Source: an uncultured Planktomarina sp. (GTDB lineage: Bacteria > Pseudomonadota > Alphaproteobacteria > Rhodobacterales > Rhodobacteraceae). From it: 64,000 nucleotides of DNA. This document shows, one piece after another, positions 1-64,000 of the stretch (its first letter is position 1; each line of letters starts with the position of its first letter). A program made the position numbers and the translations under genes. The stretch covers positions 124,001 through 188,000 of the forward strand of contig CAJJBP010000009.1 of assembly GCA_905182425.1 (NCBI GenBank), read 5' to 3'. The notes beneath the pieces were generated by a model that ran no database searches, was not told the origin of the DNA, and worked only from the letters and a program-made list of their open reading frames with translations.

Positions 1-242
1 GCTTGCGAGAAAGCCATGATAAGTGCCGAAAGCCGTTCCCGTTCATTGGCGGATGAGCCCATCCACAAAGATTTATATCGACGCTCCTTATAAAAGGCTG
101 ATAGGACACTATCCTGCAAAACCTCACTTGCTAAAGATTGTTTAAACGTAATTGACTGAGCAATAGTAGACTTCGGAAGAAGACACAAAAAAGCCAGTAA
201 TAGCGACACTACATGGATATGGGTTAGTTTAGAAAAAGCCAC
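1..242 (-). CDS. L,D-transpeptidase (YcbB/LdtD-like), N-terminal part, cut by window edge
   Basis: Reading the minus strand from a GTG at 242 gives an open frame to the left edge. It begins with a hydrophobic signal peptide (VVSLLLAFLCLL, residues about 11-22, ending near an AQS cleavage site). Then comes a segment like the scaffold domain of YcbB-type L,D-transpeptidases (LSAFYKERRYKSLW, then an acidic-basic helix). This family makes 3-3 cross-links in periplasmic peptidoglycan. The catalytic YkuD domain lies outside the window, so activity cannot be judged. The gene is divergent from the YcbK-like peptidase at 545, a pairing known from related genomes. No in-frame ATG is available upstream before a stop, so GTG is the likely start. 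Confidence 0.65.
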   Translation of the reverse strand, partial: MAFSKLTHIHVVSLLLAFLCLLPKSTIAQSITFKQSLASEVLQDSVLSAFYKERRYKSLWMGSSANERERLSALIMAFSQ

Positions 243-544
243 CGAAGCTACCCCACATATAAATTCTTTTACTTAGTCATTTGTTAATGCCAATGACACA
301 CAGATAGTTCAATCACTTTTAATCAAGTAGCCATGAAACCCTGAAGATGCATCTGTGAAGCCGAACACTACAAGACAGTTGCAAACTACGCAAGTTGCGC
401 AAAATATTGCCTATTTTTAAATTTAACTGTTTAATTAGAATAACAAGCTTTGCGCATCAAGCAATCCATGTAATAAGTACAAAGTTTTTTTTTGGTATTG
501 TCCGCTCGCTGCCAAAAAGTTAGTTTGAGTAATTGGAAAGTATA
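243..544. other. Gene-free divergent promoter region
   Basis: About 300 AT-rich bases separate the divergent L,D-transpeptidase and YcbK-like genes. A GGAAAG stretch just before 545 serves as the ribosome-binding site of the rightward gene, and there is a run of T around 487-493. I see no RNA gene, repeat or convincing operator. It presumably holds the two divergent promoters. Confidence 0.5.
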
Positions 545-1111
545 ATGGTTAACCGGAACAGAGAATACTCACGACGAGGTTTACTGGGGGCTTTCGCAGC
601 AACTTCAATTATGGCTGCTCCAACGTTTCCAAGTGCAGCCGGTTTCATTCGCAACGCTGGCGATATTAGACGCATTAAAATGTATTCTACACGAACTGGT
701 GAAAAGCTTGATATCATTTACTGGATTGAAGGCTTTTACATTACGGATGCATTATCAGAAGTGAATTACTTCATGCGCGATTGGCGTCAAAATAAAGAAA
801 AACCGATTGATACGCGTACAGTGGACATTATAGCAGCTTCGATGCGGCTACTTGAAACAGAAACTCCCTTCCAGATGCTATCAGGTTACCGTACCAGTTC
901 TACAAATAAGCTTTTACGTAGTCGCTCTCGGAATGTGGCCAAAAAATCTCTCCATATGGTCGGGCAAGCTGTCGACCTCAGAATGCAGGGACGGTCAGTC
1001 CGACAAATAGCTAGAGCTGCGGCGTCTTGTTCAGCAGGTGGTGTAGGTCGCTATTCTAGATCTAATTTTGTTCACGTTGATTGTGGCATTAAAAGAATTT
1101 GGGGCAGTTAA
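545..1111 (+). CDS. YcbK-like DUF882/M15 family peptidase with Tat signal
   Basis: The 188-residue protein starts at the ATG at 545, behind GGAAAG; a longer reading from a TTG at 533 would place the signal less well. The N-terminus carries a twin-arginine motif (SRRGLL, residues 9-14) and a hydrophobic stretch, so it should be exported folded to the periplasm. The C-terminal two thirds match the YcbK/DUF882 group of M15 D,D-carboxypeptidase-like zinc enzymes: YRTSSTN, then SLHMVGQAVDLR with the first zinc His and Asp, and FVHVDCG with the second His. Its probable role is peptidoglycan trimming beside the divergent L,D-transpeptidase. The substrate is not known for this protein. Confidence 0.85.
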   Translation: MVNRNREYSRRGLLGAFAATSIMAAPTFPSAAGFIRNAGDIRRIKMYSTRTGEKLDIIYWIEGFYITDALSEVNYFMRDWRQNKEKPIDTRTVDIIAASMRLLETETPFQMLSGYRTSSTNKLLRSRSRNVAKKSLHMVGQAVDLRMQGRSVRQIARAAASCSAGGVGRYSRSNFVHVDCGIKRIWGS

Positions 1112-1172
1112 TTTACTCCACAGTAAAAACTCCATTGCAGCCTATTTGTCGTAACTATATAGAAAAGGTTAG

Positions 1173-1249
<77 letters not shown>

Positions 1250-1433
1250 TCATACCTACGGAAGCGATATCACTATATTTAAGTTGTAATTCACTCCTGT
1301 TTTCAGGACGCTACAATGTACGTCGCCACCCCCAAACCCAGAATATACCACCAGTTAGCCAGCAACTAAGCGGCAAATAGTATAACCCGTACAACAGCTC
1401 GTTAAATCTAATGTCATGCTCTTGACGAAAGTC

Positions 1434-1448
1434 GTGTTCCCTGAACAC
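1434..1448. promoter_or_regulatory. Perfect palindrome upstream of trpG (operator candidate)
   Basis: GTGTTC-CCT-GAACAC is a perfect 6-bp inverted repeat with a 3-bp spacer, 83 bp before the trpG start. A TTGACG hexamer lies at 1422-1427, but I find no well-spaced -10 box. It shares GTTC/GAAC words with the LexA box but in inverted rather than direct arrangement, so I do not call it an SOS site. The binding protein is unknown. Confidence 0.35.
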
Positions 1449-1531
1449 CTGTTAAGCGACTATACACAGCAAGAAGTGCTAAATTGCACTTAACTCTGAT
1501 ACGTACAAGAAATAGGAGTGAAGGACGACGC

Positions 1532-2113
1532 ATGTTATTGCTGATAGATAATTACGATAGTTTTACCTATAATTTAGTTCATTATTTTAGTGAGCTTGGG
1601 GCCGAGGTCATGGTAAAACGCAACGATTCACTTGATGTGCAAGAAGCCATGTCGATTGGAGCGACTGCTATATTGCTCTCTCCCGGGCCTCGTGATCCAC
1701 AGCAGGCTGGAATTTGCATCGCTCTAACTCAGGCCGCAGCCGAGGCTAGAACTCCATTAATGGGGGTTTGTCTCGGGCATCAAACGATAGGAGCAGCCTT
1801 CGGCGGTAAAGTCGTTCAATGCCACGAAATTGTTCATGGTAAAACAGGCGCCATACACCATAATAATTCTGGGTTGTTCTCAAATCTTCCTAGTCCTTTC
1901 CACGCCACCCGATATCATTCCCTAACTGTTGAACGTGAGAGCCTACCCGATTGCCTAGAGGTAACCGCCAAACTTGAGGGTGGGACAATCATGGGACTAC
2001 AGCACAAAACTCTGCCTATCTTCGGAGTACAGTTTCATCCCGAAAGTATCGGCTCTGAGCATGGGCACGATCTCATCAAGAACTTCCTGGATATTGTTAA
2101 GGAAACCGCATGA
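1532..2113 (+). CDS. trpG: Anthranilate synthase glutamine amidotransferase subunit
   Basis: TrpG (193 aa) supplies ammonia from glutamine to TrpE for anthranilate synthesis in the tryptophan pathway. The class-I amidotransferase triad is present: nucleophile Cys in GVCLGHQ, and His and Glu in [12 protein letters not shown]. The N-terminal [18 protein letters not shown] is the family signature. I chose the ATG at 1532 because it follows AGGAGTGAAGG and gives the standard N-terminus; an upstream in-frame TTG at 1484 would add 16 unrelated residues. It overlaps trpD by 4 bp (ATGA) and heads the trpGDC-moaC-moeA run. No trpE lies within the 1.5 kb to its left, so the TrpE partner must be encoded elsewhere. 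Confidence 0.95.
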
Positions 2114-3147
2114 ATTCGGCATTTAAACCGTTGATAGGTACTGCTTCAGATCGTCCTTTAACACGGGAGGAGGCCCAGATTGCTTTTGAAGCCCTATTCA
2201 ATGGTGACGCCACAGCTAGCCAAATTGGTGGGTTTTTAATGGCTCTACGAACCCGCGGTGAAACCGTTGACGAATATGCAGCGGCAGCAGCCGTTATGCG
2301 ATCAAAGTGCAAGGCCGTAACTGCACCAAAAGGAGCAATGGATATTGTCGGAACGGGTGGTGATGGCAAAGGAACACTAAATATCTCAACGGCGACAGCA
2401 TTCGTCGTTGCAGGTGCCGGTGTAACGGTAGCTAAACACGGCAATCGTAATCTCAGTTCCAAATCAGGAGCGGCCGATGCGCTGGGCGCAATGGGTATAA
2501 ACGTTATGGTCGGGGTAGAAGTCGTAGAGAATGCGCTCCGCAATATTGGAATTGCCTTCATGATGGCTCCAATGCATCATCCTGCGATTGCTCACGTTAT
2601 GCCAACCCGAGCTGAACTGGGTACGCGGACAATATTTAATATCCTAGGACCTTTAACTAACCCCGCTGGTGTGACCCGCCAACTAACTGGCGCATTTGCC
2701 CCAGAACTGATTAAGCCCATGGCAGAGACATTACTGACATTAGGCTCAGAACATGCCTGGTTAGTTCATGGTTCGGATGGGACTGATGAACTAACTATTA
2801 CAGGCGCCAGTGCTGTCGCCTCTATTGAAAATGGTAGCATTAAAGAATTTGAAGTTCACCCGGAAGACGCAGGCCTACCAGTTCACTCATTAGAGGAAAT
2901 TTTAGGCGGGACACCAACAGAAAATGGTAAAGCTTTCGCAGCACTCTTAGATGGAACACCTTCAGCTTACCGAGATACCGTGTTGCTAAATTCCGCAGCT
3001 GCACTGTTGATCGCAGGCAAGGTCTCAGATTTGCGCGCCGGCGTAGAGCAAGCAATTGCATCTATTGACAGCGGTGCCGCAAAATCCAAAGTCACTGAGC
3101 TAGCTAAACTTACAAGCGCCGCTTTAGGACCCACTAAAAATGGATAA
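2110..3147 (+). CDS. trpD: Anthranilate phosphoribosyltransferase
   Basis: TrpD (345 aa) transfers phosphoribose from PRPP to anthranilate, the second step of the tryptophan branch, in the cytoplasm. The PRPP-binding [14 protein letters not shown] motif is at about residues 81-94, followed by [16 protein letters not shown] and the glycine-rich [13 protein letters not shown] segment. The length is normal for the family. Its start overlaps the trpG stop by 4 bp and its end overlaps trpC by 8 bp, which indicates translational coupling. I see nothing unusual. Confidence 0.95.
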
Positions 3148-3949
3148 TATTTTAGAAAAAATTAAAACCTACAAAATCGCAGATTTGGCTTTACGCAAAC
3201 TGCAAATTCCCATTATGCAAGTTGAGGCAAATGCTCACGAAGCACCTCCGATACGTGGCTTCGTCAAAAGTCTAGAAAGGGCTGCGGCGTCAGGATATGC
3301 CTTAATTGCGGAAGTGAAAAAAGCATCGCCGTCAAAAGGCTTGATCCGAGCCGATTTCAACCCACCAAATTTAGCCCAAGCTTATGAGCAAGGAGGAGCC
3401 TCCTGCCTTTCTATCTTAACAGATGAGCCTTCTTTTCAAGGGCATGACAGCTTCCTTATAGCAGCGCGTGCCGCCACCTCCCTACCTACTTTACGCAAGG
3501 ATTTCATGTACGATACTTATCAAATTGTTGAGTCCCGTGCTTTGGGTGCTGATTGCGTTTTAATAATTATGGCTTTCGTGTCAGATCAACAAGCAGCAGA
3601 ACTCGAAACCTGCGCCTTCGAATGGGGCATGGATGTACTTGTAGAAGTGCATAATGCGGAGGAGCTGGATCGAGCACTCGCATTAAAATCTACCCTTCTA
3701 GGTATTAATAATCGTAACCTTAAAACATTTGATGTTACGTTAAATATCACCCGAACTCTTGCAAAGTACGTGCCTCCAGACAAGACTATCGTGGCTGAGA
3801 GCGGTATCTATACGCCAGAACATTTGGCAGATTTAGCACAATACGGCGCACGGACATTCTTGATTGGTGAAAGCCTGATGCGTCAAAAGAACGTAACAGA
3901 TGCCACAAGGACACTTTTGGCAAACCCAAACATGATCGGGATACCATAA
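3140..3949 (+). CDS. trpC: Indole-3-glycerol phosphate synthase
   Basis: TrpC (269 aa) closes the ring of carboxyphenylamino-deoxyribulose phosphate to give indole-3-glycerol phosphate. It is a TIM barrel with the expected active-site segments: [14 protein letters not shown] (catalytic Lys), [23 protein letters not shown] (second Lys), [20 protein letters not shown] and VAESGI. It is monofunctional, with no fused TrpF domain. The 8-bp overlap with trpD and direct abutment to moaC place it in the same transcript. Confidence 0.95.
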
Positions 3950-4432
3950 ATGAAACGCCTGACTCACCTCGATAAATCCGGGAATGCCCATATGGTTGAT
4001 GTATCCGATAAAGACGAAACAAGAAGAATGGCGAAAGCTTCAGCGACGATTAATCTTACAAAAACAGCAATGACAGCATTAATTGAGGGTAACCTGAAAA
4101 AGGGAGACGCATTAGGAGTAGCACGGATTGCGGGAATTATAGCAGCAAAAAAAACTGCTGATTTAATTCCTCTATGCCACCCACTTCCGATTACTAAAGT
4201 TTCCGTTAATCTTGTCCCAGACACAAATTCTAATACGGTTGTGGCTACTGCCACCGTAAAAACCAAAGGGCAAACAGGAGTTGAGATGGAAGCACTAACC
4301 GCCGCTTCCGTTGCCGCACTAACACTCTATGATATGCTTAAGGCAATTGACAAAGGTATAACTATTTCCGCTATTCAATTAATTGAGAAACAGGGCGGTA
4401 AGTCTGGAACTTGGGAGCGAACGGTAGAATGA
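3950..4432 (+). CDS. moaC: Cyclic pyranopterin monophosphate synthase
   Basis: MoaC (160 aa) converts the MoaA product 3',8-cyclo-7,8-dihydro-GTP to cyclic pyranopterin monophosphate in molybdenum cofactor synthesis. Family signatures are LIPLCHPLPITKVSV, KGQTGVEMEALTA and the C-terminal Lys-rich IQLIEKQGGKSG. It starts on the base after the trpC stop and overlaps moeA by 4 bp (ATGA). Attachment of moaC-moeA to trpGDC is a synteny typical of Roseobacter-group genomes. Confidence 0.95.
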   Translation: MKRLTHLDKSGNAHMVDVSDKDETRRMAKASATINLTKTAMTALIEGNLKKGDALGVARIAGIIAAKKTADLIPLCHPLPITKVSVNLVPDTNSNTVVATATVKTKGQTGVEMEALTAASVAALTLYDMLKAIDKGITISAIQLIEKQGGKSGTWERTVE

Positions 4433-5622
4433 TCTCTGTGGATGAGGCACTTGCGCATCTATTTTTAATTACCAAACCACTTTGTTCAGAAACAGTAAAT
4501 TTAAAAAATGCAGTGGGCCGTATACTGATAGAACCCGCCATAGCCACTCGAAACCAGCCCCCATTTGATGCTTCCGCCATGGATGGCTATGCCATACGTG
4601 GCGGGGACCTCCAAGCAGGTGTAACCAAATGGAATATCATTGGGGAAGCTGCTGCCGGACACCGTTTTTTGGGCTCAGTAGCACCTGGAGAGGCAACTCG
4701 GATCTTTACAGGGGCGCCAATGCCCACAGGCACAGACCACGTTTTAATCCAAGAACATGTCACACGCTGCGCGCATGTCATCACGCTAAGAGATAATAGT
4801 AATACCTCCCGTTTCGTACGACCTTTAGGAGCGGATTTTAAAGCTGGCTTTACCCAATCTGTCCCTTGCAAACTCTCCGCTCAAAATATTGCTTTGTTGG
4901 CATCAATGAATGTACCGCAGCCAAAAGTAGCTCGAAAACCACAAGTTGTTCTCATTGCGACGGGTGACGAATTGGTCCAACCTGGTGAAGTACCAAATAT
5001 TGACCAAATAATCGCCTCAAACACTTTTGGTCTTTTTGCAATGCTTCAGTCCGCGGGGGCGGAGCCCCGTATGTTGCCAATTGCAAAAGACCGCATGGGG
5101 TCTTTGAAGCAGTTATTTTCCCTAATTGGACAGGCTGACCTTGTGGTGACTGTGGGAGGAGCATCCGTCGGAGATCACGACTTGGTTGCCAAAGCCGCCG
5201 AAGATTTAGGAATGCAGCAATCGTTTTATAAAGTGGCCATGCGACCTGGAAAGCCACTTATGGCCGGAAAACTAAATGGAACGTTAATGATTGGCCTTCC
5301 TGGCAACCCAGTATCAGCAATGGTCTGTGGAGAGATATTTATCGTTCCAGTTATCCAAAAAATGTTGGGGTTACCAGCTATAGCAAGGCAAAAGAAAACT
5401 GCTCTTTTAAACCATGATCTTGAGAAAAATGGACCTCGCGAACATTATATGCGAGCCAATGTCATTAATGGACATGCTTATGTTGAAGATCGTCAAGACA
5501 GTGCTCTACTGAGTGTCCTTGCAACATCAAATGCTTTGGTTGTGCGCAGCCCAAATGAGAAAGCACTGCCAAAAGGGGCAACAATTGAGTATATTAATCT
5601 TACTACAACTCACACTGGTTGA
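4429..5622 (+). CDS. moeA: Molybdopterin molybdenumtransferase
   Basis: MoeA (397 aa) inserts molybdate into adenylated molybdopterin. Visible signatures are PFDASAMDGYA near residue 45, FTGAPMPTGTDHV, the MoCF-fold ATGDEL and GGASVGDHD, and MRPGKPLMAG with GLPGNPVSAM. The ATG at 4429 overlaps the moaC stop (ATGA) and gives the normal N-terminus MISVDEAL; a longer frame from 4411 adds residues inside moaC. The lexA promoter begins over its last codons. Confidence 0.95.
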   Translation: MISVDEALAHLFLITKPLCSETVNLKNAVGRILIEPAIATRNQPPFDASAMDGYAIRGGDLQAGVTKWNIIGEAAAGHRFLGSVAPGEATRIFTGAPMPTGTDHVLIQEHVTRCAHVITLRDNSNTSRFVRPLGADFKAGFTQSVPCKLSAQNIALLASMNVPQPKVARKPQVVLIATGDELVQPGEVPNIDQIIASNTFGLFAMLQSAGAEPRMLPIAKDRMGSLKQLFSLIGQADLVVTVGGASVGDHDLVAKAAEDLGMQQSFYKVAMRPGKPLMAGKLNGTLMIGLPGNPVSAMVCGEIFIVPVIQKMLGLPAIARQKKTALLNHDLEKNGPREHYMRANVINGHAYVEDRQDSALLSVLATSNALVVRSPNEKALPKGATIEYINLTTTHTG

Positions 5623-5647
5623 CACAAAGCAAGAACATCAGTAGAAC
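5619..5647 (+). promoter_or_regulatory. lexA promoter with LexA (SOS) box
   Basis: GAACATCAGTAGAAC at 5633-5647 is a direct repeat GAAC-N7-GAAC, the reverse complement of the GTTC-N7-GTTC LexA box known from alphaproteobacteria. A TTGACA hexamer at 5619-5624 overlaps the moeA stop; TAGAAC at 5642-5647 is at 17-bp spacing as a weak -10. LexA bound here would cover the promoter core, giving autorepression. A matching box precedes uvrA at 39800. The box is clear; the promoter hexamers are inferred. Confidence 0.8.
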
Positions 5648-5693
5648 ATATACACAACAAAATACTCACAACCTATGATTGAAGGAGTAACAC

Positions 5694-6386
5694 ATGCTTA
5701 CCAAAAAGCAGTTACAACTATTAGAGTTCATTCATATACGGACTCAATCCGATGGGGTATCACCCTCTTTTGATGAAATGAAAGAGGCATTAGATTTGCG
5801 CTCTAAATCAGGTATCCATCGCTTGATTACCGCTCTAGAAGAGCGTGGTTTTATTCGTCGTTTGGCGCATAGAGCACGTGCAATAGAAATTACACGTATG
5901 CCAGATTCCTTAAAATCTCAAGCCATGGGTTTTAAACCTCGCCTAATTCAAGGGACCAAGCCTACACGCCCCGACATGGCTTTTGATCTAGACCGTGGTG
6001 ATGTTAGCACAGTACCTATGATGGGAAAAATTGCAGCAGGTGTCCCTATCTCAGCGATTGAAGATTATACGCGTAGTATCACTGTTCCTGGCGGCATGAT
6101 ATCAGGGAAAGGTGAGCACTATGCTTTAGAAGTAAAAGGTGACTCAATGGTAGATGTTGGAATTAACGATGGTGACGTTGTTGTTATTCAGCAAACAAGT
6201 TTCGCTCAGAATGGCGACATAGTTGTTGCTTTGATCGAAGGTCAAGAGGCAACGCTAAAACGCTTTCGTCGGACGGGTACTTCGATTGCCCTGGAAGCCG
6301 CAAATTCTGCATATAAAACTCAGGTTTATCCAGATCATCAAGTCAAAGTTCAGGGTAAACTTGTAGGACTGATACGAACTTACTAA
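5694..6386 (+). CDS. lexA: SOS response repressor LexA
   Basis: LexA (230 aa) represses SOS genes and cleaves itself when RecA is activated. The N-terminal winged HTH starts [13 protein letters not shown] and includes the recognition helix region [18 protein letters not shown]. The C-terminal S24 peptidase domain has the Ala115-Gly116 cleavage bond (KIAAGVPI), catalytic Ser151 (VKGDSMVD) and Lys189 (EATLKRF). A GAAGGAG ribosome site precedes the ATG. Its own LexA box lies 47-61 bp upstream, so autoregulation is expected. It follows moeA by 71 bp and probably also receives read-through from the trp-moa operon. Confidence 0.97.
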
Positions 6387-8245
<1,859 letters not shown>

Positions 8246-8289
8246 AAGCTCCTGTGGGCCTTAAATTTGCTTTGAATATGAGGGAATAC

Positions 8290-9591
8290 ATGACGAACGC
8301 GACAAAAAAGACAGCTACTCTGACATTGGATGGTAAAACTTACATACTGCCAGTGATATCACCAACTGCAGGCCCGGATGTAATCGATATTCGAAAGCTC
8401 TACGCTCAGGCTAATGTTTTCACCTATGATCCTGGCTTTACATCAACTGCGGCTTGCGACTCGACAATTACGTACATAGACGGAACTGCCGGCGAATTGC
8501 TGCATCGTGGATATCCGATTGATCAACTTGCGTCCAAAAGCCATTATTTAGAAGTTTGCTATTTATTATTGTATGGAACTTTACCGTCAGCTGCTGCCCT
8601 CGAAAATTTTGAAACCCTTGTTACTAATCACACAATGCTACATGAACAAATGGTAAATCTTTTCAGAGGCTTCCGAAGAGATGCTCATCCTATGGCAATT
8701 ATGACGGGCGTTGTTGGTGCGATGTCTGCTTTCTACCACGACTCAACAGATATCAATGATCCACATCAGCGCGAGGTGGCTTCAATTCGTTTAATAGCTA
8801 AAATGCCAACGATAGCTGCAATGGCATTTAAATATACAGTGGGCCAACCATTTGTTTATCCCCGAAATGATCTTGATTATGCTTCAAACTTTTTGCGCAT
8901 GTGTTTTGCGGTGCCTGCAGAAAATTATGAAGTAAATCCAATTTTAGCCCGCGCTATGGACCGTATTTTCACCCTTCACGCAGATCATGAACAAAATGCC
9001 TCAACTTCCACAGTTCGACTAGCATCTTCGTCTGGTGCAAATCCATTTGCTTGCATAGCCGCAGGAATTGCTTGCCTCTGGGGGCCCGCACATGGTGGCG
9101 CGAACCAGGCATGTCTAGAAATGCTCAATGAAATTGGTACGGTAGATCGTATTCCTGAGTTTATTGCACGAGCTAAAGATAAGAATGATCCGTTTCGCCT
9201 AATGGGCTTTGGGCATAGAGTTTACAAGAATATTGATCCCAGGGCGAAAGTTCTAAAAGAATCTGCTGATGAAGTTCTTGAACTTTTGGGCGTTGAGAAT
9301 AATCCAATTCTTACAAGTAGCAAAAGAATTGGAGAAAGCGGCGTTGAGCTGATCAATATTTTTCTGAAAAAAAATTATTTCCAAACGTAGATTTTTATTC
9401 TGGTATCATTTTGGAGGCAATGGGTTTCCCAACCTCAGATGTTCACACCAATTTTTGCACTTGCGAGGACGGTTGGTTGGGTATCGCAGTGGAAAGAAAT
9501 GATTTCAGATCCAACTATGAAAATTGGCCGCCCTAGACAACTCTATTGCGGACAGATTACTCGAGATTACGTCGATATGGAGAATCGCTGA
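8290..9591 (+). CDS. gltA: Citrate synthase, with two compensating frameshifts near the 3' end
   Basis: GltA condenses oxaloacetate and acetyl-CoA to citrate, the entry step of the TCA cycle. I prefer the ATG at 8290 ([15 protein letters not shown]). Active-site regions are [24 protein letters not shown] and [14 protein letters not shown]. In the raw frame the protein ends early at 9390. One A missing from the A8 run (9367-9374) plus one extra G at about 9438 explain this. Correcting both restores [20 protein letters not shown], then [14 protein letters not shown] and GRPRQLYCG, ending at the TGA at 9589-9591. The net frame is unchanged and gives 433 residues, the usual length. Confidence 0.88.
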
Positions 9592-9642
9592 ATAGTAAGC
9601 GTCAAAGCACCGTTTAAGGCTTTTTAAATATTAAATTTAAAC

Positions 9643-10419
9643 TTACCTGCCTTCAAAGCTGGGCGGTCTCTTGTCTAAGAAGGCCGTTATGCCCTCTTTA
9701 AAGTCACGAGTTTTTCCACACTCCCCTTGCAAACGCGCCTCAATACTTAACTGTTCAGCTTCTGTATTTTCAAAACTACCTCTAATCGCAGATTTAATAT
9801 ATCCATAAGTAGCTGTGGGGCCAGATGCCAAATGTGATGCGCGCGACATCCAGTGTTTATTAAAGCTATCGTCCTCAACAGACTCCCAAATCATTCCCCA
9901 CTCACTGGCCTGATCCGACGATATTTTATCAGCGAAGAGAGCCGCTCCCATCGCCTTTGCTACACCCATTTGGCGTGGCATAATATAGGTACCACCAGCA
10001 TCAGGGATTAGGCCTATCCGTGCAAAAGCTTGAAGAAAATAAGCAGATTGAGCCGCTATTACTATGTCCGCGGCCAACGCCAGATTTGCACCAGCACCAG
10101 CGGCGGGGCCATTTACCGCCGATATGGTTGGTACAGGGCACTTTGTGATTGCCGCCAACATTGGCATATATTCATCTTTCAACGTCCGTTCCAAATCTAT
10201 ATCAGCAGGATTTGCACCTGCCCCCAAGTCCTGTCCTGAACAGAATGCACGACCAGCTCCAGTTAACACAACTACCCGTGCCGCTTTGCCACTTTCGGTA
10301 ACAGCATGTGTGATTTCCGCACGCATTTGGGTGTTTAGCGCGTTCATAACGTCGGGGCGATTCAAGGTTATAATTGCAATATTATCAACAATCTCACAAA
10401 CTATTGTATCATAAAGCAT
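9643..10419 (-). CDS. paaG: Enoyl-CoA hydratase/isomerase, PaaG-like
   Basis: This 258-residue crotonase-fold protein resembles PaaG, which isomerises ring-1,2-epoxyphenylacetyl-CoA to the oxepin form in phenylacetate breakdown. Visible features are LNRPDVMNALNTQM, the CoA/oxyanion segment FCSGQDLGAGA, NGPAAGAGANLALAADI, and the PaaG-type GLIPDAGGTYIMPRQMG with its acidic residue. The ATG at 10419 gives the normal N-terminus (MLYDTIVCEIV); a longer frame from 10470 adds an unrelated leader. No other paa gene is in the window. In Roseobacter-type genomes this gene commonly follows the ccm genes, as it does here. General enoyl-CoA hydratase activity is an alternative. Confidence 0.75.
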   Translation of the reverse strand: MLYDTIVCEIVDNIAIITLNRPDVMNALNTQMRAEITHAVTESGKAARVVVLTGAGRAFCSGQDLGAGANPADIDLERTLKDEYMPMLAAITKCPVPTISAVNGPAAGAGANLALAADIVIAAQSAYFLQAFARIGLIPDAGGTYIMPRQMGVAKAMGAALFADKISSDQASEWGMIWESVEDDSFNKHWMSRASHLASGPTATYGYIKSAIRGSFENTEAEQLSIEARLQGECGKTRDFKEGITAFLDKRPPSFEGR

Positions 10420-10483
10420 TTGTTTCTCATTTCTTTTGTGGTTCGAGGCAACTCTTAAGAACAAATTCAAATCATTTCATGGC

Positions 10484-10933
10484 TTATCGTAACAAAAGGT
10501 CTTTAATTTTTTTTTCTTCTTGATCAGTCAGTTTTGCTATTGAGCAATTTTCGACCTTTCTAGATAGCAAAAACAAACCAAAGAGAGTCAATAATAAGAT
10601 AAAAGGTCCCGACAACCATAACACCAAGTTTATACCGATTATGTTGGGTTTAAGTAGCACATATTCTCCGTATCGCGCCACAACGTAGTTAACTACCTCA
10701 GTATCGCTGTCGCCGGCAACCAATCGGCGGCGCACCAATAATCTTAAATCTTTGGCAATATCAGCATTAGATTCGTCAATGCTTTCATTACGGCATTGCG
10801 TGCATCGAAGTGCCTGCGAAATAACTCTCGCTCGGGTCTCCAAAATAGGATCATTAAGGAGTTCATTCGGCTCAACAGCTGAGCCCAGAGCTCCCCAAAA
10901 ACACAATATAAATATAGTCATAGACCTTTTCAT
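10484..10933 (-). CDS. ccmH: Cytochrome c-type biogenesis protein CcmH/CycL
   Basis: CcmH (149 aa) is a periplasm-facing thioredoxin-like protein that reduces apocytochrome c thiols for haem attachment. It has an N-terminal signal/membrane segment (MTIFILCFWGALGSA), the redox motif LRCTQCRNESIDESNA (family form LRCxxCQNxS), RYGEYVLLKP and a C-terminal membrane helix (VLWLSGPFILLLTLFGLFLL). The ATG overlaps the ccmF stop by 4 bp, so translation is coupled. Confidence 0.93.
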   Translation of the reverse strand: MKRSMTIFILCFWGALGSAVEPNELLNDPILETRARVISQALRCTQCRNESIDESNADIAKDLRLLVRRRLVAGDSDTEVVNYVVARYGEYVLLKPNIIGINLVLWLSGPFILLLTLFGLFLLSRKVENCSIAKLTDQEEKKIKDLLLR

Positions 10934-12888
10934 ATTGCTGCTTTCTTTACATTTATTCGTCTTGAAGCTGCTACACGATAGCGGCGATCGAACATGCTGA
11001 TCAAGCCACCTAGTGCCATTATTATGGCCCCAGACCAGATCCAGTTTGCCAGTGGCTTCACAAACGTGCGTACGGCGAAGCCACCATTATCTTGCTGATC
11101 GCCCACAACTACATACACATCTCTGAAAAAAGCACTGTCTATGCCCGCCTCGATTGTAGGCATTTCTGCCACTGGATAATAACGTCGCTCCGGCTTAAGT
11201 TCCGTTAATAATACACCATTTCGGCGCAATTCAAGTGTCGACAGGGTTGTTAAGTAATTGGGGCCTTTGGTATTCTCAACACTATTTAACGTAAGAGAAT
11301 ATCCAGCAAGCTCGACAGTTTCGCCCAATTGCATCACTCGGATGTCTTCCACTTGCCACGCTGTGAGCCCTGCCACTCCAAATATGGTAATACCCAATCC
11401 TGCATGAGCAGTAGCTTTACCCCAATCAGCTAAACGAAGTCGGAAGAGCCGCATAATTTTCCCCGCACCACGTCCAACGCGTTGATAAAGCTCGACGACT
11501 ACACCAACCACAAGCCAGGCTGCTAGACCCAACCCGACGGGACCCAGTAAGCTTCGTCCTGTCTGCATTGCCCAAGCAAGGCCTACTAGTCCTAAACATA
11601 GTAATGCCACCGGCCAAAGACCAGTTAAATGACGACTTTTTGCGCGTTTCCATGGCAGAGTTGAGCCAATTGGAAGAATGACTGCTAAAGCAACAATAAA
11701 CGGCGTAAAGGCTAAATCAAAAAAAGGGGGCCCAACTGATAGTTTTCGGTCCATGATTAGTTCAGCGATTAATGGCCAGACGGTACCCACAAATACTACA
11801 AAACAGCTGATAGCCAACAAAAGATTGTTTGCAACCAGCGCGGACTCTCTGCTGAGGACCGCAAAAACCCCTCGGCTTTCCATCACCTTTGCTCTGACGG
11901 CAAATAGCAACAAAGCGCCTCCAAAGAAAAATGCTAATATGTAAAGAATAAAAGCGCCACGCATTGGATCGCTGGCAAACGCGTGCACGGACGTCAAAAC
12001 GCCAGAACGAACGATAAAAGTACCAATCAACGAAAATCCAAAGGCTAAGATTGCTAATAGGATTGTCCACGCTTTTAAGGATTCACGCTTCTCTACAACA
12101 ATCGCAGAATGCAGTAGGGCAGTCGAAATTAGCCAAGGCATGAAGCTTGCATTTTCTACTGGATCCCAAAACCAAAAACCACCCCAACCCAGTTCATAAT
12201 ATGCCCACCAGCTTCCCATGCCTATCCCAATAGTGAGAAATATCCATGCAGCTAAAGTCCAAGGCCGGACCCACCTACCCCAAGACGCATCAACCTTACC
12301 TTCAAGCAACGCCGCAATCGCAAATGAATATGTGACTGAAAGGCCAACATATCCAAGATATAAGAATGGCGGGTGAAACGCTAAACCAGGGTCCTGCAGC
12401 AATGGGTTCAGACCTTGACCATTGAAGGGGGGTAACGAGACACGTTCGAAAGGATTGGAGGTAAGCAGAACAAATAACAAAAATGCCGCTGTTATGGCGC
12501 TTTGGACAGCGAGCACGCGAGCATACAGTGTATGAGGGAGATTGCGCCCAAACCAAGCCGCACAAGCAGCAAACATCGTTAAAATCAACACCCACAGCAG
12601 TAGAGAGCCCTCATGGTTACCCCAAACACCCGCAACTTTATAAAGCATAGGCTTTAACGTGTGTGAGTTTAAAACAACCACCCTAAGAGAAAAGTCCGAG
12701 CCAACAAAAGCAATTATTAACGCAGCGAAGGCGAAACCAACCAAACCAAATTGTAAAATTGCAAAAACTGGAGCTATCTGCATCATATCTGTGCGCCTCA
12801 AACTAGCACCTATAAGGGGCACAATACTCCCTAAAACAGCCAAGACCAGGGAGATGTTTAATCCAAAATGCGCAAGTTCATTTAACAT
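10930..12888 (-). CDS. ccmF: Haem lyase subunit CcmF
   Basis: CcmF (652 aa) is the large polytopic inner-membrane protein that ligates haem from CcmE to apocytochrome c. It has many transmembrane helices, the WWD haem-handling region (GMGSWWAYYELGWGGFWFWD), conserved His residues in HEGSLLLW and AFHPPFLYLGYVG, and a C-terminal periplasmic domain (VRVMQLGE-like segment, RYYPVAEMPTIEAG). It overlaps ccmH by 4 bp. A 526-bp gap separates it from ccmE; in relatives these genes usually abut. Confidence 0.95.
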   Translation of the reverse strand: MLNELAHFGLNISLVLAVLGSIVPLIGASLRRTDMMQIAPVFAILQFGLVGFAFAALIIAFVGSDFSLRVVVLNSHTLKPMLYKVAGVWGNHEGSLLLWVLILTMFAACAAWFGRNLPHTLYARVLAVQSAITAAFLLFVLLTSNPFERVSLPPFNGQGLNPLLQDPGLAFHPPFLYLGYVGLSVTYSFAIAALLEGKVDASWGRWVRPWTLAAWIFLTIGIGMGSWWAYYELGWGGFWFWDPVENASFMPWLISTALLHSAIVVEKRESLKAWTILLAILAFGFSLIGTFIVRSGVLTSVHAFASDPMRGAFILYILAFFFGGALLLFAVRAKVMESRGVFAVLSRESALVANNLLLAISCFVVFVGTVWPLIAELIMDRKLSVGPPFFDLAFTPFIVALAVILPIGSTLPWKRAKSRHLTGLWPVALLCLGLVGLAWAMQTGRSLLGPVGLGLAAWLVVGVVVELYQRVGRGAGKIMRLFRLRLADWGKATAHAGLGITIFGVAGLTAWQVEDIRVMQLGETVELAGYSLTLNSVENTKGPNYLTTLSTLELRRNGVLLTELKPERRYYPVAEMPTIEAGIDSAFFRDVYVVVGDQQDNGGFAVRTFVKPLANWIWSGAIIMALGGLISMFDRRYRVAASRRINVKKAAI

Positions 12889-13414
12889 ATCTTCGGTATA
12901 GAGGGCCAGGCAGGTTTGGCAAGAAACAGATCTCTAAATTTATGCGCAAATGGTCACAACCACTAAGCTGCCTGAAGCTGAATTCTCCCTACCATCAATG
13001 ATCCTGTTTGAATTTGGGGTTATGTGCAAATGGCATCTGATGACTGTTAAAAAACATGTTTTGTGAAATATTGAGTTTGAAATTCTGAGACTTTTGAGGG
13101 CCCTATGCACAGAACCTTAAATCTAGATGTACCAAATGGGATAATAAAATAGAGAAACTGCCATCCATTCATACTGCAAACCGTATGGGATCACTCGATG
13201 CGAAACGAATTAGGCCCTGTCCTAAACTAAAACTAGTTAGAAGATAGATTAAAAGCGGTACACAAGAACCAAAATCCTAAAACTTATTCAAATAACTCAA
13301 ATAAGGTTTATGAAGATAAATTGTATTTATTTAGTACAGATAGGACCGCCTAAGATTCAGTTTTTTAAAAAAGATGATCCTAGACAATTTTACCACGGTC
13401 ATTCTACAATTGAG
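12889..13414. other. 526-bp gene-free stretch between ccmE and ccmF
   Basis: No open frame of credible length or RNA gene is visible on either strand. An imperfect 12-base direct repeat ATGYGCAAATGG occurs near 12942 and 13022, and AGTTTT followed by a long A run occurs near 13360. The stretch interrupts what is otherwise a tight minus-strand operon. It may contain a promoter for ccmFH or be the scar of a lost or inserted element; I cannot tell which. Confidence 0.4.
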
Positions 13415-13879
13415 TTAATTAGATTCCACCTTGTCTATCGGCATTTGGTACACCCCCTGCTCTTTTAGAGCATCAATAACCTCTTTAGGCATGTAATTTT
13501 CGTCATGCTTTGCAAGAAGTTCTGTAGCTTGAAACACACCATCAATCCATTGGCCGGTCACAATTGTCCCTTGACCCTCCTCAAAAAGCACAGGTGGTAA
13601 ATCAATCCCAACATACGTAACTGAAACAACATTTAAAGTATCAGTAATTTCAAACGAAAACTGAGTTCCTATACCTTGTTTCAGGCTTCCCTCCACGACC
13701 AATCCACCGAGCTTAAAAACCTCAGTATTCGATGGGGGTGACGCAACTATTTGAGAAGGAGAACGAAACAGATTGATCCCATCTGGGAGAAACTTCCAAA
13801 TGAGGAGAAATGTTCCAAGCAAACAAGTCAGCGTTAAAATAATAATTTGAATACGCCGTTGTTTTTTCAACCCACGCAT
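13415..13879 (-). CDS. ccmE: Cytochrome c maturation haem chaperone CcmE
   Basis: CcmE (154 aa) binds haem covalently in the periplasm and hands it to CcmF. It has an N-terminal membrane anchor (IQIIILTLTCLLGTFLLIW, residues about 10-28), an OB-fold domain (FKLGGLVVEGSL, VTYVGIDLPPVLFEEGQG) and the haem-binding His with its Tyr partner in LAKHDENYMP. The start codon overlaps the argC stop by one base (TAATG), so the two genes are translationally coupled. Confidence 0.95.
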   Translation of the reverse strand: MRGLKKQRRIQIIILTLTCLLGTFLLIWKFLPDGINLFRSPSQIVASPPSNTEVFKLGGLVVEGSLKQGIGTQFSFEITDTLNVVSVTYVGIDLPPVLFEEGQGTIVTGQWIDGVFQATELLAKHDENYMPKEVIDALKEQGVYQMPIDKVESN

Positions 13880-14907
13880 TATGGAAACAAGGGCGCCATC
13901 ATAAGTCCCATTGCCTCCTCACAACCAAGCATTAAATTGGCGTTTTGCAAAGCTTGCCCTGATGATCCTTTTGTTAAATTATCCAAAGCGGCCAAAACAG
14001 TTACGCGATTTGAAATGCGATCAGCCACTACGCCAATATGACAAAAATTAGAACCTCTGACATGTCGAGTGCTTGGATGCTCCCCCATGGGTAAGACTTT
14101 AATAAAGGTCTCCTCCGAATATGCTTCTTGCAGAGTATTAAAAATCTTCTCGACGCTCCCTTGTACGTAAACGGTAGCCAGAATTCCACGATTGGTTGGC
14201 AATAAATGTGGTGTAAATTGAACCTTAACCTCACGGCCAGCCAAAAAAGAAAACTCTTGATCAAACTCTGCGAGATGTCGATGTTGGCCACCAACAGCAT
14301 AGGCTTGGAAACCCTCTGATAGCTCTGCATGTAAAAGATTTTCTTTTGCGGATCGCCCCGCCCCTGATACTCCTGTTTTTAGATCAATTATGATATGATC
14401 AAGATCGATTACCCCAGCAGAAATCAACGGACGTAAAACATATTGACCTGTTGCCGCATTACAACCTGTCCCAGCAACGAGCCTAGCTTTCGCTATTTCA
14501 TCACGGTAAAACTCAGTTAAACCGTAAACAGCAATTTTTTGAAGATCCGCAGCGTCATGATCTTTACCATACCATTTTGCATAGACTTCAGTATTTTTAA
14601 TCCGGAAGTCTGCCGAAAGGTCAACAACTTTCACATGTTCAGGCAGCATACGAATAACTGCTTGTGACGTCGAATGCGGGAGAGCACAAAAAACTAGATC
14701 TACAGAAGACATATCAATGGTTTCGATTTTCTCCAGCTTTGGTAAAGATAAGTGGCGCAAATGAGGGAAAACAAATCCAATTTCAAGACCCGCTTTTCTA
14801 TTTGCGGATAAAGCATGAATTTTCATATTTGGGTGAGATACAATCAAACGTACCAACTCTGCCCCAGTATATCCGCTCGCCCCTAAAATAACTACTTTAT
14901 GTATCAT
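13879..14907 (-). CDS. argC: N-acetyl-gamma-glutamyl-phosphate reductase
   Basis: ArgC (342 aa) reduces N-acetylglutamyl-5-phosphate with NADPH in arginine biosynthesis. The Rossmann motif [14 protein letters not shown] is at the N-terminus, the catalytic Cys is in [12 protein letters not shown], and [13 protein letters not shown] and [14 protein letters not shown] are further family blocks. It leads the minus-strand argC-ccmE(-ccmF-ccmH-paaG) cluster, a linkage that recurs in Rhodobacteraceae although the pathways are unrelated. Confidence 0.95.
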
Positions 14908-14975
14908 GTAGGATCCCCTTTAAATGAAGAAATACGGCGAATTCGTACTGAGTTCAACAGCGGGTTCAGTCTAAT

Positions 14976-15791
14976 TTAAACAGCCTCAAACTGTACGGCA
15001 TATTTTAGAAATTGCGTCGCACGCTGTGATACTTTTAGTGTGTCTCCAGTTGTTAACATCTTTCCACCTTTGCCTCTGCCTATTTTGTCTGGATGACGAT
15101 GTAGGTAATCGCCTAAACTGCGAGCGACGAGTTCGGACTGACAAAAAATTTTAACATTTGGCCCCAAAGCCTTTTGAAAAACGGCCTTTAGAATTGGATA
15201 ATGAGTACATCCCAAAATAGCAGCGTCAGGCAAAGGCATTTTACGGAGCAATGCTTCCACGTGACTGGTCACCAAAGCTTCAGCTAAAATGTAATCACCT
15301 TCTTCAATCGCATCCACAACACCACCACATGCTTGGGCTTCAACATCCACCCCAATAGCTCTAAAAGCTAACTCACGTTGGAAAGCCCTGCTTGCTACAG
15401 ATGCAGGTGTTGCGAACAAAGCCACGTGGCTGATTTCCACTTCAATGGGTGGCGAATTATCACCCCATTCCCGTTCTGTTAAAGCCTCAATTAAGGGTAC
15501 AAAAACACCCAAAACCCTCTTTTCTGGGGTGAGCCACCTCTCTTGAATTCGCCTCAACGCGACTGCAGAGGCCGTGTTGCAAGCCAAAATAACCAAATCA
15601 CAACCTGGTTGATCGAATAAAATTTGTATCCCATCCCTTGTACGCTGAAAGATGTCATCGGCATCCCGCACGCCGTAGGGTGCATGTTTATTATCACCAA
15701 AGTAAACTAGCCCTAAGTCTGGCAAATGACTTTTAATCGCGTCGTAAACAGTCAACCCACCTATTCCACTATCAAAAATTCCAACTACCAT
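14976..15791 (-). CDS. murI: Glutamate racemase
   Basis: MurI (271 aa) makes D-glutamate for peptidoglycan. Signatures are [16 protein letters not shown] (catalytic Asp region), [24 protein letters not shown] (first catalytic Cys) and [12 protein letters not shown] (second catalytic Cys). The length is typical. It stands between argC and iorAB on the minus strand with short gaps on each side (68 and 102 bp). Confidence 0.94.
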
Positions 15792-15893
15792 TAGGTTTTC
15801 TCACATACTATCAAGCTTTAATTAGTATTTAATGATGGCTTTTGTGCCAACTTTACCAGCGCGCCAAAATACCAAATGGATTTTGTAGCAACT

Positions 15894-18800
15894 CTAAGCA
15901 ACTTTTGGGGTACCCGCAGTTACCGCTATAAGTTGTTTAAGCAACTCTGAGCGTCTTTTTTCCATGGTGATTGCATTAGCCAACTTAACTGGACCGAAAC
16001 CCACTACATTTTGCGGCAGTCCTAAAAGCTCATGCCAAACGTCATATAGCTTTGGCTCATAATCACTCAAATACTGCGCAGTCAAAGACTCAAAGTCCGA
16101 AATCATTTGACGCTCCATACGACGTTCCGTCGTATAACCGAATATATCGATTGGTGTTTCTCTTAAGACTTTAAGTCGAGCTAAAACCGCAGCTACTTTG
16201 TGAAACCAAGGCCCAAAACTGCGTTTTTGCGGCCTGCCGTTAACACCAACACGCGAAACCATCGGCGGTGCTAATTGATATTGGATTGAATAATCACCCT
16301 CGAACATTTCAGACACCTGCAATTTTGTGGTTTGTAAAAGGCGCGCCACTTCATACTCATCTTTATAGGTTAGAAGCTTAAAATAAGATTTTAGGATTTG
16401 GCCCTCATGTGGAGCACCTGTTAATTTTAACTTCATATCTTCATACCTAGCCAGACGGCCAGAGCCATACCCTTTAAGTTGCTCATAAATTGTTTGTCCA
16501 TAGTCTCGTGTTTTTTGGCCTCTAGATTCGAATTGATTAGAAATATTTTCGTCAATGGTTCTCCATCTGCCTAAAGTAAAAGCCGTTTGGTTTTCCTTAA
16601 CCTTAGTTCCGTTCAAAACAATAGCTTCTTCAAGAGCCTTTAACGAGATCGGCAAAAGTCCTGCTTGGAAAGCTGCCCCAAGTAGGATCATGTTAGCATA
16701 AACCGTATCACCCAAAGCTTGCTCAGCAAGCTTTGTAGCATCCAGAAGCATCACTTTGTCCTGAAATCGGGCCTTTATTGCCAGTTCAAGATCAGCTCCA
16801 GGAATTTGAAACTTCGTGTCACGTGTAAAATCACCAGTGATAATTTCATAATTGTTGACCACCGCCGCTCCCTTCGGCCGTATCAATCCAAGCGTTGAGC
16901 CTTGAGCTGAAACAACTAAATCACCACCAATAAGTGTATGACATTCGCCCAAAGCTACACGAATAGCGCTTATATCTTCTGGTTTGAGTCCCAATCGGCA
17001 ATGAATATGCACAGCACCACCCTTTTGAGCCAACCCCGCCATCTCCATCATTCCGGCGGCCTTACCATCTAAATGAGCCGCCATTGCCAACAAAGCTCCT
17101 ATTGTCACAACCCCAGTGCCCCCAACACCGGTAATGATAATATTGTGTGTCCCATCTATCTCTGGAAGAGCCGGTAACGGCAACTTAGGAACCTCCAATG
17201 AATGCGCTTTGAGTTTGCGAAGTTGACCACCACTCACCGTTGCAAAAGACGGGCAAAACCCACTCACGCAACTATAATCTTTATTACAGCTTGATTGATC
17301 TATTTGGCGTTTTCTGCCGAGCGGCGTCTCAAGCGGAAGAATCGAAACACAATTTGATTGTACGCCACAGTCCCCACATCCTTCGCAAACTGAAGGATTG
17401 ATTACCAGTCTCTCAGCAGGATCAGAAAAAGCACCGCGTTTGCGTCTTCGACGCTTTTCAGCAGCACAGGTCTGCACATAAACAATAACCGATACTCCGC
17501 TAATATCACGATATTTATTTTGGACTTCCTGAAGCTTTTCACGTGGAAGCATATCTACTCCAGCAGGAAAATCACGTGCTCTGACGTCTTCCTTCTCATC
17601 ATAAACAACAGTCAGGTTTTGAACGCCTATTCCGAGCATCTCTTGTACAATTCGTGCCGCGTTAAGGCCACCGTCGTTAGACTGACCTCCAGTCATAGCC
17701 ACTGCGTCATTAAATAGTATTTTATAGGTCATCGTAGTCTCAGCAGCCACTGCGGCTCGGATAGCTTGAATACCAGAGTGATTGTACGTGCCATCCCCAA
17801 TATTTTGAAAAACATGATCTCGATTGGAAAATAGAGACTCACCTATCCAATTGGCCCCTTCACCACCCATTTGCGTAAACCCAAGCGTACTACGATCCAT
17901 CCACTGAACCATATAATGGCAACCAATCCCTGCATAAGCCCGACTACCTTCGGGAACTTTAGTTGAACTGTTGTGCGGACAACCAGAACAGAAATATGGC
18001 AAGCGGGTAGCCAAAGTTGGAGCATTATTTGCTTGTTTTGCTTGCTCAATTCTCGACATAGAGGCAGTTAGGCGTTCAGAAACACAGCCCTCCTCAATCA
18101 GGATTTTACCAATTTTTTCCGCAATAATCATTGGATCTAATGCATAACTATCGGGAAAAAGGATATGGCCCGCACTACCCTTGGCACCTAACACATTACG
18201 ACCGCGGCGATCATTGAATAATGCTTCTTTAATCTGTGCCTCAATAATCTTACGCTTTTCCTCTACCACAACAATGGTGTCCAGACCCTCAGCCCATTCA
18301 GCAAATGTTTTTGTATCTAAGGGCCATGTCATTGCAACTTTATAGGTTGTTATTCCATGTGTTTCAGCAGTTTTCTCGTTAAAACCTAGAACTTGCATAG
18401 CGTGAGATAGATCTAACCAATTCTTGCCAGCGGCAACAAACCCAATGCGCGCACCAGACTTCCCTAAAACACGCCTATCCATACGATTAACCCGAGCAAA
18501 GGCTACAACAGCATCTTTTTTGTAACCAATTATTCGGGCTTCCTGATCTTGCGGGGTATCCGCCAGCCGAATATTCAGGCCGCCTTCGGGCATAGCAAAA
18601 TCTGGAGTAATAAAATTTAATCGATGCGGGTCACCGTTTACAACCGACGTAACTTCAACAGTGTCCTTTATGCATTTCAAGCCAGCCCATACTCCAGAAA
18701 AACGCGACATTGCATAACCAAACAGTCCGTAATCAATAATTTCTTGTACGCCCGCTGGTGATAAGACCGGCATAAAACTGTCAATCATAGTCCACTCAGA

Positions 18801-19271
18801 TTGATGTAAAGTAGTTGAGCTCTCCCCAGTATGATCGTCACCTAAGGCCGCAACAACACCCCCAAATGGGCTTGTACCAGCCATATTTGCATGCCTGAAA
18901 ACATCGCCAGACCTATCGACACCTGGGCCTTTGCCGTACCAAAGCCCAAAAACTCCAGCGAATTTGCCTTCACCACGCAATTCAGCCTGTTGGCTGCCCC
19001 ATAAAGCCGTCGCAGCAAGGTCTTCATTGAGACCCTCCTGAAAGGTAACATTAGCTTTTTTAAGCTGCTTTTTTGCACTGGTCATTTGAAAATCAACATT
19101 GCCGAGAGGCGAGCCGCGATAACCAGTTACGTATCCAGCAGTAGCACGTCCCGCGGCCTTGTCGCGTGCAGCCTGCATTAACATCATTCGAACAAGCGCT
19201 TGGGTCCCATTAAGTAAAACTTGTTTTTTAGACAAGTCATAACGATCATTTAAAGAAACTTCATGCCGCAT
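15894..19271 (-). CDS. Indolepyruvate ferredoxin oxidoreductase, fused alpha-beta
   Basis: This 1125-residue protein joins the IorA and IorB halves. Such enzymes oxidatively decarboxylate aryl-pyruvates from aromatic amino acid breakdown to aryl-acetyl-CoA, passing electrons to ferredoxin. From the N-terminus I see pyrimidine-binding and transketolase-like domains (GYRGSPLGNVD, ALGDDHTGESSTT), TPP-binding GDGTYNHSG and NDAVAMTGGQSNDGG, [4Fe-4S]-type Cys clusters (CEGCGDCGVQSNC, then CNKDYSC...FCPSF), and the IorB-like domain beginning GVGGTGVVTIG. It is divergent from a LysR gene at 19406, with a perfect inverted repeat between them. Other 2-oxoacid substrates are possible. Confidence 0.9.
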   Translation of the reverse strand: MRHEVSLNDRYDLSKKQVLLNGTQALVRMMLMQAARDKAAGRATAGYVTGYRGSPLGNVDFQMTSAKKQLKKANVTFQEGLNEDLAATALWGSQQAELRGEGKFAGVFGLWYGKGPGVDRSGDVFRHANMAGTSPFGGVVAALGDDHTGESSTTLHQSEWTMIDSFMPVLSPAGVQEIIDYGLFGYAMSRFSGVWAGLKCIKDTVEVTSVVNGDPHRLNFITPDFAMPEGGLNIRLADTPQDQEARIIGYKKDAVVAFARVNRMDRRVLGKSGARIGFVAAGKNWLDLSHAMQVLGFNEKTAETHGITTYKVAMTWPLDTKTFAEWAEGLDTIVVVEEKRKIIEAQIKEALFNDRRGRNVLGAKGSAGHILFPDSYALDPMIIAEKIGKILIEEGCVSERLTASMSRIEQAKQANNAPTLATRLPYFCSGCPHNSSTKVPEGSRAYAGIGCHYMVQWMDRSTLGFTQMGGEGANWIGESLFSNRDHVFQNIGDGTYNHSGIQAIRAAVAAETTMTYKILFNDAVAMTGGQSNDGGLNAARIVQEMLGIGVQNLTVVYDEKEDVRARDFPAGVDMLPREKLQEVQNKYRDISGVSVIVYVQTCAAEKRRRRKRGAFSDPAERLVINPSVCEGCGDCGVQSNCVSILPLETPLGRKRQIDQSSCNKDYSCVSGFCPSFATVSGGQLRKLKAHSLEVPKLPLPALPEIDGTHNIIITGVGGTGVVTIGALLAMAAHLDGKAAGMMEMAGLAQKGGAVHIHCRLGLKPEDISAIRVALGECHTLIGGDLVVSAQGSTLGLIRPKGAAVVNNYEIITGDFTRDTKFQIPGADLELAIKARFQDKVMLLDATKLAEQALGDTVYANMILLGAAFQAGLLPISLKALEEAIVLNGTKVKENQTAFTLGRWRTIDENISNQFESRGQKTRDYGQTIYEQLKGYGSGRLARYEDMKLKLTGAPHEGQILKSYFKLLTYKDEYEVARLLQTTKLQVSEMFEGDYSIQYQLAPPMVSRVGVNGRPQKRSFGPWFHKVAAVLARLKVLRETPIDIFGYTTERRMERQMISDFESLTAQYLSDYEPKLYDVWHELLGLPQNVVGFGPVKLANAITMEKRRSELLKQLIAVTAGTPKVA

Positions 19272-19308
19272 AGTAAAAACGCTCCACGTGATCTGAATTC
19301 TCCTCCTA

Positions 19309-19333
19309 GATAGGTCAAAAACTATGACCTATC
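19309..19333. promoter_or_regulatory. LysR-type operator candidate between iorAB and lysR
   Basis: GATAGGTCA-N7-TGACCTATC is a perfect 9-bp inverted repeat, 38 bp upstream of the iorAB start and 73 bp upstream of the lysR start. LysR regulators typically bind interrupted dyads in the divergent promoter region next to their own gene, so this is the best candidate for the LysR protein encoded at 19406. Confidence 0.65.
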
Positions 19334-19405
19334 AATGAGAAACACGTTACCTTCTATTAAATCACGTGTTACGATAATTTTAAATAGAGTTTCAGAGGCA
19401 TATCC

Positions 19406-20305
19406 ATGGATTGGGACAAATTACGAATATTTCATGCTGTTGCAGACGCAGGTTCTTTAACCCACGCCGGCGACACATTGCATCTGTCTCAATCGGCTGT
19501 TTCGAGACAAGTAAGAGCATTAGAGGAATCTCTGGATGCAACACTGTTCCATCGCCACGCTCGGGGGTTGATACTCACTGAACAGGGCGAGCTACTTTTT
19601 GACGCAACCCATGCCATGAGCAAAAGGCTCGATGCTGCTGCAGCTCGTATTCGCGACAGCGAAGACGAAGTTTATGGAGAACTGCGCGTTACCACCACTA
19701 CTGGGTTCGGGTCGCTCTGGCTTGCCCCTCGCCTACCGCACCTCTATAAAAAATACCCTGACCTTAAAGTCGATTTAATGCTGGAAGAACGGGTCTTAGA
19801 TTTGCCAATGCGTGAAGCAGACGTTGCAATTCGCATGAAAGAACCAAGTCAAGCAGATTTAATACGAAAACGTTTGATGCACATTAGGATGCGGCTATAC
19901 GCATCTGCCGACTATCTCGCCGAACGCGGAAACCCAGAATCCCTGAATGACTTGTCTGCCCACAGATTAATTTGTCAAAATCCAAACGCTCACCAAGTTG
20001 CAGCGGGAGCCTCCCTAATTCAGAAACTTTTAACCTATCAGCCACAGTCTACTCTGACCGTAAATAATTATTTTGGGGTTCTTCAGGGAGTTATTCATAA
20101 CCTGGGGATCGGCGTATTACCCAACTATGTCACTCATGATTTTCCAGATCTTGTACGAGTTTTACCAGAAACAGATAATGCTGAAGTCCCAGTGTTTTTG
20201 GCATACCCAGAGGAATTACGTCACTCTCGTAGAATAGCAGCCTTTAGAGACTTTGTCCAAGATGAGATAATAGCACGCCGGCGAGCCGACCGTGGCCTTG
20301 AATAG
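19406..20305 (+). CDS. LysR-family transcriptional regulator
   Basis: A 299-residue LysR protein. The N-terminal HTH spans residues about 3-60 (MDWDKLRIFHAVADAGSLTHAG, LSQSAVSRQVRALEE, LFHRHARGLILTEQG) and a PBP2-like effector domain follows (LRVTTTTGFGSLWLAPRLP, LMLEERVLDLPMREADVAIR). It is divergent from iorAB and probably controls it. The effector is unknown; an aryl-pyruvate or aromatic amino acid is a reasonable guess from context. Confidence 0.88.
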   Translation: MDWDKLRIFHAVADAGSLTHAGDTLHLSQSAVSRQVRALEESLDATLFHRHARGLILTEQGELLFDATHAMSKRLDAAAARIRDSEDEVYGELRVTTTTGFGSLWLAPRLPHLYKKYPDLKVDLMLEERVLDLPMREADVAIRMKEPSQADLIRKRLMHIRMRLYASADYLAERGNPESLNDLSAHRLICQNPNAHQVAAGASLIQKLLTYQPQSTLTVNNYFGVLQGVIHNLGIGVLPNYVTHDFPDLVRVLPETDNAEVPVFLAYPEELRHSRRIAAFRDFVQDEIIARRRADRGLE

Positions 20306-20430
20306 CTATGCCTAGAACGCATATCGGCTTTGCATTTTAAGCGCTTGTTTGGCTAACCATTTCTATTTATCTAAGGTTTCATGAGCGTGAAGCAGAAATG
20401 CATACCTCTATATCTCCCTGTTGGACTCAC

Positions 20431-20457
20431 GCCGGGCCTCTGCGCCCGGCTTTTTTT
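20431..20457 (+). terminator. Strong rho-independent terminator
   Basis: GCCGGGC (20431-20437), a 6-nt loop (CTCTGC) and GCCCGGC (20444-20450) form a perfect 7-bp GC-rich stem followed by T7. It lies 126 bp after the lysR stop and 124 bp before purL. It may end the lysR transcript, or a short RNA encoded in 20306-20430. Confidence 0.85.
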
Positions 20458-20580
20458 ATCTAAAGTAAACATTACATAAATCTAAATGCTGTTTAAAAGA
20501 ATAAATTATCGTTTCAACCTTTCCTCTGCACTATATCTTTCGTATCAGAACATAATAGAAGCACCTTGGGAGATTATAAC

Positions 20581-22740
20581 TTGCAAGAACCGGCGATACT
20601 GCCAGACCTAATAGCAGCCCACGGACTTAGCTCTAAAGAATACGCTCGTATCTTAGAAATTATTGACCGCGTTCCCAGCTTTACCGAAATAGGTATTTTT
20701 TCAGCAATGTGGAACGAACATTGTTCTTATAAATCTTCAAAAAAATGGCTTCGAACGTTACCTACCCAAGGCCCTCAAGTAATCTGTGGTCCAGGCGAAA
20801 ATGCAGGTGTTGTTGATATTGGCGACGGACAGGCAGTTATTTTTAAAATGGAAAGTCATAACCACCCCAGCTATATCGAACCCTATCAAGGAGCGGCAAC
20901 CGGGGTCGGTGGTATTTTAAGAGATGTTTTCACTATGGGAGCACGGCCAATTGCAGCAATGAATTCTTTGTCATTTGGTAGCTTTGATCACCCTAGAACG
21001 AAATCGCTTGTTTCCGGGGTGGTTGCAGGGGTTGGAGGTTACGGTAATTGCTTTGGTGTTCCGACAATTGCCGGAGAGGTTCGTTTTGATCAGGCCTACA
21101 ATGGCAATTGTTTAGTGAATGCGTTCGCAGCAGGCTTGGTTGATGCAGATAAAATTTTCTATTCAGCCGCTTCCGGTGTCGGCATGCCGGTTGTTTACCT
21201 TGGAGCTAAAACTGGACGCGACGGCGTTGGTGGTGCAACAATGGCTAGCGCCGAATTTGATGATAAAATCGAAGAGAAGCGTCCAACTGTTCAAGTTGGC
21301 GATCCATTTACAGAAAAACGCCTGATGGAGGCCACTCTTGAGTTGATGGCAACAGGCGCTGTTATTTCAATTCAGGACATGGGTGCGGCGGGGCTTACCT
21401 GTTCAGCTGTGGAGATGGGGGATAAAGGAAATCTTGGGATCCGTTTAGATCTGGAAAAAGTTCCGACCCGTGAAACTAATATGAACGCCTATGAAATGAT
21501 GTTATCTGAATCCCAAGAACGAATGCTAATGGTGCTAAATCCCGAACTCGAAGACATTGCAAAATCAGTGTTTGACAAATGGGACCTGGATTTTGCAATA
21601 ATTGGCGAAACAATCGCAGAGGACCGCTTTTTAATTGTGATGAACGGGGAAGTTAAAGCCGATCTCCCGCTCAAAGCCCTCTCCGGAAATGCTCCAGAAT
21701 ATGATCGGCCTTGGGTTGAGACCCCTCCCGCCAAACCCTTTAACGATGCTGTCCAAATTGATCCAATTGATGGCCTTAAAATACTACTCTCTAGTCCGAA
21801 TTATGCAGCAAAACAATGGGTTTATGAGCAATACGATAGCCAAGTTATGGCTGACACGCTTCGCGCGCCAGGTTTGGGAGCGGGAATCGTTAGAGTACAT
21901 GGTACCTCAAAAGCACTAGCTTTTACATCTGATGTGACACCAAGGTACGTTGCAGCCAACCCATTTGAGGGTGGAAAACAAGCTGTCGCCGAAGCGTACC
22001 GAAACCTTACTGCCGTCGGGGCATTTCCTTTAGCAACAACCGACAACCTTAATTTTGGTAACCCAGAAAAAACTGAGGTAATGGGTCAATTTGTTGGGGC
22101 AATCAAAGGTATTAGTGCCGCAGTAGAGGCCCTCGGCATTCCAATCGTTTCGGGGAACGTGTCACTTTATAATGAAACCGATGGCACCGCCATTCTGCCC
22201 ACGCCCACAATTGGCGCTGTTGGATTGATTAGAAATATCGACGATGCGATCTTAGGTCTGGCTCGTGATGATCATATCGCAATTTTGGTTGGCCAAACGA
22301 TAGGTCACCTTGGTCAGTCGGCATTGCTGGCTGAGGTATTTAACAGAGTTGAGGGAGATGCACCGCCAGTTGACCTTGAGGCAGAGAAAAAGAACGGCGA
22401 ATTTATTCGAGCAAATCTGACTTGGATTACTGCATGTTCAGATTTGTCTGATGGTGGCCTTGCGTTAGCTGCCTTTAAAATGGCCGAAGCTGCGGGCGTT
22501 GGCGTTGCAATAAACTCGGACAATACTGCAGAGATTTTTGGTGAAGACCAAGCACGCTATTTGGTCGCTTGTAACTTCGATCAAGCAGAAGCATTGATGG
22601 TAGCAGCAGGAGCAGCAGGCATTCCAATTTCTTATGTTGGAAACTTTGGTGGAAACCAAGTGAGGTTTGGGGACACATCAGCCGAACTTTCAGCATTAAA
22701 ACAAATCTTTCGGTCTAGCTTTGAAGCTGTAGTCGCTTGA
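20581..22740 (+). CDS. purL: Phosphoribosylformylglycinamidine synthase subunit PurL
   Basis: PurL (719 aa, small-type) is the ATP-dependent synthase of the fourth purine step, acting with PurS and PurQ. Signatures are [44 protein letters not shown]-type segments (in pieces), [11 protein letters not shown] and [12 protein letters not shown] place the start at the TTG at 20581: GGGAG at 20568-20572 is 8 bp upstream and the product begins like other PurL proteins ([16 protein letters not shown]). A longer reading from 20566 begins within that ribosome site. Confidence 0.95.
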
Positions 22741-22794
22741 AATTAAGCGCGCATCATCTTATCTCAAGTAAATATAACTGAAAGGAGCTGATTC

Positions 22795-23037
22795 ATGGCC
22801 ATGGCAGCCCAAGACATTGAAGACTTAATTCGCAAAAAGTTTCCGCAGGCTCAGATTACGATTTCAGATCTAGCAGGTGATGGAAACCACTATGCCGCAG
22901 AAGTGATTGATGTCAGTTTTCAAGGGAAAAGTCGTGTGGCCCAGCATCGTACGGTTTATGCAGCTCTGGAAGGTAAGATGGATGGGGCTCATGGCGAGCT
23001 ACATGCTCTAGCCTTAACTACAAAAGCCCCTACCTAG
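22795..23037 (+). CDS. bolA: BolA-family protein
   Basis: This 80-residue BolA/IbaG-like protein begins MAMAAQDIEDLIRKKFP and contains the characteristic FQGKSRVAQHRTVYAAL, in which the conserved His is the usual ligand for a shared [2Fe-2S] cluster. BolA proteins pair with monothiol glutaredoxins, and grxD is encoded 250 bp downstream in the same run, which supports an iron-sulfur or iron-sensing role. AAAGGAG precedes the ATG. Confidence 0.9.
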   Translation: MAMAAQDIEDLIRKKFPQAQITISDLAGDGNHYAAEVIDVSFQGKSRVAQHRTVYAALEGKMDGAHGELHALALTTKAPT

Positions 23038-23038
23038 T

Positions 23039-23299
23039 ATGGAAAGCTGGGTAATTATTGCTTACATACTTTTCGCGATACTCGTCATTTTACTGGCACG
23101 AGCCTTCTGGGTTGTACTACAAGAAAAAGGCCAAGGACGTGGCAGCCTTCCTGGCGAGGGTGATCATGAAGTCCGTGCGGATTACTTCTCTGGCGGTGCG
23201 GGAGGTGGACATTCCGGAAGTTTTAGGGTTCCAAAGGACCCGCAGAAATATGCACAACAATTTGTGCCCAAACCTGAGAGGTCAGTAGATGAGCGCTGA
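23039..23299 (+). CDS. Small conserved-position membrane protein between bolA and grxD
   Basis: An 86-residue protein with one N-terminal transmembrane helix (VIIAYILFAILVILLARAFWVVL, residues about 5-27), then a polar Gly-rich tail and a C-terminal DPQKYAQQFVPKP segment. It starts one base after the bolA stop and overlaps grxD by 11 bp, so it is very likely co-translated with both. I do not recognise a domain. Its position between two partners of Fe-S handling suggests a linked membrane role, but that is inference only. Confidence 0.75.
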   Translation: MESWVIIAYILFAILVILLARAFWVVLQEKGQGRGSLPGEGDHEVRADYFSGGAGGGHSGSFRVPKDPQKYAQQFVPKPERSVDER

Positions 23300-23651
23300 A
23301 AATAAAATTCGTGAGACAGTCACTACCAACGATGTTGTACTTTTTATGAAAGGCACTTCTTCCATGCCACAATGCGGCTTTTCGAGCCAAGTTGCAGGAA
23401 TTTTAAACTACATGGGTGTTAATTATAAAGATATAGATGTCCTCAGTGATGACACTATCCGTCAAGGCATTAAAGATTTTTCAGATTGGCCAACAATTCC
23501 ACAGCTATACGTAAAAGGTGAGTTTATAGGTGGCTGTGACATAATTAAAGACATGACAATGTCAGGTGAACTGGACGGAATGTTTGCCGAACATGGTGTT
23601 TCTTACAACAAAGACGCCGCAGAAGAAATCCGCAAAGCAAATAACAAATAA
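23289..23651 (+). CDS. grxD: Monothiol glutaredoxin Grx4 type
   Basis: This 120-residue glutaredoxin has the monothiol active site CGFS (MPQCGFSSQVAGIL), the TIPQLYVKGEFIGGCDI segment (glutathione-binding and cis-Pro) and the DIIKDM motif. Such proteins bind a glutathione-ligated [2Fe-2S] cluster and complex with BolA. The start overlaps the upstream small membrane gene by 11 bp. A rho-independent terminator follows directly after the stop. Confidence 0.95.
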   Translation: MSAENKIRETVTTNDVVLFMKGTSSMPQCGFSSQVAGILNYMGVNYKDIDVLSDDTIRQGIKDFSDWPTIPQLYVKGEFIGGCDIIKDMTMSGELDGMFAEHGVSYNKDAAEEIRKANNK

Positions 23652-23659
23652 ACCTAATG

Positions 23660-23697
23660 CAGCCCTACGTTTTAGATGGAGTTTGGGGCTGTTTTTT
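23660..23697 (+). terminator. Terminator after grxD
   Basis: CAGCCC (23660-23665) pairs with GGGCTG (23686-23691), followed by T6. It begins 9 bp after the grxD stop and overlaps the 3' end of the convergent zapA gene. It closes the purL-bolA-grxD side. Confidence 0.7.
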
Positions 23698-24076
23698 CTT
23701 CCAGACTATCCGCCGCGGATTCTGCGCGCGCAGATAACTCAGCCAGAGATTCAAGCAAAGCCGGCGGCACAACCTGAACTTCAGTTTTTTGAACTATATT
23801 ACTGATTTCTGGCGTAACAGAGATCGATACAGCCTCTAAATCTGTTATTTTTTTCTCCGCAACTTTCAATTTCTCTTCAAGAGAAACAGTCCTATCAGCC
23901 AAAAGCAAACCGGACATCAACAACATTTGAGATTCAGGCATCCTTTCCGATTGATCCGCCAAAGACATAGCCTCAATATTGAGCATGCTGGCCGCCATTT
24001 CAAGGAAAGCTTCCTCCCCCGGCTGACAAGACAACGAGAAGGAACGCCCACCAATTTTTATTGAAAGATTAGGCAT
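23672..24076 (-). CDS. zapA: Cell division protein ZapA-like
   Basis: This 134-residue protein starts MPNLSIKIGGRSFSLSCQPGEE, the usual ZapA N-terminal beta unit, followed by a helical region (LNIEAMSLADQSERMPESQMLLMSGLLLADR) and a coiled-coil plus low-complexity tail longer than in E. coli ZapA. ZapA cross-links FtsZ filaments at the division ring. I chose the ATG at 24076, which overlaps the upstream coiled-coil gene by 8 bp, rather than a longer frame from 24091. Confidence 0.88.
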   Translation of the reverse strand: MPNLSIKIGGRSFSLSCQPGEEAFLEMAASMLNIEAMSLADQSERMPESQMLLMSGLLLADRTVSLEEKLKVAEKKITDLEAVSISVTPEISNIVQKTEVQVVPPALLESLAELSARAESAADSLEEKTAPNSI

Positions 24077-24620
24077 TAGCGGTCTCCCCATTGGAATCTA
24101 CAAGGACTGCAAGCAAAGCTTGTAATTGCGCTTTGTCCACGTCTCGTTCAGCATGCAGACTAACCAACTCAGCCTGAAGCCCAGCATCAATAACTTCCAG
24201 ATCGGCCAAACCAGCCGCATTAGCGGATCGCAAATCTTGATTGGCCTTCCTTAACTGCAGATTCGATTGTGATAATTGTTGCACACTAGCATCCAAGGTC
24301 AAAACTGCCTGAGACAGTTTTGCTAATTCGTGCTCATTGTTGGTCTCAGAAGGGCGAGGTTGCTCAGAAGACAGGCTAGTAATTTTACTATTTAAATCAG
24401 CAATTACAGTTACTTGCTGAACATTAGTGGCTTGGGATTGCATTAAATTGAAACGCAATTGCTCCAATTCCTTAGAAAGGTGTGCAGGCAGGGCATTCCT
24501 ATCCACAATCTCAGTTGCATTCATCTGTAAATAACTAGATGAAACTATGATCTCTGTAGCAGCTGAAATTCTAGTCAAGGCTATAGAAAGTCTTTGCTCT
24601 AATGCAGATATCTCACTCAT
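24069..24620 (-). CDS. Coiled-coil protein encoded with zapA
   Basis: This 183-residue protein is almost wholly helical with heptad-like patterns (LEQRLSIALTRISAATEI, LSKELEQLRFNLMQSQA, LTLDASVQQLSQSNLQLRKANQDLRSANAAGL). It has no signal peptide or membrane segment. I recognise no named family. It overlaps zapA by 8 bp and is the first gene of that two-gene unit, divergent from tkt, which suggests a partner of ZapA or FtsZ. Hypothetical proteins occur at this position in related genomes. Confidence 0.75.
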   Translation of the reverse strand: MSEISALEQRLSIALTRISAATEIIVSSSYLQMNATEIVDRNALPAHLSKELEQLRFNLMQSQATNVQQVTVIADLNSKITSLSSEQPRPSETNNEHELAKLSQAVLTLDASVQQLSQSNLQLRKANQDLRSANAAGLADLEVIDAGLQAELVSLHAERDVDKAQLQALLAVLVDSNGETANA

Positions 24621-24821
24621 AAGCTGTATTTAACCTCTCAGCATATCCATTTGCCGGTTTATTCGAATCGGCCCGTCATACTTTTAATGTATGGGAAGTG
24701 CGGCTCAAGGTCCAAGGGAGCAAAATCAATCAAATTTGTCTGTTTTTGGTCAGTTCGCTTGAACTTCTCGTTTCACTTGATAGGAAAGCACTAATTTTAT
24801 GCCTAACAGAAAGCTATTGCT

Positions 24822-26837
24822 ATGGATCTCAAAGCCCTTGCTGCCAGGAACCCTGATCACTGGGAAAAAGCAACAGCAATCCGCGCACTAACGCTAGATG
24901 CAGTCGCCCGCGCCAACTCAGGTCACTCAGGAATGGCGATGGGCATGGCAGACGTTGCAACTGTTCTATTTGAAAAGCATTTAAAATTTGATGCATCCAG
25001 CCCGAACTGGCCTGATCGTGATCGGTTCATTTTGTCCGCAGGCCATGGCTCTATGCTGTTGTACTCTTTGCTGCACCTGACCGGTTATAAAGATATGGAC
25101 CTTGAAGAAATTAAGAACTTTCGGCAGTGGGGAGCAAAAACAGCAGGTCACCCTGAGTATGGCCATGCTACAGGCATCGAAACTACTACAGGACCTTTGG
25201 GCCAAGGTGTTGCAAACTCGGTTGGGTTTGCGATTGCTGAAGAAATTCTACGTGCGACTTACGGCAAAAAAATACAGAACCATATGACATATGTGATTGC
25301 AGGTGATGGCTGCCTTATGGAAGGTATTAGCCAAGAGGCTATCAGTCTTGCTGGTCGTCATGAGCTGGGTAACTTGGTTGTTCTTTGGGATGACAACGGC
25401 ATTACGATTGATGGAGCAGTCGATCTGTCAGATCGTACAGATCAAATCCAACGATTTAAAGCATCTGGCTGGCATGTCCAAACTATTGACGGTCACGATC
25501 CCAAAGCAATTGATCTAGCTATCACAGTCTCACGCAATTCAAACAAACCTTCAATGATCGCGTGCAAAACACACATCGCTTTGGGGCACGCGGCCCAAGA
25601 TACGTCAAAGGGTCATGGAGCGTTAACTGACAAAGTACAACTCGCAGCTGCTAAAGCTGCTTACGGATGGGAGCATGGTGAATTCGTAATTCCAGCTCAT
25701 ATCAAAAGGGCATGGGCTGAGATCGGTTCACGTGGTGCAGCCGAACGTCTAACTTGGGAAAAGAACTTCTCGGTATTGCCTGCCAGCAGCCAGACCCAAT
25801 TCAACCGTATATTTGCAGGCGAATGCCCCAAAAAGCTCGCTGCCGTTGTTAGAGAAATAAAAAAAGAAGCCGCGCAAACACTGCCAAAAATAGCGACACG
25901 AAAAGCTTCTGAGAACGCTCTGAAGCAAATCAACCCTATAATGCCCGAAACGGTAGGTGGATCAGCAGATTTGACTGGGTCAAATAATACAAAAACAGAA
26001 GATATGGGCGTATTCAGTCCAGAGAACAGAAAAGGTCGTTACATTTACTTTGGTATCCGTGAGCATGGTATGGCTGCCGCCTTGAACGGTATGGGACTGC
26101 ATGGCGGTATCCGCCCCTACGGTGGTACCTTCATGTGTTTTACCGATTACGCGCGTGGCGCAATGCGCTTGTCTGCACTTATGGGAGTACCAACAGTTTA
26201 TGTGATGACACATGATTCAATTGGATTAGGTGAAGATGGACCAACTCACCAGCCTGTTGAACATTTAGCAATATCACGCGCGACACCAAACACTTTGGTT
26301 TTTCGCCCTGCTGACCAAACAGAAACTGCGGAAGCTTGGGAAGTGGCACTGGGTCAGCAAAGTACAACAACCGTTATGGCATTGTCGCGTCAAAATGTTC
26401 CTGCGGTACGGAAAGAATATAAATCAGCTAACCTTAGTGCGCGCGGTGCTTATATTCTTGCTGAGGCAACTGGCAAACGCCAAGCAATTTTGATGGCGAC
26501 CGGAACTGAAGTGTCATTGGCAATGGAAGCAAAAGCTTTGCTCGAAGACGAAGGCATTGGAACACGCGTTGTGTCGATGCCATGCATGGAACTGTTTGCA
26601 CAGCAAAGCGATGCCTATCGAAAACGTATTTTACCCGGCGGTGCGGTTCGTGTCGCAATTGAAGCAGCTGTTCGCATGGGGTGGGATCATTGGCTTCTCG
26701 GCGAGCGCGGACGTGAAGCAAAGGCAGCCTTTGTTGGAATGAGCGGTTTCGGCGCCTCCGCTCCCGCTGAGCGACTATATGAAGAGTTTGGAATCACTGC
26801 TGAAGCCACAGCCAAAAAAGTCAAATCACTACTCTAA
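24822..26837 (+). CDS. tkt: Transketolase
   Basis: This 671-residue TPP enzyme moves two-carbon ketol units between sugar phosphates in the pentose phosphate pathway. Visible features are [38 protein letters not shown], the TPP motif [18 protein letters not shown]...[14 protein letters not shown] (in segments), [15 protein letters not shown], and [20 protein letters not shown]. It is followed by two gap genes in the same direction, so the locus groups enzymes acting on glyceraldehyde-3-phosphate. Confidence 0.96.
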
Positions 26838-26898
26838 AATTATTGGGTCATCGCAATACTATGGCCTCTTTTTTAACAACACCGTTCGTTACAAAAAT

Positions 26899-26924
26899 TG
26901 ATTGCGCTACCGTTAGCGCCACCA
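26899..26924. promoter_or_regulatory. Two overlapping LacI-family-type operator half-matches before gapB-like gene
   Basis: TGATTGCGCTACCG (26899-26912) and CGTTAGCGCCACCA (26911-26924) each match 12 of 14 positions of the CG-centred LacI-family pattern TGNTANCGNTANCA, with centres 12 bp apart. They also form a GCGCTA-N4-TAGCGC dyad. They lie 103-128 bp upstream of the first gap gene. A perfect match precedes the second gap gene. Confidence 0.55.
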
Positions 26925-27026
26925 TGAATATTTATGCTTTTAAGCCTAAAATATCATTAATTTTTTCTTTATCTGCTCATCGCCAATTGGTACGCCCAAA
27001 ACAGTTTATCGTTAGGGAGAGTTTGT

Positions 27027-28028
27027 ATGACTGTTAAAGTTGCTATCAACGGATTTGGGCGAATTGGGCGGTGTATATTAGCTCATATAATTGAAAGTGG
27101 TCGTACTGATATAGTAGTTGTCAAAATCAATGCTACTGGCCCATTAGAAACTAGCGCCCACTTAATGCGATACGATAGTATCCATGGTCGTTTTGGAGGA
27201 AAAATCATAGTTGGAGACGGCACGCTTGATCTCGGCCAAGGTCCAATTCAAATGTTCTCAACTTATGATCCAACTGAATTGGATTGGTCTGACGTTGATG
27301 TTGTTTTGGAATGCACCGGTCACTATAACGATGGAAAAAAAGCAAAAGTTCATATCAATCAAGGCGCCAAAAAGGTTCTTATTTCGGCCCCCGCCTCGAA
27401 CGTCAACCGCACAGTGGTTATGGGTGTGAATGACGATAAGCTACAATCTGACGAGGTAATTATTTCTAATGGTTCTTGCACAACAAACTGCCTTGCACCA
27501 CTAGCCAAAGTTTTAAACGAAGCTATCGGAATTGAGCGCGGGATTATGACTACGATACATAGTTACACAGGCGACCAACCTACATTGGACCGTCGGCACA
27601 GTGATCTATACCGCGCCCGCTCCGCTGCCATGGCAATTATTCCTACATCAACTGGTGCAGCAGAGGCTTTAGGTGAGGTATTACCTGAAATGGCCGGAAA
27701 GTTAGATGGAACCGCAATCAGGGTCCCTACCCCAAATGTTTCAGCAGTTGACCTAACATTTGAGGCCTCCCAGCGGGTTACAATCCAAGAAGTTAACACA
27801 GCCGTCGAGTTGGCGGCCAAGGGAGCAATGAGGAATATATTAGGTTATGATCCTGCACCAAAAGTGTCTATTGATTTTAATCATACTGAAGAATCTTGTA
27901 TCTTTGCACCTGATCAAACGAAAGTTATTGGTGGGACTACAGTCAGAGTACTTTCATGGTATGATAATGAATGGGCATTTTCCGTTAGAATGACTGATCT
28001 AGCAGCCAAAATGGGCTCCATAACCTAG
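27027..28028 (+). CDS. Glyceraldehyde-3-phosphate dehydrogenase paralogue 1 (GapB-like, possibly NADP-linked)
   Basis: This 333-residue type I GAPDH has Rossmann GFGRIGR at residues 9-15, catalytic Cys151 ([11 protein letters not shown]), [11 protein letters not shown] with the catalytic His, and [10 protein letters not shown]. After the second beta strand it reads VKINATG: Ala36 replaces the Asp that normally binds the NAD ribose. Bacillus GapB has the same INA pattern and prefers NADP in the gluconeogenic direction. The adjacent paralogue at 28250 keeps the Asp. I infer cofactor specialisation, not a dead duplicate. CG-centred operator-like sites lie upstream. Erythrose-4-phosphate dehydrogenase activity is an alternative. 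Confidence 0.9.
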   Translation: MTVKVAINGFGRIGRCILAHIIESGRTDIVVVKINATGPLETSAHLMRYDSIHGRFGGKIIVGDGTLDLGQGPIQMFSTYDPTELDWSDVDVVLECTGHYNDGKKAKVHINQGAKKVLISAPASNVNRTVVMGVNDDKLQSDEVIISNGSCTTNCLAPLAKVLNEAIGIERGIMTTIHSYTGDQPTLDRRHSDLYRARSAAMAIIPTSTGAAEALGEVLPEMAGKLDGTAIRVPTPNVSAVDLTFEASQRVTIQEVNTAVELAAKGAMRNILGYDPAPKVSIDFNHTEESCIFAPDQTKVIGGTTVRVLSWYDNEWAFSVRMTDLAAKMGSIT

Positions 28029-28208
28029 AGAGATTGTAAATCTTAATCAACTTCCAAAAGTCTTGGACTTGATTAGTCATAAAAAAAATTGAGAAAACCT
28101 TTTATGATAGACACCGGCCCAACCTCCTTTCTTACAAAAAATAATATAGTGTTTGAATTTTAACTATCTGGAGGTGGTCCAAATTGTTGACTTTACACCT
28201 AAATTATG

Positions 28209-28222
28209 ATGTTAGCGCTATC
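28209..28222. promoter_or_regulatory. LacI-family (CceR-like) operator before gap
   Basis: TGTTAGCGCTATCA matches all fixed positions of the LacI-family pattern TGNTANCGNTANCA and is one base from a perfect palindrome. It ends 27 bp before the gap ATG. I recall that CceR, a LacI-family regulator of central carbon metabolism in Rhodobacter, binds a motif of this type; which protein acts here is inference. Confidence 0.7.
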
Positions 28223-28249
28223 AAAATACTTTAGAGGAGCATAAAAACC

Positions 28250-29248
28250 ATGATTAAAGTTGCAATAAATGGATTTGGGCGTATCGGACGCAATGTCTTG
28301 AGGGGCATAATTGAATCCGGGCGAACCGATATAGAAGTAATTGCAATCAACGATCTTGGTCCGGTTAAGAACAATGCACACTTATTAAAATACGACTCTG
28401 TTCACGGACGTTTCCCCGGAACAGTAAGTACTGGTGAGGGATTTATAGATGCAGGGTGCGGCCCAATGCGCGTGACTGCAAATAAAAACCCTGCTGATTT
28501 GCCCTGGGCAGATGTTGACATAGTCCTGGAGTGCACCGGGATATTCACATCAAAAGATGCCTGCCAAGCTCACCTCAAAAATGGTGCATCACGCGTTTTA
28601 ATTTCAGCTCCAGGTAAGGATGTTGATAAAACAATCGTCTACGGTGTAAACCATGACTCGTTAACTGCAGAAGACCTAATCGTGTCAAATGCATCTTGCA
28701 CAACAAACTGCCTAGCGCCCATTGCAAAAGTGTTGCACGAAAACTTGGGTATCAAACGCGGGCTGATGACAACTATTCATAGCTATACCGGCGATCAACC
28801 TACTTTAGATACCATGCATTCTGATATGTATCGTGGACGTGCTGCAGCCATGTCTATGATCCCAACAACAACGGGTGCCGCAAAGGCCGTTGGGTTGGTG
28901 CTTCCGGATTTGAACGGAAAATTAGATGGCGTTGCGATGCGCGTACCAACGCCTAACGTCTCAGCCGTTGATTTGACTTTTGAAGCAGATCGGGCTTCTA
29001 GCGCTGAAGAAATACAGTCCCTAATGCAAGCGGCCGCAGATGGTCCTATGCGCGGTATTCTGGATGTAATTGATGTGCCTCTTGTATCATCAGATTTTAA
29101 TCATGATCCACATTCTTCTGTATTCCATGCCGATCAAACCTTAATTATAGGTGGCAACTTCATTCGGGTCTTATCTTGGTACGATAATGAGTGGGCGTTC
29201 TCAAACCGCATGGCTGATACTGCCGTCGCGATGGGTAAATTTATCTAA
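28250..29248 (+). CDS. gap: Glyceraldehyde-3-phosphate dehydrogenase, NAD-type
   Basis: This 332-residue type I GAPDH interconverts glyceraldehyde-3-phosphate and 1,3-bisphosphoglycerate. Features are GFGRIGR, the NAD-ribose-binding Asp35 in AINDLG, catalytic Cys150 ([11 protein letters not shown]), [24 protein letters not shown] and [19 protein letters not shown] precedes the ATG. A LacI-type operator sits at 28209. It runs into coaD on the other strand with a 4-bp overlap of the coding ends. Confidence 0.96.
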
Positions 29249-29739
29249 GCATTTAGGCGGTCTTTAAGAGCCGCCTCTACTGCAGGAGTTACGAACTTAG
29301 ACACATCGCCACCAAGCCTACAGATTTCTTTAACAAGCTTTGAAGCGATGGCCTGATGCTGAGCCTCAGCCATTAGAAATACTGTTTCAATCGTTGCATC
29401 CAACTGACGATTCATCCCAACCATTTGGTACTCATACTCAAAGTCAGATACTGCCCGCAGGCCACGTAAAATAATACTGGCACCAACATCACGTGCACAA
29501 TCAATGAGCAAATTTTCAAACGGATGCACTTTAATCTTAGTATCAGTCGCTAAACCCAATTGAGCCGCCTCAGCCTTAATCATCGCAACACGCTCGTCTA
29601 AATTAAACAAAGGGCCTTTGTCGCGGTTTATCGCGACCCCAATTACCAAACAATCAACCAACGCGCAACTTCGGCGAATAATATCCACATGCCCCAATGT
29701 AATTGGATCAAAGGTTCCAGGGTATAATCCTATACGCAT
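29245..29739 (-). CDS. coaD: Phosphopantetheine adenylyltransferase
   Basis: CoaD (164 aa) adenylates 4'-phosphopantetheine, the penultimate step of coenzyme A synthesis. The nucleotidyltransferase motif is [18 protein letters not shown] (TxGH); [15 protein letters not shown] and [18 protein letters not shown] complete the family pattern. I chose the ATG at 29739 ([12 protein letters not shown]), preceded by AGGAGA, over a longer frame from 29769. Its end overlaps the convergent gap gene by 4 bp. Confidence 0.95.
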
Positions 29740-29839
29740 CGAAGATCTCCTAAACAATACGTTCAACAAGCCAAATTCGCCGACAATTGCAAGTGATCTG
29801 GGAAAGAAAAGTGCATTCTAGATAATATTGTTTAAGCCG

Positions 29840-30730
29840 TTAGCTCCCCTCAAGATATGCAACTTCAGCCCGTATGCCCTTTAAGAGTAGATCAGCAAAC
29901 ATATTAAAGCGACTATTATTCCGATCATCTTCGGCACGAATAAGAAAGAAACTACGTGTTAACGAAAGATGCTCCATCAATATTTGGCGTAGTTCTGGTG
30001 CAAATGGCATTGCAAAGTCATGGACTATTCCTACCCCTGCCCCTTGGCGCAGCATATTCATTTGAACCGAGACAGAGTTTGAGGCAAGCTGAACGCGCCG
30101 TAAGCCAAGTGGTTCAAGGTAGTCTAACTCTTTATCAAAGATCATATCTTGAACATAGCCAACATTGGGCAGTCCTACTAAGTCTTCCAGCTTCACCAAC
30201 GCCGGATATTTCGCTAAAAACGATATAGACGCTGCGAGGTGCAAACGGTAATCAGTAATTTTTTGAACCATCAATCGTCCAGCAGTCGGTCGACTTACAC
30301 CTATTGCCATGTCCGCTTCACGCCGAGATAAATTAAAAATGCGCGGTAAGGCAACGATCTGAATATCCAGAGCTGGATAGTCTTTTGATATTCGGGCGCA
30401 GACTTGTGGAAGAATAAAGTTGGCACATCCATCAGGAGCTCCGACTCGAATTTGCCCAGATAAATCTGCATCAATACCGGTTAAGCCGTTAAGACCAGTA
30501 CTGAGTGAAGCTTGCGCGACATCGACATGCGCGGCCAAGCCTTGACCGGCCTCAGTCAATTCATAACCTTTGGGTGATTTAACAAAGAGTTTCGTTGCAT
30601 GTTTTAACTCGAGGCGAGCAATTCGGCGGCTAACTGTTGCGGGGTCGATCTTCAGAACTTGCGAAGCCGAGGTCAAGCTCCCCGATCTAGCTACTGCTAA
30701 AAATATCCTCAAATCATCCCAATTTTCCAC
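29840..30730 (-). CDS. LysR-family regulator divergent from mmsA
   Basis: This 296-residue LysR protein starts at a GTG (30730). Its HTH is at residues about 4-60 (WDDLRIFLAVARSGSLTSAS, DPATVSRRIARLE), followed by an effector-binding domain (IRVGAPDGCANFILPQVCARI). It is divergent from the valine-degradation gene mmsA with a 95-bp shared promoter region holding a spaced direct repeat. It is therefore the likely regulator of mmsA and the genes that follow. The effector is not evident. Confidence 0.87.
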   Translation of the reverse strand: MENWDDLRIFLAVARSGSLTSASQVLKIDPATVSRRIARLELKHATKLFVKSPKGYELTEAGQGLAAHVDVAQASLSTGLNGLTGIDADLSGQIRVGAPDGCANFILPQVCARISKDYPALDIQIVALPRIFNLSRREADMAIGVSRPTAGRLMVQKITDYRLHLAASISFLAKYPALVKLEDLVGLPNVGYVQDMIFDKELDYLEPLGLRRVQLASNSVSVQMNMLRQGAGVGIVHDFAMPFAPELRQILMEHLSLTRSFFLIRAEDDRNNSRFNMFADLLLKGIRAEVAYLEGS

Positions 30731-30741
30731 AATATACCTAC

Positions 30742-30770
30742 ATTAATGCAAAATCATTTTGGATTAATGC
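30742..30770. promoter_or_regulatory. Spaced direct repeat in lysR-mmsA divergent promoter
   Basis: ATTAATGC occurs at 30742-30749 and again at 30763-30770, exactly 21 bp (two helical turns) apart, so both copies face the same side of the DNA. The first copy is 11 bp from the LysR start. This is a plausible pair of regulator contact sites for the divergent LysR protein. Confidence 0.45.
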
Positions 30771-30825
30771 GCCTTTTAATTACAGAATTGCAAGACTAAA
30801 GTGAATTAAACTAGGGAGAAATCAA

Positions 30826-32325
30826 ATGCAAGAACTCACTCATTACATCAACGGCGAACATATCACAGGGAAGTCTGGTCGATTTGCAGACGTATACAAT
30901 CCGGCAACTGGTGAAATACAAGCCAAGGTGCCATTGGCAAATGCTGCTGAGATGGATCAGGCAATTACAATCGCAGCCGCAGCACAGCCTGCTTGGGCTG
31001 CAATAAACCCACAGCGTCGTGCTCGCGTATTAATGAAATTTGTAGACCTATTAAACCGTGACATGGACAAGCTAGCTGAGGCTTTGAGCCGGGAGCATGG
31101 CAAAACAATTCCAGATGCAAAAGGTGACGTCATTCGTGGCTTAGAAGTCGTCGAGTATTGCATAGGAGCGCCACAACTTCTAAAAGGTGATTACACAGAT
31201 AGCGCAGGTCCTGGGATCGATATGTATTCTATGCGCCAAGCTCTTGGCGTGAGCGCTGGCATTACTCCGTTCAACTTCCCCGCTATGATCCCAATGTGGA
31301 TGTTTGCCCCTGCAATAGCATGTGGCAATTCATTTATTTTAAAACCTTCTGAGCGTGATCCGTCAGTTCCTTTAATGTTGGCCGAGCTCTTCGAAGAAGC
31401 AGGTTTGCCAAAAGGTATTTTGCAAGTTGTGAATGGTGATAAAGAGGCGGTAGACGCAATTTTGCATCACGATATAGTCCAATCTGTTGGTTTTGTGGGC
31501 TCAACTCCAATTGCTGAATACATCTACGCAACGGGCTGTGAACAGGGCAAACGAGTACAATGTTTTGGTGGTGCAAAAAACCACATGATTATTATGCCAG
31601 ATGCTGACATGGATCAAGCGGCAGATGCTTTGGTCGGTGCAGGCTACGGTGCTGCTGGTGAAAGATGTATGGCTATCTCTGTCGCAGTTCCAGTGGGCAA
31701 AGACACTGCAGATCGTTTGATCGAGAAGCTAATTCCACGAGTTGAAGCCCTGAAAGTTGGTCCGTATACATCCGGTAATGATGTTGACTATGGCCCGGTT
31801 GTAACAGCAGCCGCTAAGGCCAACATTGAGCGTTTAGTTCAAACTGGCATAGATCAAGGCGCAAAATTAATCGTTGATGGTCGTGGTTTTAGCCTTCAGG
31901 GATACGAAGAAGGTTTCTTTGTTGGAGCTCATTTGTTCGATAACGTCACAAAAGACATGGATATCTACAAGTATGAGATCTTTGGCCCAGTGCTTTCAAC
32001 AGTCCGCGCTGAGAGCTACGAAGAGGCAATTGAATTGGCAATGGACCACGAATACGGCAATGGAACTGCTATTTATACACGCGACGGCGATACAGCGCGT
32101 GATTTCGCAAACCGTATCAACGTCGGCATGGTCGGCATTAACGTACCAATTCCGGTGCCTTTAGCCTACCATACGTTTGGCGGTTGGAAAAAATCAGTCT
32201 TTGGTGACTTAAATCAGCACGGACCCGATGCGTTTAAATTTTATACTCGTACTAAAACCGTTACGGCAAGGTGGCCTTCCGGCATAAAAGAAGGTGGCGA
32301 ATTTAGTATTCCAGTCATGGAGTAG
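30826..32325 (+). CDS. mmsA: CoA-acylating methylmalonate-semialdehyde dehydrogenase
   Basis: MmsA (499 aa) oxidises methylmalonate semialdehyde to propionyl-CoA at the end of valine breakdown. The ALDH fold shows SREHGKTIPDAKGDV, the MmsA-type ITPFNFPAMIPMWMFAPAI, ILKPSERDPS, catalytic Cys281 in GERCMAIS, and IFGPVLSTVRA. The CoA-acylating subgroup is supported by these MmsA-specific forms and by the neighbours: acyl-CoA dehydrogenase, 3-hydroxyisobutyryl-CoA hydrolase and 3-hydroxyisobutyrate dehydrogenase follow. AGGGAG precedes the ATG. Confidence 0.95.
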   Translation: MQELTHYINGEHITGKSGRFADVYNPATGEIQAKVPLANAAEMDQAITIAAAAQPAWAAINPQRRARVLMKFVDLLNRDMDKLAEALSREHGKTIPDAKGDVIRGLEVVEYCIGAPQLLKGDYTDSAGPGIDMYSMRQALGVSAGITPFNFPAMIPMWMFAPAIACGNSFILKPSERDPSVPLMLAELFEEAGLPKGILQVVNGDKEAVDAILHHDIVQSVGFVGSTPIAEYIYATGCEQGKRVQCFGGAKNHMIIMPDADMDQAADALVGAGYGAAGERCMAISVAVPVGKDTADRLIEKLIPRVEALKVGPYTSGNDVDYGPVVTAAAKANIERLVQTGIDQGAKLIVDGRGFSLQGYEEGFFVGAHLFDNVTKDMDIYKYEIFGPVLSTVRAESYEEAIELAMDHEYGNGTAIYTRDGDTARDFANRINVGMVGINVPIPVPLAYHTFGGWKKSVFGDLNQHGPDAFKFYTRTKTVTARWPSGIKEGGEFSIPVME

Positions 32326-32346
32326 AATTAAATTTTAAGGCGCCAT

Positions 32347-32376
32347 TGGATCCCTCTTCAGTGGATCCAGTTCTTT
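32347..32376 (+). terminator. Intergenic hairpin after mmsA (weak terminator or attenuator)
   Basis: TGGATCC (32347-32353), a 9-nt loop and GGATCCA (32363-32369) form a perfect 7-bp stem, followed by GTTCTTT. The U tract is short, so it may only reduce read-through from mmsA into the acyl-CoA dehydrogenase gene, or protect the mmsA mRNA end. Confidence 0.4.
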
Positions 32377-32455
32377 AGAATTAAATAGCAAACAAATTGG
32401 ATTACGGCATCAAAATTTAACCCACTTATTCTAAACAGTTCATAGGACGTGAAAA

Positions 32456-33593
32456 ATGGATTTCGCCCTCTCTGAAGAGCAAACCGCAATATTTGAAATG
32501 GCCAAAGCATTTGGAGCGACTAAAATCACTCCACACGCGCGGGACTGGGATGCGGCGGGCGAAATTCCAAAATCACTTTGGCCAAAGTTGGCAGAGCTTG
32601 GCTTTGGTGGGTTATATGTTCGTGAAGAGAATGGCGGGTGCTGGCTTAACTCGGCTCGACGCAACACTTGTCTTTGAAGCCCTTTCGATGGCCTGCCCCT
32701 CAGTCGCGGCTTTCTTATCCATTCACAATATGTGTGCAGCAATGATCGATAAGTTTGGCTCAGATCTTCTTCGTAAAAAATATTTACCTAAAGCACTAAG
32801 CATGGAAACCTTCTTTTCTTACTGCCTTACAGAACCCGGGTCTGGCTCTGATGCCGCAGCACTAAAAACCAAAGGGGACAAAAGCAACCTAGATTACAGC
32901 CTCACAGGAACCAAAGCTTTCATTTCAGGGGGAGGATATTCTGACGCCTATATCATTATGGCCCGCATGGGTGATGATGATACCAAAGGTATCACAGCAG
33001 TGATTGTAGACGATGGCGCAGTGGGGCTAACGTTTGGTGGTCTAGAAGACAAAATGGGGTGGCGTTCGCAACCCACACGGCAAGTTCAAATGGATGAGTG
33101 CAAAACCCCAATTGAAAACTTGCTCGGCGAAGAGGGAAAAGGCTTTTCATATGCTATGGCGGGATTGGACGGTGGCCGGTTGAATATCGCTGCGTGTTCA
33201 CTTGGAGCGGCACAACAAGCCTTTGACCAAACCCGCGCATATATGGCTGAACGCAAGGCTTTTGGAAAAACCATCGATAAGTTTCAAGCATTACAATTTC
33301 GGCTCGCTGACATCGAAATAGAATTACAATCGGCACGCACTTTCTTACGTCACGCTGCTTGGAAACTGGACAACGGTGCACCAGATGCAACTCACTTCTG
33401 CGCCATGGCTAAAAAGTTAGTGACAGACATGGGAAGTAAAGTGGCAAATGATTGCCTGCAACTCCACGGCGGGTATGGCTATTTGGCCGATTATGGTATC
33501 GAAAAAATAGTTCGAGATCTACGCGTTCACCAAATCCTGGAAGGCACTAATGAGATTATGCGCATTATTGTCGCCCGAGGTCTCTCTACATGA
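32456..33593 (+). CDS. Acyl-CoA (isobutyryl-CoA) dehydrogenase, interrupted by a one-base insertion
   Basis: This FAD enzyme of about 378 residues probably oxidises isobutyryl-CoA to methacrylyl-CoA in valine breakdown. The first frame reads MDFALSEEQTAIFEMAKAF to VREENGG. A surplus base at about 32639 then shifts the frame, and the family sequence resumes immediately as AGLTRLDATLVFEALSMACPS. Further signatures are FFSYCLTEPGSGSDAAALKT, the flavin-binding region TKAFISGGGYSDAYI, ERKAFGKTIDKFQALQF and the catalytic Glu region ILEGTNEIMRIIV. It sits between mmsA and the hydrolase gene, and its stop overlaps the next start by 4 bp. I consider the indel a probable sequence error. Confidence 0.85.
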
Positions 33594-35500
33594 GTGATAT
33601 TATTGCGCGCATTGAAGGATTTGCCGCCAGACTGACCCTAAATCGTTCAGATGCCTTAAATGCTATAACCTACGATATGTGTTTGGAAATTGAAACACAT
33701 GTAGACCAATGGAAAAATGATCCAAAAATTGCGGTTATCATCTTGGACGGAACCGGAGACCGTGCTTTTTGTGCAGGTGGTGACATTACAGCCATGTATG
33801 AGACTGCCTCGACTGGTAATTTTGAGTATGGTCGACGTTTTTGGGCCGATGAATACCGTCTAAACGCAAAATTGGCGACTTGTCCCACGCCTATTGTTAG
33901 CTTTCTGCACGGTTTCACAATGGGGGGTGGCGTGGGGCTTGGATGCCATGTCTCACATCGAATTGTCTGCGAAAACAGCCAGATCGCCATGCCCGAATGT
34001 GCAATAGGTCTGGTGCCAGATGTTGGAGGATCACTGCTATTGGCCCGCGCCCCGGGACGGCTGGGTGAATACCTAGGAACGACGGCAACTCGGATGGGGC
34101 CAGCAGATGCCATATTCATTGGTTTTGCCGACTACTACATTCCACAAAATCAATGGCCACATCTGATTAAAAAACTGTGCTTAACGGGTAATCTCGAGGC
34201 TATAATAAACGCACATTCCGATCCTGGTGTTCCAAAACTTCTAGACATAGAAGACGAAGTGAACACTGCCTTTAGCGGTGAGTTTTTCAGTGATATTGTG
34301 ACATATCTTGAGAATTCAGACACCGTATTTTCAACCGAAACACTCAAAAAACTGTCCAAACCTAGCCCATTGGCAATGGCTTCTACCATTGAGATGATCC
34401 ACAGAGTACGAGGCCTGAATGAAATAGTAGCTGCTTTGGAGATGGAATACCGCTTTACTTATCGATCCGCAGAGCGAGGCGACTTCATCGAGGGGATCCG
34501 AGCGCTCGTAATAGATAAAGACAGAAATCCTAAATGGAAACATAAGCTGAGCGATGCTCTTCTGACGGAAAGCAGCGCAATGTTAAGGCCCCTCGGACAA
34601 CAAAAACTTGATCTATCGGAGGAAACTATGAAAATTGGATTTATTGGCTTGGGAAATATGGGCAGCCCGATGGCTAAAAATTTAACGGCTTCAGGGCATG
34701 AGGTTTTAGGTTTTGATATCACCAGTCCCTGTCCTGATGGTGTAACCCAGGTTACAAATGTAGCGGCGGTAGCAGCTGGCGCGAATGTGGTTATAACGAT
34801 GTTGCCAAACGGCACTATCGCCAAATCAGTGGCTGCAGAAGTTTTGTCAGCGATGGCCCAGGGCTCAGTTTTACTAGATTGCTCCACCATTGATGTAGCA
34901 TCAGCACGCGAAATTGCACAAATGGCTGATAGCCGTGGCGTAGAGTTTCTGGACGCCCCTGTGTCCGGTGGTGTGGCAGGTGCCGTCGCTGGAAGCTTGA
35001 CGTTCATGGTTGGTGGGTCCGACAGGGCATTTGGTAAAGCACGCTCTCTCTTTGACGTTATGGGCCAAAAAGCGGTTCACTGCGGGCCTGCAGGAAATGG
35101 GCAAGCTGCAAAAATATGCAATAATATGATTTTAGGCATTACCATGATTGGAACCTGTGAAGCTTTCGCTTTAGCAGACAAACTGGGTCTTCACCGTCAA
35201 GCCATGTTTGACGTGGTGAGCACATCTTCAGGTTATTCTTGGTCCATGAATGCCTATTGCCCAGCACCGGGCATTGGCCCTTCAAGTCCTGCTGATAATG
35301 ACTACCTCCCTGGTTTTGCGGCAGAGTTAATGCTCAAAGATCTAAGATTATCACAGCAAGCAGCCACTGATGCAGATGCAGACACACCAATGGGAGCAGC
35401 GGCAACTGCGCTCTATGAAGCATTTGTCGAGCATGAAGATGGCGCAGGTCGAGATTTCTCTGCCATGTTGCCACGATTTGAGAATAGATCAAGAAAGTAG
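33590..35500 (+). CDS. 3-hydroxyisobutyryl-CoA hydrolase fused in frame to 3-hydroxyisobutyrate dehydrogenase
   Basis: One open frame of 636 codons encodes two enzymes normally made separately. Residues 1 to about 340 form a crotonase-fold HIBCH-type hydrolase (LNRSDALNAITYDM, FCAGGDITAMY, HGFTMGGGVGLG, MPECAIGLVPDVGGSLLL), which releases 3-hydroxyisobutyrate from its CoA ester. Residues 347-636 are an MmsB-type dehydrogenase (KIGFIGLGNMGSPMAKNL, DAPVSGGVAGA, catalytic-Lys region GNGQAAKICNNM). Together they catalyse successive steps in valine breakdown. A good ribosome site, GGAGG, lies 5 bp before the ATG of the second half (34628), so separate MmsB translation is still possible. The start overlaps the acyl-CoA dehydrogenase stop by 4 bp. 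Confidence 0.88.
   Translation: MSDIIARIEGFAARLTLNRSDALNAITYDMCLEIETHVDQWKNDPKIAVIILDGTGDRAFCAGGDITAMYETASTGNFEYGRRFWADEYRLNAKLATCPTPIVSFLHGFTMGGGVGLGCHVSHRIVCENSQIAMPECAIGLVPDVGGSLLLARAPGRLGEYLGTTATRMGPADAIFIGFADYYIPQNQWPHLIKKLCLTGNLEAIINAHSDPGVPKLLDIEDEVNTAFSGEFFSDIVTYLENSDTVFSTETLKKLSKPSPLAMASTIEMIHRVRGLNEIVAALEMEYRFTYRSAERGDFIEGIRALVIDKDRNPKWKHKLSDALLTESSAMLRPLGQQKLDLSEETMKIGFIGLGNMGSPMAKNLTASGHEVLGFDITSPCPDGVTQVTNVAAVAAGANVVITMLPNGTIAKSVAAEVLSAMAQGSVLLDCSTIDVASAREIAQMADSRGVEFLDAPVSGGVAGAVAGSLTFMVGGSDRAFGKARSLFDVMGQKAVHCGPAGNGQAAKICNNMILGITMIGTCEAFALADKLGLHRQAMFDVVSTSSGYSWSMNAYCPAPGIGPSSPADNDYLPGFAAELMLKDLRLSQQAATDADADTPMGAAATALYEAFVEHEDGAGRDFSAMLPRFENRSRK
34618..34630 (+). promoter_or_regulatory. 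mmsB: Internal ribosome-binding site and start of the mmsB half
   Basis: GGAGG at 34618-34622 is followed after 5 bases by ATG at 34628, which encodes the normal N-terminus of 3-hydroxyisobutyrate dehydrogenase (MKIGFIGLGNMG; 290 residues to the stop at 35500). It lies inside the longer open frame. It suggests that mmsB is, or recently was, translated on its own. Confidence 0.65.
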
Positions 35501-35508
35501 AATCAAAC

Positions 35509-36840
35509 ATGTTAATGAAAGATTTCGCCGCTGAGCTCCAATTCAAGGCCCTTCCAGAGCCTGTTTTAAAAGTTCTTCGGCGATCTTTGCTTGACACAAT
35601 TGGCGTTGCGGCAATTGGATCTCAGTCCAAGATGGCGAAGATTGGATCACGTGCTGCAAGGGACATGTTTGGTCCAACCAAATTATCCAAGGCTCGCTGC
35701 CTATTTGATGGCAACGTCACAAGCGAAGCAGGTGCTGCAATGGCTGGTGCTATCTCAATCGACAGCGTCGACGCCCACGATGGCACTACACCTTGCAAAG
35801 GGCATGCGGGATCTGCAATTTTTCCTGCACTTTTTGCTATGGCGGATGGCCGCAATCTGACGGGGCAAGATTTGGCGACCTACTTGGCTCTAGCATATGA
35901 GGTCTCCTATCGCGCAGGCTTAACACAACATGATACCTGCGAAGACTACCACACATCAGGGGCTTGGACCGCCGTCGGCGTAGCTGCAATGACTGCCCGC
36001 ATTCTTGGAGGGACTGCAGAAATTATCCATGAAGCTGCAGGCATTGGAGAATATCACGGTCCACGCAGTCAAATGATGCGTTGTATCGATTACCCAACAA
36101 TGGTGCGCGATGGTGTTGGGTGGGGTTCACCTACTGGAGTGACAGCAGGTTATTTGGCGATCAACTACTTTACAGGGGCCCCCGCGTTAACATGTCAGGG
36201 ACCACATTGGGATGGGTTGGGCGACATCTGGGCATTGGTTCGTGATACTCATTACAAGCCTTACCCATGTTGTAGGTGGGCACATCCTAGCATCGATGCA
36301 GCCGCTGAGTTAATGGCAAATCACAATTTGTCACATGAGGATATCAGCAATGTGGAAATCAAAACCTTCCACAATGCAACACGCCTTGCCGGTCACACAC
36401 CTGCAAATCCAGACGAGTTTGCCTACTCCATCGCGTTTCCTGTTGCCTGCATGGTCGTTAGAGGGCAAGTTGGCGTCTCTGAGTTGGAAAATTCAGTACT
36501 TCAGGACGCAGATATATTACGAATAAGTAAAGCAACACGATTAATAGATGACCCGCACCTAACGCAGATCAGCGAGGGCAAACGGTGGGCGCAGGTCTCT
36601 ATCCTGATGAAAGATGGTACCCGTCACGAAGCGGCTCCCCGCACTCCACGTGGAGACACTGATCTACCCTTAAGTGACGCAGATATTTCTCAAAAATTTC
36701 ACCTGTTCACAGACCCTATTTTAGGGGTAAGCCGTGCCAACAAAATTGAAACGCTTTGTTCAAGGTTTGATCAGTTAGATGCAACTGGGGTCCAAATGTT
36801 ACTAGACCAACTTTTTTTTAAACCGGCATTACAGTCTTGA
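35509..36840 (+). CDS. MmgE/PrpD-family protein
   Basis: This 443-residue protein belongs to the MmgE/PrpD family, whose characterised members include 2-methylcitrate dehydratases. It shows LLDTIGVAAIGS, the family hallmark DSVDAHDGTTPCKGHAGSAIFPALFA, YHTSGAWTAVGVAA and YKPYPCCRWAHPSIDA. It lies 8 bp after the valine cluster and is probably in the same operon. Propionyl-CoA is the end product of valine breakdown, so a methylcitrate-type role would fit, but no prpB or prpC is nearby. The substrate is unproven. Starts at 35509 or 35515 are both possible. Confidence 0.8.
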   Translation: MLMKDFAAELQFKALPEPVLKVLRRSLLDTIGVAAIGSQSKMAKIGSRAARDMFGPTKLSKARCLFDGNVTSEAGAAMAGAISIDSVDAHDGTTPCKGHAGSAIFPALFAMADGRNLTGQDLATYLALAYEVSYRAGLTQHDTCEDYHTSGAWTAVGVAAMTARILGGTAEIIHEAAGIGEYHGPRSQMMRCIDYPTMVRDGVGWGSPTGVTAGYLAINYFTGAPALTCQGPHWDGLGDIWALVRDTHYKPYPCCRWAHPSIDAAAELMANHNLSHEDISNVEIKTFHNATRLAGHTPANPDEFAYSIAFPVACMVVRGQVGVSELENSVLQDADILRISKATRLIDDPHLTQISEGKRWAQVSILMKDGTRHEAAPRTPRGDTDLPLSDADISQKFHLFTDPILGVSRANKIETLCSRFDQLDATGVQMLLDQLFFKPALQS

Positions 36841-36873
36841 ACACTTAATATCACACCCAAAAAACTTTATAAC

Positions 36874-39736
36874 CTAAGCGCTTATAAAAGGTTTTACAGC
36901 AAGAATTTCCTTCAAGTATTTTCCAGTATGGCTGGCTTCCACTTGTGCAACAGTTTCAGGAGTTCCTTTCGCCACAACGTAACCACCGCCATCACCACCT
37001 TCAGGACCAATATCAATAATGTAGTCAGCCGTTTTCACGACATCTAAATTATGTTCGATGACAATCACACGTATTGCCCTGATCCACTAATTGATGTAAG
37101 AACCTCCAGAAGTTTGCGAACATCTTCAAAATGCAAACCAGTAGTCGGCTCATCCAGAATATAAAGTGTTCGGCCAGTGCTGCGTTTTGAAAGCTCTTAT
37201 GCGACAGCTTAACTCGTTGTGCTTCACCACCTGACAAAGTTGTGGCCTTGTTGGCCCACCTTGATGTAGCCTAAGTCCGACACGCATCTAACGCTTCCAT
37301 CTTATCGCGAATTGAAGGAACTGCGTTAAAAAAGTCTGAGCCTCTCAACCGTCATATCCAAAACATCGGCGAATTGATTTTCCTTTGAACTTTACTTCCA
37401 AAGTTTCTCGGTTATAACGTGCGCCCTTACAGTCTCACACTCGACATAAACATCGGATAAGAAGTGCATCTCAATTTTGATAACGCCATCACCCTGGCAA
37501 GCTTCACAGCGCCCACCTTTGACGTTGAATGAAAACCGACCAGGTTTATAGCCACGAGCTTTGGACTCGGGCAGGCTGGAAAACCAATCGCGAATAGGAG
37601 TGAAAGCCCCTGTGTAAGTCGCAGGGTTAGAACGCGGTGTACGTCCAATCGGACGTTGATCTATATCAATAACTTTATCTAAGATGCTCTAGCCCTTTAA
37701 CAGTCTCACACGGCGCGGGTGTCTGTCGTGCGCCATTAAGGTTCATTGATGCTGTCTTAAATAGGGTTTCAATGGTCAGAGTAGATTTACCCCCACCAGA
37801 TACACCGGTGACGCAAACAAATTGTCCCAATGGAAAATCAACAGTCACGTTTTGCAAATTATTACCACTAGCTTTAGAGACCGTGACTTTCTTTTTGTTG
37901 CCATTACGTCTTTTGCTCGGCACTTCAATTGCACGCCGACCTGCGAGATAATCTCCTGTAACAGATTTAGGGTTTGCAATGATCTCATCTGGCGTCCCAC
38001 ACGCAACAACTTCACCACCATGCACACCTGCGCCAGGACCAATATCGAAAACAAAATCGGCTGCTCGTATTGCCTCTTCATCATGTTCAACAACTATAAC
38101 TGTATTGTCCCTGATCTGACGAAGGTTTTTAGTGTTATCAGAGCGTTATTATCCGCTGGTGCTAAGCCGATAGATGGCTCATCAAGCACATAAAGCACGC
38201 CTGTAAGCCTGACCCAATTTGACTAGCCAAACGGATGCGTTGACTTTCACCACCGGAAAGGGTGCCAGAATTTCGAGCCAAAGTCAGATATTCAAGACCT
38301 ACATTATTCAGAAACCCAAGCCGCTCAGAGATTTCCTTCAAAATTGGGCTGGCAATGGCAAGTTTTTGTTTACCTAATTGTGATGGTACAGATTGGCACC
38401 AATCAAACGCCTCTTTTATCGACATCTGAACCACTTGGCCCGCATGAAGGCCCGCAATTTTCACAGCTAACGCTTCGGGACGCAGACGATAACTACCACA
38501 ACTTCCGCATGAACGCTTATTTTGATAACGCTCAAATTCTTCCCGTATCCAGTTACTATCTGTTTCGCGGTACCGACGTTCCATGTTGGGAATTACCCCC
38601 TCAAACGTCCGAGACACTTGATAAACTCGGCCACCTTCATCGTATCTAAATAGAATTTCATCTTCACCAGAGCCCCATAAAAAGACTTTTTGAACCATTT
38701 CAGAAAGGTCTTTCCACCTGGCAGACTTATTGAATTTGTAGTGCTTCGCAATTGCTTCAATTGTTTGCGAAAAATAAGGCGATTTACCTTTTCGCCATGG
38801 CGCCAAAGCCCCATCATAGATTTTTAGGGTTTGATCTGGAACCACCAAACGCTCATCAAAGAACAATTCAACACCAAGTCCATCGCAATCAGGGCAAGCC
38901 CCAAATGGCGCATTAAACGAGAATAGACGTGGCTCAATCTCTGGGATTGTAAATCCAGAAACCGGACACGCAAATTTTTCGCTAAATGTAAAACGTTCTG
39001 GCTCACCCTCAGACGGGGCCGTTTCAAGAATTGTAATTCCATCTGCTAAGTCCAAAGCTGTTCTAAAGCTATCTGCAAGGCGTGTCTCTACTCCCTCCCG
39101 CACTACAATCCGGTCCACTACTACGTCGATATCATGCCTAAATTTTTTATCCAGCATTGGTGGCTCATCAAGGTCGTAAAATTCACCATCAACTTTAATC
39201 CGTTGAAAGCCTTGTTTACGAAGTTCTATAAACTCCTTCTTATATTCACCTTTTCGATCCCGTACGATTGGGGCCAAAAGGTAGCCACGCGTTCCATCGA
39301 CCATCTTCATCACACGGTCAACCATGTCTTGAACTTGCTGGGCCTCGATAGGTAATCCAGTGGCTGGCGAAAAAGGTGTACCAACACGTGCAAAAAACAA
39401 ACGCAAGTAATCGTAGATCTCTGTCACCGTTCCTACAGTTGAACGAGGATTTTTTGACGTAGTTTTCTGCTCTATTGAAATAGCAGGACTAAGCCCACTT
39501 ATATGGTCCACGTCAGGTTTTTCCATCATATCAAGAAATTGCCGAGCATAAGCAGATAAGCTTTCAACGTATCTACGCTGTCCTTCGGCATAAATCGTGT
39601 CAAATGCCAATGATGATTTTCCAGATCCTGATAGGCCCGTAATAACCACCAATTGATCACGTGGAATATCAACATCAATGTTCTTTAGATTATGCTCACG
39701 AGCACCGCGAACTTCGATTTTAGTTAGTTCAACCAT
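36874..39736 (-). pseudogene. uvrA: Excinuclease ABC subunit A, reading frame broken many times in its 3' half
   Basis: UvrA is the damage-recognition ATPase of nucleotide excision repair. The first part (39736 down to about 38210) is intact: Walker [15 protein letters not shown], zinc-finger Cys motifs ([10 protein letters not shown]...CPDCDGLG), and ABC signature [18 protein letters not shown]. From about 38210 to 37060 I count roughly fifteen single-base insertions or deletions, yet homology continues across all frames to the second ATPase ([39 protein letters not shown]). The total length equals a normal gene of about 954 codons. Residues are conserved where they can be read, so clustered sequence errors seem likelier than true decay. 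A LexA box lies 64 bp upstream. Confidence 0.85.
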
Positions 39737-39799
39737 TTTTGACCCCAGTGTTTGATAATAACATAGTGTTAAGTATTAGTAGGACCAATTAAAAAATGA

Positions 39800-39814
39800 G
39801 AACATTATGTGAAC
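39800..39814 (-). promoter_or_regulatory. LexA (SOS) box upstream of uvrA
   Basis: GAACATTATGTGAAC on the plus strand (GTTC-N7-GTTC in the uvrA direction) is the alphaproteobacterial LexA box. Its first six bases equal those of the box before lexA at 5633. It ends 64 bp upstream of the uvrA ATG, so uvrA should be SOS-induced. Confidence 0.8.
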
Positions 39815-39847
39815 CCTTACATTGAGTTCTAATTATAAATATTTATT

Positions 39848-40972
39848 CTAAGTAATTGGAGTTATCTGTCTCGAGTAGAGCCAAACTGTTACATATCCAA
39901 GGCAGGAAGCGGCAATAATTGAAAGAAATATCCAACTCGTACCACCCCATAATAGTAGAACTGCAAAAACTGGTGTACCGGTGGCAGTACCGACATTACC
40001 CATTTGCGCGATTGCTCCTGCTGCTTTTGCTCGTTCGCCCTCAGTTCCATTTAGCTCCGCGATCATCGCAAATTGGGCAGCCGGGATAAAGCCTAATCCG
40101 ATGAACATAAACCAGACAGCAAAATCTATACCTTGCAATACTCCCAATCCACCAACAACAGTTAGAGAAAATCCAAAAAGTGAGATCCTAAAAGTACCCC
40201 AAAACCGTGAAAGCCAACCTGCTAGCATTGTCGCAATTAACGCAAGTAAAGGAAGCCACGTCTGCCAATTAGGTTTATCAATTGCCTCTGGCAAAAAAGT
40301 TAACAAAGCCACATAAATAAACGTATAAAATACAAACCCTAATGCAGGGGCGCATAGGTTTGGCGTCGAATATGTCGTCAAATGTGTCCGTAAATAACGT
40401 AACTCTAAAGGGGAGTAATTAGAATATGGAGCCCGCAATGCAACTAATGCAGCAAGAACCAAGAAACCAATTCCATGAACTCCAAACAAGATAGGCAACC
40501 CTCCAATATCCAAAAGTTTAGGAACTATGATGGTCGCTAAAGCAAAGGAAACACCAAAAAAAGTCGCCCAAAGCGCCATTGCAATCGGTCTTGCTCTCTC
40601 ACTTGCTGCCCCCGCCATCATGGCAGGAGCCGAAACAACGACAGCCAAATGGCTAAACCCTTCAATGAATCGCAAAATCGACATCACCCATATTGGCGGT
40701 AAAAATACTTGCAAAATTGATATTGATGACCCTAGTAGCAACGCAGCGCAAAGCGTTTTGCGAGCGCCAAAGGCAGCTACAATATTACCCGCCACTAAAC
40801 CAAATACTATACTAACTATTCCAACGAGTGAAACCAGAACTGAAACTTCAGCTATGCCGTAGCCATAAAACGCAGAAAGTTGGGGCAATGACAACGAGAC
40901 TTTTATAAATTGGCCAGCAGCAAAAATACCAATTACAAAAATTAATGCAATAAGTACCCAATCTGAACGCAT
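39848..40972 (-). CDS. Major facilitator superfamily transporter
   Basis: This 374-residue membrane protein has about twelve hydrophobic helices and the MFS-like loop after helix 2 (NIVAAFGARKTL). I chose the ATG at 40972 (MRSDWVLIALIF), which follows GGAG; a longer TTG-started frame (41008) adds a polar leader. The substrate cannot be assigned. It is downstream of lpdA on the same strand with a short gap. Confidence 0.8.
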   Translation of the reverse strand: MRSDWVLIALIFVIGIFAAGQFIKVSLSLPQLSAFYGYGIAEVSVLVSLVGIVSIVFGLVAGNIVAAFGARKTLCAALLLGSSISILQVFLPPIWVMSILRFIEGFSHLAVVVSAPAMMAGAASERARPIAMALWATFFGVSFALATIIVPKLLDIGGLPILFGVHGIGFLVLAALVALRAPYSNYSPLELRYLRTHLTTYSTPNLCAPALGFVFYTFIYVALLTFLPEAIDKPNWQTWLPLLALIATMLAGWLSRFWGTFRISLFGFSLTVVGGLGVLQGIDFAVWFMFIGLGFIPAAQFAMIAELNGTEGERAKAAGAIAQMGNVGTATGTPVFAVLLLWGGTSWIFLSIIAASCLGYVTVWLYSRQITPIT

Positions 40973-41020
40973 CTGTATCTCCGCGCTGGGATTGGAATCA
41001 ATTCTCAAGATATTCTCGCT

Positions 41021-42415
41021 TTAAAAGTGTATGGCACGATCCCAGGCATCCAACACGCTTTCGTGCATCATTTCTGATAATGTTGGATGAGGGAATACAG
41101 TGTTCATGAGATCTTCTTCTGTCGTTTCAAGCTGACGACCTACGACATATCCTTGGATCAGCTCAGTGACCTCTGCCCCTATCATATGAGCACCTAATAA
41201 TTCACCAGTTTTTGTGTCAAAAATAGTTTTTACCATGCCTTCAGGCTCACCCAAAGCGATTGCTTTACCATTACCCATGAAAGGGAAACGACCGACCCTA
41301 ATATCATAACCCGCCGCTTTAGCTTGAGATTCGGTGAAGCCAACACTCGCAACCTGAGGGGTACAGTAGGTACAACCCGCAATGCTCTCGGGTTTCACAG
41401 GGTGAGGTTTTTGGCCTGCAATCAACTCAGCAACCATAACCCCTTCATGGCTCGCTTTGTGCGCAAGCCAAGGTGCTCCTGCGACGTCACCAATTGCATA
41501 CAAACCTTTCACACCTGTCCGGCAATGCATATCTGTGATGATATGAGTACGATCAACTTTCACATCAAGTGCTTCCAAGCCCAAATCTTCGATATTCCCC
41601 ACAATACCAACAGCCGAGATTACAGCGTCAAAAACCTCAGTTGTAGTGGCTCCATTTTGTTCAATGTGGGCAGTTACCTTCCCCACACCTCGATCAAGCT
41701 TTTTCACCATCGCGTTGGTACAGATTTTCATACCCTGCTTTTCAAAAGCCTTCGTTGCTAACGCTGAGATCTCAGCATCTTCAACAGGCATTACCCTATC
41801 CAGAACTTCTACAACCGTGGTATCTGCTCCCAGCGTGTTATAAAAACTTGCAAATTCAATACCAATTGCGCCCGATCCGATGACTAATAATTTTTTTGGC
41901 ATACGTGGCGGAACCAGAGCCGTTTTATAGTTCCAAACAAGATCTGCGTCTCCCTCAAGGCCAGGAAGCTCACGAGCACGAGCGCCTGTCGCAATGATAA
42001 TGTTTGCGGCTTTAAGGACTTGCATGCCCTTTTCTGATTTTACTTGAACTACACCCGGCTCAATTATCGTCGCGTGGCCCATCAGGGTCGCAACCTTATT
42101 CTTCTTCAGCAGATGAGACACTCCTCCACTCAACTGCTTTGCAATACCACGAGAGCGCTCAACCACCTTTTTAAGGTCATATTTGATATTCCCAGCCGAC
42201 AGCCCAAATTCTTTGGCTCGCTGCATTAAATGAAAGACCTCCGATGAACGCAGCATAGCTTTAGTCGGTATACATCCCCAATTGAGACAAATACCTCCCA
42301 TGTGCTCACGCTCAACAACTATTACATTCAATCCCAGTTGTGCCGCACGAATGGAAGCAACGTAACCGCCGGGGCCAGCGCCAATAACGATAAGATCATA
42401 TTCAGATGCTGACAT
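41021..42415 (-). CDS. lpdA: Dihydrolipoyl dehydrogenase
   Basis: LpdA (464 aa) is the E3 flavoprotein of 2-oxoacid dehydrogenase complexes. FAD-binding GAGPGGYVASIRAAQLG is at residues 12-28, the redox disulfide is Cys43/Cys48 (GGICLNWGCIPTKA), NAD-binding is GSGAIGIEFASF, and the C-terminal active-site His is in VFPHPTLSEMMHE. No E1 or E2 genes are adjacent, so it may serve several complexes. A nearly symmetrical AT-rich operator candidate lies 21-49 bp upstream of the ATG. Confidence 0.95.
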   Translation of the reverse strand: MSASEYDLIVIGAGPGGYVASIRAAQLGLNVIVVEREHMGGICLNWGCIPTKAMLRSSEVFHLMQRAKEFGLSAGNIKYDLKKVVERSRGIAKQLSGGVSHLLKKNKVATLMGHATIIEPGVVQVKSEKGMQVLKAANIIIATGARARELPGLEGDADLVWNYKTALVPPRMPKKLLVIGSGAIGIEFASFYNTLGADTTVVEVLDRVMPVEDAEISALATKAFEKQGMKICTNAMVKKLDRGVGKVTAHIEQNGATTTEVFDAVISAVGIVGNIEDLGLEALDVKVDRTHIITDMHCRTGVKGLYAIGDVAGAPWLAHKASHEGVMVAELIAGQKPHPVKPESIAGCTYCTPQVASVGFTESQAKAAGYDIRVGRFPFMGNGKAIALGEPEGMVKTIFDTKTGELLGAHMIGAEVTELIQGYVVGRQLETTEEDLMNTVFPHPTLSEMMHESVLDAWDRAIHF

Positions 42416-42435
42416 TTATGCCTCCATATTTAAAT

Positions 42436-42464
42436 TAGTTTAATATTAAACTATAATTAAACTA
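42436..42464. promoter_or_regulatory. 18-bp perfect palindrome plus a third half-site before lpdA
   Basis: TAGTTTAAT-ATTAAACTA at 42436-42453 is a perfect 18-bp palindrome. The half-site ATTAAACTA is repeated at 42456-42464, 11 bp further on, about one helical turn. The cluster ends 21 bp from the lpdA ATG, where it would cover the promoter or leader. No regulator gene is adjacent. Confidence 0.5.
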
Positions 42465-42505
42465 GACGCAAATTCATTTATAATATTTTAGGGTTATTGC
42501 TATGT

Positions 42506-43090
42506 TTATGCGATAATTGGATCAGTCAGCTCCCTGAGGGTCAAACGATATCCACCAGCTACTTCGTATGCTACTTCAAGTGCCGTAGACTTTCTGCCCA
42601 AAGCCTCATTGCGGAATGGAAATCGTCCAAATTGGCGAATGACCTCGCGGTGTGCCCGTGCATGCGGAAGCTGCGAGGCTTGTCCGTTTGGCATGCGCGT
42701 CTTAATTAAGCGGACAGCTCGGTCTTGATCTGTTAAACTTTCAGAGTGCATCAATGGCGTGTAAAAAAACTGCCGGGATGGTTCATCAATTCGTAAATCC
42801 CAACCATTTTGGATTGCCGATTTTGCAGCAGCTAGCGCCTGCCTATCAGATCCAAATGCACGCGCTGTCCCCCTAAACATATTTCGAGACATTTGGTCCA
42901 TTAAAATTAGATAGGCTAAAGTCCCTGTGGCATAGGTTAACCATAAAGCATTGCCACCATTCAGCGTATCCCACCAAGTAGCCTCAAAGCCTTCCGTTAC
43001 CTTTTGATCCAGTTGTACATCACCCATATACCAGCCATGGGAGCCAACCTCATCAATCCAGAACTCCACAACTTGGTTTGCAGCCACCAT
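42506..43090 (-). CDS. DUF924-family protein
   Basis: This 194-residue protein matches the DUF924 family: VVEFWIDEVG at the N-terminus, YLILMDQMSRNMFRGTARAF, and FFYTPLMHSESLTDQDRAV. The fold is helical (TPR-like in solved relatives) and the function is unknown. It lies between lpdA and an MFS gene on the minus strand. The ATG at 43090 gives the expected N-terminus. Confidence 0.85.
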   Translation of the reverse strand: MVAANQVVEFWIDEVGSHGWYMGDVQLDQKVTEGFEATWWDTLNGGNALWLTYATGTLAYLILMDQMSRNMFRGTARAFGSDRQALAAAKSAIQNGWDLRIDEPSRQFFYTPLMHSESLTDQDRAVRLIKTRMPNGQASQLPHARAHREVIRQFGRFPFRNEALGRKSTALEVAYEVAGGYRLTLRELTDPIIA

Positions 43091-43165
43091 CTAACTCGCC
43101 TCAAAAGCGTTACTGATACTTAATTTTTACCTAGTAGTGTAAAAAGTGCAAAGAAAATCGACAAT

Positions 43166-44422
43166 TCAAGTATCATTAATTTCGCTTTCAAGTGATATTT
43201 CGATATAATATTCCGAAGCAACTTCTACAGCAACTAAACTTGCGTTCGGCATAACGGGTGCATACGCTCCATCATCGATACCAACACGCGTACGTTGCGT
43301 CATACGAAACCCAGCATATGCTGCCATTGTTAGCATCAAAACAGCTATTACCATGAAGAAAAACTCCGGCCCATATTGATCCATTACCCAACCTATTATT
43401 AAAGGTCCTGAAATGGCGCCTACTCCATTAATGAAAATCAAACCTCCACAGGCTGCTGCCATATCATCAGCTTCAAGATAGTCATTAGTATATGCAATCA
43501 ATAACGAATAAAGTGGGTTGGAGGTGCCACCAATTATAAAAGCAACGATTAGCAGAGCTCCAAAATATTCACCGTTCAGAAAAGCCACAACAGAAGCCAA
43601 GCCACCCAGAAGTGCTACCACCAATATTACTAATCTTCTATCAACCCGGTCTGAAAACAAACCAATTGGATACTGCATCAACAAAGCACCAATATAGATA
43701 CTTGATACAAACAACGAAATCTGGGTGACCGATAATCCAGCTGCCGTTCCATAAACTGCTGACATACCAAATTGTGCTGAGAAAACACCCCCAAGAAGGA
43801 ACATTCCCAAACAGCTAAGTGGGGATGTTTCTATCAGAGTGCGCAATGGCATTGGTTTTGCCGTTTCGAATGCAGGTGTTGGTGCCACCGAAAGCAAAAT
43901 AGGTGCAAATGAAATTGAGACTAAAACAGAGGAAACAATAAAAAGGGCGTATCCAGTAGCATCCCCTATGGCCAACAACGCCTGAGCGCTAACAATACCA
44001 AACATTTGAACAATCATATAAATGGATAAGGCCTTACCCCGGTTTGAGTTGTCAGCTGAATTATTCAGCCAGCTTTCTGCAGCAACATAAACACCAGAAA
44101 AACAAAAGCCGATAGCAATGCGGCCACAAGCCCAAGCAACCGGATTAGTAAACGCCGGATACAAAATTAAAATTGCGGACACAAACGATGCAAGAGCCGC
44201 AAAAACCCGAACATGCCCTACTCGACGAATCATTTGCGGCGCAACACGCGAACCCACTAAAAAGCCCGCGAAATAAGCAGACATTACAAAAGACATCTCG
44301 AAGGTGGAAAAACCCTCAATTCCACCACGCACGCCAAGCAACGTACCCTGCAAGCCGTTGCCTACCATCAGTAGCATCATTCCGAGAAGCAACGCCCATG
44401 AGCGTGACAAAACCTGGACCAT
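43166..44422 (-). CDS. Major facilitator superfamily transporter
   Basis: This 418-residue polytopic protein has twelve predicted helices, the cytoplasmic loop SRVAPQMIRRVGHVR after helix 2 and GLFSDRVDRR after helix 8 (MFS-type charged loops). It has an acidic C-terminal tail of about 40 residues. The substrate is unknown. A 75-bp gap separates it from the DUF924 gene. Confidence 0.85.
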   Translation of the reverse strand: MVQVLSRSWALLLGMMLLMVGNGLQGTLLGVRGGIEGFSTFEMSFVMSAYFAGFLVGSRVAPQMIRRVGHVRVFAALASFVSAILILYPAFTNPVAWACGRIAIGFCFSGVYVAAESWLNNSADNSNRGKALSIYMIVQMFGIVSAQALLAIGDATGYALFIVSSVLVSISFAPILLSVAPTPAFETAKPMPLRTLIETSPLSCLGMFLLGGVFSAQFGMSAVYGTAAGLSVTQISLFVSSIYIGALLMQYPIGLFSDRVDRRLVILVVALLGGLASVVAFLNGEYFGALLIVAFIIGGTSNPLYSLLIAYTNDYLEADDMAAACGGLIFINGVGAISGPLIIGWVMDQYGPEFFFMVIAVLMLTMAAYAGFRMTQRTRVGIDDGAYAPVMPNASLVAVEVASEYYIEISLESEINDT

Positions 44423-44502
44423 CTTAAAACCTTAAATATTTATATTATTAGTTTCCCAAAAGTTTGGGCTACGGCAAATTTTATCCCCAACCCCAAACGC
44501 CT

Positions 44503-45552
44503 TTATTTCCGAAAAAGCAATGACGCGTCGCCGTAACTGAAGAAACGGTAATTTTGCCGCACCGCATGCTTATAAATTCGATCAAGCTTTTCTTTTCCGA
44601 TTAATGCGGCGACCAACATCAAAAGCGTCGACTTAGGAAGATGGAAATTAGTCATTAAACCATCGATGACTTTAAACTCAAACCCGGGATAGATAAAAAT
44701 ATCAGTTTTGCCCTCAAAAGGCGCTAGAAATCTGGGCTGAGAAGCGGCCTCAAGCAACCTCAAAACAGTGGTTCCAACCGCAATTATACGTCCACCTACA
44801 GCCTTCGTAGCATTAATTTCGTTGACAGTTGATAGACTTACATGCCCCCATTCAGCATGCATTTTGTGCAACTTAATATCATCGACTTTTACCGGAAGAA
44901 ATGTTCCCGCTCCGACATGCAGTGTCACGTAACTTATCTCTACGCCATGTTTTTCCAATGCATTCAAAATAACATCATCCAGATGTAGAGACGCCGTGGG
45001 CGCGGCTACAGCACCTCGATATTTTGCCCAAACTGTCTGATAATCTATTTTGTCTTGCTCATCGGCATTGCGCTTGGCAGCAATATAAGGCGGTAAAGGC
45101 ATCTGGCCATTTGCATCAATTTCAGCATCTAGCGCATCGCCTTGAACCGAGAAATTTAGCAAAGCAGTACCATCTATTTTTTCCATACAGGTCGCGGTAA
45201 GCCCATTTTGGAAGACTATCTTTTCGCCAAGCATAATTTTTCGCAAAGGTTTAATGAGCGCTTTCCACTGACCTGAAGATTGTGGCTCAAGCAATGTCAC
45301 TTCTATTTTTGCATGCGCAGGTCCTTGCGCCGAATTGCGCTTCCTGTAACCAACCAATCGGGCTGGAATAACTTTTGTATCATTTAGTACCAAACGGTCA
45401 CCAGGGCGAAAATACTCACAAAGATCTCGGACATATGAATCTTCTATGCAGTCATATTCATAAAACAGCAGCTTTGCATCGCCACGCGGAAACGCTGGCC
45501 GCGTGGCAATACTGTGAGTTGGAAGCTCAAAATCAAAATCAGAAAGTTTCAT
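44503..45552 (-). CDS. queA: S-adenosylmethionine:tRNA ribosyltransferase-isomerase
   Basis: QueA (349 aa) transfers and isomerises the ribosyl part of SAM onto 7-aminomethyl-7-deazaguanine in tRNA, a late step of queuosine synthesis. Signatures are [59 protein letters not shown], and [16 protein letters not shown]. It ends 80 bp from the MFS start and begins 6 bp after the YhdP-like gene, so those two are probably co-transcribed. Confidence 0.95.
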
Positions 45553-45558
45553 TAATTA

Positions 45559-48500
45559 TTACTCTGGTGGAGGTCGCCTGAAAATATCCCTAAACATCCC
45601 AGGCGTAAATGCTGAAAGTGGATTAACTGTAACGCTAGGACTTTTGGCAGATCCGCGCATGTTAAAATTAAAACCAATTAAACCTTCTCCGCGTCTCGTT
45701 AGAAATGAGCCAACACTATTGAGCATGAAAAACGGTGAAAGTACTCCTTGGATATTCATGCGGTTTGTTTTTGAATCAATATAGCCATCAAAGGATAACC
45801 CGATTGATGGCCCCACGGCACTGGCTTCATAGAGAGTAAAAAGTCTATTTTTTAAATTAAACCTAGCGTATATATCACTGAATAATAAACCTTTTCCATC
45901 TATTTGTTCGATAAGTCCAATCACAGAAATAGCACTAATAATCTCTGCAATTTGCGGTGCATCTTTAACGCGAGCATCAAAAATTAACATCTCGCCTTCC
46001 CAACCTCCGTCAGCAGATGTCAAAGTTGCACTTAGTGATCCACCATTTGCCTGGCGTAATAAACCTGCATCTCTTAGCACTCCACCACCATCTTTTGACT
46101 GCAAATCGATGACAAAAACCCCGTTGGTTTTTTTAAGGTGACCTTTTATCAAAGCACCACCATTTACTCGACCTGAAAATTTTGCGCTCTGAGAATTATC
46201 TGCAACCATCTCGGCATTAGCATCGGTCAAAAAAATCTCATCCGAAATCCGTAAACTTTTAAACTTGGCAACAACGGGGGATCTTTTTAACTCAGAACTA
46301 TCGTTGGACTCAAAATTAGGTAGAGATCGCAAATCAATGCTGCCACCAAATAAATAAATGCCCATTGGTAAATCCTCACCACGTCTACGCATCACTACGT
46401 TAGACGATAACCAATCTCCTACATCCAACCTATCCAAAGTAACGGTTTCAATCCCGGCCTGCCCCATTAGGATCTGTCCAGATGTGGCAAGATCAGGCGC
46501 CTTTAAGGTAAATTTTTCTATTGTTAACGGTTTGGTGAGTTTACCCGCCATCTGAAACGAACCCAAGGCCTTTGATTGCTTACGCCAGTTCAATGATGGG
46601 ATACTTATTTCAATCCCTTTAAGATCCGAGTTTATAAAAAACTTAACGGGTTGGTCCTTGACCAAATTTAAGACCAAATTCATTGGTGCTTTGCCTTTAA
46701 ATAAACCTTTCGGCAAATCAATATTTAATAGAGCAAGGGCCTCTTCTGACGCAATTAAATTAATCTTGATTTCGCCTGGTAGATTAAGCTCGCTGCGGGG
46801 TTGCTTCCATTCACCAGAAAATGGTACGCCCGAAAGCTTACCTGAACCAGACAAAATCAGAAGATCTTTTGAAACCGATATATTCAGCGTCTTCGCTTTG
46901 AACGACTTGCCAGGTACTAGAACATCACTTTCTACGTTTGTTAAAGTTCCATAAACACGTAAATCCACATCATCAAGTTTTACATCTTTTTTAAGAAAAC
47001 TGAAAACCTTCACAGAAATATTTGCACGCGCTTGTATGTCATCAACACCACGTCCCGCTTTCTTTGAAAACTCAAATGGTTTATTGTTAAGCAGAGACAT
47101 CATGGCATGAAGCGGACCTACACCCTTAAGGTCAAACTCAACTGGCGGCTTGGGAATTCGAATGTCCGGAATTGTGAATACTGACCCTTCAATAGCCACA
47201 GCCCCTCCCTCTTCGGCTTGGATTTTACCAGCTTGGGAAACCATTACAAAACGGTTATCCCGTAACAAGCCATAACCACTGCCAGACAAGATCTCTGGCA
47301 TGTCACGCATAAATTTCACATTCGCATTCTCAAATTGAAAGCTACTGGTTAGTTGTAAAAAATCATTCTCTACCTTTTTTGCTTGAATTTGAAAGTTTCG
47401 AAAGATGCCGCCTTTCACATTTTTTTCAAACCAATCAAAGCCTTTTTCAGCGCGACCAATTGGCCAAAGGGCTTGGAGGTTGGCAACACTTAAAACACTA
47501 GAATAGGCTTCGACGTCCATCAACCAACCTGACTTATGAAGAGCTATATCTCCAGTTAATCCAATTACTTGGCCGTTCAACCGAGCTTGTATTTGCCCTA
47601 TACTAACAGTAAACGGCGCGTAACCAATCTTCATTTCTGCAGTTGCTTGGTCCACAAAAATATCAGCCCGCCACCAAGGTACTTGAGTAAAATTTGCTTC
47701 TTCAACATTTAAATGCAAAACCATGCCAGTAGAAAGATTTGGATCAGAGTTATCAGTTTGCAAGAGCGCATAGCCATCAGCACGCAGAGTTCCAATATCT
47801 GTCTTAATATAAGCAGTTGTAATATTTAATCTCTCTTGCTCCGGGAGGTACGAAAAGTAAGTTTTTGCTTCTGAATAAGCAATTGCAGCACTGCCGTCTC
47901 CTGCATCCAATACACCTCGCCCAAAATCAAGACTTGCATGCAAAGTTTCAGATTTTCCATCACGGCGAACGCTTCTTAAGCTGCCAGAAATAGCCCCATC
48001 AGCAAACCCCAACCAACTCAATGCAGGAGATTGAAGAGACAAGTCTTTCGCGGAAACATTATCTATCTCTGCTGATAAAATACTTTGATTTTCGCTTTGG
48101 TTTTCATACGAAACACCTAAAGTCGCAAGATCACCACCGCTGGTTAACAAAGCTAGATCAGCTCTTAACTTTAACCGACCATCAATTTGACTCGCTTGGA
48201 AACGGCCTCCGTCAAACATCCAAACACGGCCATTCAAAACATCAGTATAATTGACTGTAAGTTGATCTATTTGGCCAAGACTTAGGGATTCGAGTTCAGG
48301 GCGCTGAAAGAATAATTCTGTTTGCTCCAATACATCGTCTAATGATGAGGATGATGAGGATGGAACAGAGTCATCTGGAAATAGGGCAAAACCCAAGTCA
48401 AAACTTCCATCGCCCATGCGTTTAATATCAAGAACAGCCCCAACAAGTCGTACTGACTTTAAGGATATGTCTCCCTTAAGCATACTAAATGCGTCAAAGG

Positions 48501-48838
48501 CGATTTCAAGTTGGCCTAATTCGACAGTCGAGCCAGACTTTGGATCGGTAAGCTGCGTACCTTCAAGAAGTAATTTAGGGTGGTAACCCTCAAAAAAACC
48601 AAATTCAGCTTTAAGAAAAGTTGCTAGGTAAGTCCGTCGTTTCGTTAATCCATAATAAAAGTCTAGTTTTTAACTCGTTTGGAATTTGTACGGTTCTATA
48701 TTGCAGAATGGCGACTATGAGTGCCAAACAAAATAACACAGTCCAAAATAATCCGAGAAAAATTAAAATAACCTTTGAGCCGCGCTTTTTAAGGGGTAAG
48801 GGTAACTGAAATTTATTTTGTGGCGTCGCGTTAGACAT
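45559..48838 (-). CDS. YhdP/AsmA-like (DUF3971) envelope protein, with one frameshift near the N-terminus
   Basis: A protein of about 1092 residues. It begins MSNATPQNKFQLPL, has one transmembrane helix (VILIFLGLFWTVLFCLALIVAIL) and then a very long periplasmic beta-rich repeat region ending in AsmA-like FNMRGSAKSPSVTVNPL. AsmA/YhdP proteins are bridge-like lipid carriers between inner and outer membranes; this role is inferred from family. A surplus base at about 48635 breaks the frame after LLWINETT; the next frame continues at once as YLATFLKAEFGFFEGYHP. I chose the ATG at 48838. It is divergent from bcp and followed by queA. Confidence 0.8.
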
Positions 48839-48921
48839 TCTTTGCAGGGATCCTTTCAATTCAGGCAAGTTGGCTTAAAAAGCCTAAAGCAACAATAGAC
48901 CATTAGGTTCACGAGGTATTC

Positions 48922-49388
48922 ATGCTTTCAATCGGCGATAAAATTCCAAGTTTCAACCTTCCATTGGACGGTGGTGATTATTTTAATAGTTTCAATAATG
49001 AAGGAAAAATGTCATCTTATATTTTTATCCTAAGGATGACACACCGGGATGCACAAATGAAGCGATTGCTTTCTCAGAGAACCTGGAGGCTTTTGAGGCT
49101 GAAAATACTATTATTTTTGGAGTTTCTCGTGACACAGTCAAAAAGCATGACAAATTCATTTGCAAACATGATCTTAAAGTTCGTCTATTATCTGATGAAG
49201 ATGGCAAGCTTTGCGAAGCATTCGGCACTTGGGTAGAAAAGAAAATGTACGGTAAGTCATATATGGGTATCGAGCGATCTACATATTTGATTGATCTAGA
49301 GGGAAAAATTCTACAAATTTGGCGAAAAGTTAAAGTACCAGGCCATGTTGAAGATGTTCTAGCAGCAACTCAAGCGTTAAACGCATGA
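48922..49388 (+). CDS. bcp: Thioredoxin-dependent peroxiredoxin (Bcp/PrxQ), one-base deletion
   Basis: Bcp reduces hydrogen peroxide and lipid hydroperoxides. The first frame reads MLSIGDKIPSFNLPLDGGDY up to NNEGK. One A is missing from the A5 run at 49005-49009; with it restored the protein continues NVILYFYPKDDTPGCTNEAI with the peroxidatic Cys, then FGVSRDTVKKHDKF, SYMGIERSTYLIDLEGKI, and ends at the TGA at 49386 (155 residues). The usual resolving Cys five residues after the first is absent; Cys residues further on (ICKHDL, KLCEAFG) could serve. It overlaps the DUF455 gene by 4 bp. Confidence 0.85.
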
Positions 49389-50215
49389 TACCATTGGCAG
49401 AAATGGCGTGCAAAGTCCTGACGACGCCTAACGGGCGCGATAAAACTGCCCTTTCTCGCAAGTTTGCAGCGCAATGGTTTGAAAAACGTCATGCAGATAT
49501 GCCTGTCGAGATTGGAAATTGCGAGCCTCCGTCCTCTCCAGCACGACCTAATAGGCCCGACCTTTTAGCTCCACGTGACGTACCAAAGCGTAAACCTGGA
49601 ACACGAATCGGACGCATTGCATTGCTCCACGCCGTAGCCCATATAGAGTTAAATGCAGTAGATTTGCATTGGGATCTGATCGCAAGGTTTACGGACACAA
49701 CAATGCCTATTGGGTTCTACGATGATTGGGTGAAGGCTGCCGATGAAGAAAGTAAGCACTTCAATCTAATGTGTGACTGCCTTGAGGGTCATGGCAGTTA
49801 TTATGGGGCGATGGCGGCACATGCTGGAATGTGGCGCGCAGCTGAAGATACAGCAGATGATCTGCTTGCGCGTCTGGCTGTTGTTCCAATGGTCCTAGAA
49901 GCGCGCGGGCTAGATGTCACTCCCAGCATGATCAAGTTGTTCCGGCAACATAACGACCAAGCGGCAATTGATGCCTTAAACATTATTTACAGTGAAGAGG
50001 TCGCTCACGTAGCTTTTGGGTCCAAATGGTTCCACTTTTTATGTGGTAGGCTAAATATTGACCCAAAACCACGGTTTCATTTTCTTGTTCGAAAATACTT
50101 TCATGGGACTCTAAAGCCACCATTTAATGAAGCAAAAAGGGCCGAAGCTGGAATTGCCCCTGACTTTTATTGGCCTCTCACAGACGAAATACCTCAGCCA
50201 CCCGCCATGAGATAA
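49385..50215 (+). CDS. DUF455-family ferritin-like protein
   Basis: This 276-residue protein has a ferritin-like four-helix region with likely di-iron ligands: AHIELNAVDLHWD, DEESKHFNLM, LEARGLDVTP and YSEEVAHVAFG. The molecular function of DUF455 is unknown to me; a di-metal oxidase or stress role is possible. Its ATG overlaps the bcp stop (ATGA), so it is translationally coupled to the peroxiredoxin, which hints at oxidative stress. Confidence 0.85.
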   Translation: MIPLAEMACKVLTTPNGRDKTALSRKFAAQWFEKRHADMPVEIGNCEPPSSPARPNRPDLLAPRDVPKRKPGTRIGRIALLHAVAHIELNAVDLHWDLIARFTDTTMPIGFYDDWVKAADEESKHFNLMCDCLEGHGSYYGAMAAHAGMWRAAEDTADDLLARLAVVPMVLEARGLDVTPSMIKLFRQHNDQAAIDALNIIYSEEVAHVAFGSKWFHFLCGRLNIDPKPRFHFLVRKYFHGTLKPPFNEAKRAEAGIAPDFYWPLTDEIPQPPAMR

Positions 50216-50365
50216 ACTCAACAGCGCATTTCCGCCCGATACAGGAGATTAAGGGGCCTTTACAAATTTTATTGGGCCAAATCTGTTGCAGCATAAATGC
50301 AGCTTGGTTAACAAGCTTATTAATGATTCCGCGCTTGCGGTTAAATTCAGGAAACAGGAATAAGC

Positions 50366-51688
50366 GTGTTTGCATCAGTAAGGCATAAACTGCATGTCCT
50401 TGGGGAAAAGTATTTTCCAGAAAAACGGCTATTTCTTCGCACTGCTACCGAGACCAGGTTCGTGCGATTGTCTCCAAGCATACAAATTATTGCAATATCG
50501 GGAACATGTGCGTTTGTCGGTTGGTCGATTGTCGCCACGGCGATCGTATTGCTTGATTCTATAGGATCAGGCAATTTTCGCGACCAAGCCCGTCGCGATC
50601 AATTTATTTACGAAGAGAGGCTTAACTCTTTGGCATCTGAGCGCGACACTCGCGCACTCGAAGCACTTGCCGCTCAAGATCGGTTTAGTACGGCTTTGAC
50701 CCAGGTTTCCGTGATGCAGTCCGAACTGCTCAGCTCAGAAGAACAGCGCACCGAACTGAAGCGTGGTATTGCTGTTATGCAGTCTACCTTAAGGCGAACA
50801 ATGGTTGAGAGAGACAACGCCCGAAACAAAATGATTAAACTAGCAGCCACGCTTGACACTAGTGACGGATCGATGCGCTCGGAGAATGCAGCGTTAGAAG
50901 TTGCAGCTACACTCAGTTATCTCAATGACACTTTAAAAAATACTGCACAAGAACGTGATCAAGCAGAGCTAGTCAGGGCTACATCAAAAGAAAATATGGC
51001 CTCACTCGAGTTGGAAATGCAATTCTTAGAGGAAAAAACTAATCGAATATTTCGACAGCTCGAGGAAGCTATGATGATCTCAGTGGAACCTTTGGATAAA
51101 ATGTTTCGGAATGCTGGCTTAAGTACAAAACGGCTTTTAGAACAAGTTCGCCGTGGGCATACAGGCCAAGGTGGGCCATTAAGTCCAATCTCATTTCGAT
51201 CTCAGAGCCTTGAAACAGTCGACCCTACAACTAAACGCGCCAACAATATTCTCAGCCAACTCGACAAACTTAATATCTATCGCATTGCAGCAGAGAAAAC
51301 TCCATTTTCCATGCCCGTCAAAGGTTCGTTCCGCTTTACCAGTGGATATGGGCCACGGTGGGGCAAAATGCATCGGGGAGTTGATTTTGCTGCAAAGTCA
51401 CGCAGCCCAATCTACGCGACGGCCGACGGCGTCGTAACTGAAGCTGCTTGGGGCAGCGGATATGGACGTGCGGTTTATGTTAAACACGCCTTTGGAATTG
51501 AAACCCGTTATGCTCATCTAGCGAAAATCCGCGTAAAAAAAGGACAGCGCGTTTCTCGTGGACAACGGATCGGTGATATGGGAAACTCAGGAAGATCAAC
51601 CGGCACTCATCTGCATTATGAAATTCGGGTGAATGGTAAAGACGTAAATCCTATGACCTATATTAAGGCAGCTAGAAATGTTTTCTAA
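50366..51688 (+). CDS. M23-family (LytM) peptidoglycan endopeptidase
   Basis: This 440-residue protein starts at GTG (50366) behind CAGGAA. A membrane helix (IQIIAISGTCAFVGWSIVATAIVLL, residues about 39-63) is followed by a long coiled-coil region and the C-terminal LytM domain: zinc ligands in GKMHRGVDFAA and HLHYEIRVNG, and TSGYGPRWG. It should cleave peptide cross-links in the periplasm or activate an amidase. Its last 11 bp overlap the bactofilin gene. Coupling of an M23 peptidase to a bactofilin is a known morphogenesis pairing. Confidence 0.9.
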   Translation: MFASVRHKLHVLGEKYFPEKRLFLRTATETRFVRLSPSIQIIAISGTCAFVGWSIVATAIVLLDSIGSGNFRDQARRDQFIYEERLNSLASERDTRALEALAAQDRFSTALTQVSVMQSELLSSEEQRTELKRGIAVMQSTLRRTMVERDNARNKMIKLAATLDTSDGSMRSENAALEVAATLSYLNDTLKNTAQERDQAELVRATSKENMASLELEMQFLEEKTNRIFRQLEEAMMISVEPLDKMFRNAGLSTKRLLEQVRRGHTGQGGPLSPISFRSQSLETVDPTTKRANNILSQLDKLNIYRIAAEKTPFSMPVKGSFRFTSGYGPRWGKMHRGVDFAAKSRSPIYATADGVVTEAAWGSGYGRAVYVKHAFGIETRYAHLAKIRVKKGQRVSRGQRIGDMGNSGRSTGTHLHYEIRVNGKDVNPMTYIKAARNVF

Positions 51689-52185
51689 AAGTAAAATAAA
51701 CGAACCCGCAGAAAAGCCAGTGCCAGCAACAGCACCAATCAGCAAGCCTACTAGTGAGTTCAAGCCAACTCCGCAGAAGGCGAAGCCACCGGCATCAATA
51801 TTGTCTACAGACCTTCAAGTTACCGGCAACATGCGAACAACTGGTGATATTCAAGTTGAGGGTCGTGTCGATGGCGATATTCGCGCTCATCTCTTGACCA
51901 TAGGTGAAAAAGCAAACAGTTAGGGGCGAAATTATTGCTGACGATGTTGTTGTAAACGGTCACGTTATCGGTCGTGTACGTGGTTTAAAGGTGCGCTTAA
52001 CGTCCACTGCTCAAGTCGAAGGAGATATCATCCACAAAACAATTGCTATTGAAAGTGGAGCGCATTTTGAAGGCTCAGTGCAACGGCAGGATGATCCACT
52101 CAATCCAAGTTCAGCCAAATCAGCAAAACCTGTGGTTCCACCATCAGCTCCAAATTTGTCACCTTCGATACAACCAAAAGAGTGA
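51678..52185 (+). CDS. Bactofilin, with a one-base insertion
   Basis: Bactofilins polymerise into beta-helical cytoskeletal filaments that localise wall enzymes. After a Pro/Lys-rich N-terminal tail (about 40 residues) the beta-helix begins ILSTDLQVTGNMRTTGDIQVEGRVDGDI. A surplus A at about 51918 breaks the frame after IGEKAN; the other frame continues at once VRGEIIADDVVVNGHVIGRV and on to a Pro/Ser-rich tail. Correcting one base gives 168 residues. It overlaps the M23 peptidase gene by 11 bp, which supports joint action. The indel is probably a sequence error. Confidence 0.85.
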
Positions 52186-52242
52186 ATTGTTCGGAGGCGT
52201 TTAAATAAAATCCAAAAATTCTAGCACTTTAATTAACACTAA

Positions 52243-53367
52243 TTATTTTTCGCGAGCGTCTGCCCGTGATTTACCAGATAAATTCATCGCCAACGTTGCA
52301 GCCATAAGCCCATCAAGATCCCCATCTAAAACACCTTTGGTGTCGGATGTTTCAAACGTGGTGCGCAGATCTTTAACCATTTGATAAGGTTGTAACACAT
52401 AGGATCTAATCTGATTGCCCCACCCTGCATCGCCTTTATTCTCATGCGCCTCATTAATGGCAGCATTCCTTCGGTCTAATTCGATTTGATATAAGCGGGA
52501 TTTCAAGGCCTTCATCGCAATGTCGCGGTTTTGGTGCTGAGACTTTTCAGAACTTGTTACAACGATCCCAGTTGGGAGGTGTGTTATGCGAACGGCAGAG
52601 TCGGTGGTATTGACATGCTGACCGCCTGCCCCGGAGCTACGATAAGTATCGATACGAATATCAACCGCATTCACTTCAATGTCGATATTGTCGTCCACTA
52701 CAGGATAGACCCACACGGAAGAAAAGGACGTATGACGCTTTGCAGCAGAGTCAAACGGACTGATCCGAACAAGCCGATGTACTCCTGATTCGGATTTCAA
52801 CCAACCATAGGCATTATGACCTGTAATCTTATAGGCAACTGATTTGATCCCAGCTTCCTCACCAGCAGTCTCAGACTGTAACTCAACGGTATAGCCTTTC
52901 TTCTCAGCCCAACGGATATACATACGAGCAAGAATGGCAGCCCAATCACAGCTTTCTGTTCCCCCTGCCCCAGAGTTGATTTCAAGAAACGTATCGTTAC
53001 TGTCAGCTTCCCCATCCAAAAGTGCTTCAAGCTCTTTTTCAGTAGCAGCGAGGCCTAAATCTTTGAGTGCTGCCAGCGCCTCAGATACCACTTGGGTATC
53101 ACCTTCCATCTCGCCTAACTCTATCATTTCTAAGTTATCAGAGAGATCCTGCTTGATACCTTCATAGGTGGATAACGCGTCAATTAATAACTGCCGTTCC
53201 CGCATCAGTTTTTGTGCTCGTTCTTGATCATCCCAAAGGCTAGGGTCTTCGATCATGGCATTAAATTCTTCTAAACGATAAGGCGACGTCTCATAATCCA
53301 AACGTTGCGCCAAAAGCTTAAGAGATTTTTTAATAGATTCAACTATATTAGTTATTTCTGCACGCAT
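52243..53367 (-). CDS. prfB: Peptide chain release factor 2
   Basis: RF2 (374 aa) releases peptides at UGA and UAA. The stop-codon recognition tripeptide SPF is in VRISPFDSAAKRHTSF and the catalytic GGQ is in RSSGAGGQHVNTTDSAVR. The whole gene is in one frame; the internal UGA programmed frameshift known from E. coli prfB is absent. It follows mrcA on the same strand after an 83-bp gap. Confidence 0.96.
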   Translation of the reverse strand: MRAEITNIVESIKKSLKLLAQRLDYETSPYRLEEFNAMIEDPSLWDDQERAQKLMRERQLLIDALSTYEGIKQDLSDNLEMIELGEMEGDTQVVSEALAALKDLGLAATEKELEALLDGEADSNDTFLEINSGAGGTESCDWAAILARMYIRWAEKKGYTVELQSETAGEEAGIKSVAYKITGHNAYGWLKSESGVHRLVRISPFDSAAKRHTSFSSVWVYPVVDDNIDIEVNAVDIRIDTYRSSGAGGQHVNTTDSAVRITHLPTGIVVTSSEKSQHQNRDIAMKALKSRLYQIELDRRNAAINEAHENKGDAGWGNQIRSYVLQPYQMVKDLRTTFETSDTKGVLDGDLDGLMAATLAMNLSGKSRADAREK

Positions 53368-53450
53368 ATCTGACCTACCAAATTATGGGTAAAATTAGTT
53401 AATGCTCTAACCAAGCATACGTCCAATGCCAAGCACCAACAAAATTTTGC

Positions 53451-55992
53451 TTAGTAAAGTCCACCAGATGAAAGTGATCCAAAGGACGCCTGCGGTGATA
53501 CTGTAATCACTCTACCCGAAGACGTAGTGACTTCCAAATTGGGAGTGTCAGTCTCTCCATCATCAAAAAGAGGTAAATTACCACTGACCTGAAAACCACC
53601 ATCAAACTCCAATCCAAAAATAGGCTCTTCACCTTCACGGAAAAACTCTGCAACCACATGATCTCCCTCAGCATCTTCCGCAAGCCGGGCTCCTGTAAAA
53701 CGATTGATATTGATAAAAGTACCAGTTGCTGGAATTGCAAACTCTCCAGAGCCTAAACGCTCGATGGCTCGTTCCATAAACCTATTAAAAACCGGACCAC
53801 ACATAATGCCGCCATAGTACCCTTTTCCCAGCGGAGCAGGTTGATCAAACCCCATGTAACATCCTGCAACAATATTACTTGTAAAGCCCACAAACCATAC
53901 ATCTTTAGAATCATTTGTAGTTCCCGTTTTGCCAGCGACAGGTACTGGTAGTTTGATAAACCTTTGCGCAGTACCACGTTCCACCACGCCTTCCATCATT
54001 GACGTCAACTGGTAGGCAGTCACCTGATCCATAACTCGCTCTCGGTTGGACACAATATTGGGAAGCCAGCCTGGCAATATGTCTGCACGGGAGCATTCGT
54101 CGCACACGCGTTCATCGTGTTGAAACACAGTTTTTCCGGTACGGTCTTGTATTCGATCAACCAAAGTCGGTTGGACACGCTCGCCACCGTTTGCAAACAT
54201 CGCATAAGCAGACACAATTTTATAAAGTGTGGTCTCCTCTGATCCGAGTGATGCAGCTAAATAGGGTCGCATTTGATCATATACCCCAAACTTTTCAGCG
54301 TACCCAGCAATTGTCGTCATACCCAATACCTGCGCCAATCGAACCGTCATTAAGTTCCTTGACTGCTCTATTCCAGTGCGCACAGGTGTAGGGCCATAGA
54401 ACTTATTAGAAGAATTTTTTGGCCGCCACAAACCTTGTGGTGTGTCAATTTCAATTGGTGCGTCAATCACGATCGTAGCAGGACTGAAACCACTGTCCAA
54501 AGCCGCTGCGTAAACAAAAGGCTTAAAAGCAGATCCGGGTTGCCGCTTTGCTTGTGTTGCCCTGTTGAATACGGAGTGGTCGTAAGAAAACCCACCCTGC
54601 ATAGCAATAACGCGGCCAGACAACACATCCATTGCAACAAAGCCACCTTGGACTTTAGGAACTTGGCGCAAGCTCCAGCGGACGAACACTCCACTCTCAG
54701 GATCAACAATAGCAGTCACCAGAACAACTTCACCAACCGCAAGTAAGTCTTTGACACTCTTGGTCGTATTGCGGCTAGTCCTTCCGTCCTTCATTGCCTT
54801 CTTAGCCCAAGTTACATCGTCAGAATATAACCGATGCTCTTCACCTTCTTGCCGCTCGATACCCAATCGAGCACCAGTTTTTGTCAATTCTAAAACGACT
54901 GCTGGATACCATCTTTGATTTATAATTATGTCCCGTGATATGTTAATTTTTCGCAATGCAGAACGCCATGCAGATAATTTGATAGTTGGGATTCTTTGCC
55001 CTGTACCATAGTAAATACCCTGCGCACGGTCATAGTCTTCCAAACCGAGCCGAAGGCTCTGTGCTGCTATATTTTGCAATTCTGGGTCGATGGTCGCCCG
55101 TACTGAATATCCCCCGGTGAAGAACTCTGCTTCCCCAAAATCACGTGAAACTTGGCGTCGAATTTCGTCAGTAGGATAATCACGAGGTGGTAACCCACTT
55201 CGGAAACTCAAAAAATCACCGTTTTGCACAGTTCGCAATGGTTGTTTGCGGGCAAATTCATAAGCCGTATTGGACAGAAACCCGTTCTCACGCATCTCTT
55301 TAAGGACAAAGTTTCGTCGAGCAATCGCACGATCCTTTTGGCGGACTGGATGATATTGTGATGGTGCTTTTGGAAGGGTGGCAAGATACGCAACCTCTTC
55401 AGTGTTGTAAATCTTCTAATGGTTTATTGAAATATGTTTGAGCCGCAGCGACTACGCCATAGGAATTTTGACCTAGAAAAATTTCGTTTAGATATAGTTC
55501 CAGGATTTCTTCTTTATCGAGGGTAGACTCAATACGTGTAGCGAGGATAATCTCTTTTATTTTTCGCTCTGCCGAACGAGATCCATCAAGTAAAAAGTTT
55601 TTCATAACCTGTTGGGTTATTGTCGAAGCTCCACGAAGATTTTTACCGCGAGATCTAACTGCATCTCGTAGCGCCGACGCCATCCCAGCAGGATCATAGC
55701 CGGCATGGGTATAAAAATTCTTATCCTCAGCTGAAATGAATGCGGCCTTTACCAAATCTGGGATATCTTCGGCTTGAGCAAAAAGCCTGCGCTCGGATGC
55801 AAATTCATCAATAATTAGCCCTTGACCAGAATAAATACGGCTTATTGTTTTAGGCTTATAACTCGCGAGCTCATCATAGCCCGGTAGGCCTTTACCATAA
55901 ATGAAAAAAATCGCACCCAAAACCAGAGCGCCAAAAACAGCAGCTAATGTCATTGTGGAAAACAACGCACCGAGCATGCGAAGCGCCAACAT
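53451..55992 (-). CDS. mrcA: Penicillin-binding protein 1A (bifunctional), with one frameshift
   Basis: This class A PBP of about 846 residues polymerises and cross-links peptidoglycan. From the N-terminus: membrane anchor, glycosyltransferase GT51 motifs (AFISAEDKNFYTHAGYD, RGASTITQQVMKNFLL, KEIILATRIE, ELYLNEIFLGQNSYGV), a linker/OB-like region, then transpeptidase motifs SxxK (GSAFKPFVYAAAL) and KTGTTNDSKDVWFVGF. The frame breaks at about 55402-55407 after NKPLEDL; the other frame continues with TEEVAYLATLPKAPSQYHP. I chose the ATG at 55992, 8 bp after GAGG, over a TTG at 56049. The indel is a probable sequence error. Confidence 0.85.
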
Positions 55993-56174
55993 TATGGCGC
56001 CTCGACATAGCTTTGCTACAAAAAATCCAATGTTGGATATAATTAACAATATAAGAGCTCCGGGTTATTCACATTCTATATGACTTGTAAGCCTTTAGGT
56101 CAAAACCCGATTACCAATTGAGGTCGAGATTAACCAAGTAAACTAAATTATTTTGGGAGGCTAAGAAACCGTAC

Positions 56175-57335
56175 CTATTTTGTTAAATAATAATTATGCA
56201 TAAAGGCCTTCAGTCGCTGCAAACCTTCAATAATTTCTGAAGTAGATTGAGCGTAAGAAAACCTGACCGTATTAGCCCCTCTGATAGGATCGAAATCAAG
56301 CCCCGGTGTTATGGCCACACCTGCATATTTAAGCACATCCGCAGCAAATTTAAGACTATTCACTTTAAATTTGCTGATATCAGCGTAAATATAGAAAGCT
56401 CCATCTGGAGGCGCTATTTCCGTGATACCTGCTTCCGGTAAGTGCTTAAGCATCAATCGTCTGTTTTCAGCATAATTAGCTAAGTTCACATCAAGTTCTT
56501 CCGACGCCTGCAACGCTCCTAGAGCAGCTATTTGGCTCACATGTGGCGGACAGATGAACATATTCTGTGCCAAACGCTCAATGGTCCGTATGTGGTCCGG
56601 AGGAACAATCAGCCAACCTACACGCCAACCAGTCATCGAGAAGTACTTGGAAAAAGAATTTATAACATAAACATCGTCCGTGACTTCTAACGCAGTTACA
56701 GCTTTCTTCTCATACTCAATACCATGATAAATTTCGTCCGATATCATACTGATATTTCTACTTTTCAAACACGAAGCTAACACCTCTAAATCAGCTTTAT
56801 CCAACATGGTACCCGTTGGATTTCCCGGCGATGCAACTAATAATCCCGACAAGGCATAATCCTTAATGCCTTCAGGACGTAATTTGTGCCCCGTTTTTGG
56901 ATCAGTTAAAATATCAACAGGATCTAGAGACAAAGCCTTCAAAATTTGCCGGTACGACGGATACCCGGGGGCTGCAACACCTACCCGGTTGCCCGGATCA
57001 AATAGTGCAGTAAATGTCAATAAAAAGCCAGCGGATGATCCGGAAGTCACTACAACACGACCTGGGTCAAGATCAATTCCATACCAACGCGCGTAAAGCT
57101 TTGCTATTTCACTCCGCAACTCAGGCAAGCCCAAGGCGACAGTATACCCTAACGGTTCCACCTGTATAGCTTTTGCAACCGCCAAGCGCGCAGTGCGCGG
57201 CGCTGCTGTCCCAGGTTGCCCAACCTCCATGTGGACGACCCGTCGACCTTGCGCCTCAGCAACGCGCGCAGCCTCCATCACGTCCATTACAATGAAAGGA
57301 TCAACTTGGCTTCGTTTAGAAGTTTTCATGGTCAC
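56175..57335 (-). CDS. PLP-dependent aminotransferase (class I/II)
   Basis: This 386-residue fold-type I aminotransferase has HMEVGQPGTAAP at the N-terminus, GYTVALGLPELRSEIA, SPGNPTGTML, SDEIYHGIEY and the PLP-binding Lys in NSFSKYFSMTGWRVGW. The C-terminal FSYAQSTSEI carries the carboxylate-binding Arg (VRFSYA). It belongs to the aspartate/alanine-type group; the amino donor is not determinable. It stands alone between mrcA and ispG on the minus strand. Confidence 0.88.
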   Translation of the reverse strand: MTMKTSKRSQVDPFIVMDVMEAARVAEAQGRRVVHMEVGQPGTAAPRTARLAVAKAIQVEPLGYTVALGLPELRSEIAKLYARWYGIDLDPGRVVVTSGSSAGFLLTFTALFDPGNRVGVAAPGYPSYRQILKALSLDPVDILTDPKTGHKLRPEGIKDYALSGLLVASPGNPTGTMLDKADLEVLASCLKSRNISMISDEIYHGIEYEKKAVTALEVTDDVYVINSFSKYFSMTGWRVGWLIVPPDHIRTIERLAQNMFICPPHVSQIAALGALQASEELDVNLANYAENRRLMLKHLPEAGITEIAPPDGAFYIYADISKFKVNSLKFAADVLKYAGVAITPGLDFDPIRGANTVRFSYAQSTSEIIEGLQRLKAFMHNYYLTK

Positions 57336-57511
57336 ACCTTTTTCTTAGTTTGCGCTGAATTTATTAGCTATCTTTGGTGTTTCACACGCACTTTGCCACT
57401 GCAATTATTAAAATAATTAAAGCAAAGCTTTCTGAGATTTTGGTTATGGTTGGTCCAGCCAGTTTGCAACGTGCTCAAGACATTTCAATCAGGGCTAAGC
57501 ATTTTCAGAAA

Positions 57512-58649
57512 TTAGTTCTCTGTTGAAATCCGATCAACAGTCAACTCAGATTCGAGGGCTGCTGCACGGTTCTCAACCTGCTCTACAATATGGTCGACCA
57601 TTTTCTCATTGGAGAGCTTGTGGCTTTGCTTGCCGGCGAGATAGACCATTCCTGCGCCATTGCCACCCCCTGTGAAACCAATATCAGTCATAAGCGCTTC
57701 ACCTGGCCCATTGACCACACAGCCAATAATAGAAAGAGACATAGGAGTTTTGATATGCTCTAGTCGTATTTCCAAAGCCTCCACCGTCTTTATTACGTCA
57801 AAACCTTGGCGCGCGCAGCTTGGGCATGAAATGATGTTCACACCTCTATGACGCAAACCGAGGGATTTCAGAATATCGTAGCCAGCTTTGATTTCTTCAA
57901 CAGGGTCCGCCGACAAGCTAACGCGAATGGTATCTCCGATGCCCATCCAAAGAAGGTTACCCAAGCCAATGGCCGATTTAATCGTACCCGATCGCAAACC
58001 ACCAGCCTCAGTTATTCCGAGATGGATGGGAGCTTCTGTCGCCTCAGCAAGCGCTTGGTAAGCGGCAGCGGCCATGAATACATCACTCGCTTTGACACTG
58101 ATTTTAAAATCTAGAAAATCATTATCCTCAAGAATTTTGATATGATCGAGCCCACTTTCGACCATCGCATCGGGACAAGGTTCACCATATTTGTCCAAAA
58201 GTTTCTTTTCTAACGAACCTGCATTTACGCCAATTCGCATCGAGCAACCATAATCCCTGGCGGCCTTAATGATCTCTTTTACCCGCTCTTCACTACCGAT
58301 GTTACCAGGGTTTATTCTGAGACAGGCCGCGCCCGCTTCAGCAGCCTCAATACCACGTTTATAATGAAAATGAATATCTGCAACAATTGGAATCGGACTT
58401 TCCCGTACGATCTCTTTTAATGCTTTTGACGATGCCGCATCTGGCACAGAGACCCGTACAATGTCAGCGCCAGCTTCTGCAGCTGCTTGCACCTGGGCAA
58501 TTGTATCTGAAACATCTGTAGTCAACGTATTGGTCATTGGTTTGGACCGTAATTGGCGCACCGCCACCAACGGGAACCGAACCCACCATTACTTTACGAC
58601 TTTGACGACGATCTATGTTTCGCCACGGTCTAATAGGGTTGAAAGACAT
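57512..58649 (-). CDS. ispG: 4-hydroxy-3-methylbut-2-enyl diphosphate synthase, with one frameshift
   Basis: IspG (GcpE) is the [4Fe-4S] enzyme of the non-mevalonate isoprenoid pathway. The N-terminus [20 protein letters not shown] to ITVQT starts at the ATG at 58649. A surplus A at about 58537 shifts the frame, and the next frame continues exactly as [19 protein letters not shown]. Cluster-binding cysteines are in [12 protein letters not shown] and [13 protein letters not shown]. Correcting one base gives 378 residues, the normal size. A start at the downstream frame alone would lack the conserved N-terminal barrel strand. The rodZ-like gene ends 33 bp upstream. Confidence 0.88.
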
Positions 58650-58681
58650 AAATTATCCGATCAGGCTTAGTTTCCTGAATA

Positions 58682-59872
58682 CTATTGCATCAAGCTGTTT
58701 GCTTCCAAGTCGCGAAAGAAACTATAAAATGAAGTTTGCGAATCAGGAATATAAATATCGAAATTTTTCACCAAATATTCTGGGGATAGCTCGATATTTT
58801 TAACAGTATTTCCACCTTTACCTGCAGGACCGTAAAGCAAACCATTCACCAAGAAAAATAAGGCTCCAGAATTTCCCGCCCTAGAAACGACAGCAGGTTC
58901 TTCTGTTAAAGGCACATTAAACGGAACTTTAGCATCCATGACTTTTTCAAATAAAACAGAGCCCGCCGCGTCACGCACCCGCAACCATACGCCTTCGGAA
59001 GATACTAGCTGAACACGGTTAGGCGAGGCTTCAACCAACTGAACGGTTTGCTTCAGCGGGTCAGGGGTAATAGTGATCTCATCGAAAACTGAAGATCCCT
59101 GTGCAATTAACGCTCCTTGTTGATTTGGATTTAGGCTTGAGATAGGCCCATCTCGTGGCGTTAAAATAGGTGAAACCAAGGCCTGTGGCTGATAAAATCT
59201 TGCAAACTTTTCCTCCAATCCTGGCTGCCATTCTGTACGTTCCAAACCCTCAGACCTTGATACTAGAGGGTCGAGGTCTGAAATCACATAAGGCGGCTGA
59301 TCTACAGGCGCCATTTCTACCTGTTGGATTTTTCGAACGACAGTATAGGCGCCGTAGCCTAATATGCCCACAAGGTTTATTAATACTAAGGATGAGAATA
59401 AGGCTCTTAGGTCAATTTTAGAATAGAAGCGCTCGTGCGGCGGTGTATATGGCGTCGTCGAAGCGCCGAGTGAAGCCGTTTTTCTTTCTGCTGCCGCGAT
59501 AGCTAAACGCTCTTCACGCGTTTTTCGATTTGGCAAAGCTTTATCCGACATTCCATGGATAGGTTCAAACCCACTTTCGTTACAAAATCGCTCAAATGAA
59601 ATTTCTGGATCCATCCCGAGATACTTTGCGTATGAGCGAACATACCCTGCTATAAAACCAGGGGTGTCAAATGCTGTCGGATTGCAATCCTCTACGGCTG
59701 CAATATACTCCGCTCTAATTTTTAATTCTCGTTGAACATCCATGAGCGATTTGCCCATAGTAGCTCGTTCACCACGCATCAAATCGCCTAATCGAACTTG
59801 GAAGTCGTCAAACCCCTTCGACCCAGAAGCTTTTTGCTGGCGATTTGAACGTAAAGACCTCAGACTATCCAT
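58682..59872 (-). CDS. RodZ-like helix-turn-helix membrane protein
   Basis: This 396-residue protein has an N-terminal HTH_25 domain (LGDLMRGERATMGKSLMDVQRELKIRAEYIAAVE-type pattern, residues about 28-95, with TPGFIAGYVRSYAKYLGMD), a basic linker, one membrane helix (LFSSLVLINLVGILGYGAYTVV, about 157-178) and a C-terminal DUF4115-like beta domain (LVSSEGVWLRVRDAAGSVLFEKVM). RodZ links MreB to the membrane in cell-shape control. Adjacency to ispG is the usual arrangement for this gene. Confidence 0.85.
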   Translation of the reverse strand: MDSLRSLRSNRQQKASGSKGFDDFQVRLGDLMRGERATMGKSLMDVQRELKIRAEYIAAVEDCNPTAFDTPGFIAGYVRSYAKYLGMDPEISFERFCNESGFEPIHGMSDKALPNRKTREERLAIAAAERKTASLGASTTPYTPPHERFYSKIDLRALFSSLVLINLVGILGYGAYTVVRKIQQVEMAPVDQPPYVISDLDPLVSRSEGLERTEWQPGLEEKFARFYQPQALVSPILTPRDGPISSLNPNQQGALIAQGSSVFDEITITPDPLKQTVQLVEASPNRVQLVSSEGVWLRVRDAAGSVLFEKVMDAKVPFNVPLTEEPAVVSRAGNSGALFFLVNGLLYGPAGKGGNTVKNIELSPEYLVKNFDIYIPDSQTSFYSFFRDLEANSLMQ

Positions 59873-60063
59873 TTATTTAATCCATAGACAAGTATCATAA
59901 AAACTACACCATGATCTCTTTTTTGTTTCTATAGCACAATGTGGATAGAAAAACACCTCTGCTAACAAGATTATGCAACATAAGCGGTGAACAGCCAATG
60001 TAACAAAGGTTTGTTAAAGACTTTGTAAGTGTGGTGATAACATAAAATCCTGTGTACAACTCA

Positions 60064-60088
60064 AAAAACCTTCGAAAGTCGGGTTTTT
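60064..60088 (+). terminator. Hairpin in the rodZ-M20 intergenic region
   Basis: AAAAACC (60064-60070) and GGTTTTT (60082-60088) form a 7-bp AT-rich stem with an 11-nt loop, giving U-rich ends in both directions. It lies 70 bp before the M20 gene and about 190 bp upstream of the rodZ-like start. It is a weak terminator-like structure whose target is unclear. Confidence 0.3.
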
Positions 60089-60157
60089 AGTAAATTAGGG
60101 ACTAGACCCCAGATCCCAAATTGTTAGCTTGGTTCAACTTTACGCCTTGGGGGTCAA

Positions 60158-61543
60158 ATGTCATCAGAAACCTTAAGTCAGGTCTTGGACCATATTGACG
60201 CTACAATTCAGGGCGCAACGGCTCATCTTATAGAATTACTTCGGATTCCAAGTATCTCAACAGATCCTGCGCACAAAAATGACTGTGACAGGGCTGCTAC
60301 TTGGCTAGTCGAAGATTTAAAGAGCATAGGATTTGAAGTTAGCAAAAGACCAACTCCAGGGCATCCTATGGTTGTTGCGCATGCTGGGTCGACTGGGCCG
60401 CATGTTATCTTTTACGGCCACTATGATGTACAACCCGTTGATCCTATCGACTTATGGAACCACCCACCGTTTGACCCAGCGATAGAAGACGGCACCAAGG
60501 GGGCCATAATTCGGGCACGGGGATCCTCGGATGACAAAGGTCAGTTGATGACTTTCATTGAGGCCTGTCGCGCTTGGAAAACCGTTCACGGTACCTTGCC
60601 TGGAAAAATAAGTTTGTTTTTTGAAGGAGAGGAAGAGTCCGGATCTCCGTCCCTTGTTCAATTTATGACGGATAACGCAAAGGAGTTAACAGCGGATATT
60701 GCCTTGATTTGTGACACTGGGCTTTTCGACTATGAAACCCCCGCAATTATCACAAGACTGCGCGGTAATTTGGCAGAAGAAATGATGATCACAGGTCCAT
60801 CTAAAGACTTGCATTCAGGTATGTATGGCGGCGTCGCAATGAACCCTGCGCGCGTTTTATCCAAGATTATTGCAGCCCTGCATGATAGTGATGGTCGCAT
60901 CACTATACCTAATTTTTATGATGGAGTACCTGAGCTTTCACCAGAAATAGCTGCGCAATGGGATGCTCTGGGCTTTAAAGTCGACAGCTTTCTAGGGGAA
61001 GTTGGCCTTTCCGAGTTGGCTGGTGAGCAGGGTTACACAGCGCTCGAGATGATTTGGTCGCGTCCAACTTGCGAGGTCAATGGCATGTGGAGCGGCTACA
61101 CTGGCGACGGTTTTAAAACGGTTTTACCGAGCCAGGCTTCCGCTAAGGTTTCGTTCCGGCTGGTAGGAAAACAGGACCCTTACAAAATTCGAGAAAGCTT
61201 TCGCAATATGGTCGAAGGCCTTTTGCCAAGAGATTGCAGTGTCGAATTCACAGGCCATGGCGCCTCAAGCGGCTCAGAGATGGCGACCAGTAATCCGATA
61301 TTTGAAGCAGCAAGGACCGCTCTCTCGGATGAGTGGGCCGAGGCGGCAGCCTTCGCCGGATGTGGAGGCTCAATTCCAATAGCTGGACATTTCAAATCAA
61401 TTTTGGGGATGGATGCAATGCTAATCGGCTTTTCTCGCGATGATGATGCACTTCATAGCCCAAACGAAAAATACGATCTACGTAGCTTCCATAAAGGAAT
61501 TCGTAGCTGGGCCCGCATTTTGCATCAAATCAACATAAGTTAA
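60158..61543 (+). CDS. M20-family dipeptidase/peptidase
   Basis: This 461-residue M20 (ArgE/DapE/carnosinase-type) metallopeptidase has zinc-site segments VIFYGHYDVQP, ARGSSDDKGQLM, FFEGEEESGS (catalytic Glu), CDTGLFD, LHSGMYGG in the dimerisation domain, and the final His in DDALHSPNEKYDL. It probably hydrolyses dipeptides or related amides in the cytoplasm. It is a single gene between the divergent rodZ-like gene and the convergent tRNA-Asp. A short GCAT/ATGC hairpin with T7 at 61589-61609 may end its transcript. Confidence 0.92.
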   Translation: MSSETLSQVLDHIDATIQGATAHLIELLRIPSISTDPAHKNDCDRAATWLVEDLKSIGFEVSKRPTPGHPMVVAHAGSTGPHVIFYGHYDVQPVDPIDLWNHPPFDPAIEDGTKGAIIRARGSSDDKGQLMTFIEACRAWKTVHGTLPGKISLFFEGEEESGSPSLVQFMTDNAKELTADIALICDTGLFDYETPAIITRLRGNLAEEMMITGPSKDLHSGMYGGVAMNPARVLSKIIAALHDSDGRITIPNFYDGVPELSPEIAAQWDALGFKVDSFLGEVGLSELAGEQGYTALEMIWSRPTCEVNGMWSGYTGDGFKTVLPSQASAKVSFRLVGKQDPYKIRESFRNMVEGLLPRDCSVEFTGHGASSGSEMATSNPIFEAARTALSDEWAEAAAFAGCGGSIPIAGHFKSILGMDAMLIGFSRDDDALHSPNEKYDLRSFHKGIRSWARILHQINIS

Positions 61544-61672
61544 ATAAAAAAGGCAATTCAAAATCTTCCAAGATCACCAAAAAGACAGGCATCGCATAAT
61601 GCTTTTTTTCAATCGGCCCAAATACGGCCACCACCCCAGAAAATTGGAAAAAATCTAATATTTTCAGGACAG

Positions 61673-61749
61673 TGGCGCGGTTGACGGGACTCGAACCCGC
61701 GACCCCCGGCGTGACAGGCCGGTACTCTAACCAACTGAGCTACAACCGC
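61673..61749 (-). tRNA. tRNA-Asp (anticodon GTC)
   Basis: A complete 77-nt tRNA on the minus strand. The acceptor GCGGTTG pairs with CAACCGC, followed by discriminator G and encoded CCA. The anticodon loop CTGTCAC gives GTC. The D-arm has AGCTCAGTTGGTTAGAGT and the T-arm GGTTCGAGTCC. It marks the boundary between the housekeeping block and the AT-rich accessory region to its right. Confidence 0.97.
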
Positions 61750-62026
61750 TAACTGTGTGTCACTATTAAGGTAAGTTTTCTCTAAGGAAGGTCAGCCACA
61801 TCGTCAAGCGGCGACTTACTGCTTTTGAAATTTTATTTCAAAAAAGGTTATAACAGAGGCCAGTTTAATAAATAGGCGTAATTTTTCAAATTTTTCATTA
61901 TACATAATACAATTTAAAAAAATCTTAGACTGATGACCCAATGAAGTGGCCCACAAAAAAAACTATACTAAATAGCTTATAAAGAAACTCTAAATGCGTT
62001 ATGTATGCGTTCAATAAAACAGAAAG

Positions 62027-62586
62027 ATGCACATTGATATACAACAAGCCTATGACTACATCGCTGAAGCATCTGATTTAGCCGATCTTTTATCCGATCG
62101 TCCCGATCAAATCTTTAATCTAGAGACCCAGTTCAAATCATGAACAATTAATGATGTAGTTGGTCATTTATATTTGTTTGATCTTGCGGCTTTAAAAACT
62201 CTTGAGGACCCATGGGCAAGAGGTTTATGACGCACTTGGCATCATACGCCCTGCAAAAGACAGCATTCGAAATATTTGTCACTTGGGCGGCGCCTTATGT
62301 GGATCGAGTTTTCACAATCGTGGCCTAATAGCCCCATAAAAACAGCCCTATGTCCACCTAAAATCCCCCTCAGGTACGATTTGGGAATGGAACAACTCAG
62401 AGGCAGAAAGCTGGGTGTGGGAACGCTCTAGCCTTTGCACAAGTTTTCACACAGGTGCGGAGTATCGATGACACTACACTTAAAGTTAAAGGCGCTGCAG
62501 CCCACAAGTGGATGTCCATTACACAATGCTTTGCCAGCACCCTTGAAAACCCACCCATAAAAGGAACAAAACTTGTTCGAAGTTAG
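62027..62586 (+). pseudogene. Decayed TIGR03084-like (DinB/maleylpyruvate isomerase-type) gene
   Basis: From the ATG at 62027 the sequence reads MHIDIQQAYDYIAEASDLADLL, then TQFKS-stop-TINDVVGHLY, where a TGA sits at the position of the family Trp. About 90 central codons are missing, after which EVYDALGIIRPAKDSIRNI, another stop (TAA) after GLIAP, then KQPYVHLKSPSGTIWEWNN follow. A frameshift near 62420 leads into AFAQVFTQVRSIDDTTLKVK and HKWMSITQCFAS to the TAG at 62586. I recognise this as the TIGR03084 family of putative metal-binding proteins, about 260 residues when intact. Stops, a large deletion and a frameshift together indicate real decay. Confidence 0.7.
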
Positions 62587-62714
62587 CAACATCACCAATG
62601 ATAGTTTAGATAATACTAATCTCAAATTATTCCCAGCTGCCTCGGATAGTATGTTATGATCTTATTATCGTTAACTATGCTTATGTAGCGTTACTAAATG
62701 AAGGACCTCTTTCT

Positions 62715-62975
62715 TTGAACACCACACCCAAATCACTAAACAAAGACAAATTTAGAGCGCTTGGAGTAAAGCATAACTTTAAAAATTGTATGGGTAATAC
62801 TACAAAGTGCTATGGCAATTCTGACCAAGACGCTGATTACTATGAGCTTTTTGTGGGTAAAGAACAAGAAGGGATTTTGGAGAACCCTGATAAACTAGGT
62901 TGGGCCGAAGTTACTGAATTTTTGAAAAAACAACCGGATGATTGGTCTGAAGTATTTGGTATTAAATCAAAATAA
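62715..62975 (+). CDS. Unrecognised small ORF
   Basis: This 86-codon frame starts at a TTG 9 bp after AAGGA (62701-62705). The product is hydrophilic and charged, contains a CMGNTTKC cysteine pair, and ends EVFGIKSK. I recognise no family. It lies in the AT-rich accessory segment between the pseudogene and the tRNA-like remnant. The reasonable ribosome site and balanced composition make it a possible gene, but the length is modest and the start is not ATG. Confidence 0.4.
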   Translation: MNTTPKSLNKDKFRALGVKHNFKNCMGNTTKCYGNSDQDADYYELFVGKEQEGILENPDKLGWAEVTEFLKKQPDDWSEVFGIKSK

Positions 62976-63128
62976 ACCTCAGTGAGGCAAAAACTAAAAA
63001 ACTGCGGTCGGAAACTTAAATTTTTTCTCGATTAAAAAGTTAAAAAAAATAAGCTTATAAATAACTCAAATGATAATTAGCTTAATAATAATTATTATAC
63101 CGTTATATTTGAAATAGCAGATTTTTAA

Positions 63129-63160
63129 TGGTGGGTCGTGAGAGGCTCGAACTCCTCGAC
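63129..63160 (-). other. Degenerate tRNA 3' end, attachment-site candidate
   Basis: On the minus strand the sequence reads GTCGAGGAGTTCGAGCCTC followed by TCACGACCCACCA: a T-arm with the TTCGAGC loop, the acceptor 3' strand ACGACCC, discriminator A and CCA. The end ACGACCCACCA is that of bacterial tRNA-Lys. The T-stem is imperfect and no D-arm or acceptor 5' strand precedes it, so this is not a whole tRNA gene. Elements that integrate into tRNA 3' ends leave such partial copies at one border. Confidence 0.55.
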
Positions 63161-63257
63161 TTTCTAATATAATTAAAGCTTTATGTTAATTAATATACTG
63201 ATATATATGCATTTTTATACTATTACTTCATTTAATCTTAATCACTTAATCTGTAAA

Positions 63258-63285
63258 AGTAATGTCTATAGTAATGTCCATAGTA
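63258..63285. repeat. 12-bp tandem repeat, two units plus partial third
   Basis: AGTAATGTCTAT (63258-63269) is followed directly by AGTAATGTCCAT (63270-63281) and AGTA. The units differ by one base. It lies between the tRNA-like remnant and the 3' end of the polymerase-like gene, where integrase arm-type sites or iterons would be expected, though two units is a small number. Confidence 0.45.
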
Positions 63286-63312
63286 CTTGCATTCTGTTTA
63301 GATACTTGGCAG

Positions 63313-64000
63313 TTATTTTTTGTACTTCTTGTACTTCTTAGGCATTAATATCTCATCTGGCGTGTACTGCACAGACGTTGATTTACTAGGTTTAACATTG
63401 AAGAACTTGTTGTGTTTATTCAGTCTGTTTAGATACCCAGTAGTTCTAATCTGGGCTTTAGGTAGATCAGCCATACGATCTAAATAGAAAACATAATCTA
63501 AGTGTCTCCACGCAACAGCGTCTTGATACATAGGCATGTTCTGTTTGTATTTAGTCACATCCTGCCCTGTGATGGAAACCCAAGCATCTTTCATAGCAGT
63601 TGAAAGTTTATCACGTTGGCTAGTTTGAACTATGAAACTGTCGTGGACAGAAAGCACAGGCGTATTACTCAGTAAGAAACGCTTGATTACAAACTCAACA
63701 ATCTTTCCATCTAAGTTCATTAGCTTCGTACCAGCACCAGTAGCTATCTGATCTGCGATAATGCTGTGCCTTGCTTTGATGCTATCAAGTATTTTACTCA
63801 GCACAGGGTTAGTAAAACTGAACTCTTCGTCCAATAAAGAGTAATCAAACTCTGATCTAAATGCTTTAAACAACGAAGCTTCATCACGAGCATTTAACGC
63901 TAAAAGAAGTAGTTTCTTAACAATCTCCCTAGCAACTTTACTGTCATCAATTCCAGCAACAGCAATGTCATATGGCCCTACTTGGTTTTCTTTCCAGTAA
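63313..64000 (-). CDS. C-terminal part of a large protein with a polymerase-like VHDSF motif (element-associated), cut by window edge
   Basis: The frame is open from the right edge to the stop at 63313 (about 228 residues visible). Upstream of the first possible start it continues as YWKENQVGPYDIAVAGIDDS and KKLLLLALNARDEASLFKAF, so the gene begins outside the window. The core TGAGTKLMNLDGKIVEFV, then NTPVLSVHDSFIVQTSQRDKL resembles the end of single-subunit polymerases: helix O-like segment, then motif C (HDS in T7 RNA polymerase, HDE in family A DNA polymerases). It ends in a basic KKYKKYKK tail. I recall proteins of this kind beside integrases and annotated hypothetical. Function is unproven; a replicase of the integrated element is my inference. 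Confidence 0.6.
   Translation of the reverse strand, partial: YWKENQVGPYDIAVAGIDDSKVAREIVKKLLLLALNARDEASLFKAFRSEFDYSLLDEEFSFTNPVLSKILDSIKARHSIIADQIATGAGTKLMNLDGKIVEFVIKRFLLSNTPVLSVHDSFIVQTSQRDKLSTAMKDAWVSITGQDVTKYKQNMPMYQDAVAWRHLDYVFYLDRMADLPKAQIRTTGYLNRLNKHNKFFNVKPSKSTSVQYTPDEILMPKKYKKYKK

Follow-up and report, generated by a model that had tools for sequence, protein, structure and literature searches.

At the right edge of a 64,000-nucleotide stretch of DNA (the window), an open reading frame carrying a VHDSF motif is cut off by the boundary. It is the C-terminal part of a gene predicted to encode a minimal superfamily-A polymerase, and the gene lies with a tyrosine integrase on an element integrated at a tRNA-Val gene. 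We hold with moderate confidence that this polymerase, of the TV-Pol kind, and the integrase make up the backbone of the small element, and that the polymerase copies the element while it is excised. The protein family is known in print and is hardly studied. What the present analysis adds is the set of att-defined islands that carry integrase and polymerase, their connection with phages, ICP1 among them through its ORF100, and a His/Asn signature at the active site.

An intact gene for a predicted polymerase crosses the window edge

The window corresponds to G000:C9:124001-188000, and its contig extends past it. A reading made from the sequence alone had picked out a 228-residue C-terminal ORF bearing LMNLDGKIVEFVIK and then PVLSVHDSFIV. 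The ORF (window 63313-63999, minus strand, open at the right window edge) indeed carries both in that order. It matches PHROG 4756 ("unknown function") at E = 6.5e-28, and the whole protein does so at 2.1e-50; hence the ORF is not a product of chance. The full gene, G000:C9:187313-188929 (L002:2314-3930), has an ATG start, zero internal stops and 538 codons for amino acids.

No Pfam family was found in the 538-residue protein. PF00940 (RNA_pol) appeared at sub-threshold level only, with E = 0.042 and 13.1 bits against a cut-off of 22 (E = 0.012, again sub-threshold, for the 228-residue fragment alone), and PF00476 (DNA polymerase I) gave no match at E ≤ 1. The genome's own PolA is encoded elsewhere, on G000:C7. 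A second family member occurs in the same genome (L274:13414-14778, on G000:C4) as an open frame of 455 residues, 25% identical; neither a tRNA nor a family integrase was seen in its 20-kb stretch, and low-complexity repeat ORFs lie downstream of it, near the contig end.

The surroundings had been described as AT-rich, and they are: the GC content is 0.33-0.39 in 1-kb windows that cover the polymerase gene and the DNA 3' of it, versus 0.40-0.47 to the right of tRNA-Val. A tandem repeat claimed for this region is likewise there, and is too short to mean much (Table 1).

Table 1. Features of the element within the window
Feature	Window position	Strand	Remarks
Distal attachment site	63126..63155 (L002:2127-2156)	-	30/30 bases identical to the tRNA-Val(TAC) 3' end region, G000:C9:196721-196750
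tRNA-Val element, window part	63126..64000	.	Whole element G000:C9:187126-196750, 9,625 bp with both repeats
12-bp direct repeat, two copies, one mismatch	63258..63281	.	Between att site and polymerase 3' end; no function shown
C-terminal part (228 aa) of 538-aa predicted polymerase of TV-Pol/divPolA2 type	63313..64000	-	Gene extends to G000:C9:188929 (= window 64929)
Predicted motif C codons (VHDSF)	D430 63640-63642; H429 63643-63645	-	H in 83/84 and D in 83/84 full-length relatives
Predicted motif B, fingers	63892..63930: R334 63928-63930, K338 63916-63918, N346 63892-63894	-	K in 84/84, R in 80/84, N in 81/84

The gene lies on an element integrated at tRNA-Val

What had been called a tRNA-end remnant is an exact copy of the tRNA-Val(TAC) end and serves as the distal attachment site. 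It lies 9,595 bp from the matching end of the tRNA-Val gene itself (L002:11725-11800). Between the two, besides the polymerase, lie genes for a glucosaminidase, a DUF418 membrane protein and a PG-binding/peptidase protein, a resolvase fragment and, next to tRNA-Val, a tyrosine integrase. By Pfam, AlpA and a DUF3987/DUF5906 primase were absent from the ten ORFs scanned. The integrase is broken, aligning in three frames to the 555-residue integrase of locus L094, and the window's copy is therefore probably stranded, though its polymerase is intact.

Two congeners (G656 and G665) have an empty site, in which the Lon gene and tRNA-Val are followed by the next chromosomal gene. In a third (G661), about 10 kb separate tRNA-Val from a copy of its end, both integrase and polymerase are in pieces, and the chromosomal gene that follows is the one found at the empty sites. 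The chromosomal neighbors we take, by eye, to be Lon, PGAM, an M20 peptidase, PIMT and TolC. Computation thus gave the att brackets at the tRNA together with empty and occupied sites in congeners. With an end repeat, an integrase and an empty site all observed, we conclude that this is an integrative element in a tRNA gene.

Two further observations concern the same place. In G671 (L273:2755-7076) the tRNA-Val site holds another insert, about 4.5 kb long, that has a resolvase-like ORF and no family member. In the window itself, the segment 61755-63125, which separates tRNA-Asp from the att site, is unlike the flanking DNA that congeners have here, and hence a rearrangement or further insertion occurred in it.

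The closest relative, L094, comes from Rhodobacteraceae bacterium IMCC1909. Its gene order is tRNA-Thr, a full-length, intact integrase and the polymerase; no repeat of the tRNA-Thr end was found beyond the polymerase.

Catalytic motifs and predicted fold

The sequence-only reading had likened VHDSF to the motif C of family A polymerases and T7-type RNA polymerases, and had asked for a second catalytic Asp upstream, a motif B Lys and a palm domain. All three were found, the palm in the predicted structure of a relative. The motif A Asp lies upstream of the HDS motif in 84/84 full-length relatives, with a spacing from motif A to motif C of 136 residues in the window protein, and the window encodes an RxxxK motif with the Lys in every relative (Table 1). 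A hairpin Arg (R256 in L094 numbering) adjoins a predicted strand pair and is also present in 84/84. Five columns are invariant among 28 diverse aligned relatives: R266, R280, D294, K338 and D430 in window protein numbering. The D of a DPY, found in 72/84 full-length relatives, is a candidate for the conserved fingers Asp of TV-Pol.

Two positions differ from bacterial PolA. Motif A +5 is His in 81/84 relatives and aligns to a Glu of PolA; the residue at +8 from the motif B Lys is Asn in 81/84 and aligns to a Tyr. The protein is also unlike PolA in that it has no Pfam match and no exonuclease domain was found in it. In a homologue from G142, which has a 1.4-Mb genome (L033; L066:7212-8570), inspection by eye shows no motif B Lys, and KDK where other members have HDS; this copy may be domesticated or in decay. 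The protein of G215 that by eye is its PolA matches PHROG 4756 weakly (2e-4).

We predicted the structure of the L094 protein, a 67% identical relative, and the window fragment formed one row of the first alignment. AlphaFold gave a pLDDT of 87.7 and a pTM of 0.87 for the full length (85 sequences), and 94.4 and 0.90 for the core. In Foldseek searches of the PDB, the best 50 listed rows were all family-A DNA polymerases, both for the full length (best E = 8.5e-5) and for the core (6.7e-6), so that the predicted model has a family-A palm. Normalized by query length, TM-scores were 0.19-0.29 for the full protein and 0.32-0.52 for the core, and the relation to family-A polymerases is therefore remote. 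Among viral structures the matches included a Barba31A protein labelled DNA polymerase, with T7-type RNA polymerases lower in the list.

Sequence comparison at this depth was less telling. Scores from hhalign were 30-37 against PolA and 33.5 against T7-type RNA polymerase, with probabilities of just 3-13%; the controls scored 22 (integrase) and 15-19 (six shuffles). PolA and RNA polymerase sets score 16 against each other, and hhalign is therefore weak at such distance. As in family A (PF00476), the GR hairpin, the motif A Asp and the RxxxK of motif B aligned in register with PolA, and motif C has its HD. Sequence searches of the PDB with the window protein or profile A2 returned no polymerase (best A2 match, E = 0.088, to another protein).

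Outside the core, the N-terminal ~160 residues of the predicted L094 structure have a winged-helix-like order of helices and strands. Profile A2 matched, in this region and not significantly, 1xma, a solved "predicted transcriptional regulator" (E = 0.13). This domain may thus be winged-helix-like. A two-helix coiled-coil thumb was not evident in the predicted secondary structure, the one level at which it was sought.

Nine of 11 polymerase pairs had dN/dS values of 0.09-0.20, and one of the other two was saturated. The window gene compared with L094 gave 0.126 at a dS of 1.88, which is near saturation. By these computations the family appears to be under purifying selection, and alignments and model together indicate a palm and fingers core with its catalytic residues present.

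Relation to TV-Pol and divPolA2

Is the family new? The sequence-only reading had proposed a little-described polymerase family. The predicted polymerase fold stood; the idea of an undescribed family we dropped, two descriptions having already been published. TV-Pol (Iyer, Abhiman, and Aravind 2008, Biol Direct 3:39, PMC2579912) are, in the accessible portion of that paper, minimal superfamily-A polymerases of mobile elements, with an absolutely conserved hairpin Arg, two palm Asp, RxxxK, and integrase or resolvase neighbors. The authors predicted, from other elements, a primase plus polymerase. The window family resembles TV-Pol as described there in its core motifs, its length (400-600 residues), its bacterial mobile elements and its adjoining lambda-type integrases or resolvases; Rhodobacterales and Paracoccus stand in the paper's species list. 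It appears to differ at the N terminus, which looks winged-helix-like; the same portion of the paper describes, besides a two-helix thumb, an N-terminal domain that in a subset of TV-Pol is all-helical. The words tRNA, attachment and satellite are absent from the paper's main text.

We also looked at Ma-LMM01. An ORF with the motif order, which we assumed to be the TV-Pol paper's member, ranked first for three family profiles, weakly (E = 0.03-0.8; 0-1/500 shuffles reached the score), and a sequence search of Ma-LMM01 for the family found nothing at E ≤ 1. Four TV-Pol features were found and this direct link is weak; hence the filing with TV-Pol is made mainly by shared features.

The second description, divPolA2 (Yutin et al. 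2024, Virol J 21:200, PMC11348598), is of the phage branch, for which the accessible part of the paper suggests a repair DNA polymerase or an RNA polymerase. The window protein and a phage member both find Barba phages, with 1-3 matches per record beside a regular polymerase, which places it by homology in the same family as divPolA2. Phage copies are the paper's subject; the terms "integrative," "bacterial genomes" and "chromosom" are absent from it, and TV-Pol is mentioned once, as background. We therefore assign the protein to divPolA2 by homology, and to TV-Pol chiefly for the features the two have in common. We provisionally found no published paper that joins the two or describes such att-defined islands, in a search mostly of journals open without subscription; the accessible portions of PMC10448857, PMC6715854 and PMC3861242 hold nothing on this protein.

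A class of islands at tRNA genes

A pattern scan of genome_contigs (84,980 species) yielded 212 relatives, of which 79 loci were kept. Going by record title, most of these belong to SAR116, Rhodobacteraceae, Rhodospirillaceae and further Alphaproteobacteria and a few to other groups (Nitrosomonas, Comamonadaceae, Neomarinimicrobiota), and many of the bacteria that host the islands are marine. PHROG 4756 matched in 24/289 genomes of the window's class (a few of the matches weak, and one of them the PolA of G215) and in 0/14 controls. Profile A2 matched in 24/398 genomes of the phylum, 23 of them in the window's class.

A direct repeat of a tRNA end, at least 15 bp long, was present at 33/103 loci scanned. 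The printed repeat rows enclosed the polymerase in 41/42 cases, in a scan that places the polymerase centrally by design; some loci contribute two or three rows each, and the two rows of L165 pair different tRNA genes over 15 bases and are not att sites. We kept 32 elements of 2.5-15 kb, at tRNAs for Val, Thr, Ser, Leu, Gln, Glu, Gly and Cys, leaving out L144, on whose short contig no integrase was found. The loci having been collected by their polymerase, its presence in 32/32 is a matter of selection. A tyrosine recombinase is present in 31/32, in keeping with the earlier suggestion of carriage by integrative elements, and the next most frequent gene family in just 4. The smallest element with integrase and polymerase, L158, measures 4,982 bp.

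The association also held in whole genomes. PF00589 lay within 8 kb of 15/23 polymerase loci, against 0.78 expected, a few of the matches (including that of the window's element) being below the curated cut-off; the loci came from 18 of the 24 PHROG 4756 genomes, six with weak, partial or PolA matches having been excluded. At 8/23 loci no integrase was found within 12 kb. Counting duplicates, 62/106 loci had a tyrosine recombinase in the fetched flanks. By eye, the nearest one pointed toward the polymerase in 57/62 and away in 5/62; 28 of the 57 were upstream on the same strand and 29 downstream on the opposite strand. The 106 include the window locus twice (L002, L067), and four contigs, judged by their length, are duplicated among both the 106 and the 103 loci (L050=L139, L051=L148, L052=L116 and L057=L153); none of these duplicates is among the 32 elements.

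Integrase and polymerase distances were correlated across 28 elements (r = 0.60; 0/5000 permutations). Among distant pairs the correlation was nearly gone (r = 0.17), and partners have therefore been exchanged. Among the matches listed, the cargo is mixed: methyltransferases, restriction enzymes, Sel1 repeats, resolvases and metabolic genes. These tallies take in the best 25 of 31 and 25 of 56 Pfam families, 25/75 PHROGs and 25/280 PADLOC models, with Pfam covering 198/207 cargo proteins and PHROGs and PADLOC a second set (109). Looking for a replication origin near the polymerase gene, repeat and conserved-block searches found no iterons and no shared noncoding block.

Relatives in phages and plasmids

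With the window protein as query, tblastn matched 241 phage records, 115 of them Rheinheimera (Barba) phages; a phage query matched 288. PHROG 4756 matches both the window protein and a Barba phage record. A single-protein scan of viral_contigs found no relative. Eleven phage records hold 1-3 family matches each, two of these matches being short. PF00476 matched in 10 of the 11 (8 over the cut-off and two more weakly), and the one remaining record, from a Barba phage, is annotated with a DNA polymerase of a different kind.

ICP1 ORF100 is a family member (L173:8482-10149). In ICP1 2017_Dha_C a divergent homologue (L176:5356-6660) stands where ORF100 does, with gp97 on one side and gp103 on the other; the polymerase and its small neighbors have undergone allelic replacement among ICP1 isolates. 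Vibrio phage 193E37-1 has three copies, in one of which (L011:4890-6158) FDE replaces HDS and Glu replaces the motif A +5 His.

Four plasmid records matched the family. Separately, in the 21,261-bp contig G105:C14 (L065), a unit of 8,949 bp is repeated, with 4 mismatches in the final 8.7 kb of the comparison; the contig is probably a multimeric assembly of a small circular replicon. The contig encodes RepA_C, a ParA-like ATPase, a resolvase, a D12 methylase and the polymerase. Since RepA_C adjoins the polymerase, the latter is not the sole replication protein there, and we rejected the idea that it always is.

Discussion

What does the polymerase do for the island? A role in island replication is likely, and it is in this sense that we infer the label "replicase." Replication is the most economical reading because no genes recur but those for the integrase and the polymerase, and because there are other small elements in which an integrase is coupled with an enzyme for priming (PMC10803314). 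We infer every step after integration. The integrase would excise the element, and the N-terminal domain would bring the enzyme to the element's DNA. The core would then make primers, short DNA or both, so that the element could replicate while excised, with host or helper-phage enzymes supplying the rest of replication. The element would finally reintegrate at a tRNA.

Might the enzyme instead be cargo, a defense, anti-defense or repair polymerase carried by islands and phages? The phages that hold a family member beside their regular polymerase speak for this, as do the variable phage neighborhoods in the accessible text of PMC11348598, the restriction-modification genes of some islands, the two divergent homologues that share one place in different ICP1 isolates and the RepA next to the polymerase on G105:C14. 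We nevertheless consider an accessory role rather unlikely: the polymerase (by selection) and the integrase are the only genes found in more than 4/32 islands, islands of 5-6 kb with little other content retain the polymerase, and no PADLOC model matched more than 1/28 family members. Nor do we think it likely that the protein is a DNA-dependent RNA polymerase transcribing the genes of the element or phage, as T7 RNA polymerase does. Yutin et al. leave that possibility for divPolA2 (PMC11348598, in its accessible part), and the sub-threshold PF00940 matches, the T7-type enzymes lower in the viral structure list and the His where bacterial PolA has Glu all point the same way. The top PDB folds, however, are DNA polymerases, and a search of the gene's upstream region revealed no shared promoter-like block. 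That the window's gene is a decayed or noncatalytic relic is very improbable. The element's integrase is broken, and some relatives are broken (G661) or lack motif residues (L033 of G142), but here the frame is intact, every motif residue is present and the low dN/dS relative to L094 argues against decay.

Replication of the excised element, the reading we favor, has a parallel in the PICMI satellites (PMC10803314). According to the accessible part of that paper, they are about 6 kb long, pair an integrase with a replication enzyme, lack capsid-remodelling genes and in some cases carry defense cargo, traits that the islands appear to share; deletion of the primase of the 6-kb PICMI lowers the number of excised copies. 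They differ, by the same partial text, in having AlpA and a DUF3987/DUF5906 primase and in lying next to fis, whereas the window's element sits at tRNA-Val. Tycheposons and other marine tRNA islands share the tRNA border, the tyrosine recombinase, variable cargo and marine hosts; the words polymerase and primase are absent from the texts of both PMC10872708 and PMC11389934, in which passages treat such islands.

A wider proposal is tentative. Elements with integrase and TV-Pol may form a distinct and widespread class of integrative elements in Alphaproteobacteria, with a two-gene backbone, and could be phage satellites. They would replicate when excised through a thumb-poor family-A primase-polymerase with the His/Asn signature and its own DNA-reading domain, and the copies in lytic phages (ICP1, Barba) would share in the same exchange between islands and phages.

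For the 2008 prediction that TV-Pol acts as primase plus polymerase, we found no published test. The bracketed islands are compact objects for one, with exact ends and empty sites, and IMCC1909 has a full-length integrase beside the closest relative, in an island whose far end was not found. The islands also tie phage divPolA2 genes that had gone unexplained, ICP1 ORF100 among them, to islands of bacteria. Should the enzyme prove able to prime its own synthesis, it would rank as a family-A polymerase of very small size, and one that would inform how the DNA and RNA polymerases of the superfamily diverged.
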